DNA of 43,731 nt from Chloroflexota bacterium (GTDB taxonomy: Bacteria > Chloroflexota > Limnocylindria > Limnocylindrales > CSP1-4). Position 1 is the stretch's first letter. Each line of letters starts with the position of its first letter. Where the stretch lies: contig JAUJNA010000006.1 in the NCBI GenBank assembly GCA_030446555.1, forward strand, positions 63,901 through 107,631. The letters run 5' to 3'. A program made the position numbers and the translations under genes. Of the stretch, positions 1 through 43,731 are shown one piece after another. The notes under the pieces were generated by a model. It did no database searches and was not told the origin of the DNA. It was given only the letters and a program-made list of their open reading frames with translations.

Positions 1-84
1 GACGTCCTGCGGCGAAGGCGCCGTGGACCCATCCTCGAGCGAGGCGCCGCGGGCCGCGCCGCGGGCCACATCGATGGCCGCCAC
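1..84 (-). CDS. partial CDS at window edge, possibly isoprenyl transferase (uppS)
   Basis: An open frame runs from a GTG at 84-82 to the left edge of the window. The G of the frr stop codon TAG is the first base of this GTG (TAGTG), which is typical of translational coupling. Only 28 codons are visible, beginning [13 protein letters not shown]. They contain no recognisable domain. The position straight after frr, where uppS is commonly found, is the only reason to suggest undecaprenyl diphosphate synthase, and the catalytic MDGNGRWA motif would lie outside the window. The start is plausible but the identity is a guess from gene order. Confidence 0.35.
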   Translation of the reverse strand, partial: MAAIDVARGAARGASLEDGSTAPSPQDV

Positions 85-656
85 TAGACCTCCATGATCT
101 CCTGTTCCTTGACCTTGCCCAGGCGATCCACCTCGTCGACCCAGCGGTCGGTCAACGCCTGCACGCGTTCCATCTGGCGGCGTGCCTCGTCGGCGCCGAT
201 CTCGCCGTCGCGCTCGCGACGGCGCACGTCCTCGGCTGCCTCGCGGCGGTGATTGCGGATCTCCACGCGCGCTTCCTCCATGCGCTTGTGGATGTGGCGC
301 ACGAGGTCCTTGCGGCGCTCTTCCGTGAGCTGCGGGATGTTGAGACGGACCACGGTCCCATCGACGTTGGGCATCAGGCCCAGGTCGCTCTTCTGGATGG
401 CCTTCTCGATGGCACCGAGCACGCCACGGTCCCAAGGCTGGATGACGATGGTGTGTGCTTCCGGCACGCTCAGGCTGGCGAGCTGATTCAGGGGCGTCAG
501 GGCGCCGTAATACTCGACCTGGAGTCGCTCGACGAGAGAGGTGGAGGCGCGGCCGGTGCGCACGGCGGAGAAGTCGCGCTCCATGGCCTCGATGGCACGG
601 GCCATGCGTGGCTCGATGGCGTGGAGGGACTCGTCACTCACGGACCCGTCCTCCAT
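84..656 (-). CDS. frr: ribosome recycling factor
   Basis: Ribosome recycling factor splits post-termination ribosomes together with EF-G and works in the cytoplasm. The 190-residue product is close to the usual 185. It shows the family's RTGRAS motif near residue 33, the QPWDRG segment near 73 and the [14 protein letters not shown] stretch at about 106-119, followed by the long charged C-terminal helix. The ATG at 656 overlaps the end of pyrH by 23 nt. A GTG at 641 would also work and would shorten the overlap. It is the last complete gene of the rpsB-tsf-pyrH-frr cluster and is probably coupled to pyrH. The family assignment is certain; only the start is slightly ambiguous. Confidence 0.97.
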
Positions 657-1407
657 GGATGAGCGTGCCCACCGGCTCGCCCAGCGCGGCGCGGCGGATG
701 TTGTCGGGCCGGTTCATGTCGAAGACGACGATCGGCAGGTCGTTCTCCATGCACAGGGAGACGGCGGTCGAGTCGAGCACGCCAAGCCGGTCAGCGAGGA
801 CCTGCCCGTAGGTGAGCTCCTCGTGACGCTGTGCATCGGGATGGACCCGTGGATCGGCCGTGTACACGCCGTCCACCTTGGTCGCCTTCAGGAGCACCTC
901 GGCACCGATCTCCACCGCCCGCAGGGCGGCTGCCGTATCCGTGGTGAAGTAGGGGTTGCCGGTCCCCGCCGCGAGGATCACCACGCGACCCTTCTCCATG
1001 TGCCGCATCGCCCGTCGGCGGATGTACGGCTCGGCGACCTCGTTCATGGCGATGGCTGACATGACGCGTGTCGCTGTGCCGCCCTTCTCCAGGGCGTCCT
1101 GCAGGGCCAGGGCGTTCATGACCGTGGCGAGCATGCCCATGAAGTCGCCGGTGGCGCGCTCCATGCCGGCGGCCGAGGCCGCCAGGCCACGGAAGATGTT
1201 GCCGCCCCCGACCACGATGGCGACCTCGACACCCGCTCGGTGCACCTCTCCCACCTGGCGCGCGATGAAGGCCAGGACATCGGGTTCGACGCCGTACGCA
1301 CGGCTGCCCAGCAGGGCCTCGCCGGAGATCTTGATCAGGATCCGGCCATACCGCTCCGGCGACCGGACCGTGCCAGGCCCCTGCGCGGTCGCGAGGGCCT
1401 CGGTCAC
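634..1407 (-). CDS. pyrH: UMP kinase
   Basis: Uridylate kinase phosphorylates UMP to UDP in pyrimidine nucleotide synthesis. The 257-residue protein has the amino-acid-kinase fold motifs: KISGEALLG at about 26-34, GGGNIFRG at 67-74, GDFMGMLAT at 87-95 and [13 protein letters not shown] at 148-160. The start is a GTG at 1407 whose last two bases are shared with the TGA of tsf (GTGA), so translation is coupled. The N-terminus carries about 20 extra residues before the first strand. Placement between tsf and frr is the classical order. UMP kinases of this family are usually GTP-activated and UTP-inhibited hexamers, which is family knowledge and not visible here. Confidence 0.97.
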
Positions 1408-2012
1408 AGCTCCTCCCCGAGTGCGTAGCGCACGAACCGTCTCACACGGATGTTCTCGCCGATACGGGCGATCGCGTCAGTGATGAGCTGGCCGACGGTC
1501 TGGTCGGTGTCGCGGAAGGGCTGCTCGTAGAGCACCACCTGCTGCTGCCACTTGCGCAGCTGGCCCTCGGCGATCCGGCCGCGGATCTCCTCCGGCTTGG
1601 CCTGGAGAGCCGGATCGTCCATGAGCTCGCGACGCTTCCGCGCCAGGACATCGGCGGGGATCGACTCCACGGTGGGGTACTCGGGCGCCAGGCCCGCCAC
1701 CTGCATGGCGAGGTCGCGCACCAGCTTCTGGAAGTCGTCGGTGCGCGCCACGAAGTCCGTCTCGCAGTTGACCTCGACGATCACGCCCAGCCGCCCGCCC
1801 GGGTGGATGTAGCTGGCGATGACGCCTTCGCGCGCCTCGCGGCCGGCCCTCTTCATCGCTGCGGCTTGGCCCCGTTCGCGAAGGAGTGTGACGGCGCGTT
1901 CGAGGTCGCCGCTCGCCTCCTCGAGTGCGCGCTTGCAGTCCATGAATCCCGCGCCGGTACGCTCGCGGAGCTCCTTGACGGTCTCGGGTTTGATGGTGAC
2001 CTGATCGACCAT
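1404..2012 (-). CDS. tsf: elongation factor Ts
   Basis: EF-Ts is the guanine nucleotide exchange factor for EF-Tu. The 202-residue product is the short form of the family. It has an N-terminal UBA-like segment with [12 protein letters not shown] at about 19-30 and the core signature [10 protein letters not shown] at 81-90. The second half of the long E. coli-type core is absent, as in other short EF-Ts proteins. The ATG at 2012 lies 42 nt downstream of the rpsB stop. The spacing and the GTGA overlap with pyrH place it in the rpsB operon. Confidence 0.97.
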
Positions 2013-2054
2013 GGGTGGCGTGCGGTCCTCTCTGTCTGTCGGGGCGTGAGTGTG

Positions 2055-2966
2055 TCAGCGGGTGCGGAGGGTCGCCTCGTCAGCGTCCCCCTCCGCGGTC
2101 GGAGCATCGGCCAGCTCGTCCATCTCCAGGCCGGCCGTGGGCAGGAGCTCCTCCTCGTCCGGTTCCGGCGCGAAGCTGAAGGTCCCGCCGGCGGCCAACG
2201 CGGCGACCATCTCCTCGCTCGCCTCCTCGGCCTCGGTCATCTGTCCGGCGTCCATCATCGGCTCCGCCGCGGCTCGCGACGAGCGCTGGCCCACGCCTTC
2301 GGCGGCCGCGTCAGCGACCAGGCGGCACAAGAGCCGGATGGCTCGGATCGCATCGTCATTGGCCGGGATGATGTAGTCGAGACCGTCGGGATCGACGTTC
2401 GTATCGCCGGTCCCGATGACCGGGATCTCGAGCTTGCGGGCTTCGGTGACCGCGATGTGCTCGCGGTGGGGGTCGATGACGAAGAGGGCTCCCGGCAGGC
2501 GACGCATCTTGCGCATGCCCCCCAGCATCCGCTGCAGACGGGTCATCTCCTCGGTGAGGCGCGACGCCTCCTTCTTCGTCAGCCGTTCGAACTCGCCGTT
2601 CTGCTGCCGGGCCTCGAGCTGTTCGAGCAGGCCCAGGCGCTTCTTGATGGTCAGGAAGTTGGTGAGCATGCCGCCCAGCCAGCGCTGGTTGACGTAGGGC
2701 ATCTCCGCCCGCGTCGCCTCCTCGGCGATGGGCTCCTGGGCCTGCTTCTTGGTGCCCACGAAGAGGATGGTGTCGCCGCTGGCGACCGTATCGGTCGCGA
2801 ACTCCAGCGCGGCATCGAGCCGACGCACGGTCTGGGCGAGATCGATGATGTGGATCCCGTTGCGCTCCGCGAAGATGAAGGGGCGCATCTTGGGGTTCCA
2901 TCGCCGTGTCTGGTGACCGAAGTGGACCCCGGCTTCCAGCAGCTGGCGCATCGAGACGGACGGCAT
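2055..2966 (-). CDS. rpsB: 30S ribosomal protein S2 with acidic C-terminal extension
   Basis: S2 sits on the back of the 30S subunit and is needed for S1 binding and mRNA recruitment. The N-terminal 225 residues follow the family closely, with [16 protein letters not shown] near residue 12, [12 protein letters not shown] near 93 and a [20 protein letters not shown] block near 185. The protein is 303 residues long. The last 75 or so form a low-complexity tail rich in Glu, Ala and Asp that is not part of the conserved fold. An AGGAGGT Shine-Dalgarno sequence lies 9 nt before the ATG at 2966. A 201-nt gap with its own promoter separates it from yraN upstream, and tsf, pyrH and frr follow. Confidence 0.97.
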
Positions 2967-3116
2967 CGGTGGCGGACCTCCTGTTCGGTTGGGACCTCCG
3001 CGCGCCTCATGATCCGTGGACCGCCGGCCCTGTGTCCTGCGGCACCCCCACGGGAAGCGGCACGCGTGCGTGATGCGCAGCTCGTGCCGCGCTCGATGCC
3101 CTGTCGGGCGCCGGGG

Positions 3117-3125
3117 AGTCTAGCA
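3117..3125 (-). promoter_or_regulatory. extended -10 promoter of the rpsB operon
   Basis: The minus strand reads TGC-TAGACT at 3125-3117, an extended -10 element. It predicts a transcript starting near 3110 and a leader of about 145 nt before rpsB. No consensus -35 is visible; tandem 12-bp repeats lie there instead. Confidence 0.5.
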
Positions 3126-3134
3126 CAGGCGCCG

Positions 3135-3159
3135 TCCCCGGCCGTCCTCCCCGGCCGTC
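3135..3159. repeat. tandem 12-bp direct repeat over the -35 region of rpsB
   Basis: TCCCCGGCCGTC occurs at 3135-3146 and again at 3148-3159, separated by one base. An inverted copy of its first eight bases (GCCGGGGA) lies at 3110-3117, just past the -10 box. The layout is compatible with a repressor or activator site, or with leader RNA structure. No regulator can be named. Confidence 0.55.
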
Positions 3160-3167
3160 GTCCCTCC

Positions 3168-3623
3168 TCAGTCCGGGGCGATCCCGCGGACGTGGCGCAG
3201 GGCGATCCGGCCGCCGTCGTCGTGCCGCAGCGGCCGTCCATCGACCGCCACCAGGTCGACCCGCCAGCGCAGCGGCGGCAGCGCCCGCCCATCGGGCAGC
3301 CGGCGTTCACGCAGGAGCGCGAAAGCGGCGCGGTAGGTGCGTCTCAGCTTGGCCCCCTCGAGCGTCTCCTCCGGCGCCCCGAACCGCGTGCTGGACCGGC
3401 TACGGACCTCCACGAAGACGAGGATCGGCGGGAGGCCCGGCTCCACGGCGACCAGATCGACCTCGTCATGACCGACACGCACACCGGCCGCCAGGACGGT
3501 CCAGCCGAGTGCGGTGAGCTGCACCGCCACCACGCCCTCCGCGAGGTCGCCCATCCGCCGACGCAGCGTCCGCCGCGGCGGCCAGGAGAGGGGCGATGCG
3601 GTGGGTCGGGCGCGCGAACGCAT
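3168..3623 (-). CDS. yraN: YraN/UPF0102 family protein (endonuclease-like fold)
   Basis: This is a UPF0102 protein with a restriction-endonuclase-like fold and no firmly established role. The product is 151 residues from the ATG at 3623. The family hallmarks are GDLAEGVVAVQLTALGW, the HDEVDLVAVE strand with its acidic residues and the FVEVRSRS strand, which matches the E-x-K/R arrangement of PD-(D/E)XK nucleases. An internal ATG at 3554 (MGDLAE) would give the more usual length of about 128. The reading frame stays open upstream into rnhB, but that part lacks similarity and is rejected. The gene follows rnhB by about 97 nt, a common neighbour pair. Confidence 0.9.
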   Translation of the reverse strand: MRSRARPTASPLSWPPRRTLRRRMGDLAEGVVAVQLTALGWTVLAAGVRVGHDEVDLVAVEPGLPPILVFVEVRSRSSTRFGAPEETLEGAKLRRTYRAAFALLRERRLPDGRALPPLRWRVDLVAVDGRPLRHDDGGRIALRHVRGIAPD

Positions 3624-3668
3624 CCCGCCACGGTACGGATCGGAACGCACCGCCGGCTTAGCTGCGCA

Positions 3669-3683
3669 TGCACCGCCGGTGCA
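3669..3683. repeat. 15-bp near-palindrome between rnhB and yraN
   Basis: TGCACCG-C-CGGTGCA forms a perfect 7-bp inverted repeat with a one-base centre. GCACCGCCGG recurs 23 bp away at 3647-3656. It lies in the 97-nt gap upstream of yraN, so it could be an operator. No binding protein is known. Confidence 0.4.
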
Positions 3684-3720
3684 CGACAGCGAATCCATCG
3701 GGAAAGGATCGGGCAGGCCT

Positions 3721-4392
3721 CTAGGCGGGCCGGCCGACCTCCGGGAGCTCCATCGCGAGCTGCTCCCCTTCGAGGAGGGCACGGATGCGTTGGTACGTTC
3801 GTCGATGGAACACGGACGGGCCGTGCTCGTGGAGCGCCGCCACGTGATCGCGCGTGGTGTAGCCGGCGTTGTGCTCCCAGCCGTAGACCGGGTAGCGCGT
3901 CGCCAGTCGTGCCATCAGACGGTCACGCGTGACCTTGGCGATGATCGACGCGCAGGCGATGGCATAGGACGTGGCATCGCCATCCACGATGGCGGTGTAC
4001 GGTCCGACCTGGTCCTCGAATCCGAGGATCTTGCGGCCGTCCACCAGCACGTGGTCGTAGTCGTCGATCCGGCGCAGGGCGCGCCGCATGGCGAGATGCG
4101 CGGCGTGGTAGATGTTGAGCCGCTCGATCTCCCCGACCGACGCCGCACCGACACCCCATGCGAGGACCCGCGTCCGGATGGCATGGACGGCTCGCTCACG
4201 CTGCGCTGCCGACATCGTCTTCGAGTCCCGCACGCCGGGGATCTTGTGGCAGTTGGGCCTGACTAGGACGGCCGCCGCGACGACCGGAGCGCAAAGCGCA
4301 CCCATGCCCACCTCGTCGACGCCCACCACGCGGAGGCGGCCCTGCTTCCAGAGAGCCCGTTCGGCGCGCAGGTGGGGCACCGGCAGTGACAC
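3721..4392 (-). CDS. rnhB: ribonuclease HII
   Basis: RNase HII cuts RNA in RNA-DNA hybrids and removes single ribonucleotides from DNA. From the GTG at 4392 the protein has 223 residues. It shows the GVDEVG strand with the first catalytic Asp-Glu pair at about 26-27, the second acidic region HVLVDGRK, the SYAIACASIIAKVTRD block and YPVYGWEHNAGYTT near the end. The Arg of the usual GRG motif is Met here (GMG at about 29-31). The GTG start is preferred over an upstream ATG at 4458 because the first 22 codons have no similarity and a -10-like TACGAT ends exactly 6 nt before the GTG. This suggests a leaderless message. Confidence 0.9.
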   Translation of the reverse strand: MSLPVPHLRAERALWKQGRLRVVGVDEVGMGALCAPVVAAAVLVRPNCHKIPGVRDSKTMSAAQRERAVHAIRTRVLAWGVGAASVGEIERLNIYHAAHLAMRRALRRIDDYDHVLVDGRKILGFEDQVGPYTAIVDGDATSYAIACASIIAKVTRDRLMARLATRYPVYGWEHNAGYTTRDHVAALHEHGPSVFHRRTYQRIRALLEGEQLAMELPEVGRPA

Positions 4393-4398
4393 GGGGGC

Positions 4399-4404
4399 AT
4401 CGTA
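4399..4404 (-). promoter_or_regulatory. -10 box for leaderless rnhB
   Basis: TACGAT on the minus strand ends 6 nt before the GTG at 4392, which places the expected transcription start on the start codon. No clear -35 element is seen. Confidence 0.45.
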
Positions 4405-4494
4405 GCGCGGCCGATGACGGCCATGGCTCCCGGTCGACACCGGGTCGAGCGCCTGCACAGGAGCGCTGGCCCCGCCCTGGATCCCGCGGTCGGG

Positions 4495-4839
4495 CTAGGT
4501 GCGACGCTCCCTGAGCGATGCTGCCTTGCCTATGCGCTTGCGCAGGAAGTACAGCTGCGCACGGCGAGCGACCCCGTGCCGAACGACCTCGATGCGCTCG
4601 ATGCGCGGCGAGTTGATCTTGAAGGTGCGCTCCACGCCCACGCCGCTGCGCAACGCTCGAACGGTGATCGATCGACCGACGCCGCCGCCGCGAAGGCGCA
4701 TGATCGTGCCTTCGAAGACCTGGATCCGCTCGCGGTTGCCCTCCACCACCTTGAGCGCGACGCGCACGGTGTCGCCCGAGGCCACCTCGGGCAGGTCGGT
4801 GCGGATCTGGTCGGCGACGATGTCGTCGAGGACGCTCAC
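4495..4839 (-). CDS. rplS: 50S ribosomal protein L19
   Basis: L19 sits at the 30S-50S interface. The 114-residue product begins VSVLDDIVADQIRTDLP and contains the family blocks FKINSPRIERIEVVRHG and AQLYFLRKR. The GTG at 4839 is chosen because L19 proteins begin about there. The open frame continues upstream to 5016 into trmD without similarity. It follows trmD at a distance of 127 nt and has its own extended -10 promoter in that gap, giving a leader of about 60 nt. Confidence 0.95.
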   Translation of the reverse strand: MSVLDDIVADQIRTDLPEVASGDTVRVALKVVEGNRERIQVFEGTIMRLRGGGVGRSITVRALRSGVGVERTFKINSPRIERIEVVRHGVARRAQLYFLRKRIGKAASLRERRT

Positions 4840-4905
4840 GGTGGTCGTCTCGCGGGGGGGACCGGGCGCGCGCACAGGCGGTGACGGAGCCGGTGGTCGG
4901 GCGGC

Positions 4906-4914
4906 AGTATAGCA
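4906..4914 (-). promoter_or_regulatory. extended -10 promoter of rplS
   Basis: The minus strand reads TGC-TATACT at 4914-4906, a near-consensus extended -10. It predicts a start near 4899 and about 60 nt of leader before the rplS GTG. It lies in the gap between trmD and rplS, so rplS can be transcribed separately from the rpsP operon. Confidence 0.6.
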
Positions 4915-4966
4915 GGGCGCTCCGGCCACCTGGCCGCCCGCGGCCCGGATGCTGCCGGCAGGGCGT

Positions 4967-5659
4967 TCAGGGGTCCGTCGGCGGATCGCGATCAGCGAGC
5001 AGGTCGGGACGGTCACGGCGCGTCCGCTCCAGCGCCTGCTCGCGGCGCCAGCGCGCCACCTCGCCGTGATGGCCGCTCAGCAGCACCGGCGGCACGGCCG
5101 CCCCCCCGAACTCCGCGGGCCGCGTGTACTGCGGGTATTCCAGCACCCCGGCAGTGAACGACTCCTCCAGGGAAGCGGCCTCACCGATGGCACCGGGGAG
5201 CAGCCTGATCACGGCGTCGATGAGGACCAGCGCAGGAAGCTCGCCACCGGAGAGCACGTAGTCGCCGATGGAGAGCTCCATGTCGACCATCGAGCGGACG
5301 CGGTGATCGACCCCTTCGTATCGGGGGCAGACGAGGACCAGCTGCTCCGCCGTCGCCAGCCGCCGCGCCAGCCCCTGGTCCAGGACGCGACCGCCGGGAT
5401 CGAGGAGGATGCGGACGGCGCGCTCGCCCGCCGCCTCGGCCAGGGCCGCTGCGATCGGCTCGGGCCGCAGGACCATCCCGGCACCGCCACCGTACGGGTA
5501 GTCGTCCACGGCACGGTGCCGTCCCAGCCCCCATGCACGGAGATCGTGCGCGGTGAGCCGGACCAGGCCCCGTTGGATGGCGCGACCGGGGATGCTGGCG
5601 GCCAGCGGGCCCGGGAAGAGATCCGGGAAGAGGGTGATGACGTCGATCCGGAGGGTCAT
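4967..5659 (-). CDS. trmD: tRNA (guanine37-N1)-methyltransferase
   Basis: TrmD methylates G37 of tRNAs with a G at position 36, using SAM, which prevents +1 frameshifting. The 230-residue protein has [15 protein letters not shown] near 54, [11 protein letters not shown] near 111, the knot SAM-binding block [13 protein letters not shown] near 129 and EYPQYTRP near 174. The conserved [19 protein letters not shown] follows toward the C-terminus. The ATG at 5659 overlaps the rimM stop (ATGA), so the two are coupled. Its place in rpsP-khpA-rimM-trmD-rplS is the standard arrangement. Confidence 0.97.
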
Positions 5660-6297
5660 GGCCCGACCGGGTCGAGAGGATCCGGCTGCCGGTCGCCGCC
5701 CTGCGGCCCTCGCCCGGCCGCGCCTCCCGCTTCGAAGGCGCGTCGCGTGCGCCGTCCCCGGGGGCGCGGCGAGGCCGTCGCGGTGTCCAGCCCAAGGGCG
5801 TCGGGGTCCACCACGATGCGATCGGCGCGAGGCGCCAGCTCCGTGATGACCGTGCCTACCGCCGGCACGAGGACCTCGCCCCGGGCAGCCCCGTCGACCA
5901 CGAGGACCTCCCCTCCCCCGGCGCGGAAGACGTCACGGACGGTGCCCAACGGCTGTCCATCGGAGGTCGTCACCGCCACGCCGAGCAGCTCATGCCAGTA
6001 GAACTCGCCCTCGGCGAGCGCATCCGTGGGTGCGTCGGCCTCCAGGTAACGCGCCCGCAGGCCTTCTGCCTCCGAACGCGTGGCGATCTCGTGGAAGCGC
6101 ACGAGGATGCCAGGCCCATCCCCCTGTGACCAGGCGACGGTGAGAGGGTCGTCCGAGCCTTCGAGGTGAAGGCGGCTGCCCGGCTCGAAACGGGCGGGGT
6201 CGTCGGACAGGATCTCCAGGCGAACCGCTCCCTTGAGCCCGTGGAGGCCGCGCACGAGGCCCACCACCAGTCGCGCTCCGGGTGTCGAGGGAGGCAC
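5656..6297 (-). CDS. rimM: 16S rRNA processing protein RimM
   Basis: RimM binds S19 and assists maturation of the 30S head. The product is 213 residues from a GTG at 6297, which lies 4 nt after the khpA stop. The N-terminal beta-barrel begins [20 protein letters not shown], the usual RimM opening. The PRC-barrel follows with [18 protein letters not shown] and EVLVPAV. A 35-residue basic, low-complexity tail follows. Translation upstream of 6297 would run through khpA in another frame and is not supported. Confidence 0.93.
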
Positions 6298-6301
6298 CGG
6301 G

Positions 6302-6535
6302 CTAGACGATCTCGAGCGAGATGTCCTCTCCCTGCCGGATGGCCACCACCTTGAGGAGCGTGCGCATCGCCTTCGCCACGCTGCCGTTGCGCCCGATGAC
6401 CTTGCCCATGTCCTCCTCGGCCACGTGCAGCTCGATGACGGTCGTGGGTCCGTCCTGGGTGACCTCCACCGACACGGCGTCCGGGTCATCGACCAGGGAA
6501 CGGGCCACGTACTCGACCAGCTCGGGAGCGGACAT
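6302..6535 (-). CDS. khpA: KH-domain RNA-binding protein KhpA
   Basis: This is a single KH domain of 77 residues with the GxxG loop in VIGRNGSVAKAMR. KhpA proteins bind RNA, often as a dimer with KhpB, and affect cell-division or envelope transcripts in Gram-positive bacteria; its role here is not known. The start is the ATG at 6535, 2 nt after the rpsP stop, giving MSAPELVEYVARSLVDDPDAV, which is typical for the family. The rpsP-khpA-rimM position is standard. Confidence 0.93.
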   Translation of the reverse strand: MSAPELVEYVARSLVDDPDAVSVEVTQDGPTTVIELHVAEEDMGKVIGRNGSVAKAMRTLLKVVAIRQGEDISLEIV

Positions 6536-6537
6536 CC

Positions 6538-6792
6538 TCAGCGGCTCTCGGGCAGGATGCCGACGCGGCGGAACAGGCGCGCGACGGTGTCGGACGGCTG
6601 GGCCCCCTGCCCCAGCCACCGCGCTGCCTTGTCGGCATCGACCTCGATCTCCACGGGGTCCTTGCGCGGGTCGTAGTGGCCGAGCGTGTCGAGCGAGCGT
6701 CCGTCCCGCGCGCTGCGGCTATCCGAGACGACGAAGCGGTAACTGGGCTGCTTGGTCGCCCCGATGCGCGTGAGACGGATACGGACTGCCAC
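6538..6792 (-). CDS. rpsP: 30S ribosomal protein S16
   Basis: S16 helps 30S assembly. The 84-residue protein starts AVRIRLTRIGATKQPSYR after a GTG initiation codon and includes RDGRSLDTLGHYDP and SDTVARLFRRVGI, all family hallmarks. An AGGAGGT Shine-Dalgarno sequence lies 10 nt upstream of the GTG at 6792. It opens the rpsP-khpA-rimM-trmD operon. The upstream DUF3352 gene ends 60 nt before it. Confidence 0.97.
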   Translation of the reverse strand: MAVRIRLTRIGATKQPSYRFVVSDSRSARDGRSLDTLGHYDPRKDPVEIEVDADKAARWLGQGAQPSDTVARLFRRVGILPESR

Positions 6793-6852
6793 GGACGACG
6801 GGACCTCCTGGGACGCTGATCGTGGAGCGCGGGCGCGCGCCGGTGCGACAGG

Positions 6853-8697
6853 TTACTCGACGAAGAGCAGGTAGCGCACGACCAGCATGCCATCCTGGAC
6901 GGTGGAGACGCCGATGAAGCGGTCGAGCGGCTCGATATTGGGTCGCACGTCCGTCTCGTACGGTGCGCGCTGCTCTTCGGGGATGAGCCTCTCGACCGCC
7001 GCGCGCACCGCGCCGATATCGAGGTACATGACCCCTCCGTTCGTCGCACCGCCCGCGGCGCCCAAGGCCGTGGAGTAGGCGCCGTTGGCAGCCAGCGAGT
7101 CCGTCTGCGGGCGCTCCAGCACGCCCTTCACGAAGTCGCCCGCACCGAGCACGAAGAGGCCGTCCTTGATCGTGTAGCTGAGCGACGCTTCGATCGGCAG
7201 CTCATCCAGCAGCTGCCCGAGGCGAGCGCGGTCCGGCCTGATGGTCGTGACCGAGGCGCCGGCGATGGTCTCCTCGACGATCTCGAACGGCGTGTCCTCG
7301 CCGAACGCGATCGCCGCCCGGGCGGCGGCGGTCAGCCGCTCCACGCGCTGCGCCGCGACGGCCTCGTCGGTGACGGTGGCCACGATCCCGAGCCCGAAGC
7401 GCTCGTCCTGGATGCTGACGCCCACGCCGACGTCCTGCGCCCAGGTGAGGAACTCTTCCAGCGGCGTGCCCAGGAACTCCTCGACGTCCTCGAGGTCGTC
7501 TTTCGACACGGCGTCCCCACCCTGAGCCTTGAGCTGTTTCACGAGCGTCCGGACGGTCTGGCCGACGTCACGCTGCTCGATGTAGAAGGCGGTGCTAGCC
7601 GGCATCCGTGCCGCGAGACCGCTGTCGCGCATCCCGGGGAGCGGGGTGGCAGAGCCCGGGACCATGCGCATATCGATGGCCAGACGATCCCCCTCCACGC
7701 GGACGGCGCCGACCATCGACTTCGGGAAGGCGTTCCAGTCCATGCCGATGTCGGGCGCTTCGGCGGCCGACATCTGGCGTCTCAGCTCCTCGATGAAGGG
7801 CGCGAAGTCGAGGTACATGGCGCCCAGCCGCTGGCCGGGCAGACCCGCCAGCTGGGACTTGAAGGGCTCGGCGTCGGCCAGGGCCGGCTCGGCGCCGGCC
7901 AGGATGTCGAGCGACGCCTTGAGCTGGTCCGCGTCCATCGCGAAGAGGAGGAGCTCATCGGTGACCGCATACGAGAGCGACTCGTTGACGGACCCTGGCT
8001 GCTCCCACGTGACGATGGTCGCCCCGTTCGCGGGCTCCTGCGTGAAGGTGGCGCCCGACTCCAGCGCGAAGACCTGGATCTGCTGGAGGAAGGTCTCGAG
8101 CTCCGCGCGGTCCGACACGCTGAGCGCTCCCACGACCGGGACGGACGCCTTCCCTGTGTCGCGGTCGGGTCCGCCGGGTCCGAAGGCGTCCTCCGGGACG
8201 GACGTCACCGCGAGGGAGAACTCACCCTCGAACCAGGGATCGACGTTGCCGCTGTACGTCAACCGATCCCTGCTCGCCGTGCGCGTGAGGCGATCGAGTG
8301 CGTCGTTGATCTTCAGGTCGAAATTGGCCGGATCCCCGAACCCCGGGAACTTGCCCATGAACGAGACGAGGTTGTCCCGCTGATCGCCCGGCAGGTCCAG
8401 TCGCATCTCCACGTACGCCACCGTCGTGGGGGGCAGATAGCTGGGGCCGAGTGCTGCGGTGGACTGCCCCCCGGTCGCGAACATGGCGATGCCCACGCCG
8501 GCCGTGACGACGAGCGCAGTGGCTACGAGCGCGACGGCCCAGCGTGCGCCGCTGCGGCGGCGCGAGGCCGGAGCAGACGGGGGTGGGGTCGGCGACGTGG
8601 GGCCGCCAGCCCACGGCGTCACGGTGGGGGGGCTCTCGTCAGGCCGCTGCCAGGGAGGAGTGGGTTGCGGGCCCGGGTCCGAGGTGGGAGAGCTCAT
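6853..8697 (-). CDS. DUF3352 membrane-anchored protein
   Basis: The 614-residue protein has a proline-rich cytoplasmic N-terminus (about 1-47), a single transmembrane helix at roughly 50-72 (WAVALVATALVVTAGVGIAM) and a long extracytoplasmic region resembling DUF3352. That region has recurring YVEMRLDLPGDQR, MYLDFAPF and MYLDIGAV type strands. The function of DUF3352 is unknown. The ATG at 8697 is chosen because the proline-rich tail and the helix follow directly. The frame is open upstream into ffh only because ffh has lost its stop frame. Lying between ffh and rpsP it is out of place functionally. A 10-bp inverted repeat sits just before its start. Confidence 0.8.
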   Translation of the reverse strand: MSSPTSDPGPQPTPPWQRPDESPPTVTPWAGGPTSPTPPPSAPASRRRSGARWAVALVATALVVTAGVGIAMFATGGQSTAALGPSYLPPTTVAYVEMRLDLPGDQRDNLVSFMGKFPGFGDPANFDLKINDALDRLTRTASRDRLTYSGNVDPWFEGEFSLAVTSVPEDAFGPGGPDRDTGKASVPVVGALSVSDRAELETFLQQIQVFALESGATFTQEPANGATIVTWEQPGSVNESLSYAVTDELLLFAMDADQLKASLDILAGAEPALADAEPFKSQLAGLPGQRLGAMYLDFAPFIEELRRQMSAAEAPDIGMDWNAFPKSMVGAVRVEGDRLAIDMRMVPGSATPLPGMRDSGLAARMPASTAFYIEQRDVGQTVRTLVKQLKAQGGDAVSKDDLEDVEEFLGTPLEEFLTWAQDVGVGVSIQDERFGLGIVATVTDEAVAAQRVERLTAAARAAIAFGEDTPFEIVEETIAGASVTTIRPDRARLGQLLDELPIEASLSYTIKDGLFVLGAGDFVKGVLERPQTDSLAANGAYSTALGAAGGATNGGVMYLDIGAVRAAVERLIPEEQRAPYETDVRPNIEPLDRFIGVSTVQDGMLVVRYLLFVE

Positions 8698-8703
8698 GGT
8701 GGC

Positions 8704-8735
8704 GGCGATGTTCTCACGACGCCATGAACATCGCC
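8704..8735. repeat. 10-bp perfect inverted repeat before the DUF3352 gene
   Basis: GGCGATGTTC at 8704-8713 and GAACATCGCC at 8726-8735 are exact reverse complements separated by 12 nt. The nearer arm ends 6 nt upstream of the DUF3352 ATG. It could be an operator or an RNA hairpin over the ribosome-binding region. There is no T-run, so a terminator is unlikely. Confidence 0.6.
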
Positions 8736-8780
8736 CCACGCGCCCTACTGGCCGGCAGGCGCCAAGGGTAGCGGTGCTGG

Positions 8781-10113
8781 CTACCGGCGTCCCACGCCCG
8801 GCAGGGAAGGCATCCGGCCGCCGCCTCCCGACAGCTGGCGGATGACACGGCTGCATCTCCCCGAACTGCTTGATGAGCCGGTTGACCTCCGGCAACGAGG
8901 TCCCTGAGCCGCGGGCGATGCGACGCCGTCGCGAGGCGTTGAGGACGTTCGGATCGGTCCGCTCGGAGGGTGTCATCGAGCGGATGATGGCCTCGACGCG
9001 CTTGAGCTCGCCGCGATCGACCGCCTGCTGCGCATCCTTGGCGGCACCGCGCATCCCGGGGATCATCTCCAGCAGTGAGCCGAGCGGACCCATCTTCTTC
9101 AGTTGCTGCATCTGCTCCAGGAAATCCTCGAGGGTGAAGGCGTTCCTGCGCAGCTTCTGGGCCAGCCGGTCGGCCTGGCTCTCGTCGAACGTCTCCTGGG
9201 CACGCTCCACGAGGGTCAGGACATCGCCCATGCCCAGGATGCGTCCCGCCAGGCGGTCGGGATGGAACGGCTCCAACGCATCGGTCCGCTCGCCCGTGCC
9301 CAGGAACTTCACGGGCAGGCCCGAGACAGCGCCGATCGAGAGCGCCGCTCCTCCGCGGGCGTCACCGTCGATCTTGGTCAGCACGAGGCCGGTCACGGGG
9401 ACGGCGTCGCGGAACGCCTCAGCGACGGCGACCGCCTCCTGGCCGACCATGGCATCGACGACGAGCAGGGTCTCTGCCGGCCGAAGCGCCTCGGCCAGGC
9501 CGCGGATCTCTGCCATGAGCGCCTCGTCGACCGAGAGGCGACCGGCGGTATCGAGCAGCACCACGTCGCGACCGGTGGCCCTGGCCTCCGCGATCCCCGA
9601 GCGGGCGATCTCGAGGACGGGGGTGCCGGGGGCCGAGCGGTGCACCGGCACGTCAACGCTCCGGCCCAGCGTCACGAGTTGGTCGATCGCGGCCGGTCGA
9701 TAGGGGTCGGCGGCCACGAGCATGGGCTGCCGACCCATCCTCACCACGTGACGCGCCAGCTTGGCGGCCGAGGTCGTCTTGCCCGAACCCTGAAGGCCGA
9801 CCAGCATGACCACCGACGGCGACCCGGTCAGCCGGAACGTCCGGTCCCCGGAGCCCAGGATCGCCGTCAGCTCGTCGTTGACGATCTTGATGATCATCTG
9901 GCCCGCGTTGACGTTCCGGAGCACCTCTGTGCCCACGGCTCGAGCCTTGACACGACCCACGAAGTCCTTGACCACGCGGAAGTTGACATCGGCTTCGAGC
10001 AGGGCCAGGCGGACTTCCCGCATGGCTGCCTCGACGTCCGCCTCGGTGATCCGCCCGCGGCCGGTCAGCTTGCCCAGGGTGTCTCGGAGGCGGTCGGACA
10101 GCGCATCGAACAT
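8781..10113 (-). CDS. ffh: signal recognition particle GTPase Ffh, frameshifted near the 3' end
   Basis: Ffh binds 4.5S RNA and signal sequences and pairs with FtsY. It has the N domain, Walker A GLQGSGKT at about 106-113, DTAGR, TKIDGDARGG and an M domain with MIPGMRG and RRRRIARGSGT. After FGEMQ the frame goes astray. Ignoring one base of the CC at 8849-8850 restores RVIRQLSGGGGRMPSLPG and a TAG at 8781, giving 443 residues, a normal length. As written the frame instead runs 640 codons on through the DUF3352 gene. The ATG at 10113 follows a -10 box (TAGACT) by 8 nt, suggesting a leaderless message. The indel is probably a sequence error, since ffh is essential. Confidence 0.93.
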
Positions 10114-10121
10114 GGGCCGGG

Positions 10122-10127
10122 AGTCTA
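10122..10127 (-). promoter_or_regulatory. -10 box for leaderless ffh
   Basis: TAGACT on the minus strand ends 8 nt before the ffh ATG at 10113, predicting a 5' end within two bases of the start codon. It separates ffh transcription from ftsY, whose stop is at 10157. Confidence 0.5.
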
Positions 10128-10156
10128 GCCGAGCGCGCCGCCCACCAGCATGCCGC

Positions 10157-11065
10157 TCACCCGAACAGCGCCTCCACGAACGCGTCCGGCGTGAAGTCCA
10201 GCAGATCCTCGGCCCGCTCGCCCACGCCCACGAAGAGCACCGGCACGCCCAGCTCGCGTTCGATGGAGAAGCAGATGCCACCCCGCGAAGTGGAGTCCAG
10301 CTTGGTCAGGACGATGCCGGTCAGCCCGGTCGACCCATGGAACGCCTTGGCCTGTGCCAGGCCGTTCTGACCGGTCGTCGCATCCAGCACGAAGAGGACC
10401 TCGGGAAGTGCCTCGGGGATGCGCTTGGTGATGGTGCGGCGCATCTTGGCCAGCTCCTGCATGAGGTTCGATCTCGTGTGCAGGCGCCCCGCCGTGTCAG
10501 CGATGACCACGTCGATCCGCCGTGCGACCGCCGCGTCCAGGGCGTCGTACACGACGGCCGAGGGATCGGCGTTCGGTGCGTGCGAGACGACCGGCACGTC
10601 CACGCGCCGGGCCCACGTCGCGAGCTGGTCGATGGCAGCCGCCCGGAAGGTGTCGGCCGCGGCGAGGAGGACGCGCGCCCCCCGGGTCCGGAAGCGGTAC
10701 GCGAGCTTGGCGATGGTCGTCGTCTTGCCCGTGCCGTTGACGCCCACCACGAGGATGACCGCCGGGATGTCCGGCCCCGGCTTGCGGGGCCAGGGCTGCG
10801 CATCGCGCTGCGCGAACAGGTGGAGCAGCTCGTGCCGAACCGCGAGCTCGGGTGGGACATCGCGCCGGGCGCGAGCACGGGCGACCAGGTCGATCGCCAG
10901 CTCGGCGCCCAGGTCCGCTGCGATGAGCGTCTCCTCCACCGCTTCCCAGGTCTCGTCGTCGACGCTGCCGCGCAGCAGGCCGCGCAGACGGGAACCGAAG
11001 CCGGCGCGACTGCGCGCGACGCCGATGCGCAGCGACGGAGCGGCAGGCTCGTCGATCCGGGTCAC
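10157..11065 (-). CDS. ftsY: signal recognition particle receptor FtsY
   Basis: FtsY is the SRP receptor GTPase at the membrane. The 302-residue protein lacks the long acidic A domain of E. coli and starts almost directly with the NG domain. It has the N-domain motif EETLIAADLG, Walker A GVNGTGKTTTIAKLA near 108, the insertion-box AADTFRAAAIDQL, DTAGRLHTRSNLM and TKLDSTSRGG. The GTG at 11065 shares two bases with the smc stop (GTGA). The rnc-smc-ftsY-ffh series is a common arrangement. Confidence 0.96.
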   Translation of the reverse strand: MTRIDEPAAPSLRIGVARSRAGFGSRLRGLLRGSVDDETWEAVEETLIAADLGAELAIDLVARARARRDVPPELAVRHELLHLFAQRDAQPWPRKPGPDIPAVILVVGVNGTGKTTTIAKLAYRFRTRGARVLLAAADTFRAAAIDQLATWARRVDVPVVSHAPNADPSAVVYDALDAAVARRIDVVIADTAGRLHTRSNLMQELAKMRRTITKRIPEALPEVLFVLDATTGQNGLAQAKAFHGSTGLTGIVLTKLDSTSRGGICFSIERELGVPVLFVGVGERAEDLLDFTPDAFVEALFG

Positions 11066-14000
11066 GTCCCCGAGGCCAGGGCGGGTCCCGGGCCATGGGC
11101 GCCGACCGGGATCGCCACGGCCCGTGAGGCGCCCTCGTCGGAGGGCTCCAGTCGGAGTGATACCACGCGGCTCACGGCGTCGTCGCCCACGGTCACCCCG
11201 TAGAGCGCGTCGGCGGCCTCGATGGTGCCGCGGTTGTGCGTGATGACGATGAACTGGATCCTCTCGGCGAGGGAACGGAGCGCCGTCGAGAACCGGCCGA
11301 TGTTCGCCTCATCGAGCGCCGCGTCGACCTCGTCGAGCACACAGAAAGGCACCGGTCGCACCTCGAGCATGGCCATCAGGAGGGCGACGGCGGTGAGGGC
11401 CCGTTCCCCGCCCGACAGCATCTGGAGCGGCTGGCGCTTCTTGCCCGGCGGCCGCGCGGTGATCTCGACCCCCGTCGCGGAGAGGTTGTCCGGGTCGGTG
11501 AGCGCGAGATCCGCCTCGCCGCCGTCGAAGAGCTGCCGGAACCGCCGGGCGAAGGCATCCTCGAGAGCCGCGAAGGTGCGCCGGAACTGCTCGGCGATCC
11601 TCGTGCTCAATGCCGCGATGAGCTCGCGTGTGGATCCGATGGCGGACTCCAGGTCCGCGCGCTGCGCCTCGAGCGCCGCCAATCGGTCCCGCACCTCGGC
11701 GTACTCCTCCGCCGCGAACGGGTTGCTCGCCCCCAGCTCGTGGTACCGACGGCGCAGGACTGCCAGCCGAGCGGCGCCTGGTGCGGCCGGCCCGGTGGAT
11801 GGGTCGGGCGCCGCGGATGTCCAGCGGGCGACGGCCGCTTCGAGGGCCGATTCCAGCACCGTCGCAGAGTCCTGGCTCTCGACCGCCGATGCCTCGGTCT
11901 CGAGTCGGCCACTCTCGTCGACCATCACCGCGACGCCGTCGTGTCCGAGGCTGGCCAGCTCGACGAGGAACTGCTCGCGGACGCCCTCCAGACGGAGGCG
12001 TGCCTGCATCTCGGCCACTTCCGCGGCGCGACTGCGCCCCTCGGCCGCGCGCAGCCGCTCGCGAGCGTCGATCTGCCGCCGTTCGACGGCGGAAAGTGCC
12101 CGACCGTGCTCATCACCACCCCGCTGTGACTCGGCGAGGACCGATCCCAGGCGGCGCTCCTCGGCGACCGCGACGGCCAGTTCGGCGGCGGCCCGCTGGC
12201 GGGCGAGCGCGACGTCGGTCTCGGCCGCGATCAGGCCGCCCATCTCGGTATCGATCCGATGGAGGTGCGCCTCGTCCATGGCCAGCGCGACCTCGGCTCG
12301 GCGATGGCGGTCCTCGGCCGCTGCCCGAGTGCGAGCCGCGTCGGCGAGCTGTCCCTCGAGTGCCTGGCGGCGGCGTGCCAGCTCTTCCGCACGGGCCTCC
12401 AGCGCAGCGATGGCTGCGCGCAGGCTGTCGTCGGCAAGCGCGGCGGTCTCCTCGGCGCCATGCGCGTCCTGCTGGAGGACCTGCAGCGCCTCTTGGACGG
12501 TCTCGACATCCCGCGCCGCGCGCTCGCGCTGAGCGTCGTCCCATTGCCGCTCGCGCGCCGCCATCTCGGCCGCACGCGCCGTGGCGCGCTCATGGTCCTC
12601 GGCGACTCGCCGTTCGCGCCGGGCGTGCTCCAGCTGCGCGCGGGAGCGATCCAGCCCCTGGCGCAGCAGCCGGCTGCGCGACGTTGCGCCTGCCTGAGCT
12701 TCCTTCGCCTCCGCCCACGCCGCCTCCAGGGATGCCAGCCTTCGCAGGAGGCCGGCACGTTCTTCCTGGCGCGCGAGGATGGACTCACGTGCACCCAGGC
12801 GGATGGCCCCGTCCTCGGTCACGACCGCACCATCGAGCGTCGCGATACGCCATCCGGGTGGCAGCAACGGCCGGAGGGCCAGGGCGCCGGGCAGATCGGG
12901 GGTCCAGAGCGCCCGCTCGAGCAGCCTCGTGACAGCACCGCTCGGATCGCGTCGGATGGCATCGACCATCCGGCCACCACCAGCCCCGGAGGCAGCCGTC
13001 TCAGCCCGCACGGCGTCGGGCGACCGGGTGGGCCGTGGCCGCCCGGTCGGCTCCTCCAGGACGAGGATCCCGCTCGCCCCGTCACTCATCGTCAGCGCGA
13101 CCTCGCTGGGCACGAGCATGGCAGAGAGGGTGTCACCGAGGGCGGCCTCCACCGCCACGCGCAGGTGTGCTTCGACCTCCAGCCCCTGCGCCACCCGGCG
13201 CCCGCCACGACCCCGCACCGCCCTGGCGAACCGCTCGTCACCGCTCGATGAAAGCAGCGCATCGATCGCGGCCAAGCTGGCGCGCGTGCCCTGCAGCTCC
13301 GCCGTCAGGCGGGTCCGTCGCACCTCCGTCTCGGACACGGCGGCGTCTGTCGACTCGCTCTCCGCGCGGCGCCCTTCGAAGGCCGCTTCCGCGGCCGCCT
13401 CCCGTTGCGATGCTCGCCGCAGCTCGTCCGCCGCCTCCTCAGCGGCCGTCGCGCTGGCCGCCGCCCGCTGGCGCGACTTCGCGGCGCGCACGGACCGATC
13501 CTCGAACGCCGCGCGAGCGTCGCGAGCGCGGCGGGAGAGACGCTCCAGCTCGGCGAGACGGGCCGAGCGCTCCCGTCGCGCGAGTCCCCGATGGTCCTCA
13601 CCGTCGACACCCTCGTCCTGTATGGATGCCAAGCGCCGCCGTATCTCCGCCTCAGCGAGGCGGGCGGCGTCGGACGACTCATGCAGCTCCGGGTCGACAT
13701 CGGGCACCGGCTGGGCGGCCACCCGCCGAGCCTCATCGCTGCGTCCCACCAGCGCTCGGCGCTCCTCAGACAGTCGCGTCCGATCGCGCTCCGCGCTGGC
13801 CAGCTCGGACACGAGCCTCGTTTCGGTGAGCCGCAGCTCCATCGTGCGGGTGCGTGCGGCGTCGTAGGCGTCACGAGCCCGTCGCTCGGTCTCGGCTCGC
13901 TCGGCGAGGATCCGGGTGAGTCTGCCGCTCTCGTGTTCCGCTTCCCGCAGATCGGCCAGCGCTTCGTCGGCGTCGCGGCGCGCCGCATCGAGGAGCGAGC

Positions 14001-14751
14001 GCTCCTCGCCCTCGACGCGCATCGCGTCCAGGATGCGCGACCGAGCTGCCGCGACGAGTCCCTGCGCGAGCTCCGCGCCTGCCGAGCGACGGGCCTCTTG
14101 CTGCTCGGCCTGCGCCGCCAGCCTGCGTGCCTGCGGCCGCAGCTCGGCGAGCACGTCACGGACGCGCTCGAGGTTCGCGGTGGCCTCCGCGAGCTCGGCC
14201 TCGGCATGGCGACGCCGCCGCTCGTGCCGGCGGATCCCCGCCGCCTCCTCGAACAGCGGGCGCCGCTCTTCCGGCCGGAGCGCCAGCGCCTGGTCGACCA
14301 TGCCCTGTCCGATGAAGAGGAAGGCGTTGTCGGCGAGGTTCGCGGCATCGAGCAGCTCGGCCAGGTCGCGCAGCCGGACGCGCTGGCGGTTCAGGAGGTA
14401 CTCGTTCTCGCCCGAGCGGAAGAGTCGTCGACCCAGCTCCACCTCGCCGAAGTCGATGGGCAGGAGGCCGTCGGCGTTGTCGATGAGGACCGCCACGTCG
14501 GCCATCCCGATGGCCCGGCGCGAGGATGAGCCGGCGAAGATGATGTCCTCCGCTCGACGCGTACGCAGCGAGCGGCCCTGCTCTCCCAGGGCCCAGCGAA
14601 GTGCATCGGCCAGGTTGCTCTTGCCCGAGCCGTTGGGACCGACGACGGCACTGATGCCGGGCCCGAACTCCACGGTGGTCCGTTCAGCGAACGACTTGAA
14701 GCCGAGCATGCGAAGCTCGCGCAGCCGAGCCCCGGGCCGCTCGCCGCTCAC
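11062..14751 (-). CDS. smc: chromosome segregation protein SMC
   Basis: SMC forms the bacterial condensin core with ScpA and ScpB. The 1229-residue protein has the head motif GPNGSGKSN at 38-46, the FIGQGMVDQAL region near 150, two long Ala/Arg/Glu-rich coiled-coil arms flanking a hinge around 480-640, and a C-terminal head with LSGGERALTAVALL followed by CVLDEVDAALDEAN. The GTG at 14751 overlaps the rnc stop (GTGA). Both ATPase half-sites look intact. The length is typical. Confidence 0.97.
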   Translation of the reverse strand: MSGERPGARLRELRMLGFKSFAERTTVEFGPGISAVVGPNGSGKSNLADALRWALGEQGRSLRTRRAEDIIFAGSSSRRAIGMADVAVLIDNADGLLPIDFGEVELGRRLFRSGENEYLLNRQRVRLRDLAELLDAANLADNAFLFIGQGMVDQALALRPEERRPLFEEAAGIRRHERRRRHAEAELAEATANLERVRDVLAELRPQARRLAAQAEQQEARRSAGAELAQGLVAAARSRILDAMRVEGEERSLLDAARRDADEALADLREAEHESGRLTRILAERAETERRARDAYDAARTRTMELRLTETRLVSELASAERDRTRLSEERRALVGRSDEARRVAAQPVPDVDPELHESSDAARLAEAEIRRRLASIQDEGVDGEDHRGLARRERSARLAELERLSRRARDARAAFEDRSVRAAKSRQRAAASATAAEEAADELRRASQREAAAEAAFEGRRAESESTDAAVSETEVRRTRLTAELQGTRASLAAIDALLSSSGDERFARAVRGRGGRRVAQGLEVEAHLRVAVEAALGDTLSAMLVPSEVALTMSDGASGILVLEEPTGRPRPTRSPDAVRAETAASGAGGGRMVDAIRRDPSGAVTRLLERALWTPDLPGALALRPLLPPGWRIATLDGAVVTEDGAIRLGARESILARQEERAGLLRRLASLEAAWAEAKEAQAGATSRSRLLRQGLDRSRAQLEHARRERRVAEDHERATARAAEMAARERQWDDAQRERAARDVETVQEALQVLQQDAHGAEETAALADDSLRAAIAALEARAEELARRRQALEGQLADAARTRAAAEDRHRRAEVALAMDEAHLHRIDTEMGGLIAAETDVALARQRAAAELAVAVAEERRLGSVLAESQRGGDEHGRALSAVERRQIDARERLRAAEGRSRAAEVAEMQARLRLEGVREQFLVELASLGHDGVAVMVDESGRLETEASAVESQDSATVLESALEAAVARWTSAAPDPSTGPAAPGAARLAVLRRRYHELGASNPFAAEEYAEVRDRLAALEAQRADLESAIGSTRELIAALSTRIAEQFRRTFAALEDAFARRFRQLFDGGEADLALTDPDNLSATGVEITARPPGKKRQPLQMLSGGERALTAVALLMAMLEVRPVPFCVLDEVDAALDEANIGRFSTALRSLAERIQFIVITHNRGTIEAADALYGVTVGDDAVSRVVSLRLEPSDEGASRAVAIPVGAHGPGPALASGT

Positions 14752-15449
14752 GTACCCGCGCCCGACAGGCGCAGGAGAGCCGCCTGTGCTGCCTCCGTCT
14801 CGGCGTCGCGGCGGCTCCTGCCCTCACCCACGCCGAGGCGCTCGCCCAGGACGCTCACCTCCACGACGTAGTGCTTGGCGTGGTCGGGGCCGTCCGCGCT
14901 CAACAGCCGGTAGAGCGGCGGCCGGCCGGTCCGCGCCACGGCGTTCTCCTGGAGCAGGCTCTTGGCGGGTTTCGATGCATCAGCCCGGTCGTGCGCGTCG
15001 AGCTCGGGAGCTGCCCAGACCAGGAAGCTGCGGCGAGCCGCTTCGAGGCCCTCGTCGAGGTAGATGGCGGCGACCAGGGCTTCCAGCGACGCGGCGACGA
15101 CGCTCCCGCGTTGGTGCTCACCGGAGCGCTCGGCCCCCTGACCGAGGCGCAACGCGGACCCCAGATCCAGGCGGGCACCGATGCGCGCCAACCCGCGCGT
15201 GGAGACGAGGGCTGCTCGGCGGGTCGTCAGGCTCCCCTCCGGCTCCAGCGGGTATCGGCTCCACAGGGCTTCCGAGACGATCAGCGAGATCACGGCATCA
15301 CCGAGATACTCGAGCCGCTCGTTCGCGACGAGGCCCAGCTCGGGATGCTCGTTCACGTAGCTGGTATGGACGAGCGCCTGCTCGAGCAAGGCGGGATCGC
15401 GGAACCGGAGGCCAAGGCGCGCCGCCAGCTGGGCCGCGGGGGAGCTCAC
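14748..15449 (-). CDS. rnc: ribonuclease III
   Basis: RNase III cuts double-stranded RNA, including rRNA precursors. From the GTG at 15449 the protein has 233 residues. It shows the signature NERLEYLGDAVISLIVSE, the second catalytic acidic region SLEALVAAIYLDEG and a C-terminal dsRNA-binding domain with HYVVEVSVLGE and a final AETEAAQAALLRL helix. The frame is open farther upstream into acpP, but that part has no similarity. It starts 22 nt after the acpP stop and is coupled to smc. Confidence 0.94.
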   Translation of the reverse strand: MSSPAAQLAARLGLRFRDPALLEQALVHTSYVNEHPELGLVANERLEYLGDAVISLIVSEALWSRYPLEPEGSLTTRRAALVSTRGLARIGARLDLGSALRLGQGAERSGEHQRGSVVAASLEALVAAIYLDEGLEAARRSFLVWAAPELDAHDRADASKPAKSLLQENAVARTGRPPLYRLLSADGPDHAKHYVVEVSVLGERLGVGEGRSRRDAETEAAQAALLRLSGAGT

Positions 15450-15471
15450 GCCCCGCTGGGGGCCGTGGGGA

Positions 15472-15714
15472 CTACGCCTGGGAGTGCTCGTCGATGAAGT
15501 CGGCGGCGTCCTGGACGGTGCGGATCTTCTCCGCATCCTCGTCCGAGATCTCCGTGCCGAACTCCTCCTCGAGGCTCATGATCAGCTCCACGAGGTCGAG
15601 CGAGTCCGCGTTCAGATCGTCCACGAAGGAGGCCTCGGGCTTGACTTCCTCCTCGTCGACGCCGAGCTGCTCCACGACGATCTTCTTGAGGCGCTCGTAG
15701 GTCGTCGCCGTCAC
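15472..15714 (-). CDS. acpP: acyl carrier protein
   Basis: Acyl carrier protein holds growing fatty acids on a phosphopantetheine arm. The 80-residue acidic protein has the attachment motif [18 protein letters not shown], with the modified Ser at about 38. An AGGGAAGGAG Shine-Dalgarno sequence lies 5 nt before the GTG at 15714. It lies between nusB and rnc, near plsX, the common grouping for phospholipid precursor genes. Confidence 0.97.
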
Positions 15715-15759
15715 CGGTGCTCCTTCCCTGTGGTGGCGGTGGGGAACCGCCCTCCCCTA

Positions 15760-16263
15760 TCACGGCTGGCGGGCCCGACCGTCCCTCCCTGGGGCGTCGG
15801 TGTCCTGCCCTCCGGCATCCACCCGCCCGAGCACGCCGTTGAGCAGTCGCCGGGTCGGTTCGCCGCTGTACGTGCGAGCCAGTTCGACCCATTCCGAGAT
15901 GGCGACCCGGGCCGGCGTCGTCGGGCAGTGTAGCAGTTCACCCATCGCCGATCGCAGCAGCGCGCGGTCGATCCGAGCGAGCTGGACGACGGGCCAGGCG
16001 GGTGCCGCGGCCTCGATCCGAGCGTCGATCCGGTCACGATGTCGCATCACCGCCTCCACCAGTGCCCGGGCGTGGCGTGCCGCCTCGGGAGGCGTGCCTT
16101 CCTCCTCGATGCGTCGCTCCAACGCGCGTGACGCCGTTCGGTGCCCGAAGTCCGCCTCGAAGATCGCGCCGAGGGCGAGCCGTCGTCCCTCGCGCTCCGC
16201 GCGATGGCCGCCTCGCGGACCGTCGGCCGCAGACGCGGATCGCCGGTCAGGCTGGGACACCAT
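15760..16263 (-). CDS. nusB: transcription antitermination factor NusB
   Basis: NusB binds boxA RNA with S10 in the rRNA antitermination complex. The 167-residue all-helical protein carries the C-terminal family block RIDRALLRSAMGELLHCP, VAISEWVELARTYSGE and RLLNGVLGR. About 25 basic residues precede the first helix and a hydrophilic tail follows. The ATG at 16263 overlaps the plsX end by 17 nt. Its place between plsX and acpP fits the cluster. Confidence 0.93.
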   Translation of the reverse strand: MVSQPDRRSASAADGPRGGHRAEREGRRLALGAIFEADFGHRTASRALERRIEEEGTPPEAARHARALVEAVMRHRDRIDARIEAAAPAWPVVQLARIDRALLRSAMGELLHCPTTPARVAISEWVELARTYSGEPTRRLLNGVLGRVDAGGQDTDAPGRDGRARQP

Positions 16264-17320
16264 CGACCGGCGCGGTGGGGACGCGAGGCTCCGCTGCGAG
16301 GGCTTCCGCGATGCGCTCCGGGATGCGCGCCCCCGCCGCGACGGCGGTGACGCCCACGGCGAAGCCGATCATCCGACGCTTGGCCCGCCCGTGGGTGATG
16401 AGCACGGTCCCATTGACGCCCAGCAACGGCGCACCACCCAGCCGCTCGTAATCGAACCGGCGCCGGATCCGAGCGAGCCCCGGGCGCATGAAGAGGTAGC
16501 CCAGCGGTCCCAGCGGCGGCCGGTGAAACTCCTCGCGGAGCATGTCGAAGATGAGGGTCGAAAGACCCTCGAAGAACTTGATGGTCACGTTGCCCACCGA
16601 CGCGTCGCAGACGACCACATCGGCCGGGTGTCGGGGCAGGTCCTTGCCCTCCACGTTGCCCACGAACCGCAGGTCGCTCGCCAGCAGTGCCGAGGTCGCC
16701 TCCTGGACGCGCGCCTCCCCTTTACCGCCCTCCTCGCCGATGGACAGGAGAGCCACGGAGGGATCGGCGACTCCCAGCACGCGCGAGGCGTAGATGACGC
16801 CCATGTGCGCGTACTGCGCGAGGTTGAGCCCGGTGGAGTCGGTCGTGGCGCCGATATCGAGCAGGACGAACGGCCCGCGATCGGTGAGCATCTGCACCGC
16901 CAGCGCGGGCCGGTCCACGCCGCGGAGTCGTCCCAGGTGGAGGATCGACGAGGCCACGCCGGCGCCGGTATGGCCGGCCGTCACGACCGCGTCCGCCTCA
17001 CCGTTCCGCACCAGGCGCATGCACACGTTGATGCTGGCGTCCCGCTTGCGTCGCACCGCCGCGGCGGGGTGCTCCTCCATGGCCACCGACTGGGCGGCCT
17101 GCACGATCCTCACCTGGCCGGGCAGATCGCCCTCGAGCTGCGTGCGGATGCGCGCTTCGTCGCCCACCAGGAGGAGGTCGACATCGGGATGCTCGGCCGT
17201 CCAGTCCAGGGCGCCGCGTACGACCTCGCCTGGCGCGTGATCGCCGCCCATCGCGTCGATGGCGACGCGGACGCGGCGGGCAGTGGGGTCAGAAGGCCCC
17301 TCGGCGGGAGCCGGGTCCAT
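16247..17320 (-). CDS. plsX: phosphate acyltransferase PlsX
   Basis: PlsX converts acyl-ACP and phosphate to acyl-phosphate, the donor for PlsY in phospholipid synthesis. The 357-residue protein opens with VAIDAMGGDHAPGEVVRGAL and has TAGHTGAGVASSILHLGRLRG, LLSIGEEGGKGE, FVGNVEGKDLP and the VVVCDASVGNVTIKFFEG block. All are standard. The start is the ATG at 17320, 36 nt after rpmF. The rpmF-plsX pairing is classical and acpP lies close downstream. Confidence 0.96.
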   Translation of the reverse strand: MDPAPAEGPSDPTARRVRVAIDAMGGDHAPGEVVRGALDWTAEHPDVDLLLVGDEARIRTQLEGDLPGQVRIVQAAQSVAMEEHPAAAVRRKRDASINVCMRLVRNGEADAVVTAGHTGAGVASSILHLGRLRGVDRPALAVQMLTDRGPFVLLDIGATTDSTGLNLAQYAHMGVIYASRVLGVADPSVALLSIGEEGGKGEARVQEATSALLASDLRFVGNVEGKDLPRHPADVVVCDASVGNVTIKFFEGLSTLIFDMLREEFHRPPLGPLGYLFMRPGLARIRRRFDYERLGGAPLLGVNGTVLITHGRAKRRMIGFAVGVTAVAAGARIPERIAEALAAEPRVPTAPVDGVPA

Positions 17321-17356
17321 GGCGAGGCCTCGGGCCGGTCGGGTGGGAGCTGCGGG

Positions 17357-17563
17357 TCAGGGTCGCCCGGTGTCGGCCGCCTTGGCCCGGCGGACGCGGA
17401 TGGCCTCGCGTCCGCCGTACCAGCCGCACTCCGCACAGGCATGGTGGCTCTGCTTCATCGCACGGCAGTGGGGACAGGCCTCCAGTTGCGGCGCGGTCAA
17501 GCGCAGGTGAGAACGACGATCGCCTTGGCGGGCATGAGAGACGCGGCGTTTGGGGACGCCCAT
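17357..17563 (-). CDS. rpmF: 50S ribosomal protein L32
   Basis: The 68-residue protein begins MGVPKRRVSHARQGDRRSH and has a complete zinc ribbon, CPHCRAMKQSHHACAECG, so it is the zinc-binding C+ form of L32. An AAGGAAGGAG Shine-Dalgarno sequence lies 7 nt before the ATG at 17563. It sits between yceD and plsX, a widespread order. Confidence 0.96.
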   Translation of the reverse strand: MGVPKRRVSHARQGDRRSHLRLTAPQLEACPHCRAMKQSHHACAECGWYGGREAIRVRRAKAADTGRP

Positions 17564-17593
17564 GGATGTGCTCCTTCCTTGGGGGGCTGCTGG

Positions 17594-18130
17594 TCAGCGG
17601 GAAAGTCGGTCGCGGATGTCGACCAGAGCGGCGAGTCGTGGGTCGATCTCATCGTCGGGGTGCTCGTGGGTCGGCTCCTCGTTGCGGTCGGCGCCACAGA
17701 CCAGGCACAGGCCACGACAGTCGGGTCGGCACAGGGGCGCGATGGGCTCGGCCAGCGAGATCGCCTCACGTACCGCCTCCCCCAGGTCCAGCTCGTGATG
17801 CTCGTCGAGCCGGAGGGCGTCCGGCTCGGCCGCGATGTCGAGAGGCACACCGGTCACGATGTCGATGGAGGGCAATGCCTCCTCCTCGATCTCGATGGTG
17901 ATGGGCGCCTGCATCTGCGCCAGGCAACGGCTGCAGCGCTCCGCGACGCGGGTTGCCAGCTCGCCGCGGCAGAGGATGCTACGGCCCGTGCGGGAGAGCC
18001 GGAGCTGGCCTTCGATCGGTCCGGCCAGCTCCAGGTCATCGGCCACGGAAAGGTCGGGGACGGTCACCGGGTACGTGCGCGTCGTCCCCGGCGCGGAGCG
18101 CAGGAGACCGGCGACGTTAAAGCTGAGCAT
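17594..18130 (-). CDS. yceD: YceD/DUF177 family protein
   Basis: This DUF177 protein (YceD in E. coli) is linked to rRNA metabolism, and its gene almost always neighbours rpmF. The 178-residue product has the CSRCL pair in ERCSRCLAQMQ and the C-terminal CRPDCRGLCLVCGADRN cluster. The cysteines at those two sites are the family hallmark and may bind zinc. The start is the ATG at 18130 (MLSFNVAGLLRSAPG), which overlaps the preceding gene by 14 nt. An ATG nine codons earlier is possible. Confidence 0.9.
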   Translation of the reverse strand: MLSFNVAGLLRSAPGTTRTYPVTVPDLSVADDLELAGPIEGQLRLSRTGRSILCRGELATRVAERCSRCLAQMQAPITIEIEEEALPSIDIVTGVPLDIAAEPDALRLDEHHELDLGEAVREAISLAEPIAPLCRPDCRGLCLVCGADRNEEPTHEHPDDEIDPRLAALVDIRDRLSR

Positions 18131-18644
18131 GGCTCCTGGGGTCCTCCATGCCAGCACCGGGCTGCCCGTCCCTGCCCGCGTCGCCGGTGCTGCTCACCGG
18201 CTGACGCTCGTCCAGCAGGGTGAGCCCGTGCTTGATGCTCTGGAGCGCCTTGATGCACTCGCCCTCCAGGCGGACCAACACGTCAGCCGCGTACTGGTCG
18301 GCCCCACGCCGGATCTGCTCCGCCTCGGTCTGGCCGGTCTCGATGATCTCGGCGGAGCGGATCTCCGCGGCGCGCGTCAGTTCGCGCTCCTCGATGAGGA
18401 AGGCGGCCTGTTCCTGCGCCCTGGCCAGGATGCGCTCGGCTTCCTCGTGGGCGCGCTCGACGAGCCGGGTCGTTTCCTCGTTGACGCGCTTGGCCTGCCG
18501 GACCTCCTCCGGTATGGCCACGCGCAGCTGGTCGATCAGGTCGAGCGCCGCGCTCTGATCGACGGTCACGCTGTTCGTCATCGGAAAGCGACGGCCGTTG
18601 GCGATCAGCGCCTCGAGGCGCTCGACCAGGAAGATGATGTCGAT
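18117..18644 (-). CDS. DivIVA-like coiled-coil protein with apparent AUC start
   Basis: This 175-residue, highly charged, mostly helical protein is of a type seen beside coaD in Chloroflexota. Its function is unknown; an H+-ATPase b-subunit-like or DivIVA-like label is often used. Conserved features are LIDQLRVAIPEEVRQAKRVN and a heptad-rich segment ERAHEEAERILARAQEQAAF. The first ATG (18581) would remove DIIFLVERLEALIANGRRFP, which from memory matches the usual N-terminus of relatives starting M-D-I/L. The codon where Met is expected is ATC at 18644-18642. It lies 7 nt after GGAGG, directly following the coaD stop. Confidence 0.72.
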   Translation of the reverse strand: MDIIFLVERLEALIANGRRFPMTNSVTVDQSAALDLIDQLRVAIPEEVRQAKRVNEETTRLVERAHEEAERILARAQEQAAFLIEERELTRAAEIRSAEIIETGQTEAEQIRRGADQYAADVLVRLEGECIKALQSIKHGLTLLDERQPVSSTGDAGRDGQPGAGMEDPRSHAQL

Positions 18645-18656
18645 GGGTCCGCCTCC

Positions 18657-19157
18657 TCAGCGCGCGATCGTAGCACCTCGCAGTCGGCGGGCCACCGCCG
18701 GCGGCACCATCAGCGAGACGTCACCGCCGAACCCGCTGATCTCCTTGACCAGGCTCGAGCTGAGGTAGGCGTGCTCGAGAGCGGTCATGAAGAAGATGGT
18801 GTCGATGGCCGGCGCGAGCTTCCGGTTGGTATGGGCCATCTGCATCTCCGCCTCGAAATCGCTGACCGCGCGGAGCCCGCGGACGATGGACCCTGCCCCG
18901 CTCCGCGCCGCGAGATCGACGGTCAGCCCGTCGAACGTGACGACGTCGACGCGCTCTGCCACCCCGGGCAGCGTCTCGCCGACGGCCTCCCGGATCACCT
19001 CGGCCCGAGCCAGCGCGTCGGACATGGGGCTCTTGCGCGGGTTGACGAGGACGCCCACCACCACTCGCTCGAAGACACCCGCCGCCCGCTCGATGACATC
19101 GAGGTGACCCAGGGTGATGGGGTCGAAGGACCCGGGGTAGACCGCCCGTCCTGTCAT
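18657..19157 (-). CDS. coaD: phosphopantetheine adenylyltransferase
   Basis: CoaD makes dephospho-CoA from 4'-phosphopantetheine and ATP. The 166-residue protein starts MTGRAVYPGSFDPITLGHLDVI, which includes the T-x-G-H nucleotidyltransferase motif. It continues with VGVLVNPRKSP, IVRGLRAVSDFEAEMQMA and EHAYLSSSLVKEISGFGGDV. The ATG at 19157 overlaps the rsmD stop (ATGA), and rsmD-coaD is the classical pair. The frame extends upstream to 19316 through rsmD without similarity, so that extension is rejected. Confidence 0.96.
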   Translation of the reverse strand: MTGRAVYPGSFDPITLGHLDVIERAAGVFERVVVGVLVNPRKSPMSDALARAEVIREAVGETLPGVAERVDVVTFDGLTVDLAARSGAGSIVRGLRAVSDFEAEMQMAHTNRKLAPAIDTIFFMTALEHAYLSSSLVKEISGFGGDVSLMVPPAVARRLRGATIAR

Positions 19158-19759
19158 CGCTGCGGGTCGCCCTCCGTGGCTGCGGTGCATCGATAGTAGG
19201 AGAGCGCGGTCTCGCCGAAGCGGCGCACACGCTCCAGGAGCAGGTCCCCGTACCGGCCCTGCGGCTCGACCCGCCAGAAGTGCTTGGCGACCACGAGTCC
19301 TCGCTCCGCCATCCACGCGAGGCCCGGCTCGCCGAGCAGGGTCAGCGAGTCGGCCAGGAGTCGTGGCTCGTCATAGGGGGGGTCCACGAGCGCTGCACCG
19401 AAGGGACCGCCGAGTGAGGCGCCACCCTCCCGCAGCACGGCGAGGACATCACGACGCACGACGCGGCCACGGGTGAGCCCGCTGCGGCGCAGGTCGTGCC
19501 CCATGGTGCGAGCCGCACCGGCGTCGCGCTCCACGAAGACCGCCAGTGGCGCCCCACGGCTGAGCGCCTCGATGCCCGCTGCGCCACTGCCCGCGAAGAG
19601 GTCCAGGAAGGGGGCTGGCCACGCCACCCCTGGGTCGGAATCGAGTGTGCCGAACAGCGCCTGCTTGACCCGATCGCCCAAGGGTCGCGTGCCGGGGCCA
19701 GGAGCGGTCAGACGCAGGCCCTTGGCCGTGCCGGTGATGACGCGCCCGCCGTCCGGCAC
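19154..19759 (-). CDS. rsmD: 16S rRNA (guanine966-N2)-methyltransferase RsmD
   Basis: RsmD methylates G966 of 16S rRNA using SAM. The 201-residue protein begins GRVITGTAKGLRLTAPG with the TRPLGDRVKQALFGTL block, then the SAM loop FLDLFAGSGAAGIEALSRGA and the catalytic NPPY-type motif as VDPPYDE. The GTG at 19759 lies 3 nt after the recG stop, and its end overlaps coaD. Confidence 0.95.
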   Translation of the reverse strand: MPDGGRVITGTAKGLRLTAPGPGTRPLGDRVKQALFGTLDSDPGVAWPAPFLDLFAGSGAAGIEALSRGAPLAVFVERDAGAARTMGHDLRRSGLTRGRVVRRDVLAVLREGGASLGGPFGAALVDPPYDEPRLLADSLTLLGEPGLAWMAERGLVVAKHFWRVEPQGRYGDLLLERVRRFGETALSYYRCTAATEGDPQR

Positions 19760-19762
19760 GTC

Positions 19763-21937
19763 TCAGGCCCCGCTCGGAGCGTCGCCCGATGCGATGCGAG
19801 CCAGCCAGCCCTGGTCCAGCTCCGACCGCAGCCGATCGTGTTCGCGCTCCAGTGCACCATCCGGTCCCACGATCCGCTCCGCGGCGGCGCGGGCGCGGGT
19901 CGCGAGCTCGCGGTGATCCTGTCGCTGCAGAGAGGCGACGCGGAGCGTCGGCAGGCCGCTCTGGACGAGCCCCAGGACATCGCCTTCGCGGCGCAGCTCC
20001 AGATCCGCGTCTGCGAGGGCGAAGCCATCGCGCGTCCGCTGCACAGCTTCCAGCCGAGCCCGCGCGGCCGACCCTTCAGGCGCCGCCGACACGAGCACGC
20101 AGAACGACTCCGCATGCCCGCGCCCCACCCGTCCGCGAAGCTGATGGAGCTGCGCAAGGCCGAAACGATCGGCGTCGAGGATGATCATCATCGTCGCTTC
20201 GGGCACATCCACGCCGACCTCCACCACGGTCGTACCGACGAGGACGTCCAGCTGCCCGTCACGGAAGCGCCGCATCTCCTCGTCGCGCTCCGCTGCACGC
20301 AGGCGCCCGTGCACGAGCCCGACGCGGAGCGGTGCGAGGCGCTCGCGCAGCTGCCGGGCGGTCTCCTCCGCGGCGTTGGCGTCATCCTCATCGGTGGCTT
20401 CGATGAGCGGTACGACCACGAAGGTCCGGTGACCGAGTGGCGCTTCCTGCCGCACGCGCTGCCACGTGCTCTCCAGCGAGTCCGGAGCCTTGATCCCTGT
20501 GCGCACGGGGATGCGACGGGCGGGTGGGGTACGCAGATCCGTGACGTCCAGGTCGGCGTAGAGCACCTGGCCCAGCGTGCGGGGGATGGGCGTCGCGGTC
20601 ATCAGGAGCACGTGGGGCTGCTCACCGCCGGCCTTCGCCTCCAGGCGCCCGCGCTGCTCGACGCCGAAACGATGCTGCTCGTCGATGACCACGAGGCGCA
20701 GGCGAGCGAACGCGACCCTCTCCTGGATGAGCGCGTGCGTGCCCACCACCACGCTCGCCTGGCCCGCGGCCATGGCCTCCAGTGCGGCGTTCGTGCCCGC
20801 CGAGCTGAGTGATCCCACGAGCAGCGTGATCGGGATGCCCAGCCCCGTGAGGAGCGCATCGAGCGTCTCCGCGTGCTGGCGTGCCAGCAGATCGGTGGGG
20901 GCCAGGATGGCCGCCTGCAGACCGCATCGCGAGGCGATCGCGGCGCCGTAGGCAGCCACCGCCGTCTTGCCCGAGCCGACATCGCCCTGGAGGAGCCGCA
21001 GCATGGGCTCGGAGCCCGCCAGGTCAGCCCGAACGGCGTCCATGGCGCGCAGCTGGTCGAGCGTGAGGGCGACCTCCTCTCCCAGCCGCTCGCTGATGGC
21101 CGACACGATGGCCGATCGGATGGCCGCGTCCGCGGCGTCGTCCATGCCCATCGCGGTCGCCTCCGCGAGGGACCGCTGCCGCCGCCGCGAGACCATGCCG
21201 ATCTGCAAGGCCAGGAGCTCGTCGTACGCGAGTCGCCGCAGCGCCGAGTCGCGGGCATCGAAGCTCGCCGGGTAGTGCGCCTGGTCGATCGCCTCACCGA
21301 TGCCCACCGATCCCGGCGGGCGATACGCCGGCGCGAGGTATTCGGCGTACGGTCCGTACGCGTCGAGCGCGGCGCGGATGGCCGCCCGGAGGGTCCGCGC
21401 GGTGAGCCCATCGGTCAGGCGGTAGACGGGCACGATGCGCCCGGCGTGGAGCATCGCCGAACCGTCGTCGACCTGGAACTCCGGGTCATCGAACGTCAAG
21501 CCGAAACCCCGATGGCGGAGCCGCCCACTGACCACGACCCACTGCCCCTCGCGTAGGCGGCGTTCGATGAAACGCCGTCCGAACCAGGTCGCCTCTGCCT
21601 CGCCGGTCTCGTCGCGCAGGTAGGCCGTCGTCCGTTGGACGCGTCGTCGGAAGGTCTGCTCCACGCGCAGGCCGGTCACCTGCAGCCGCGCCGTCGCGAT
21701 CGCCCCCTCCTCCATCTCGCGCAGCGCGGCCACGGTGCGCACCTCGCGCAGGTCCTCGTATCGACGGGGCAGATTGAAGATCAGGTCCCGCACGGTGTGC
21801 AGACCGAGCCGACCCCCGACGCGTTTCAGGACCGTGGCGCCTGGCAGGCGACTCGAACCGAGGGCCGTCTCGAGGCCGCGCACCGCTGCAGGTTCGGGGC
21901 GCTGCGTCAGCGGATCGGCTGCGATCGCCCGGGGCAC
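19763..21937 (-). CDS. recG: ATP-dependent DNA helicase RecG
   Basis: RecG remodels stalled forks and branched DNA. The 724-residue protein has an N-terminal wedge/OB region with LIFNLPRRYEDLRE, then Walker A GDVGSGKTAVAAYGAA, motif Ia APTDLLARQHAETL, the DEQH box in VIDEQHRFGVEQR, LLMTATPIPRT and motif VI QLRGRVGRGHAESFCVL. The GTG at 21937 lies 1 nt after the fakA stop and gives a normal length. A longer frame reaching 22006 overlaps fakA and is not needed. The fakA-recG-rsmD-coaD order is common in Gram-positive-like genomes. Confidence 0.96.
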   Translation of the reverse strand: MPRAIAADPLTQRPEPAAVRGLETALGSSRLPGATVLKRVGGRLGLHTVRDLIFNLPRRYEDLREVRTVAALREMEEGAIATARLQVTGLRVEQTFRRRVQRTTAYLRDETGEAEATWFGRRFIERRLREGQWVVVSGRLRHRGFGLTFDDPEFQVDDGSAMLHAGRIVPVYRLTDGLTARTLRAAIRAALDAYGPYAEYLAPAYRPPGSVGIGEAIDQAHYPASFDARDSALRRLAYDELLALQIGMVSRRRQRSLAEATAMGMDDAADAAIRSAIVSAISERLGEEVALTLDQLRAMDAVRADLAGSEPMLRLLQGDVGSGKTAVAAYGAAIASRCGLQAAILAPTDLLARQHAETLDALLTGLGIPITLLVGSLSSAGTNAALEAMAAGQASVVVGTHALIQERVAFARLRLVVIDEQHRFGVEQRGRLEAKAGGEQPHVLLMTATPIPRTLGQVLYADLDVTDLRTPPARRIPVRTGIKAPDSLESTWQRVRQEAPLGHRTFVVVPLIEATDEDDANAAEETARQLRERLAPLRVGLVHGRLRAAERDEEMRRFRDGQLDVLVGTTVVEVGVDVPEATMMIILDADRFGLAQLHQLRGRVGRGHAESFCVLVSAAPEGSAARARLEAVQRTRDGFALADADLELRREGDVLGLVQSGLPTLRVASLQRQDHRELATRARAAAERIVGPDGALEREHDRLRSELDQGWLARIASGDAPSGA

Positions 21938-21938
21938 G

Positions 21939-23618
21939 CTACTCGGCGGCGATGAGGTAGCGGTAGTGGGGTTGGTCGCCATCGACGACCTCGACCTCGA
22001 CGCCACCGAGCGCCGCCGTCAACCGATCAGCGAGGCCCGCGGCCTCCGCGGGATCGGCGTCCCGTCCGCGGTACAGGGTCAGCAGCTCGAAACGCGGCTC
22101 CAGAGCCGCCACGCCGGCAAGCACCGCGGTCTCCCGGTCGGGGTCGGCGGCGGCGAGCGCCCCGTCGGCATCGAGCACGATGGTCTCGCCCTCTTCGACA
22201 CGGCGATCGCGGAAGGGGACGGCACGCACGCAGGTGCTCACGGCCAGGCTCCGCAGCGCCCCGACCGCGGTGCGCATGACCAGCGCATTGGCGGCCGCAT
22301 CGCGCCCCGGTTCGAGCGCGAGCAGGGCCGACACACCCTCCGGCTGGCTCCGCGTGGGTAGGACGATCACGGTCGTGCCGGTCGCCATCTCGGCTGCCTG
22401 GTCCGCGGCGAGGCGGACGTTGCGGTCGTTGGGCAGGACCAGGACCTCGCGTGCGCCGGTGGACCGGATGGCTGCCAGCAGCTCAGCGGAGGCTGGATCG
22501 CCGATATCAGCGCGGACGATGACCGTGGCGCCGGCACTCTCCATCGCCCGCGCCAGGCCCTCTCCCGCGGCGACGGCCACCACGCCCAACGTCGGCGCGA
22601 GCGTCGGTGCGAGACGACCCTGGCGGCCACCGCCACCCCCGGGGTCCGCACCGCCGGTGAACGAGCGGGCCCGAGCCTCGGCGACATCCAGCGACTGGCT
22701 GTCGAGGTCCTCGATGCTGATATGGGTCAGCGAGCCCAGTGAGAGCCCGTACGCGATGACGCGGTCCGGCCGCTCGTTGTGGACGTGGACCTTGACCGCT
22801 CGCTCGTCGCCGGCCACCACGACCGATCGCCCGAGCCGCGTCAGCTCCTCGCGGATCGCGTCGAGGTCGAGGTCGCAGCCGCCGGCGGAGAGCAGGAACA
22901 TGGTCTCGTAGCCGAGGGTCGCCTCTTCGTGCGGCCGTGCCCGCACTGGACCACGCGAGCCGGCGCTGGGCTGAGCAGCGGCCACGGCGCCCTCGCCGCG
23001 CATCGCGAAGATGGCGCCTTCGAGGAGGCGGAAGAGACCGTGGCCCCCAGCGTCGACCACGCCCGCCTCGCGCAGCACCGCGAGGAGGGATGGCGTGCGA
23101 GCCACCGACGCTGCGGCGGCCTCCACGGCAGCGGTCCACACGGCCTCGCGATCGGCATCGCGCTCCGCAGCCGCCGAGGCGGCTTCGGCGGCGTCGCGGA
23201 TGACGGTGAGGATGGTCCCCTCGGCCGGCTCGGCCAGCGCGGCGTACGCCGTCTCGCTACCACGCCGCAGCGCCGAGGCCAGCGTAGGCCCGTCCAGGCG
23301 AGCGCCTCGCTCGCCCACCTCGGCCATGCCGCGCAGGATCTGGGAGAGGATCACGCCACTGTTGCCGCGAGCTCCCATCAGTGCGCCGGAACGGACAGCG
23401 CCTGCCACTCGCTCCAGGCTTCGCTCCCCGAGGGGGATCGCCTCCGCCTCACCGAGCGCGGCGCGGATGGTCGCGGCCATGTTGAAGCCGGTGTCACCGT
23501 CGGGGACCGGGAAGACGTTCAGTGCGTCCACCTCGTCGACATGCCGGTCCAGGTTCGCGGCTGCCGAGCGGAGGGCGGTCAGCACCGCTTCGCCGTGCGG
23601 CGTCTGTCGCTCGCTGAT
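21939..23618 (-). CDS. fakA: fatty acid kinase subunit A (DAK/YloV), apparent AUC start
   Basis: FakA (YloV) phosphorylates exogenous fatty acids bound to FakB. The N-terminal DhaL domain shows DALNVFPVPDGDTGFNM, where the Asp residues bind Mg-ATP, and GALMGARGNSGVILSQILRG. A central domain and a C-terminal FakA domain follow, including EVLVLPNDRNVRLAADQAA. No FakB/DegV gene is in the window. The best-placed start is an ATC at 23618, 7 nt after GGAGGAG, giving 559 residues starting (M)SERQTPHGEAVL. The first standard start nearby is a GTG at 23585, which has no Shine-Dalgarno sequence. The gene is divergent from rpmB and precedes recG. Confidence 0.85.
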   Translation of the reverse strand: MSERQTPHGEAVLTALRSAAANLDRHVDEVDALNVFPVPDGDTGFNMAATIRAALGEAEAIPLGERSLERVAGAVRSGALMGARGNSGVILSQILRGMAEVGERGARLDGPTLASALRRGSETAYAALAEPAEGTILTVIRDAAEAASAAAERDADREAVWTAAVEAAAASVARTPSLLAVLREAGVVDAGGHGLFRLLEGAIFAMRGEGAVAAAQPSAGSRGPVRARPHEEATLGYETMFLLSAGGCDLDLDAIREELTRLGRSVVVAGDERAVKVHVHNERPDRVIAYGLSLGSLTHISIEDLDSQSLDVAEARARSFTGGADPGGGGGRQGRLAPTLAPTLGVVAVAAGEGLARAMESAGATVIVRADIGDPASAELLAAIRSTGAREVLVLPNDRNVRLAADQAAEMATGTTVIVLPTRSQPEGVSALLALEPGRDAAANALVMRTAVGALRSLAVSTCVRAVPFRDRRVEEGETIVLDADGALAAADPDRETAVLAGVAALEPRFELLTLYRGRDADPAEAAGLADRLTAALGGVEVEVVDGDQPHYRYLIAAE

Positions 23619-23657
23619 GCCTGGGCTCCTCCGGTTCGGGCTGACGGTGGGATGCTC

Positions 23658-23664
23658 TATAGTA
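23658..23664. promoter_or_regulatory. overlapping divergent -10 boxes for rpmB and fakA
   Basis: The plus strand has TATAGT at 23658-23663. The minus strand has TACTAT at 23664-23659. They share a palindromic CTATAG core. rpmB would have a leader of about 54 nt and fakA one of about 34 nt. Sharing one -10 region implies that the two genes compete for polymerase. Confidence 0.45.
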
Positions 23665-23723
23665 CGCACGCCTTCGGGCCCGACCAGGCCCAAGACCTTC
23701 TGATCCGAGGACCTTCCATCCCC

Positions 23724-23918
23724 ATGGCTCGTTCCTGTGCCGTCTGCGGCAAGACCGCGATGGGCGGCTTCAACCCCCAGTCGAGTGGGATGAACCGCGT
23801 TCGCGCGCACCGCCGGTACCGACCCAATCTGCATCCCATGCGCATCGAGCAGGCCGGTCGCACGGTCACGGTGGTGGCCTGCACACGATGCCGCCGCACG
23901 GCGCGGAAGACCACCTGA
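23724..23918 (+). CDS. rpmB: 50S ribosomal protein L28
   Basis: The 64-residue protein starts MARSCAVCGKTAMGGFNPQ and contains NRVRAHRRYRPNL and VVACTRCRR. The two Cys pairs form the zinc-binding C+ type of L28. The ATG at 23724 follows a GAGGA about 13 nt upstream. It is one of only two plus-strand genes. It is divergent from fakA and convergent with the sulfotransferase gene. Divergence of rpmB from the fakA gene is widespread, as in Bacillus. Confidence 0.95.
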   Translation: MARSCAVCGKTAMGGFNPQSSGMNRVRAHRRYRPNLHPMRIEQAGRTVTVVACTRCRRTARKTT

Positions 23919-23953
23919 CTCGCGCGTGAGGCGCCGGCCTCACCAGGCGCGAG
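23919..23953. terminator. bidirectional hairpin between rpmB and the sulfotransferase gene
   Basis: CTCGCGC and GTGAGGC pair with GCCTCAC and GCGCGAG around a GCCG loop, with a 3-nt CAG bulge, giving 14 bp of stem. It fills the 38-nt gap between two convergent stops. There is no T-run on either side, so any termination would be of the I-shaped kind. Confidence 0.6.
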
Positions 23954-23956
23954 CAC

Positions 23957-24826
23957 TCACCAGTCGGGCCCAGCGACGTATCCCAGCTCCACGAGCCGCG
24001 GCGTCGCGTGACGGCGCAGGATGGCGATCTCCTCGCCGGTCAGGTCGCGCCGCCACCGACCGACCGAGGACGTCTCGATGGCGCCCTTGGCATCCCACTC
24101 CTCCCCGTGGCGCACGGCTGCGCTCGGATCCTCCCAGGCCGACACCGAGGTCGGGTCGAACGGCTCGCCGAGCCACGCGAAGAGATCCGCCAGCACCTCC
24201 CTTGGGCGCGCGACCAACTCCTCGTAGCGGATCTCGCGGTAGCGGGGGTCGCCCCGGTGACGCAGGCCCTTGCCGGTCGAGGTGACCCACCGACCTACCG
24301 TCCTGCGGAGCGACTCCTGGCGGAGGACGTCCACCCTCTGGCCGTCGCGCCAGATGCGGTCGGGATGGCGGCGCATCGAGCAGACGACGTCACGCCCGTC
24401 GCGGATGGCATGGAGGAAGCGCGCCTCGGGGAAGTGCTCCCAGATCCAGTCCACGTGCCAGACGTTCAGCGGCGTCTTCTCCGCCCAGCGCGCCTTGCCG
24501 ACCCGGGCCCGATATGACCGCGCGAAGGCCTCGATGAAGGCCGCCTGTGAAGGACTCTCCCGCACCATGGCGCGCAGGGCGTCCGCCTCGATCGCGTACC
24601 CCCGCGCGAGCGTCTCGACCGGCGGCGCGCCGGGCAGGAGGATCGACGACTCGGGACCGCAGCAGAGTCCGGGATGGGCGTCGATGATCGTCCGCAGGAG
24701 GGTCGTGCCGCTGCGAGGGGACCCCCCGATGACGACGATCGGGTCAGCCGAGACGTGGTGCCGCGTCCGCCAGGCGTGAGCTCGCAGGCGCCCCAGGCGG
24801 TTGGCGATCCTGCGCGACAGCGTCAC
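23957..24826 (-). CDS. sulfotransferase family protein
   Basis: This 289-residue protein is a PAPS-dependent sulfotransferase, or a close relative. It has the 5'-phosphosulfate loop GGSPRSGTTLLRTIIDAHP at about 34-52 and the 3'-phosphate-binding strand-helix FLHAIRDGRDVVCSM near 136. The late segment SSVGRWRRDLTGEE resembles the RKG-type region. The acceptor is unknown and could be a glycan, lipid or peptide. There is no signal peptide or membrane segment. The GTG at 24826 lies 16 nt after dtd, so it may be co-transcribed with rpe-dtd, although it shares no pathway with them. Confidence 0.85.
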   Translation of the reverse strand: MTLSRRIANRLGRLRAHAWRTRHHVSADPIVVIGGSPRSGTTLLRTIIDAHPGLCCGPESSILLPGAPPVETLARGYAIEADALRAMVRESPSQAAFIEAFARSYRARVGKARWAEKTPLNVWHVDWIWEHFPEARFLHAIRDGRDVVCSMRRHPDRIWRDGQRVDVLRQESLRRTVGRWVTSTGKGLRHRGDPRYREIRYEELVARPREVLADLFAWLGEPFDPTSVSAWEDPSAAVRHGEEWDAKGAIETSSVGRWRRDLTGEEIAILRRHATPRLVELGYVAGPDW

Positions 24827-24842
24827 GCGCCCGACCCCGGCA

Positions 24843-25292
24843 TCACCGCCGCTCAGCGCTGTCGAGCCAGATGGTCATCGGCCCGTCGTTGACGAGCTCG
24901 ACCTCCATCTCGGCACCGAAGACGCCGCGGCCGACGACCACGCCGCGGCTCTCCAGCTGGTCCGCGAACCGCTCGTAGAGCGACCTGGCCTGCTCTGGCG
25001 GCGCGGCGCCGATGAACGAGGGACGCCGGCCGCGCCGCACGTCGCCGAAGAGCGTGAACTGGCTGATGGCCAGCACCTCGCCACCCACGTCGAGGAGGGA
25101 GCGATCGGTGAGGCCCGCGTCGTTCCGGAAGATGCGCAGCTCGATCGACCGGTCGGCCATCCGGCGGGCCAGGTCGTCGGTGTCATCCGGCGCGACGCCC
25201 ACCAGGGCCACGAGGCCAGGCCCGATGCGGCCGACGCTGAGCCCATCGACGCTCACCTCGGCACGGCTGACGCGCTGGAGCAGGAGGCGCAT
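24843..25292 (-). CDS. dtd: D-aminoacyl-tRNA deacylase
   Basis: Dtd hydrolyses D-aminoacyl-tRNA and glycyl-tRNA(Ala). The 149-residue protein starts MRLLLQRVSRAEVSVDG and has the SQFTL motif (AISQFTLFGDVRRGRRP) and the Gly-cisPro motif in NDGPMTIWLDS. Both catalytic segments are intact. The ATG at 25292 is 9 nt after rpe. Confidence 0.96.
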   Translation of the reverse strand: MRLLLQRVSRAEVSVDGLSVGRIGPGLVALVGVAPDDTDDLARRMADRSIELRIFRNDAGLTDRSLLDVGGEVLAISQFTLFGDVRRGRRPSFIGAAPPEQARSLYERFADQLESRGVVVGRGVFGAEMEVELVNDGPMTIWLDSAERR

Positions 25293-25301
25293 CCGGCTAG
25301 G

Positions 25302-26063
25302 TCAGCCGGTCCGCGAGCTCATCGGTCCTGCCGGGTGGAGGTCCTGGAGCGAGCCGTTCGCGGCGGGCATGCCCTCCTGGCGGGCGCGCCACGCCAGTTC
25401 CCGCACCAGTCGCACCTCGTCGGCAGCGTCCTGCCCCCGTTGGAACAGGGCGGAGCCTACGACGCACACGTCGGCTCCCCAGTGGCCGGCGACCGCGGCC
25501 GTATCGCGGTTGACGCCACCATCCACGTGGACCTGCCCCTGCCCGCCGGCTTCGCCCAGCCAGCTTGATGCGACCGTCATCTTGGGCGCCGCTTCGGCGA
25601 TGAAGCGCTGGCCACCGAAGCCGGGCTCCACCGTCATGACCATGATCAGGTCGAGGAGCGTCAGGAAGGGACGGACCCGCTCGATGGGGGTCTGTGGGCT
25701 GACCGCCAGTCCCGCGCCGCGCCCACCCATCCGGATGGACCGCAGCGTCTCTGCCGTCAGCTCGTCGGAGCCTTCGACCTCCACGTGGAAGCTGATCGTG
25801 TCGGGCTCCGCCTCGAGGAAGCGGGCGATATACCGCCGCGGGTGGGCGATCATGAGGTGGACGTCCAGGGGAAGCGTGGTCAGGCGGCGGAAGGCCGCCA
25901 CCAGGTCAGGGCCGAACGTGATGTTGGGCACGAAGTGGCCGTCCATGACGTCCAGGTGCAGCCGGTCCACCCCGGCTCGCTCCAGCTTGCGGACGACCCG
26001 GTCGAGGTGCCCGAAGTCCGCGGTCAGGATGCTCGCGGCGATGAGCGGCCGCCACCCTGTCAT
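25302..26063 (-). CDS. rpe: ribulose-phosphate 3-epimerase
   Basis: Rpe interconverts ribulose 5-phosphate and xylulose 5-phosphate in the pentose phosphate pathway. The 253-residue TIM barrel has AASILTADFGHL, HLDVMDGHFVPNITFGP, DVHLMI, MTVEPGFGGQRF and the phosphate site VDGGVNRDTA with GADVCVVGSALF. The C-terminus is about 25 residues longer than usual. The ATG at 26063 overlaps the rlmN stop (ATGA). Confidence 0.96.
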   Translation of the reverse strand: MTGWRPLIAASILTADFGHLDRVVRKLERAGVDRLHLDVMDGHFVPNITFGPDLVAAFRRLTTLPLDVHLMIAHPRRYIARFLEAEPDTISFHVEVEGSDELTAETLRSIRMGGRGAGLAVSPQTPIERVRPFLTLLDLIMVMTVEPGFGGQRFIAEAAPKMTVASSWLGEAGGQGQVHVDGGVNRDTAAVAGHWGADVCVVGSALFQRGQDAADEVRLVRELAWRARQEGMPAANGSLQDLHPAGPMSSRTG

Positions 26064-27121
26064 GAGCCGCCCTGCGCCATACCCCGGCCCAAGGCGGCGG
26101 ACGTGCGCTCCACGATGAGCTCCCTGCGGCGGGCGACCGCCGCTGGTGCGGGCTGCTCGGCCCGTTCCGCGGCGAGCTGTCCGCAGGCCGCGCCGATCTC
26201 GATGCCCCGATTGCGCCGCACCGTGGTCGGCAGCCCGGCCGCCCGGAGGATCGCCGCGAAGGCCTCGATGCGATCCGACGGGCTGGGCAGCCAGGGCGTG
26301 TGCGCGACCGGGTTCATGGGGATCAGGTTGACGTGCGCGAGCTGCCCGCCCAGGAGCCGCGCGGTCTCGGCGGCGTCGTCGGCCGTGTCGTTGATGCCCG
26401 AGATCATCACGTACTCGTAGGTGACGCGCCGTCCGGTCGCACGGCCGTACGCCGCTGCTGCCGCGACCACGGCATGGGCCGGCCAGCGGTGGTTGAGGGG
26501 CACGAGCAGGTCGCGCAGCGCCGGACGAGCAGCGTGGAGCGAGACGGCGAGGGTGTATCGCGTCCCCTGCTCGGTGAGCCGCTCGATGCCCGGGACGACG
26601 CCGCTCGTGCTGATGGTGATGTGACGCGCACCCAGGCCGAAGCGCCGTGGGTCGCTCAGGGCGGCTGCGGCAGCGAGCACCCGCTCCGTGTTGAGCAGCG
26701 GCTCGCCCATGCCCATGAACACGATGTTGGTCACGCGCTCGCCGGTCGGGCGAAGGAAGGATGCCCAGGAGCGGACCTGGTCGACGATCTCGGCGGTGGT
26801 CAGGTCCCGCCAGAAGCCGAGCTCACCGGTCGCGCAGAAGGGACACCCGACGGCGCAGCCCGCCTGGCTGGAGATGCAGACGGTGGCCCGTGCACAAACC
26901 GATCCACGAGCGGGGTATCGCATCAGCACCGACTCGATGCTGCGTCCGTCGTCCAACAGATGCAGCGCCTTGTGGGTCAGTCCCTCGTCGGCGGGGCGGA
27001 CCGTGGTCTCGACCAGGGTGTCCAGCCGGAACGAGCGCTCCAGCTCGCTCCGGAGGCTGGCCGGCAGGGTGCGCAGGGCCGCGAAGCTCTCGGGCGTCCG
27101 CCGCCACAGCTGGTCCGCCAC
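26060..27121 (-). CDS. rlmN: dual-specificity RNA methyltransferase RlmN, 5' end disrupted
   Basis: RlmN is a radical SAM enzyme that makes 2-methyladenosine in 23S rRNA and tRNA. It shows CAVGCPFCATGELG with the CxxxCxxC cluster ligands, FMGMGEPLLN, ITISTSGVVPGI, SLHA and the GINDTADDA loop. The first in-frame start codon is a GTG at 27121, but the in-frame codons before it read ELAAWFADRGHPSYRARQ, clearly the RlmN N-terminal domain. Two one-base deletions (in the C5 run at 27180-27176 and near 27292) would join this to an ATG at 27305 and give about 415 residues. That ATG lies 10 nt after a -10-like TAGGAT. The gene is complete in substance but its 5' end is unreliable. Confidence 0.92.
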   Translation of the reverse strand: MADQLWRRTPESFAALRTLPASLRSELERSFRLDTLVETTVRPADEGLTHKALHLLDDGRSIESVLMRYPARGSVCARATVCISSQAGCAVGCPFCATGELGFWRDLTTAEIVDQVRSWASFLRPTGERVTNIVFMGMGEPLLNTERVLAAAAALSDPRRFGLGARHITISTSGVVPGIERLTEQGTRYTLAVSLHAARPALRDLLVPLNHRWPAHAVVAAAAAYGRATGRRVTYEYVMISGINDTADDAAETARLLGGQLAHVNLIPMNPVAHTPWLPSPSDRIEAFAAILRAAGLPTTVRRNRGIEIGAACGQLAAERAEQPAPAAVARRRELIVERTSAALGRGMAQGGS

Positions 27122-27315
27122 CTGGCGGGCCCGGTACGACGGGTGGCCGCGGTCGGCGAACCAGGCGGCGAGTTCGGGGGCTCGACACCGGAGATGCCCG
27201 GCCGCGGATCGGCCCGACCAGTGGCAGGGGCGACGGCCGGCGGCGGGTCCAGCGGGAGCGCGGGTGACGGCCGTCCGGTCGCCGCGTCCGATCGAGGAGG
27301 GCCATGCGAGTCGCC

Positions 27316-27321
27316 ATCCTA
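27316..27321 (-). promoter_or_regulatory. possible -10 box for rlmN
   Basis: TAGGAT on the minus strand lies 10 nt before the ATG at 27305, in the short gap after the fmt stop at 27326. It fits the near-leaderless pattern seen at other genes here, but the rlmN start itself depends on the frameshift interpretation. Confidence 0.3.
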
Positions 27322-27325
27322 CCCG

Positions 27326-28284
27326 TCAGGAGCGGACCCGGCTCCCGGGCAGCTGCGGACGGCCACGGACCAGATCGGGCCCGCGCATGGGACGCCCGCC
27401 CGCCGGTCTCACCTCGTCGAGGATCGATCGACCCTGGCCGGTCACCAGGACGAGCTCTCCCTCTCCGTCGACCGTGAGTGTCCCGGCCACCACGGGCTCC
27501 GACGCGCTGCTCGGCTGACGGTCGACGCTGGCCCGCTCCACGACGATGCGTCCGGTCAGCGTCCCGATCCAGCTGCCTGGCCACGGACGGTAGGCGCGGA
27601 CCTGTCGCTCGAGCTCCACCGCGGGACGTGCCGGGTCCAGGCGGCCGTGCTCCTTGCGCAGCGGTCGCGTCATCGTGGCGCCTTCGGACGGCTGCGGCCG
27701 TGGAGCGATCGCCTCGTCCAGCCAGTGCCCCAGCGTGCGCGAGACGAGGTCGGCACCCAGCTCGCCAGCAGCGATGCCAGCCCCGGCGTCTCGGCGTCCG
27801 GGGGGACGAGCACCTTCTCCTGGCCCACGATGGGTCCCGTATCGAGACCTTCATCCATGCGGATGAGCGTGACGCCGGTCCAGGCGTCCCCGGCCAGGAT
27901 CGTGGCGGGGATGGGCGATGCGCCGCGGTGCCGCGGCAGCAGCGACGGGTGCACGTTCAGCGCCCCGTGGCGAGGCACGGCGAGCATGGACCCCGGCACC
28001 AGCCGGCCGTAGTCGGCCAGGACGATGAGCTCCGGATCCAGCTCCGCAGAACCGGGCCAGGACGTCCGGCGCGCGCAGGCGTTCGGGCGTGAGCACCACG
28101 GGCGCGAGCCCGGCTGCACGGGTGGCGATCGGCGTGGGCGTGAGTGCCTGGCTGCGGCCCGCCGGGCGCGGCGGCGCCGTGACGACACAGGTCAGCTGGA
28201 CCCGCGGATGGGACGCCAGGACCTCGAGTGTCGGCACGCCGAGGCGCCGCTGCCCATGAAGACCGTGCGCGCCCGAGCGGTCAC
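27326..28284 (-). pseudogene. fmt: methionyl-tRNA formyltransferase, broken by three frameshifts
   Basis: Fmt formylates Met-tRNA(fMet). Four pieces in shifting frames make one normal protein: a start TARARTVFMGSGA, then GVPTLEVLASHPRVQLT to APDVLARF, then AELDPELIVLADYGRLVPG with the catalytic NVHPSLLPRHRGASPI, then GELGADLVSRTLG to the C-terminal domain VRAYRPWPGSW. The shifts are a missing base near 28242, an extra base near 28048 and a missing base near 27764. The repaired gene is exactly 320 codons. The GTG at 28284 overlaps the def stop (GTGA). Motifs within each piece are intact, so the damage is recent or an artefact. Confidence 0.88.
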
Positions 28285-28828
28285 ACGACGGGCGCCAGCT
28301 CCCCCGCGCCCTCGCCCACGCGTGCCGGCTCGTCGTCCGGCTCGCTCAGCTCCCGCAGCCGACTGGCCGGGATGAGCTCCGTCTCCTTCGGCAATCGGTC
28401 CACGTACAGCTCACCCTGGAGATGATGGGCGTACTCGTGCTGGATGGCTCGCGCCAGCAGTCCGCTGCCGGTCACGCGGACGCGGCCGACCCCGCCGGTT
28501 GCGCGCCTCCACGACGACCTTCTCGGCACGGATCCGATCGGCGAAGTAGCCGGGGATCGAGAGGCACCCCTCCAGGTCGAGCTGTTCGCCGCTCGACTGG
28601 ACGAGGCGCGGGTTGATCGGCTCATGGACCTGCCCCTCGACCTCGACGACACAGACCTGGAGCGCCAGCCCCCACCTGCTGCGCCGCGAGGCCGACGCCC
28701 GGGGCATCACGCATGGTGTCGATCATGTCGTCGAGCAGGCGGTGCAGCTCCTTGTCGAAGCGCTTCACGCGTTCGCCGGGCAGGCGCAGTCGCGGGTCGC
28801 CGAGCGTGACGATGGGCCGGATGCTCAT
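28281..28828 (-). pseudogene. def: peptide deformylase, broken by two frameshifts
   Basis: Def removes the formyl group from nascent proteins. The three pieces are MSIRPIVTLGDPRLRLP to GVGLAAQQVG (motif 1), then LALQVCVVEVEG to EGCLSIPGYF (motif 2, with the Cys metal ligand) and VVVEARNR, then VRVTGSGLLARAIQHEYAHHL with HExxH. The shifts are an extra G in the G5 run at 28673-28669 and an extra C at 28485-28484. Removing both gives exactly 182 codons. All metal ligands survive. The ATG at 28828 follows a -10-like CATACT by 8 nt. The first piece is in frame with priA because priA has no stop before it. Confidence 0.88.
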
Positions 28829-28836
28829 GACCCGCG

Positions 28837-28842
28837 AGTATG
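28837..28842 (-). promoter_or_regulatory. -10 box for leaderless def
   Basis: CATACT on the minus strand ends 8 nt before the def ATG at 28828. It is one mismatch from the TATACT used at ilvE, rplS and rpsF in this window. A def-fmt transcript would start close to the def start codon. Confidence 0.4.
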
Positions 28843-28861
28843 CCAGCGCCGGGATGGCGCT

Positions 28862-31381
28862 GAGCACGGTCTCGGGATCGACGTCCACGCTCCAGGGGGC
28901 TCCAGGGTCCCCCTCGAGCACGGCACGCGGGTCAGTGCCGCGCAGGATGAGGTGGAAGCGCCAGCGGCCGGCTCGCCGGGCGATGTACGCAGGTACGGGG
29001 CCCAGGACGATGGCCGGCGGCACGCCGTCGACGGCTGCCCCGTCGGCCCGGTCGCGCAGGCGTGCCGCGAACTCGCTCGCCTGCGCCTGCGCAGCGGCCC
29101 GATCCTCGAGCGCGACGGTGAGCTTGATGACCCGGCCGAAGGGCGGAGCGCCGAAGGCGCGCCGAGCGGCCAGCTCCGAGCCGATGAAGTCACTCGCATC
29201 GGAGCGAGCGACGGCCCGGATGGCCGGGTGGTCGGGCTGGTAGCTCTGGATGATCGCTCGTCCCGCCCGTTCGCCGCGCCCGGCGCGTCCCACGGCCTGC
29301 GCGAGCAGCTGGTACGTGCGCTCCGCTGCGCGTTCGTCGGGCAGGTTGAGGGCGATGTCGGCCGAGACCACGCCGACGAGGGTCACTTCCGGCACGTCGA
29401 GGCCCTTGGTCACGAGGCTCGTGCCCACGAGGACGTCCAGGCGGCCATCGGTGAAGTCGTCGACCACCCGCACGGCGGCGGCGCGCCGCTCGGTCACGTC
29501 ACGGTCCAGCCGACCGACGCGCAGGTCCGGGAGGCGGATGCGCACCTCGCGTTCCACCCGCTCCGTCCCGCCACCCAGGTAGCGGATGCGCGGCGAAGCG
29601 CAGGCCGGGCACCTGCGCGCGACCGGCGCTGCGGCGCCGCAGTGATGACAGCGCAGCGCCATGACCGCCGCGTGGAAGACGAGCGGGCGCTGGCATTCCG
29701 GACAGACCTGGACGTAGCCGCAGTCCCGACAGAGGACGACGGAGGCGCTGCCGCGTCGGTTCAGGACCAGGATGGCGCGCTCGCCCGCCCCCCGGTCGAG
29801 CGCCCGCAAGGCATCGACGAGGGCGCCGGCGAGCAGGCCCCGATTGCCCCCGGCCAGCTCCTGGCGAAGGTCGATCACCTCCACTCGCGCGCCGGCACCC
29901 GCCGCCCGGTCCGTGAGGCGATGGTGCTCGAGCTGCCCGAGCTGCACCCGACCCAGGCTCACCATGTCGGGCGTGGCGCTGCCGAGCAGGACCGGCGCGC
30001 CGCAGAGCCGGCCGAGCTCGAGCGCGACGTCGCGCGCCTGATACCGAGGCGTGCGATCGGACTTGTATGCCGGGTCTTGCTCCTCGTCGACGATGATGAC
30101 CCCCGGATCGCCGACCGGCGCGAGGACGGCGATGCGCGTGCCCACGATGACCCTGGCCTCTCCCGAGCGCGCCCGCCGCCACTCGTCGGCGCGCTCGCCC
30201 TCGGAGAGAGCCGAGTGCAGCAGGGCCGGCTCGACGCCCAGGCCGTGGCGCAGCCTGTCGAGCAGCGGCACCGCGAGGGCGATCTCCGGCACCAGGAGCA
30301 GTGCCGATCGACCCGCCGCCAGTGCGGCAGCCACGATCGCCTCATAGACGGCCGTCTTGCCGCTCGCCGTAGCACCCTCCAGCAGGAGTCCCGTGTGCTC
30401 GCGTCCCTCGATGAGCCGCGTCACGCGAGCGACCACCGCGCGCTGATCGGGGCTCAACCGCGCCCCAGAGGGCAGCGAGCTTCGTGTGTCGACCCCTCGG
30501 GCGGCCGGGCCCAGGCTTTCCGGGGGCCGCCGTGGACGGACCCGTGTCTCGAGCGAGATCAGCCCCCGCCGAGCCAGCCCGCTCACTGCCCCGGCGCCGT
30601 GGCCGGCCGCAAGCTCCGCTGCGGGAACGGCCTCCGTCGGGTCCCGACCCAGGACGTCCAGCAGGCCGAGCTGTCGCCGGCCGAGAGGCCGGCCGGGCAG
30701 CTTGCCGCCCTGCGCCAGCGCGCTGACCGCGGCTCGTCCGGCATCGGTCAGGCGGGCCAGCCGCTCGGATCGTGGCTGGGCCCCGGGCGGCCGCAGGCGC
30801 CACTCGAGCACGACAGCGCCGCTCGCCTCGGCGGACCTCAGACGGCGCATCAACGCGGCGCGGCTCGTGGTGCGGGGCAGCTCATCGACGGGGACGCCCG
30901 AGCCGCCGGCAGCGTGGACGGGATCCAGCCAACCCCCCTCGCCGCGATCCTCGCCCTTGACCCTCCGAGCGACCCCATCCGGGCCGGGCGGCGGGGGCCG
31001 CACCACGAGCTCGATCCGCTCGAGGAGCCCGGGGGGCAGCATCTGTCGGACGACCATGGCTGCTGGCGCCAGGTAGTGCTCGGCCACACGCTGCGCGAGT
31101 CGCGCCTGGAGCTCGGGGAGGATGGGACCGTCGGCACGGATGCGAGCGAGCACCGGCTTCGTCTCGCGGGCGGGCGGCTCGGTCCGAAGGGCGAGCACCA
31201 CGCCGACCACCCGTCGCCGCCCGTACTCCACGAGCACCCCCTCGCCCGGCCGTACGGGGTCGCTGCCCTTCCCCGCGTCACCCTCCGGCACGTGGTAGGT
31301 GAAGGTGCGCCCGCCTGGCGCGCCGACGGCGTCGACCGCCACCTCCAGGAATCGGGCATCCGTCCCCGGGACGACCGGCAC
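28862..31381 (-). CDS. priA: primosomal protein N' (PriA helicase), stop codon missing
   Basis: PriA restarts collapsed replication forks. The 840-residue protein has an N-terminal 3'-DNA-binding domain, Walker A EGATASGKTAVYEAI, the DEEQ box in IIVDEEQDPAYKSD and paired zinc motifs (CRDCGYVQVCPEC, CHHCGAAAPVARRCPAC). It also has motif VI AQAVGRAGRGERAGRAI and ends in the usual WSVDVDPETVL. The GTG at 31381 is preferred, 13 nt after gmk, although ATGs at 31429 and 31441 are in frame. No stop follows the conserved end: the frame runs into def and terminates at 28622. Inserting a T after CTC at 28862 would create TAG, so one base is probably missing. Confidence 0.93.
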
Positions 31382-31394
31382 GGGGTCTACACCG

Positions 31395-32015
31395 TCAGAT
31401 CGCGACGCGGCGAAGAGGATGGGCTCCATGTTCGTGGGCAAGGATGCTGTCGATGCGGTCAGCGGTCCGGGCGACCTTGCCGGTCTCGTTGACGATCACG
31501 TGGTCGTAGTCGTCCTGGCGTGCCAGCTCGATGGCCGCGTCCCGCCGCCGACGCTCCAGCTCGTCCGCGGATTCGGTGCGTCGGGTGGCCAGGCGCTCGT
31601 ACAGCTCCTCCAGCGATGGCGGGACCACGAAGATGAGGAGGGCGTCCGGCACGCGCTGGCGGATGGCCCGGGCGCCCTGGACGTCGATCTTCAGGATGGC
31701 GTCCCGACCCTCGGCCAGCGCCTCGACGACCTGGTCGCGCGGCGTGCCGTACCACCGGCCGTGGACCTCCGAGGCCTCCAGCAGGGCGCCATGATCGCGG
31801 AGCGCGGCGAATCCATCGACGCTCAGGAAGTGATAGCTGACACCGTCGACCTCGTTGTCCCGCTGCTCACGCGTCGTGCAGGTCACCACGAAGTGCCTGG
31901 AGGGATCCGGGTGACGCTGCCGCAGGGCCTCGATGATGGTGTCCTTGCCCACCCCCGATGGCCCGGAGATGATCGCCAGCAGCGCGCCTGGTGCGCCGAG
32001 GCAGGGAGCGCTCAA
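31395..32015 (-). CDS. gmk: guanylate kinase
   Basis: Gmk phosphorylates GMP to GDP. The 206-residue protein has the P-loop ISGPSGVGKDTI near 16, the GMP-binding TCTTREQRDNEVDGVSYHF, EVHGRWYGTP and ILKIDVQGA. The ATG at 32015 overlaps the rluD stop by 4 nt. The gmk-priA-def-fmt order is common. No rpoZ gene follows it, unlike in many genomes. Confidence 0.96.
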   Translation of the reverse strand: MSAPCLGAPGALLAIISGPSGVGKDTIIEALRQRHPDPSRHFVVTCTTREQRDNEVDGVSYHFLSVDGFAALRDHGALLEASEVHGRWYGTPRDQVVEALAEGRDAILKIDVQGARAIRQRVPDALLIFVVPPSLEELYERLATRRTESADELERRRRDAAIELARQDDYDHVIVNETGKVARTADRIDSILAHEHGAHPLRRVAI

Positions 32016-32959
32016 CGGACGGCGACGCCGGACGAGGAGCTGCGCAGCCCGCCGAGGACCGCACCTAGCTCATCGGGCAGCGACGCCTCGGCTCGGATGA
32101 GCCGCTCTCCGTCACGGCTCACGAGCTCCAGCTGCCACGAATGCAGGAACAGCCGCGTCAGGCCGTGGGGACCACGTCGCGACGTGCCGGTGGCGTAGAG
32201 CGGGTCGCCGGCCACGGGATGCCCGATGGAGGCCAGATGGACCCGGATCTGGTGCGTGCGTCCGGTGATCAGGTCGAGCTCCAGCAGCGTCCAGTCACCG
32301 AGCCGCTCGCGGACGCGATACCCGGTGGTGGCCGCCCGCCCTTGGGCGACGACGGCCATCCGCGTCCGGTGGCGCGGGTCCCGTCCGATGGGCGCCTCGA
32401 TCCGGCCGACCTGGGCGGATACCTGACCAGCCACCAGCGCGAGGTATCGCTTCTTCACCCGGCGGGCTTTGAGCAGCGCCTGGAGATACGCCTGTGCCGC
32501 ATCGTGGCGGGCGACCATCAGCAGCCCGCTCGTGTCGCGATCGAGCCGGTGGACGATCCCCGGGCGCTGGCGACCGGCGACCGATCCCCAGCCCTCCGGT
32601 GCCTCACGGGCCAGGAGCGCGTTGACCAGCGTGCCGCTCCGGTGACCGGGCGCCGGATGCGTGACCAGCCCCGATGGCTTGTCCACGATCAGGAGGTCGG
32701 CGTCCTCGTACACCACCCGCAGCGGGATGTCCTCTGGAAGGTCGTGGACCGGCGCGGGCTCGGGCACCTCCAGGTCGAGCCGCGCTCCGGCTTCCACGAT
32801 GGCGCTCGCCCGAAGCGGCCGTCCGGAGCTGGTCAGGCGACCGTCGCCGATGAGGCGCTGCACGTAGGAGCGCGACAGCCCCGCCGCGTCGGCCACGAAC
32901 CGGTCCGCGCGCTCACCGGCAGACGAGGTGGGCACCTCGATGCTGAGCCGCTCGGGCAT
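32012..32959 (-). CDS. rluD: RluD-type 23S rRNA pseudouridine synthase
   Basis: This RluA-family enzyme has 315 residues, with an N-terminal S4 RNA-binding domain (ERADRFVADAAGLSRSYVQ to LIGDGRLT) and a catalytic domain with HRLDRDTSGLLMVAR, in which the Asp is the nucleophile. It also has LITGRTHQIRVHLASIGHPV and VDKPSGLVTHPAPGH. The S4 domain and size fit RluD, although the exact target uridines cannot be read from sequence. The ATG at 32959 shares one base with the lspA stop (TGATG). The lspA-rluD pair is classical. Confidence 0.93.
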   Translation of the reverse strand: MPERLSIEVPTSSAGERADRFVADAAGLSRSYVQRLIGDGRLTSSGRPLRASAIVEAGARLDLEVPEPAPVHDLPEDIPLRVVYEDADLLIVDKPSGLVTHPAPGHRSGTLVNALLAREAPEGWGSVAGRQRPGIVHRLDRDTSGLLMVARHDAAQAYLQALLKARRVKKRYLALVAGQVSAQVGRIEAPIGRDPRHRTRMAVVAQGRAATTGYRVRERLGDWTLLELDLITGRTHQIRVHLASIGHPVAGDPLYATGTSRRGPHGLTRLFLHSWQLELVSRDGERLIRAEASLPDELGAVLGGLRSSSSGVAVR

Positions 32960-33618
32960 CAGGACGCGCGACCCTGCTCCACGGCGCGTCCGTCGCCGCC
33001 GGGGACCGTCCGGACAGGACCCGCGACCCGTCCGCCCGGCAGCCGATCACCCAGGATGCTCAGCGCGAAGAACAGGACGATGGCCGTGCTGATGGCCGCA
33101 TCCGCGACGTTGAACGTGTACCAGCGCAGGTCACCGATGCCCATGTCCACGAAGTCGATGACGTATCCGAGCCGCAGCCGGTCGATGAGGTTGCCCACCG
33201 CGCCGCCGAGCAGCAGGCCCAGCGTCAGACTCCATAACGGACCGCTCGTGGATCCCTGGCGGAGCTGGTAGACCAGGATGGCCGCGATGACCGCGAGACT
33301 GGCCAGGCCCAGCACCAACGCCGAGTCGCCGAAGAGCCCGAAGATGCCGCCGTCGTTGTAGCTCTTGGCGATGCGCACGAGCTCACCCAACAGCGGCGTG
33401 GGCGCCGCCAGACCGGGGACCGGTCGACCGGTCGATGCCAGCGGGAACCGCGGTGCTCCCGACGCATCCTCGCCGTCCACCCAGGCCTTGGTGAGCTGGT
33501 CGAGGACCGTGACGATGACCGCCGTCAGCGTGAACAGCCCCCAGCGCCCCACCGCCGACGCGCGGGGCGCGGGAAGAGCCGGCTCGGCGGCCGTCCCCTT
33601 CGTCGCGGCCGTCGTCAC
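32959..33618 (-). CDS. lspA: lipoprotein signal peptidase
   Basis: LspA cleaves prolipoprotein signal peptides in the membrane. The 219-residue protein has four hydrophobic segments and the catalytic Asp motifs NLIDRLRLGYVIDFVD and YTFNVADAAI. Its N-terminus carries about 24 extra Ala/Pro-rich residues, and a 20-residue polar insert follows the first helix. The gene follows ileS with a 4-nt overlap and is coupled to rluD, the usual ileS-lspA-rluD order. Confidence 0.95.
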   Translation of the reverse strand: MTTAATKGTAAEPALPAPRASAVGRWGLFTLTAVIVTVLDQLTKAWVDGEDASGAPRFPLASTGRPVPGLAAPTPLLGELVRIAKSYNDGGIFGLFGDSALVLGLASLAVIAAILVYQLRQGSTSGPLWSLTLGLLLGGAVGNLIDRLRLGYVIDFVDMGIGDLRWYTFNVADAAISTAIVLFFALSILGDRLPGGRVAGPVRTVPGGDGRAVEQGRAS

Positions 33619-36600
33619 GGCATGCTCGCGGTTCGCGGGCCGCGGGCTGGTCGCAGCGCCGCCCTCACCCGCCCACCGGCCAGATCGACCTCCACGTGCG
33701 GCGTGCCGGACGGCGGGGGCTCCCGATGGATGACCGTCGCCAGCGTATCGTCGGCCAGCGTGCGGAGGTGGCCATCGAGGGAGTCGAGGAAGGCCGCCTC
33801 GGCGTCGAGCCAGAGCTCGATCCGATCGTCCAGCGAGAGCTCCGCCTGCTTGCGCAGGTCCTGGATCGCCCGGCTCAGCTCCCGGGCGTCGCCTTCCGCC
33901 CGCAGCTCGGGCGTGAGCGTCGTATCCATGATCACGACGACACCGTCGTCGTCCGCGACCGCGGTCCCCGGCCGTGGTGACGCGAGGACCTCCACCTCGT
34001 GGGCCTCGAGCTCGATGCCCGCCAGGCGGACCCGGCCGTCCGCCAGGTACTCGACGTCGTTGGCGCGCGCCGCCGCCATCACCTGCGGCACCTGTGACCC
34101 CACTCGCCGGCCGATGATCGGAAGGAGGGGCTTCACTCGCCGCTCGACGAGCTCGGACCGGTCGCCGATCAGCTCGACCCGCTTGACGTTGACCTCATCG
34201 GCGAGCAGCGTCAGGAGAGCGGACTCGTCCGCTTCGGTGAGCGCTGCGTCGAGGCGGCCGGACGGCAGCGCCAGCCAGAGGCGCGCCACGGGCTGACGCA
34301 GACGAAGGCCGGCCTGGCCACGCAGCGTGCGCGCGAGCTCCACCGCTCGGCGCAGGGTCGCCATTCCGGCCTCGAGCGCCCCGTCGCGCTCCTCCGCGGC
34401 ATCGCGGTCCGGCCAGCGCGTCAGGTGCACCGAGTCCGGCGCCGTGGGATCGCCCTGCGCCACGAGCACCTGGTACAGCTCCTCGGTGAGGAAGGGCAGG
34501 ATCGGCGCGCAGACGGAAGCCACCGTCGCCAGTGCGCGGTGGAGCGTGGCGAACGCCGCGTCGCGGTCAGCCGGGTCGTCGTTGCGCGAGAATCGCCGGC
34601 GGGACCGCCGCAGGTACCACTGCGAGAGGTCGTCGACGAAGGCCTTGATGACCAGCGACGCGCCACGGGGATCGAAGTCGGACAGCTCTCGGTGCACCGT
34701 CTCGGCGAGTGCCGCCGTCCGCGAGAGGAGCCAGCGGTCGAGGACGGCTGCGGGCCGTCCGCCCGAGCGCGCGGCTGTGCCCGAGGATGCCGTCCAGCCA
34801 GCGAGGCAGGCATAGTCGAAGAAGAAGCGGAAGCTGTGCCACAGCACGAGCAGCTCCCGCCGCGACTCGTCGGCCGCTCCGTAGCCGAAGAGGATGTTGT
34901 CCTCCGGCCGTCGGCGGGCATACATCCAGCGCATCACGTCGACGCCCATCCGCTCGGCCGCCTCGTTGAACTCGATGGAGTTGCCCCAGCTCTTGTGCAT
35001 CGGCCGCCCGTCCTCGGCGAAGAGCGTCGCGTACCCCAGGATCGTCTTGAACGGTGGCTCGTTCCGGAGCACGGTGCTCATCGCCAGCAGCGAATAGAAC
35101 CAGTTGCGGAACTGACCGGGGAACGACTCGGTGATGAAATCCGCCGGGAACCACCGCGCCCAGTGGTCCGGATCGGTGCGGTAGTGGAGCGTCGAGAACG
35201 GGACGATGCCCGCGTCCAGCCAGGGATTCCCCACGTCCTTGATGCGCGAGACGACGGCGCCGCACGCCTTGCACGCGATCTTGACCGCGTCCACGTACGG
35301 GCGGTGCGGCGTGTGGCCCTCGAACTCCTCCCACCCCTCGACCGCATGCTGCTTCAGCTCCTCGCGGCCGCCGATCACTTCGAACGATCCGCAGGCCTCG
35401 CACTCCCAGATCGGCAGCGCCAGGCCCCAGTAGCGTTTCTTGGAGATCATCCAGTCGGCCATCGTCCGCAGCCAGTCGAGCTCGCGCTCGTAGCCGAAGC
35501 CCGGGATCCATCGGATCCGGTCGACCACGTCCATGATCTGGTAGCGCAGGCTGCGAGCCTTCTCCTCGGCGGTCACCTCGCTGCGCGGCTTGTCGTAGAC
35601 CTCGCCCATCGAGATGTACCACTCGTCCACCACACGGAAGAGCAGCGCCGTGCCGCAGCGCCAGCAATGCGGATACCGGTGGGTGTGCGGCTCGAGGTGA
35701 TAGAAGGAACCGCGCCGCTGGAGATCCTCGACGATGCGCGGGCTGACGGCCTGCGCGTCCAACCCGGTCAGCCACTCGTAACCGGCGAGGTAATGGCCGT
35801 CCTGGCTCAGCGGCGCGATCACGGGCAAGCCGAGCGTCCTGCCGAGGTGGTAGTCCTCGGCTCCTGCGCCAGGCGCGATGTGGACGATGCCGGTGCCCTC
35901 GTCCTCGGTCACCTCGTCCCACTCGATGACGCGATGCGAATAGCCGATCTCGGCGAATGACGACCGGACCTGCGGCAGCTCGTCGTACGGGCCGCTGTAG
36001 CGCCAGCCCACGAGATCGGTGCCCGGGCGTTCCTCAAGGACCTCGAACGGCCCCTGGAGCGCCGTTCGCAGCGTCCCTTTGCCGAGCCAGTAGACGTCGC
36101 GCCCCTGGCGGACGCGAACGTACCTCAGGTCGGGCCCGACGGCCGCTGCGACGTTGGCCGGGATCGTCCACGGGGTCGTCGTCCAGACGAGCAGCCATTC
36201 GCCCGGGCGGTCGACCAAGGGCAGGCGCACGGTCAGCCCAGGGTCCTCCCGGTCCGCGTAGCCCTCGTTCATCTCCATCTGGCTGATGCCGGTCCCGCAA
36301 CGAGCGCACCACGGCATCGAGTCGTGGCCCTTGTAGAGCCAGCCGCGACGATGGCACTCAGCGAGGAAGCCCCAGATCAGATCGTTGTTCTCGTTGGAGA
36401 ACGTGAAGTAGGACCCGCCCACCTCGGGCATGCCCAGCCGGCCGACGATCATCTCGACGGTGTCTTTGACCGGCCCGTCCGGACCGGCGACGGTGACCAT
36501 CTGCGTCGGATCGGTCGCCAGGAGATCGCGCAGCCGTCGGAGCTCGTCGGGGTCGTTCCACTCCATCCACATGCCGAGGCGGATGGACTGCTCCGTCTGG

Positions 36601-37001
36601 ACCGCGGCGTAGGTCAGCGCACGCTGCTTGCAGAGGCTCACGAACTCGGCGATGCCGTATGCCTCGATGTCGCGCTTGCTCGTGAAGCCGAGCTCACGCT
36701 CGACGTTGACCTCGACCCACAGCCCCTGGCAGTCGAAGCCGTTCTGCCACCGCTGGTCCTCGCCGAGCATGGCGTGGAATCGCTGGAACAGGTCCTTGTA
36801 GGTGCGGCCCCAGGCGTGGGCGACGCCCATCGGGTGGTTGGCCGTGATCGGCCCATCCAGGAACGACCATTTCGGGCCGCTGGCGTTCTTCGCGCGCAGG
36901 CGCGCGAACGTGCCCCGCTCGCGCCACAGATCGAGGATGCGACGCTCCTGGGCAGGGAAGTCAGGCTGCGCCGGGATGGCGCGGAAGTGACGCTCCGGCA
37001 T
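33615..37001 (-). CDS. ileS: isoleucyl-tRNA synthetase, variant signature motifs
   Basis: IleRS charges tRNA(Ile). The 1128-residue protein has the class I Rossmann core with an HPMG sequence where HIGH is expected (in ITANHPMGVAHAWGRTYKD). It has an editing domain, WFPADFITESFPGQFRNWFYS and GRPMHKSWGNSIEF in place of KMSKS. Cys pairs in CEACG, CKACG and CWRCG suggest bound zinc. The C-terminal anticodon domain is followed by a beta-rich appendage. The ATG at 37001 is chosen by position: MPERHFRAIPAQPDFPAQE is a normal opening and a -10 box TATCCT lies 9 nt upstream. Upstream codons to 37157 lie in the LCP gene's region and are rejected. Confidence 0.93.
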   Translation of the reverse strand: MPERHFRAIPAQPDFPAQERRILDLWRERGTFARLRAKNASGPKWSFLDGPITANHPMGVAHAWGRTYKDLFQRFHAMLGEDQRWQNGFDCQGLWVEVNVERELGFTSKRDIEAYGIAEFVSLCKQRALTYAAVQTEQSIRLGMWMEWNDPDELRRLRDLLATDPTQMVTVAGPDGPVKDTVEMIVGRLGMPEVGGSYFTFSNENNDLIWGFLAECHRRGWLYKGHDSMPWCARCGTGISQMEMNEGYADREDPGLTVRLPLVDRPGEWLLVWTTTPWTIPANVAAAVGPDLRYVRVRQGRDVYWLGKGTLRTALQGPFEVLEERPGTDLVGWRYSGPYDELPQVRSSFAEIGYSHRVIEWDEVTEDEGTGIVHIAPGAGAEDYHLGRTLGLPVIAPLSQDGHYLAGYEWLTGLDAQAVSPRIVEDLQRRGSFYHLEPHTHRYPHCWRCGTALLFRVVDEWYISMGEVYDKPRSEVTAEEKARSLRYQIMDVVDRIRWIPGFGYERELDWLRTMADWMISKKRYWGLALPIWECEACGSFEVIGGREELKQHAVEGWEEFEGHTPHRPYVDAVKIACKACGAVVSRIKDVGNPWLDAGIVPFSTLHYRTDPDHWARWFPADFITESFPGQFRNWFYSLLAMSTVLRNEPPFKTILGYATLFAEDGRPMHKSWGNSIEFNEAAERMGVDVMRWMYARRRPEDNILFGYGAADESRRELLVLWHSFRFFFDYACLAGWTASSGTAARSGGRPAAVLDRWLLSRTAALAETVHRELSDFDPRGASLVIKAFVDDLSQWYLRRSRRRFSRNDDPADRDAAFATLHRALATVASVCAPILPFLTEELYQVLVAQGDPTAPDSVHLTRWPDRDAAEERDGALEAGMATLRRAVELARTLRGQAGLRLRQPVARLWLALPSGRLDAALTEADESALLTLLADEVNVKRVELIGDRSELVERRVKPLLPIIGRRVGSQVPQVMAAARANDVEYLADGRVRLAGIELEAHEVEVLASPRPGTAVADDDGVVVIMDTTLTPELRAEGDARELSRAIQDLRKQAELSLDDRIELWLDAEAAFLDSLDGHLRTLADDTLATVIHREPPPSGTPHVEVDLAGGRVRAALRPARGPRTASMP

Positions 37002-37010
37002 GGGCCGACA

Positions 37011-37016
37011 AGGATA
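37011..37016 (-). promoter_or_regulatory. -10 box for near-leaderless ileS
   Basis: TATCCT on the minus strand ends 9 nt before the ileS ATG at 37001, so the leader would be 3 nt or less. This leaves no room for a T-box riboswitch, a common ileS regulator in Firmicutes. It is divergent from the LCP promoter 30 bp away. Confidence 0.45.
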
Positions 37017-37045
37017 GCCGGAGACCCGGACCGCAGAGGACTGTC

Positions 37046-37051
37046 TATCAT
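37046..37051 (+). promoter_or_regulatory. -10 box for leaderless LCP gene
   Basis: TATCAT ends 7 nt before the ATG at 37059, which places the predicted transcript start on the start codon. An upstream ATG at 37050 overlaps the box and would not be transcribed from this promoter. Confidence 0.5.
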
Positions 37052-37058
37052 GCGCGCG

Positions 37059-38861
37059 ATGCAACAGCCCGAGCCCGCCATGAGCGGTCGCTCCGCCTTC
37101 GCTGCCGCCGCGTTCTCGGCCATCCTCCCCGGGCTCGGCCAGGCCTACGTGCGGCACTGGGGGCGCGCGCTGGCGTGGGTCTCGCCCTACGTCCTGCTCT
37201 TGGCGCTCCTCGCAGGCATCCTGGCCAACGAGGAGACACGCCAGCCGTTCCTGTTCCAGTTCACCGCGCCCAGCTGGCAGCTAGGCCTGATCGTTGCCAT
37301 CGGGGTCGACCTCGTGTACCGCATCGCGTCGTCCGTGGACGCGCACCGTTCGGCTCGGCGCGAGTCCACGGGCCGAGAGCCCGGACTCCGGCTGGCCTCC
37401 ACCGCCGGGCTGGCCGGCGTCGTGCTGGTGCTCGTGCTCTCGCACGTGGCCGTGGCACGCCCGATCTACCTTGGCTACGACACGGCGACGCACCTCAACG
37501 AGGGCGACGAGACGCCCATCGACCCACTGCCTTCCGGCTTGCCGACCATCCCCCCGGTCCCCTCGCCTCCTTCCGCCACCGCCCAACCGAGTGGCGAGGC
37601 TACGCCGGCGGCGACCGATCCGCCGGCCCCGACACAGACTCCCGGTCTGCCCTGGGACGGGACGGAGCGACTCAACATCGTGCTCATCGGCGCCGACCGC
37701 CGCGAGGGTGGCAGCAGCTATCTGACCGACACGATGATCGTCGTGACGGTCGACCCGGTCACCAAGCAGGTCGGCTTCATCAGCCTGCCACGTGACACGA
37801 CGCAGGTGCCGCTGCCCGGGGATTGGCAGGCGGCGCGGAACTATGGCGGCGCCTTCCCGTCCAAGATCAACACGCTCTACACCATCGCCCGACTGAACCC
37901 CAGCCTCTTCCCGGGAGACGATCGCCAGCGCGGCTACATCGCGCTGAAGGGCGCCCTGTCGGAGCTCTACCAGCTGGACGTGAAGTACTACGTGGCGGTC
38001 GATCTGGCGGGCTTCACCGAGGCCGTCGACCAGCTGGGCGGCGTGGTCATCGACGTGCAGGTGCCGGTGTCGGACTACCACTACCCCTCGGACGACGGGC
38101 GTGGCTCGATCAAGCTCTACATCCCGGCCGGCATCCAGTACATGGATGGGCGGGAGGCGCTCGCATACGCTAGGGCCCGCCACGAGACGTCCGACTTCGA
38201 CCGCACGGAACGACAGCAGCGCGTCGTCACGTCCGTGCGCCAGCAGACCGATCTCAGCGAGGTCCTGGCCAACCTCGACAGCCTGCTGAGCACCTTCCGC
38301 AAGAACGTCAAGACGGACATCCCGCCGGAGCTCTTCCCGAGACTGATCTCGCTGCTCGGAGAAGTGGACCTGGAGCAGCGCATCTCGCTCAATCTCACGC
38401 CGCCCACCTACTCGACACAGTGCTACCCGTGCCCGGGCACCGGCCTCTACGAGCTGCGGGCCAACGTGCCGGCGGTCCGTCGCGCCGTGGCGAACATCTT
38501 CACCACCACCGCGGCAGAGGCGGAGCGGCGCGAGAAGCTGGAAGCCGAGGCGGCCGTGGTGCATGTCCTGAACGGCACCTCCCAGCCCAACACCCGGGCC
38601 ACGAAGACGTCCGAGTACCTCGACTCGATCGGCGTGAACGCGACGGTGCCCCCCATCAACGGCGGTCTCGCCGAGGCGCCGACCTACACGCAGACGGTCA
38701 TCACGGCCTACAACGGTGCGCAGACCGACATGCCCGAGACCGTCGCGGTGCTCGAGGAGACCTTCGGGGTGACCGTGCAGCTCGAGAGCGATCCTGACCA
38801 GGCGGCCCAGTTCGTCGTGGTCGTGGGCACGCAGACACCCGACCTCAAGGCCAAGGACTGA
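37059..38861 (+). CDS. LytR-CpsA-Psr (LCP) family cell-envelope protein
   Basis: LCP proteins transfer glycopolymers from lipid carriers to the cell wall. The 600-residue protein has three or so hydrophobic segments in its first 150 residues (AFSAILPGLGQAY, SPYVLLLALLAGILA, LAGVVLVLVLSHVAVA) and a Pro/Thr-rich linker at about 155-205. The LCP domain follows, with LNIVLIGADRREG, LTDTMIVVTVDP, FISLPRDT, YYVAVDLAGF and YARARHETSDFDRTERQQRV, which contains the pyrophosphate-binding Arg residues. A C-terminal LytR_C-like domain (AVVHVLNGTSQPNTRATKTS) ends it. The start at 37059 is preferred because a -10 box lies 7 nt upstream. Confidence 0.93.
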   Translation: MQQPEPAMSGRSAFAAAAFSAILPGLGQAYVRHWGRALAWVSPYVLLLALLAGILANEETRQPFLFQFTAPSWQLGLIVAIGVDLVYRIASSVDAHRSARRESTGREPGLRLASTAGLAGVVLVLVLSHVAVARPIYLGYDTATHLNEGDETPIDPLPSGLPTIPPVPSPPSATAQPSGEATPAATDPPAPTQTPGLPWDGTERLNIVLIGADRREGGSSYLTDTMIVVTVDPVTKQVGFISLPRDTTQVPLPGDWQAARNYGGAFPSKINTLYTIARLNPSLFPGDDRQRGYIALKGALSELYQLDVKYYVAVDLAGFTEAVDQLGGVVIDVQVPVSDYHYPSDDGRGSIKLYIPAGIQYMDGREALAYARARHETSDFDRTERQQRVVTSVRQQTDLSEVLANLDSLLSTFRKNVKTDIPPELFPRLISLLGEVDLEQRISLNLTPPTYSTQCYPCPGTGLYELRANVPAVRRAVANIFTTTAAEAERREKLEAEAAVVHVLNGTSQPNTRATKTSEYLDSIGVNATVPPINGGLAEAPTYTQTVITAYNGAQTDMPETVAVLEETFGVTVQLESDPDQAAQFVVVVGTQTPDLKAKD

Positions 38862-38864
38862 CCT

Positions 38865-38892
38865 CGATCGGTGCGCCGCCGCGCACCGATCG
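38865..38892. terminator. bidirectional 12-bp hairpin between the LCP gene and ilvE
   Basis: CGATCGGTGCGC and GCGCACCGATCG are perfect reverse complements around a CGCC loop. The hairpin fills most of the 36-nt gap between two convergent stops. No T-run follows on either strand, so it is read as an I-shaped bidirectional terminator. Confidence 0.7.
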
Positions 38893-38897
38893 GCGCC

Positions 38898-39872
38898 TCA
38901 GTAGACCGGCGTCAGCCAGTGCGAGTAGGCGGGCAGCCGTCCCCGCACGGCGCTGAAGTAGAGCTCGGTGAGCCGCTCGGTGATGGGGCCCACGCGACCA
39001 TCCCCCACCTGGCGGTGATCGATCGACGTGACCGGTGAGATCTGCGCGCCCGTGCCGCACAGGAAGACCTCATCGGCGATGTAGAGCTCGGATCGGTCGA
39101 CCGTCCGGGAGACGGTCTCCAGGCCCAGCTCACCGAGGGCGAGCTCCATCACGGCGGCGCGCGTGATCCCCTCCAGGATGTCGTCCGAGATGCCTGGTGT
39201 GATGAGCTTGCCGCGGCGGACCATGAAGAGGTTCTCGGCGCTTCCCTCGGACACGTGCCCGTCCAGGGTCAGCACGATCGCTTCGTCGTACCCGTTGAGC
39301 TGGGCCTCGCTCTTGGAGAAGGCGCTGTTCGCGTACGCGCCCACGATCTTGGCACGCGCCGGGATCGACAGGTCGCTGTTGCGCCGCCAGGAGACGGTCT
39401 GCGCGGAGATGCCGCGGTCGATGGCGATGTACTCCCCGAAGGGCACCGCGAACACGACCAGGTCCTGCTCGAGGTTGTGCAACCGGACGCCGATCGCCTC
39501 GGTCGACTTGTAGAGGGTGGGGCGGATGTAGGTGTCCTGGCGAAAGGCGTTGCGACGGAGCAGGTCGACCGTCATGGCGATCAGCTCGTCGATGGCCATC
39601 GGTGGCTCCATCAACAGGACCTTGGCCGAGTCGAGGAGCCGCGTGTAGTGCTCTCGCAGCTTGAGGCCGTACAGCTGGCCCTGGTCCTCGTTCCAGTAGG
39701 CGCGGATGCCCTCGAAGGTGGCCGTGCCGTACAGGAAGCCGTGCGTCATGACACCGATGCGCGCCTCGGCGAGTGGGACGAACGAGCCGCTCATCCAGCA
39801 CACGATGTCGACGTCGGTGGGACGAGCGCCAGGGGGAGGGAGTGGCGCCGTCGCAGCCTTCCGGGTCAGCAT
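38898..39872 (-). CDS. ilvE: branched-chain amino acid aminotransferase
   Basis: This fold-type IV PLP enzyme makes Val, Leu and Ile from their keto acids. The 324-residue protein has GFLYGTATFEGIRAYW, TYIRPTLYKS, the PLP-lysine region KIVGAYANSAFSKSEAQLNGYDEAI, VSEGSAENLFMVRRG and FLCGTGAQISPV. All fit the IlvE type I group. The ATG at 39872 is supported by a TATACT -10 box 8 nt upstream. It is convergent with the LCP gene. No other branched-chain genes are in the window. Confidence 0.95.
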   Translation of the reverse strand: MLTRKAATAPLPPPGARPTDVDIVCWMSGSFVPLAEARIGVMTHGFLYGTATFEGIRAYWNEDQGQLYGLKLREHYTRLLDSAKVLLMEPPMAIDELIAMTVDLLRRNAFRQDTYIRPTLYKSTEAIGVRLHNLEQDLVVFAVPFGEYIAIDRGISAQTVSWRRNSDLSIPARAKIVGAYANSAFSKSEAQLNGYDEAIVLTLDGHVSEGSAENLFMVRRGKLITPGISDDILEGITRAAVMELALGELGLETVSRTVDRSELYIADEVFLCGTGAQISPVTSIDHRQVGDGRVGPITERLTELYFSAVRGRLPAYSHWLTPVY

Positions 39873-39880
39873 CCGCGGCG

Positions 39881-39886
39881 AGTATA
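39881..39886 (-). promoter_or_regulatory. -10 box for leaderless ilvE
   Basis: TATACT on the minus strand ends 8 nt before the ilvE ATG and only 8 nt after the stop of the cation exchanger gene. It is the clearest case of the leaderless pattern in the window. Confidence 0.55.
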
Positions 39887-39894
39887 CGACGCCC

Positions 39895-40965
39895 TCAGTG
39901 GGACCCCACGACGTTGACCAGCACCAGTGCCAGGTAGCCGGCATAGAAGGCGCCGCCCAGCAGGAGCATCCGGCCGCGCAGCGTGGCTCCCATCATCATG
40001 GGCACGAAGATGATGGCCGTCGACGCGAAGGCGATGCCGGCCGAGGCGAAGGTGACCAGTGATTCGCTCGAGGCGAAGTCCACCGACCACGCCTCCGGTG
40101 CGAAGAGCAGCGCCACGATGGTCGGGATGCACGACTGGAAGACCATGGCGCCCGTGATGTTGCCCATGGCCAGCGTGTCCTTGCCCTGGCGGACCCAGAT
40201 GAGGCTGTTGAACTTCTCGGGCAGCTCGGTCGCGACGGGCGCGATGACGAGCGCCAGGATGGTCGGCGCGATGCCCATCTGGAGGGCCAGGTGCTGGACC
40301 GCATCGACGAAGACGACGGCACCGACCAGGATGAGCCCGAGAGCCGCCAGCACCTGCAGGTTCACCACTCGCAGCCGGGGCGCGTGGCGGTCCAGCGCAT
40401 GACCTGAGCGATCCAGCCGGTGGAAGCGGAGGGGGGCGAGGTCGCTCGCTTCGACCTCGTGGACGGCGGTGAAATGCTCGCGCACGTAGACCACGTAGAC
40501 GACCAGGAGGCCGATGGCCGCGCCGATGCGCAGGAGGTCGGCTCCCGGCGGCAGGAAGGCGGCGGCCACGGCGACCCCGTACGAGAGGAAGAAGTAGCGA
40601 ACGTCCTTGCCCAGCACCGAGGAGTCGATGCGCATCCGGTCGCCGTGCTCGCGCCGGCGCGACACGGTCAGGACCGCCAGGCCGGTGACGAACATGGCGA
40701 GCGTGGCGAGCATGAACGGCGCCCCCAGGATGGCTCCCACGCCCACGCCATGCGCCGCGTCAGTGCCCGCCCCGGTGCCCGAGAACAGGATGGCCACGAT
40801 GGGGATGAGCGTCTCGGGCAGGGCCGTGCCCACGGCCGCCAGGACACTGCCCACCGCACCCTCGGCGAGGTCGAGCTTCCGACCGAACCACTCGATGCCG
40901 TTGGTGAACAGCTCGGCGCCGATGAGGATGATGATCAGCGCGCCGAACAGGAAGAGGATGTCCAC
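39895..40965 (-). CDS. calcium/sodium antiporter (CaCA family, YrbG-like)
   Basis: The 356-residue membrane protein has about ten hydrophobic helices and the two inverted alpha repeats of cation/Ca2+ exchangers: GSVLAAVGTALPETLIPIVA near 40-59 and ALVIAPVATELPEKFNSLIW near 240-259. Both contain the ion-binding Glu. A charged cytoplasmic loop of about 40 residues links the halves. It probably exchanges Ca2+ for Na+ or H+, but the ion cannot be fixed from sequence. The GTG at 40965 lies 58 nt after rpsR, so read-through from the rpsF operon is possible. Confidence 0.88.
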   Translation of the reverse strand: MDILFLFGALIIILIGAELFTNGIEWFGRKLDLAEGAVGSVLAAVGTALPETLIPIVAILFSGTGAGTDAAHGVGVGAILGAPFMLATLAMFVTGLAVLTVSRRREHGDRMRIDSSVLGKDVRYFFLSYGVAVAAAFLPPGADLLRIGAAIGLLVVYVVYVREHFTAVHEVEASDLAPLRFHRLDRSGHALDRHAPRLRVVNLQVLAALGLILVGAVVFVDAVQHLALQMGIAPTILALVIAPVATELPEKFNSLIWVRQGKDTLAMGNITGAMVFQSCIPTIVALLFAPEAWSVDFASSESLVTFASAGIAFASTAIIFVPMMMGATLRGRMLLLGGAFYAGYLALVLVNVVGSH

Positions 40966-41023
40966 GTTCAGGCGAACCCGTACCGCCGGCCCGCTCCGGC
41001 GCCGACGGCGATCGTCCGGGTGG

Positions 41024-41290
41024 CTATGGTCGGAGGTGCTGTGGCGCGTACGGCAGGAGCGCCACGTGCCGCGCGCGCTTCAGCGCGATCGAGAGCGCGC
41101 GCTGGTGTTCCGCACAGGTGCCCGTCTTCCGTCGCGGCTCGATCTTCGCCCGCTCCGAGAGGTAGCGGCGCAGGCGGTTGACCTCCTTGTAATCGATCGC
41201 CGCCGACTTGTCGGCGCAGAAGGCGCACACCTTGCGGCGACGCCGGTCGCGGTAGAAATCGTCGCGCCGTCGCGCACGGGGGGAAGGCAT
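41024..41290 (-). CDS. rpsR: 30S ribosomal protein S18
   Basis: S18 binds S6 on the 30S platform. The 88-residue basic protein has [38 protein letters not shown] and [20 protein letters not shown]. The CxxC and a later Cys suggest a zinc-binding form. The ATG at 41290 follows a GAGGA at 7 nt spacing. It ends the rpsF-ssb-rpsR operon; rplI, often next, is not present here. Confidence 0.96.
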
Positions 41291-41304
41291 CGGAGGGTCC
41301 TCGT

Positions 41305-41754
41305 CTAGAAGGGCAGGTCGTCGTATTCATCGCCGCCCGGCGCGGCGGGACGCTGCGCAGGACCGGCGGTCGATGGGGTCGCGAAGCGGTCGTCGCTCGG
41401 GGTGGGGAAGTCGCCGTCCTCCCGCTCGCGGCGCTCCAGCGAGGTGACCTGGTTGGCGATCAGCTCGGTCGTGTACCGCTTCTGGCCGCTCTGGTCCTCC
41501 CACTGGCGCGTCTGGATGCGGCCCTCGATGTACACCTTGTTGCCCTTGCGCAGCCGTTCCGCCGTCCGCTCACCCAGCGGGCCCCAGGCCACGACCCGGA
41601 ACCACTCGGTCTCCTCCTGCCACTCATCGTTCTGGCCCTTCCACCGTCGGTTGGTGGCCACCGTGAACTGGGTGACGGCCTGTCCGCTGGGCGTGTATCG
41701 CATCTCGGGGTCACGTCCGAGGTTGCCGATGATCATGCACTTGTTGAGCGACAC
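41305..41754 (-). CDS. ssb: single-stranded DNA-binding protein
   Basis: The 149-residue protein has an OB fold starting [22 protein letters not shown], then [20 protein letters not shown] and [18 protein letters not shown] glycine- and proline-rich linker follows, with the acidic tip DEYDDLPF that recruits partner proteins. A GGAGGT lies 6 nt before the GTG at 41754. It sits between rpsF and rpsR as in most bacteria. Confidence 0.96.
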
Positions 41755-41781
41755 GGCTCGACCTCCGATGCCTGCGGCGGG

Positions 41782-42210
41782 CTATTCGATGGCGGCCGGA
41801 GCGGCTTCGCTCTCCGACTCGTCGATGATCTCTCCCTCGGAGGGAGCCTCCTCCTCGTCCGGCGGCACGATGTCGGCCCCCTCGGCTTCGGCGTCGGAGG
41901 CGGCGGCCCGGCGCGTGGCGGTCGGGCGCTCGACACGGGTCACCAGGTGGCGCATCACCTCTTCCGTGATGTTGAGTCCACGCTCCAGCTCCAGGACGGC
42001 CTCGGACGGAGCGTCGAAGAGGACGATGTGATAGGACCCCTCGCGGTGCGCGCCGATGGGGTACGCCAAGCGGCGTCGGCCCCACGGGCTGACCTTGACG
42101 ATCTGACCCGAGCCCTGGGTGACGGATCGGGTGGCGCGATCCAGGAGGGCCTGGACGCGATCCTCGGCCACATCCGGCCGGATCACCAGCATCAGCTCAT
42201 AACGACGCAC
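41782..42210 (-). CDS. rpsF: 30S ribosomal protein S6
   Basis: S6 pairs with S18. From the GTG at 42210 the protein has 142 residues and starts VRRYELMLVIRPDVAEDRV. It then has WGRRRLAYPIGAHREGSYHIVLFDA and RHLVTRVERP. An acidic Glu/Ala-rich tail of about 40 residues follows, as in several S6 proteins. A GGAAGGAG lies about 10 nt before the GTG. The open frame reaches 42417 but only low-complexity sequence precedes the GTG. Confidence 0.95.
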   Translation of the reverse strand: MRRYELMLVIRPDVAEDRVQALLDRATRSVTQGSGQIVKVSPWGRRRLAYPIGAHREGSYHIVLFDAPSEAVLELERGLNITEEVMRHLVTRVERPTATRRAAASDAEAEGADIVPPDEEEAPSEGEIIDESESEAAPAAIE

Positions 42211-42301
42211 GTGCGCGGGACTCCTTCCAACGGGGATGGCCCCGCTCGTTCGGTCGCTGGAGGGCGACGGGTGAGACGGCGGGGCTGAAAGGGACCGCGT
42301 G

Positions 42302-42307
42302 AGTATA
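42302..42307 (-). promoter_or_regulatory. -10 box of the rpsF-ssb-rpsR operon
   Basis: TATACT on the minus strand at 42307-42302 predicts a start near 42295 and a leader of about 85 nt before rpsF. A leader of this length could hold an S6:S18 autoregulatory RNA, but I could not confirm its fold by eye. The rest of the 42211-42401 gap shows no gene. Confidence 0.5.
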
Positions 42308-42401
42308 GCCCTTCGAGCGACGGTCGGTGCCTGGGCAGCTATCGGGACACGGGGCCCGACACTTTGGGCCGAAGCGTCGACGCCGGTGGCTATCCGGTGG
42401 G

Positions 42402-43037
42402 TCAGTCGGGAATCCATCTCCGGGAGCGGGGATCGGGCTCGTCGCGCGCTCCCAGGAAGCCACCGAGCGTGGACGCGAGGGCGGGCAACGCGAGGCCAAG
42501 GAAGGCCGGGAAGGCCGCGTCCTTGATGCCCTGGAGGACCTGGCCCGGATCGACATCCGGTCGCGGTGAGCCAGCGGCACGGTACTGCTGGAACAGGTCA
42601 CCGGCAGCCCCCAGGATCCCGCCCACGCCCAGCCCGGCGAACAGGATCAGGAGCAACAGTCCGAGCGCCCAGACGAGGAACCCGTTCAGCGCGCCCCACA
42701 CCCGACCTCCGACAGCGGCCGATCGACCGGCGATGAGGCCACCGATGAAGAACGCGAGGAGGCCGATCACGGCAGTGATGATGCCGCCGGTCGCCGCCGC
42801 ATCGTCCGCGTTCGGGTCCCCGACTCGCACGCCCTGCAAGCCGAGGGCCACGAGAAGGACGCTCGCGAGGATGAAGATGCCCAGCGCCGTGAGAAGTCCC
42901 GCCACGATGGGACCCCAGCGGACGCGATCGCGCGGGTTGACGAGGTTGGTCTCCTGGACGACGTCGCCTCGGGTGGGCGGCGCGGCGGCATAGCGGGGCT
43001 CGTCGGTGATGATCGTGTCTTCCGTGCGCTCCGTCAT
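42402..43037 (-). CDS. multi-pass membrane protein of unknown function
   Basis: I do not recognise a named family. The 211-residue protein has a polar N-terminus of about 40 residues and then four hydrophobic segments: GPIVAGLLTALGIFILASVL, GIITAVIGLLAFFIGGLIAG, WALGLLLLILFAGLGVGGI and FLGLALPALASTLGGFLGA. Gly and Ala dominate the helices, and the arrangement resembles small integral proteins with glycine-zipper-like segments. An AAGGG lies 6 nt before the ATG at 43037, which is why it is preferred to the ATG at 43043. Its own transcript probably starts in the gap to the right. Confidence 0.75.
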   Translation of the reverse strand: MTERTEDTIITDEPRYAAAPPTRGDVVQETNLVNPRDRVRWGPIVAGLLTALGIFILASVLLVALGLQGVRVGDPNADDAAATGGIITAVIGLLAFFIGGLIAGRSAAVGGRVWGALNGFLVWALGLLLLILFAGLGVGGILGAAGDLFQQYRAAGSPRPDVDPGQVLQGIKDAAFPAFLGLALPALASTLGGFLGARDEPDPRSRRWIPD

Positions 43038-43199
43038 CGGCATCCCTTCCGTTGCATCGTGGGCCCGCCTCGTCCCGCCTTCGCCGCGGATCGAGCCGCC
43101 ACGTGGAAGACGAGACTACGCGCCTGCGGTCACCGGCCGGGCGTCACCGGCCGCCGTGGCATTTCGGCCGCCTTTCAGCCGCTCCGACTCGGGTGCGAC

Positions 43200-43215
43200 C
43201 CCGCGAGACGGCGGG
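43200..43215 (-). terminator. small GC hairpin after the tRNA-Leu fragment
   Basis: CCCGC and GCGGG pair around a 6-nt loop just 3' of the tRNA fragment on the minus strand. It lacks a T-run and may be only a remnant of the terminator of the former tRNA gene. Confidence 0.35.
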
Positions 43216-43218
43216 TAG

Positions 43219-43269
43219 TGCCAAAGCAGGGGCTCGAACCCTGACGCCCTTGCGGCAGCGGAGTTTAAG
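43219..43269 (-). pseudogene. 3' half of tRNA-Leu(UAA), 5' half absent
   Basis: From the anticodon loop CTTAAAC onward the minus strand has every part of a class II leucine tRNA: a TCCGC anticodon 3' stem, a long variable arm TGCCGCAAGGGCGT, a perfect T arm (CAGGG-TTCGAGC-CCCTG) and the acceptor 3' strand CTTTGGC with discriminator A. CCA is not encoded. The bases before the loop (CCTGAGG) do not pair with TCCGC. No D arm and no GCCAAAG acceptor 5' strand were found upstream within the window. Identity beginning exactly at the anticodon loop is the pattern left by integrases that recombine there, so this is read as an attachment-site remnant or a broken tRNA. Confidence 0.65.
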
Positions 43270-43394
43270 CCTCAGGCCGGGTGTCCGTCAGCGTCCGTCG
43301 GGTCCGGTCTCACGCTCAGTCAGCACATCCGGTCGAGCGTCTCACCGCCTGCGGCCGGGCGCGAAGCTACCGCGGGGCGCGACCCGCGGTCCGG

Positions 43395-43731
43395 TCAGGC
43401 CTTCGCGTACGTCTCCGCGCTCTCGAACTCGAAGGCGACGACGGGCTCGTCGCCAACGACCCACGCATCGTGCCCCGGTTCGATGACGTAGGCGTCACCC
43501 GGTCCCGCCTCACCCTCGGTGCCGCCGGTGTGGGAGACGTGGAGGCGGCCGCTCACGACCGCCCCGACGTGACGTGCCTGGCACGAGTCCGTGCCGACCA
43601 CGGGCTTGATCGCTTCAGACCAGCGCCACCCGGGCTGGAACGTGAATCGGGCCGCCGAGTCGGCGCCGAACCGCACGACCTCCACGCGGGTGCTCGGCGG
43701 CGTCCGGGTCTCATCGGGCGAATCGAACGAC
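43395..43731 (-). CDS. cupin-domain protein, 5' end outside the window
   Basis: The frame is open to the right edge; the visible 111 codons include SPDETRTPPSTRVEVVRFG, FTFQPGWRWSEAIKPVVGTD, ARHVGAVVSGRLHV and GPGDAYVIEPGHDAWVVGDE. These form a small single-domain cupin with His and Glu metal-ligand positions. Relatives are uncharacterised cupins found in many soil bacteria. A GTG at 43685 has been taken as a start, but similarity continues upstream of it, so the gene is treated as partial. It lies on the upstream side of the tRNA-Leu fragment, where an integrated element would be. Confidence 0.8.
   Translation of the reverse strand, partial: SFDSPDETRTPPSTRVEVVRFGADSAARFTFQPGWRWSEAIKPVVGTDSCQARHVGAVVSGRLHVSHTGGTEGEAGPGDAYVIEPGHDAWVVGDEPVVAFEFESAETYAKA

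Follow-up and report, generated by a model that had tools for sequence, protein, structure and literature searches.

Integrative islands, prophages and satellites that use tyrosine integrases and tRNA genes are mapped by Islander (PMC4383910). Such elements duplicate the 3' half of the tRNA gene, the intact gene lies beside the integrase, a displaced fragment marks the far end, and the crossover block starts in the anticodon loop. We believe that a leucine tRNA fragment in a Chloroflexota genome belongs to the same kind. It is very probably the attR core of a tyrosine-recombinase element in tRNA-Leu(UAA), a gene with the Cys-Gln-Gly-Phe tRNA cluster on one side and rpsF-ssb-rpsR on the other.

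The window, i.e., the whole stretch of 43,731 nucleotides that was analysed (C11:63901-107631), belongs to a 2.09-Mb bin that is 78% complete and comprises 21 scaffolds. The comparison set included 106 genomes of the same Chloroflexota family (107 with the source genome). The features of the locus are listed in Table 1.

Table 1. Features at and around the tRNA-Leu(UAA) fragment (window coordinates)
Feature	Position	Strand	Basis
rpsF, ssb, rpsR; flank downstream of tRNA-Leu(UAA) in relatives	41024..42417	-	Pfam S6 + S18; synteny
Membrane-protein ORF; flank left of the junction	42402..43043	-	ORF; no Pfam match
Displaced 3' half of tRNA-Leu(UAA), very probably the attR core (direct-repeat copy)	43219..43269	-	sequence, ARAGORN, homology, relatives' repeats
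Three CGGAC boxes at -19/-29/-38 from the core; putative right arm of the element, with repeats for integrase binding	43283-43287, 43293-43297, 43302-43306	-	CGRAC in other orphans; G107 junction match
GGTAGC box at -103; proposed outer arm-type site	43366..43371	-	GG[TC]AGC in other orphans
Cupin-domain protein gene, truncated at its 5' end by the assembly gap; probable cargo	43398..43731	-	Pfam Cupin_2

The orphan half and its native site

The minus strand of the fragment reads CTTAAACTCCGCTGCCGCAAGGGCGTCAGGGTTCGAGCCCCTGCTTTGGCA and contains the anticodon loop CTTAAAC, the 3' strand of the anticodon stem, the variable arm, the T arm, the 3' acceptor strand and the discriminator A. Within tRNA-Leu(UAA) it starts at C32, where the anticodon loop begins, and runs to the discriminator; the CCA that most relatives encode next is missing. 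The 54-bp half gave a 93% match (E = 2.4e-16) to tRNA-Leu(UAA) genes of relatives, and its position is syntenic with theirs, which places the fragment far beyond chance. A 3' half of this type occurs once in the assembly; among IMG/VR contigs, there was no exact match to it.

The rest of the gene was sought at several scales. ARAGORN called no tRNA in the window, and the D-arm/acceptor pattern had 4 matches there vs 3.8 expected, i.e., no 5' half above chance. In the surrounding 20 kb, GCCAAAG is confined to the fragment itself, read in reverse complement on the opposite strand; a pattern of the tRNA-Leu 5' half has 0 matches in the whole genome assembly. The earlier note, made from the sequence of the window, had called the fragment an orphan 3' half of tRNA-Leu(UAA), and this is right to the base. 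Its further statements, that the structure is intact from the anticodon loop to the discriminator and that the remainder is lacking upstream, are borne out by the minus-strand reading and by these searches.

The usual order in relatives is Phe-Gly-Gln-Cys-Leu(UAA)-...-rpsF-ssb-rpsR, and many of them have the Leu gene intact, directly downstream of tRNA-Cys and upstream of rpsF-ssb-rpsR. The fragment occupies this place, with the usual downstream flank (rpsF-ssb-rpsR) on the side away from the element; the departure from the expected order is that the tRNA 5' half is gone and a partial cupin gene and a gap are found instead. As judged by gene order, this shows the window locus to be the native tRNA-Leu(UAA) site. 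Among relatives, ssb/rpsR adjoin both empty sites and orphan halves. The membrane-protein ORF left of the junction was not found at the other fetched loci.

A scaffold gap of 100 N starts directly after the final base of the window. The sequence to the right of it opens with the 3' portion of a lipoprotein-like gene, which shares 44% identity with the gene that directly precedes the intact tRNA-Leu in G004, a genome of the same genus; tRNA-Cys, Gln, Gly and Phe follow, all on the minus strand. Thus, the ordinary chromosome resumes beyond the gap, and any surviving part of the element has to lie on the cupin side and in the gap itself, the only place where the intact tRNA predicted by the earlier note could be. 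The lipoprotein-like gene carries short PSIEIPSIPP repeats; at the right edge of the gap (L032:7732-7860) it begins in near-perfect tandem copies of them, which may be the cause of the assembly break. Elsewhere in this assembly, tRNA-Leu(UAG) starts a few bases past another 100-N gap (L085:465-570, G000:C2).

The same note had expected the intact tRNA-Leu(UAA) to the right of the fragment, with an integrase to be looked for there. Neither the intact gene nor an integrase at the tRNA-Leu(UAA) site was found in the source assembly, and the stretch beyond the gap carries the lipoprotein gene and the tRNA cluster described above. Considering that a gap is present at the expected place and that the bin is 78% complete, this absence is weak evidence against an element. 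We presume that the element body, the integrase and the intact tRNA-Leu(UAA) are located in the gap; the nominal size of the latter, just 100 N, counts against the element reading.

Junction repeats and the cupin gene

The distances of the boxes at the window junction were counted from TTAAACTCC. In the other orphan halves, CGRAC boxes are found at -19/-29, -21/-31 or -29/-39, as well as at -19 and -38 (G002) and at -29 and -60 (G112); CGRAC pairs at such spacing occur about 0.01 times per 70 bp in the background. The GGTAGC box of the window is a lone hexamer, weak alone; GG[TC]AGC is present at about -103 to -130 in most other orphans. In local alignments, the window's 140 bp gave a 26-column match with the G107 junction, above all 2228 random background stretches, and the matches with G112, G002 and G100 fell in the top 0.6%, 1.5% and 3.6% of the background, respectively. 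The alignments with G003 and G108 were not significant alone, and several of the compared junctions come from fragmented bins; both points count against the element reading. The CGRAC and GG[TC]AGC boxes are best read as the putative integrase-binding arms of one broad integrase group.

The product of the cupin gene matches Pfam Cupin_2 below the cut-off (E 1e-4). The protein family is commonplace, which counts against the element reading, and cupin paralogues occur elsewhere in the genomes of the family. Since no cupin gene is present at the tRNA-Leu(UAA) site of the fetched relatives, the gene is likely to be cargo of the element. To this extent the earlier claim that the element begins with the cupin gene can be retained as likely, short of proof.

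Insertions at the same tRNA in related genomes

The strict junction pattern matched in G002 and G033 only across the family; the tRNA 3' half was used as a query in the 107 genomes instead, and the sequence upstream of each match was inspected. Orphan halves were found in 11 of the 107 genomes (G000, G002, G003, G006, G033, G100, G101, G103, G107, G108 and G112), i.e., in the source genome and ten relatives, several of them adjoining the same flank as the window fragment. The orphan half of G103 sits behind a run of N. Matches L144, L147, L153, L155 and L160, at first labelled as orphans by the script, proved to be intact tRNAs whose D arm is of the GTGGCGAAAC type; they were left out of the count.

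An intact tRNA with an identical 3' half is found elsewhere in the genome in four relatives. In the four genomes with both copies, the orphan and the intact gene are identical over 55-59 bp; the repeat starts at C32 in three of the four pairs and, perhaps by chance, four bases before C32 in G033, and its end is at CCA or one to two bases past it. The identity within a genome is meaningful because 3' halves from different genomes differ by up to a quarter.

The complete arrangement can be seen in a relative with both ends of the element. In a contig of a Chloroflexi MAG (JANYJG010000147.1, L094), the series Phe-Gly-Gln-Cys-Leu(UAA) ends in an intact Leu gene, and a tyrosine integrase comes immediately after it; the other end in this genome has an orphan half that is 55/55 identical to the 3' half of the intact gene and is followed by rpsF-ssb-rpsR. 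This genome occurs in our searches twice (as G139 and, from identical contig coordinates, as G112). The island of G112/G139 seemingly has one long RHS-repeat gene, with its end and start on two facing contigs (L094:15165-16493 and L100).

The integrase of L094 is 90% identical to that of PLOC01000019.1 (G006:C84), and G098 has an intact tRNA-Leu(UAA) and then an integrase that shares 72% identity with that of G006. Overall, a tyrosine integrase lies beside the intact tRNA-Leu(UAA) in G112 and G098 and beside a 3' half in G006 and G103; the integrases (Pfam PF00589) of G006, G098 and G103 are also immediately downstream of the 3' half. The orphan of G006:C84 lies between arm repeats and the integrase, an arrangement that a circular attP or a tandem array would produce; the same contig has a terminase gene. 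G103:C85 has two 3' halves on one contig and, between them, an integrase-to-terminase element of roughly 10.3 kb, with genes for an integrase, an HTH protein, an AAA ATPase and a terminase-like protein.

Other tRNA genes of these genomes also have integrases as neighbours. At the right end of G000:C11 in the source genome (L034:14989-15942), near the contig end, tRNA-Leu(CAA) is directly followed by a tyrosine-integrase-like sequence, apparently frame-broken, with about 47% identity to the integrases found at tRNA-Leu(UAA); we regard it as another element at a leucine tRNA. In G008:C22 (L088:7075-8507), a related integrase is directly downstream of tRNA-Cys, with GGTAGCA repeats in between; it is part of an insert of about 34 kb that separates tRNA-Cys from an intact tRNA-Leu(UAA). 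Thus, tRNA-Cys, the neighbour of tRNA-Leu(UAA), is an integration target as well.

The interpretation of the fragment as an att site and its orientation (element on the right, native chromosome on the left), both put forward before this analysis, are well supported by the synteny, by the relative with both element ends visible and by the shared junction motifs. The following course of events is by far the most probable. The attP of the element would carry a copy of the tRNA 3' half from C32 to the 3' end, and a crossover inside this identity block would join the 5' half of the host gene to the 3' half brought in by the element. A working tRNA-Leu(UAA) would be restored at the upstream end, beside the integrase, and the host's own 3' half would be left as an orphan at the downstream end. 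The element side in the window would then extend from 43270 onward, with the arm-type repeats and then the cupin gene, and the remainder of the element, including the restored tRNA-Leu(UAA), would be in the unassembled gap.

Alternative explanations and known elements

One can suppose that the element has decayed or been deleted and only a dead scar is left, consisting of attR, the cupin gene and a tRNA-Leu(UAA) that is broken or lost. We consider this very unlikely. The absence of CCA from the sequence and what may be a C-to-T change in the acceptor strand do suggest a loss of constraint, but the attR copy is unconstrained even with an active element. Only a single codon among the 1264 leucine codons in the window genes is TTA; nevertheless, TTA is still in use, so tRNA-Leu(UAA) should be needed, if rarely, and intact copies are present in orphan-bearing relatives.

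tRNA-Leu(UAA) is the classic host of group I introns in cyanobacteria. A whole gene split by a large intron (e.g., of group I) in the anticodon loop, with its 5' exon in the gap, would agree with the position of the break, with the assembly lacking an uninterrupted copy and with a gap that could hide the 5' half. This is very unlikely, considering that the fragment retains C32-U33-U34 plus bases past the classic intron site and that, in relatives, the same junction is accompanied by a separate intact gene whose 3' half is identical. Moreover, Rfam at permissive thresholds found no group I intron or other RNA (for the group I intron, in the window or in the 7 kb around the fragment), no 5' exon was found in the assembly, and the cupin gene intervenes.

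A scaffolding or binning error that misplaced an unrelated end with a partial tRNA is extremely unlikely, although the window ends at an N gap of a metagenome bin and no intact copy is available, since the fragment is 460 bp from the gap, inside contiguous sequence continuous with rpsF-ssb-rpsR, and independent bins have the same junction type at the same place. It is equally hard to believe in an organism without an intact tRNA-Leu(UAA), in which the tRNA broken by the insertion is expressed split or the TTA codon is almost abandoned.

With the fragment taken as the attR core of an integrated element, the integration mechanism is a textbook one, and the junction is that of an ordinary tRNA-targeted island; what is new is that such insertions recur at one hotspot of an uncultured group. 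The tRNA-Leu(UAA) locus, flanked by the Cys tRNA cluster and rpsF, has been hit by insertions repeatedly in this Chloroflexota family, and some of its genomes carry integrases or phage terminase genes at tRNA-Leu(UAA). The hotspot provides a precise address for finding the integrative phages or satellites of these hosts.

Compared with the Islander-type systems (PMC4383910), the mechanism is no different; the differences are the host, an uncultured Chloroflexota family, and the unassembled element body. The closest counterparts are the elements of the same family at tRNA-Leu(UAA) (G112/JANYJG010000147.1, G006/PLOC01000019.1, G098 and G103), which have the same tRNA and similar junction repeats; the G112 element also shares the chromosomal site of the window junction. 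The cargo differs: G112 has an RHS-repeat gene, G006 and G103 have terminase genes, and the window has the cupin gene as its probable cargo.
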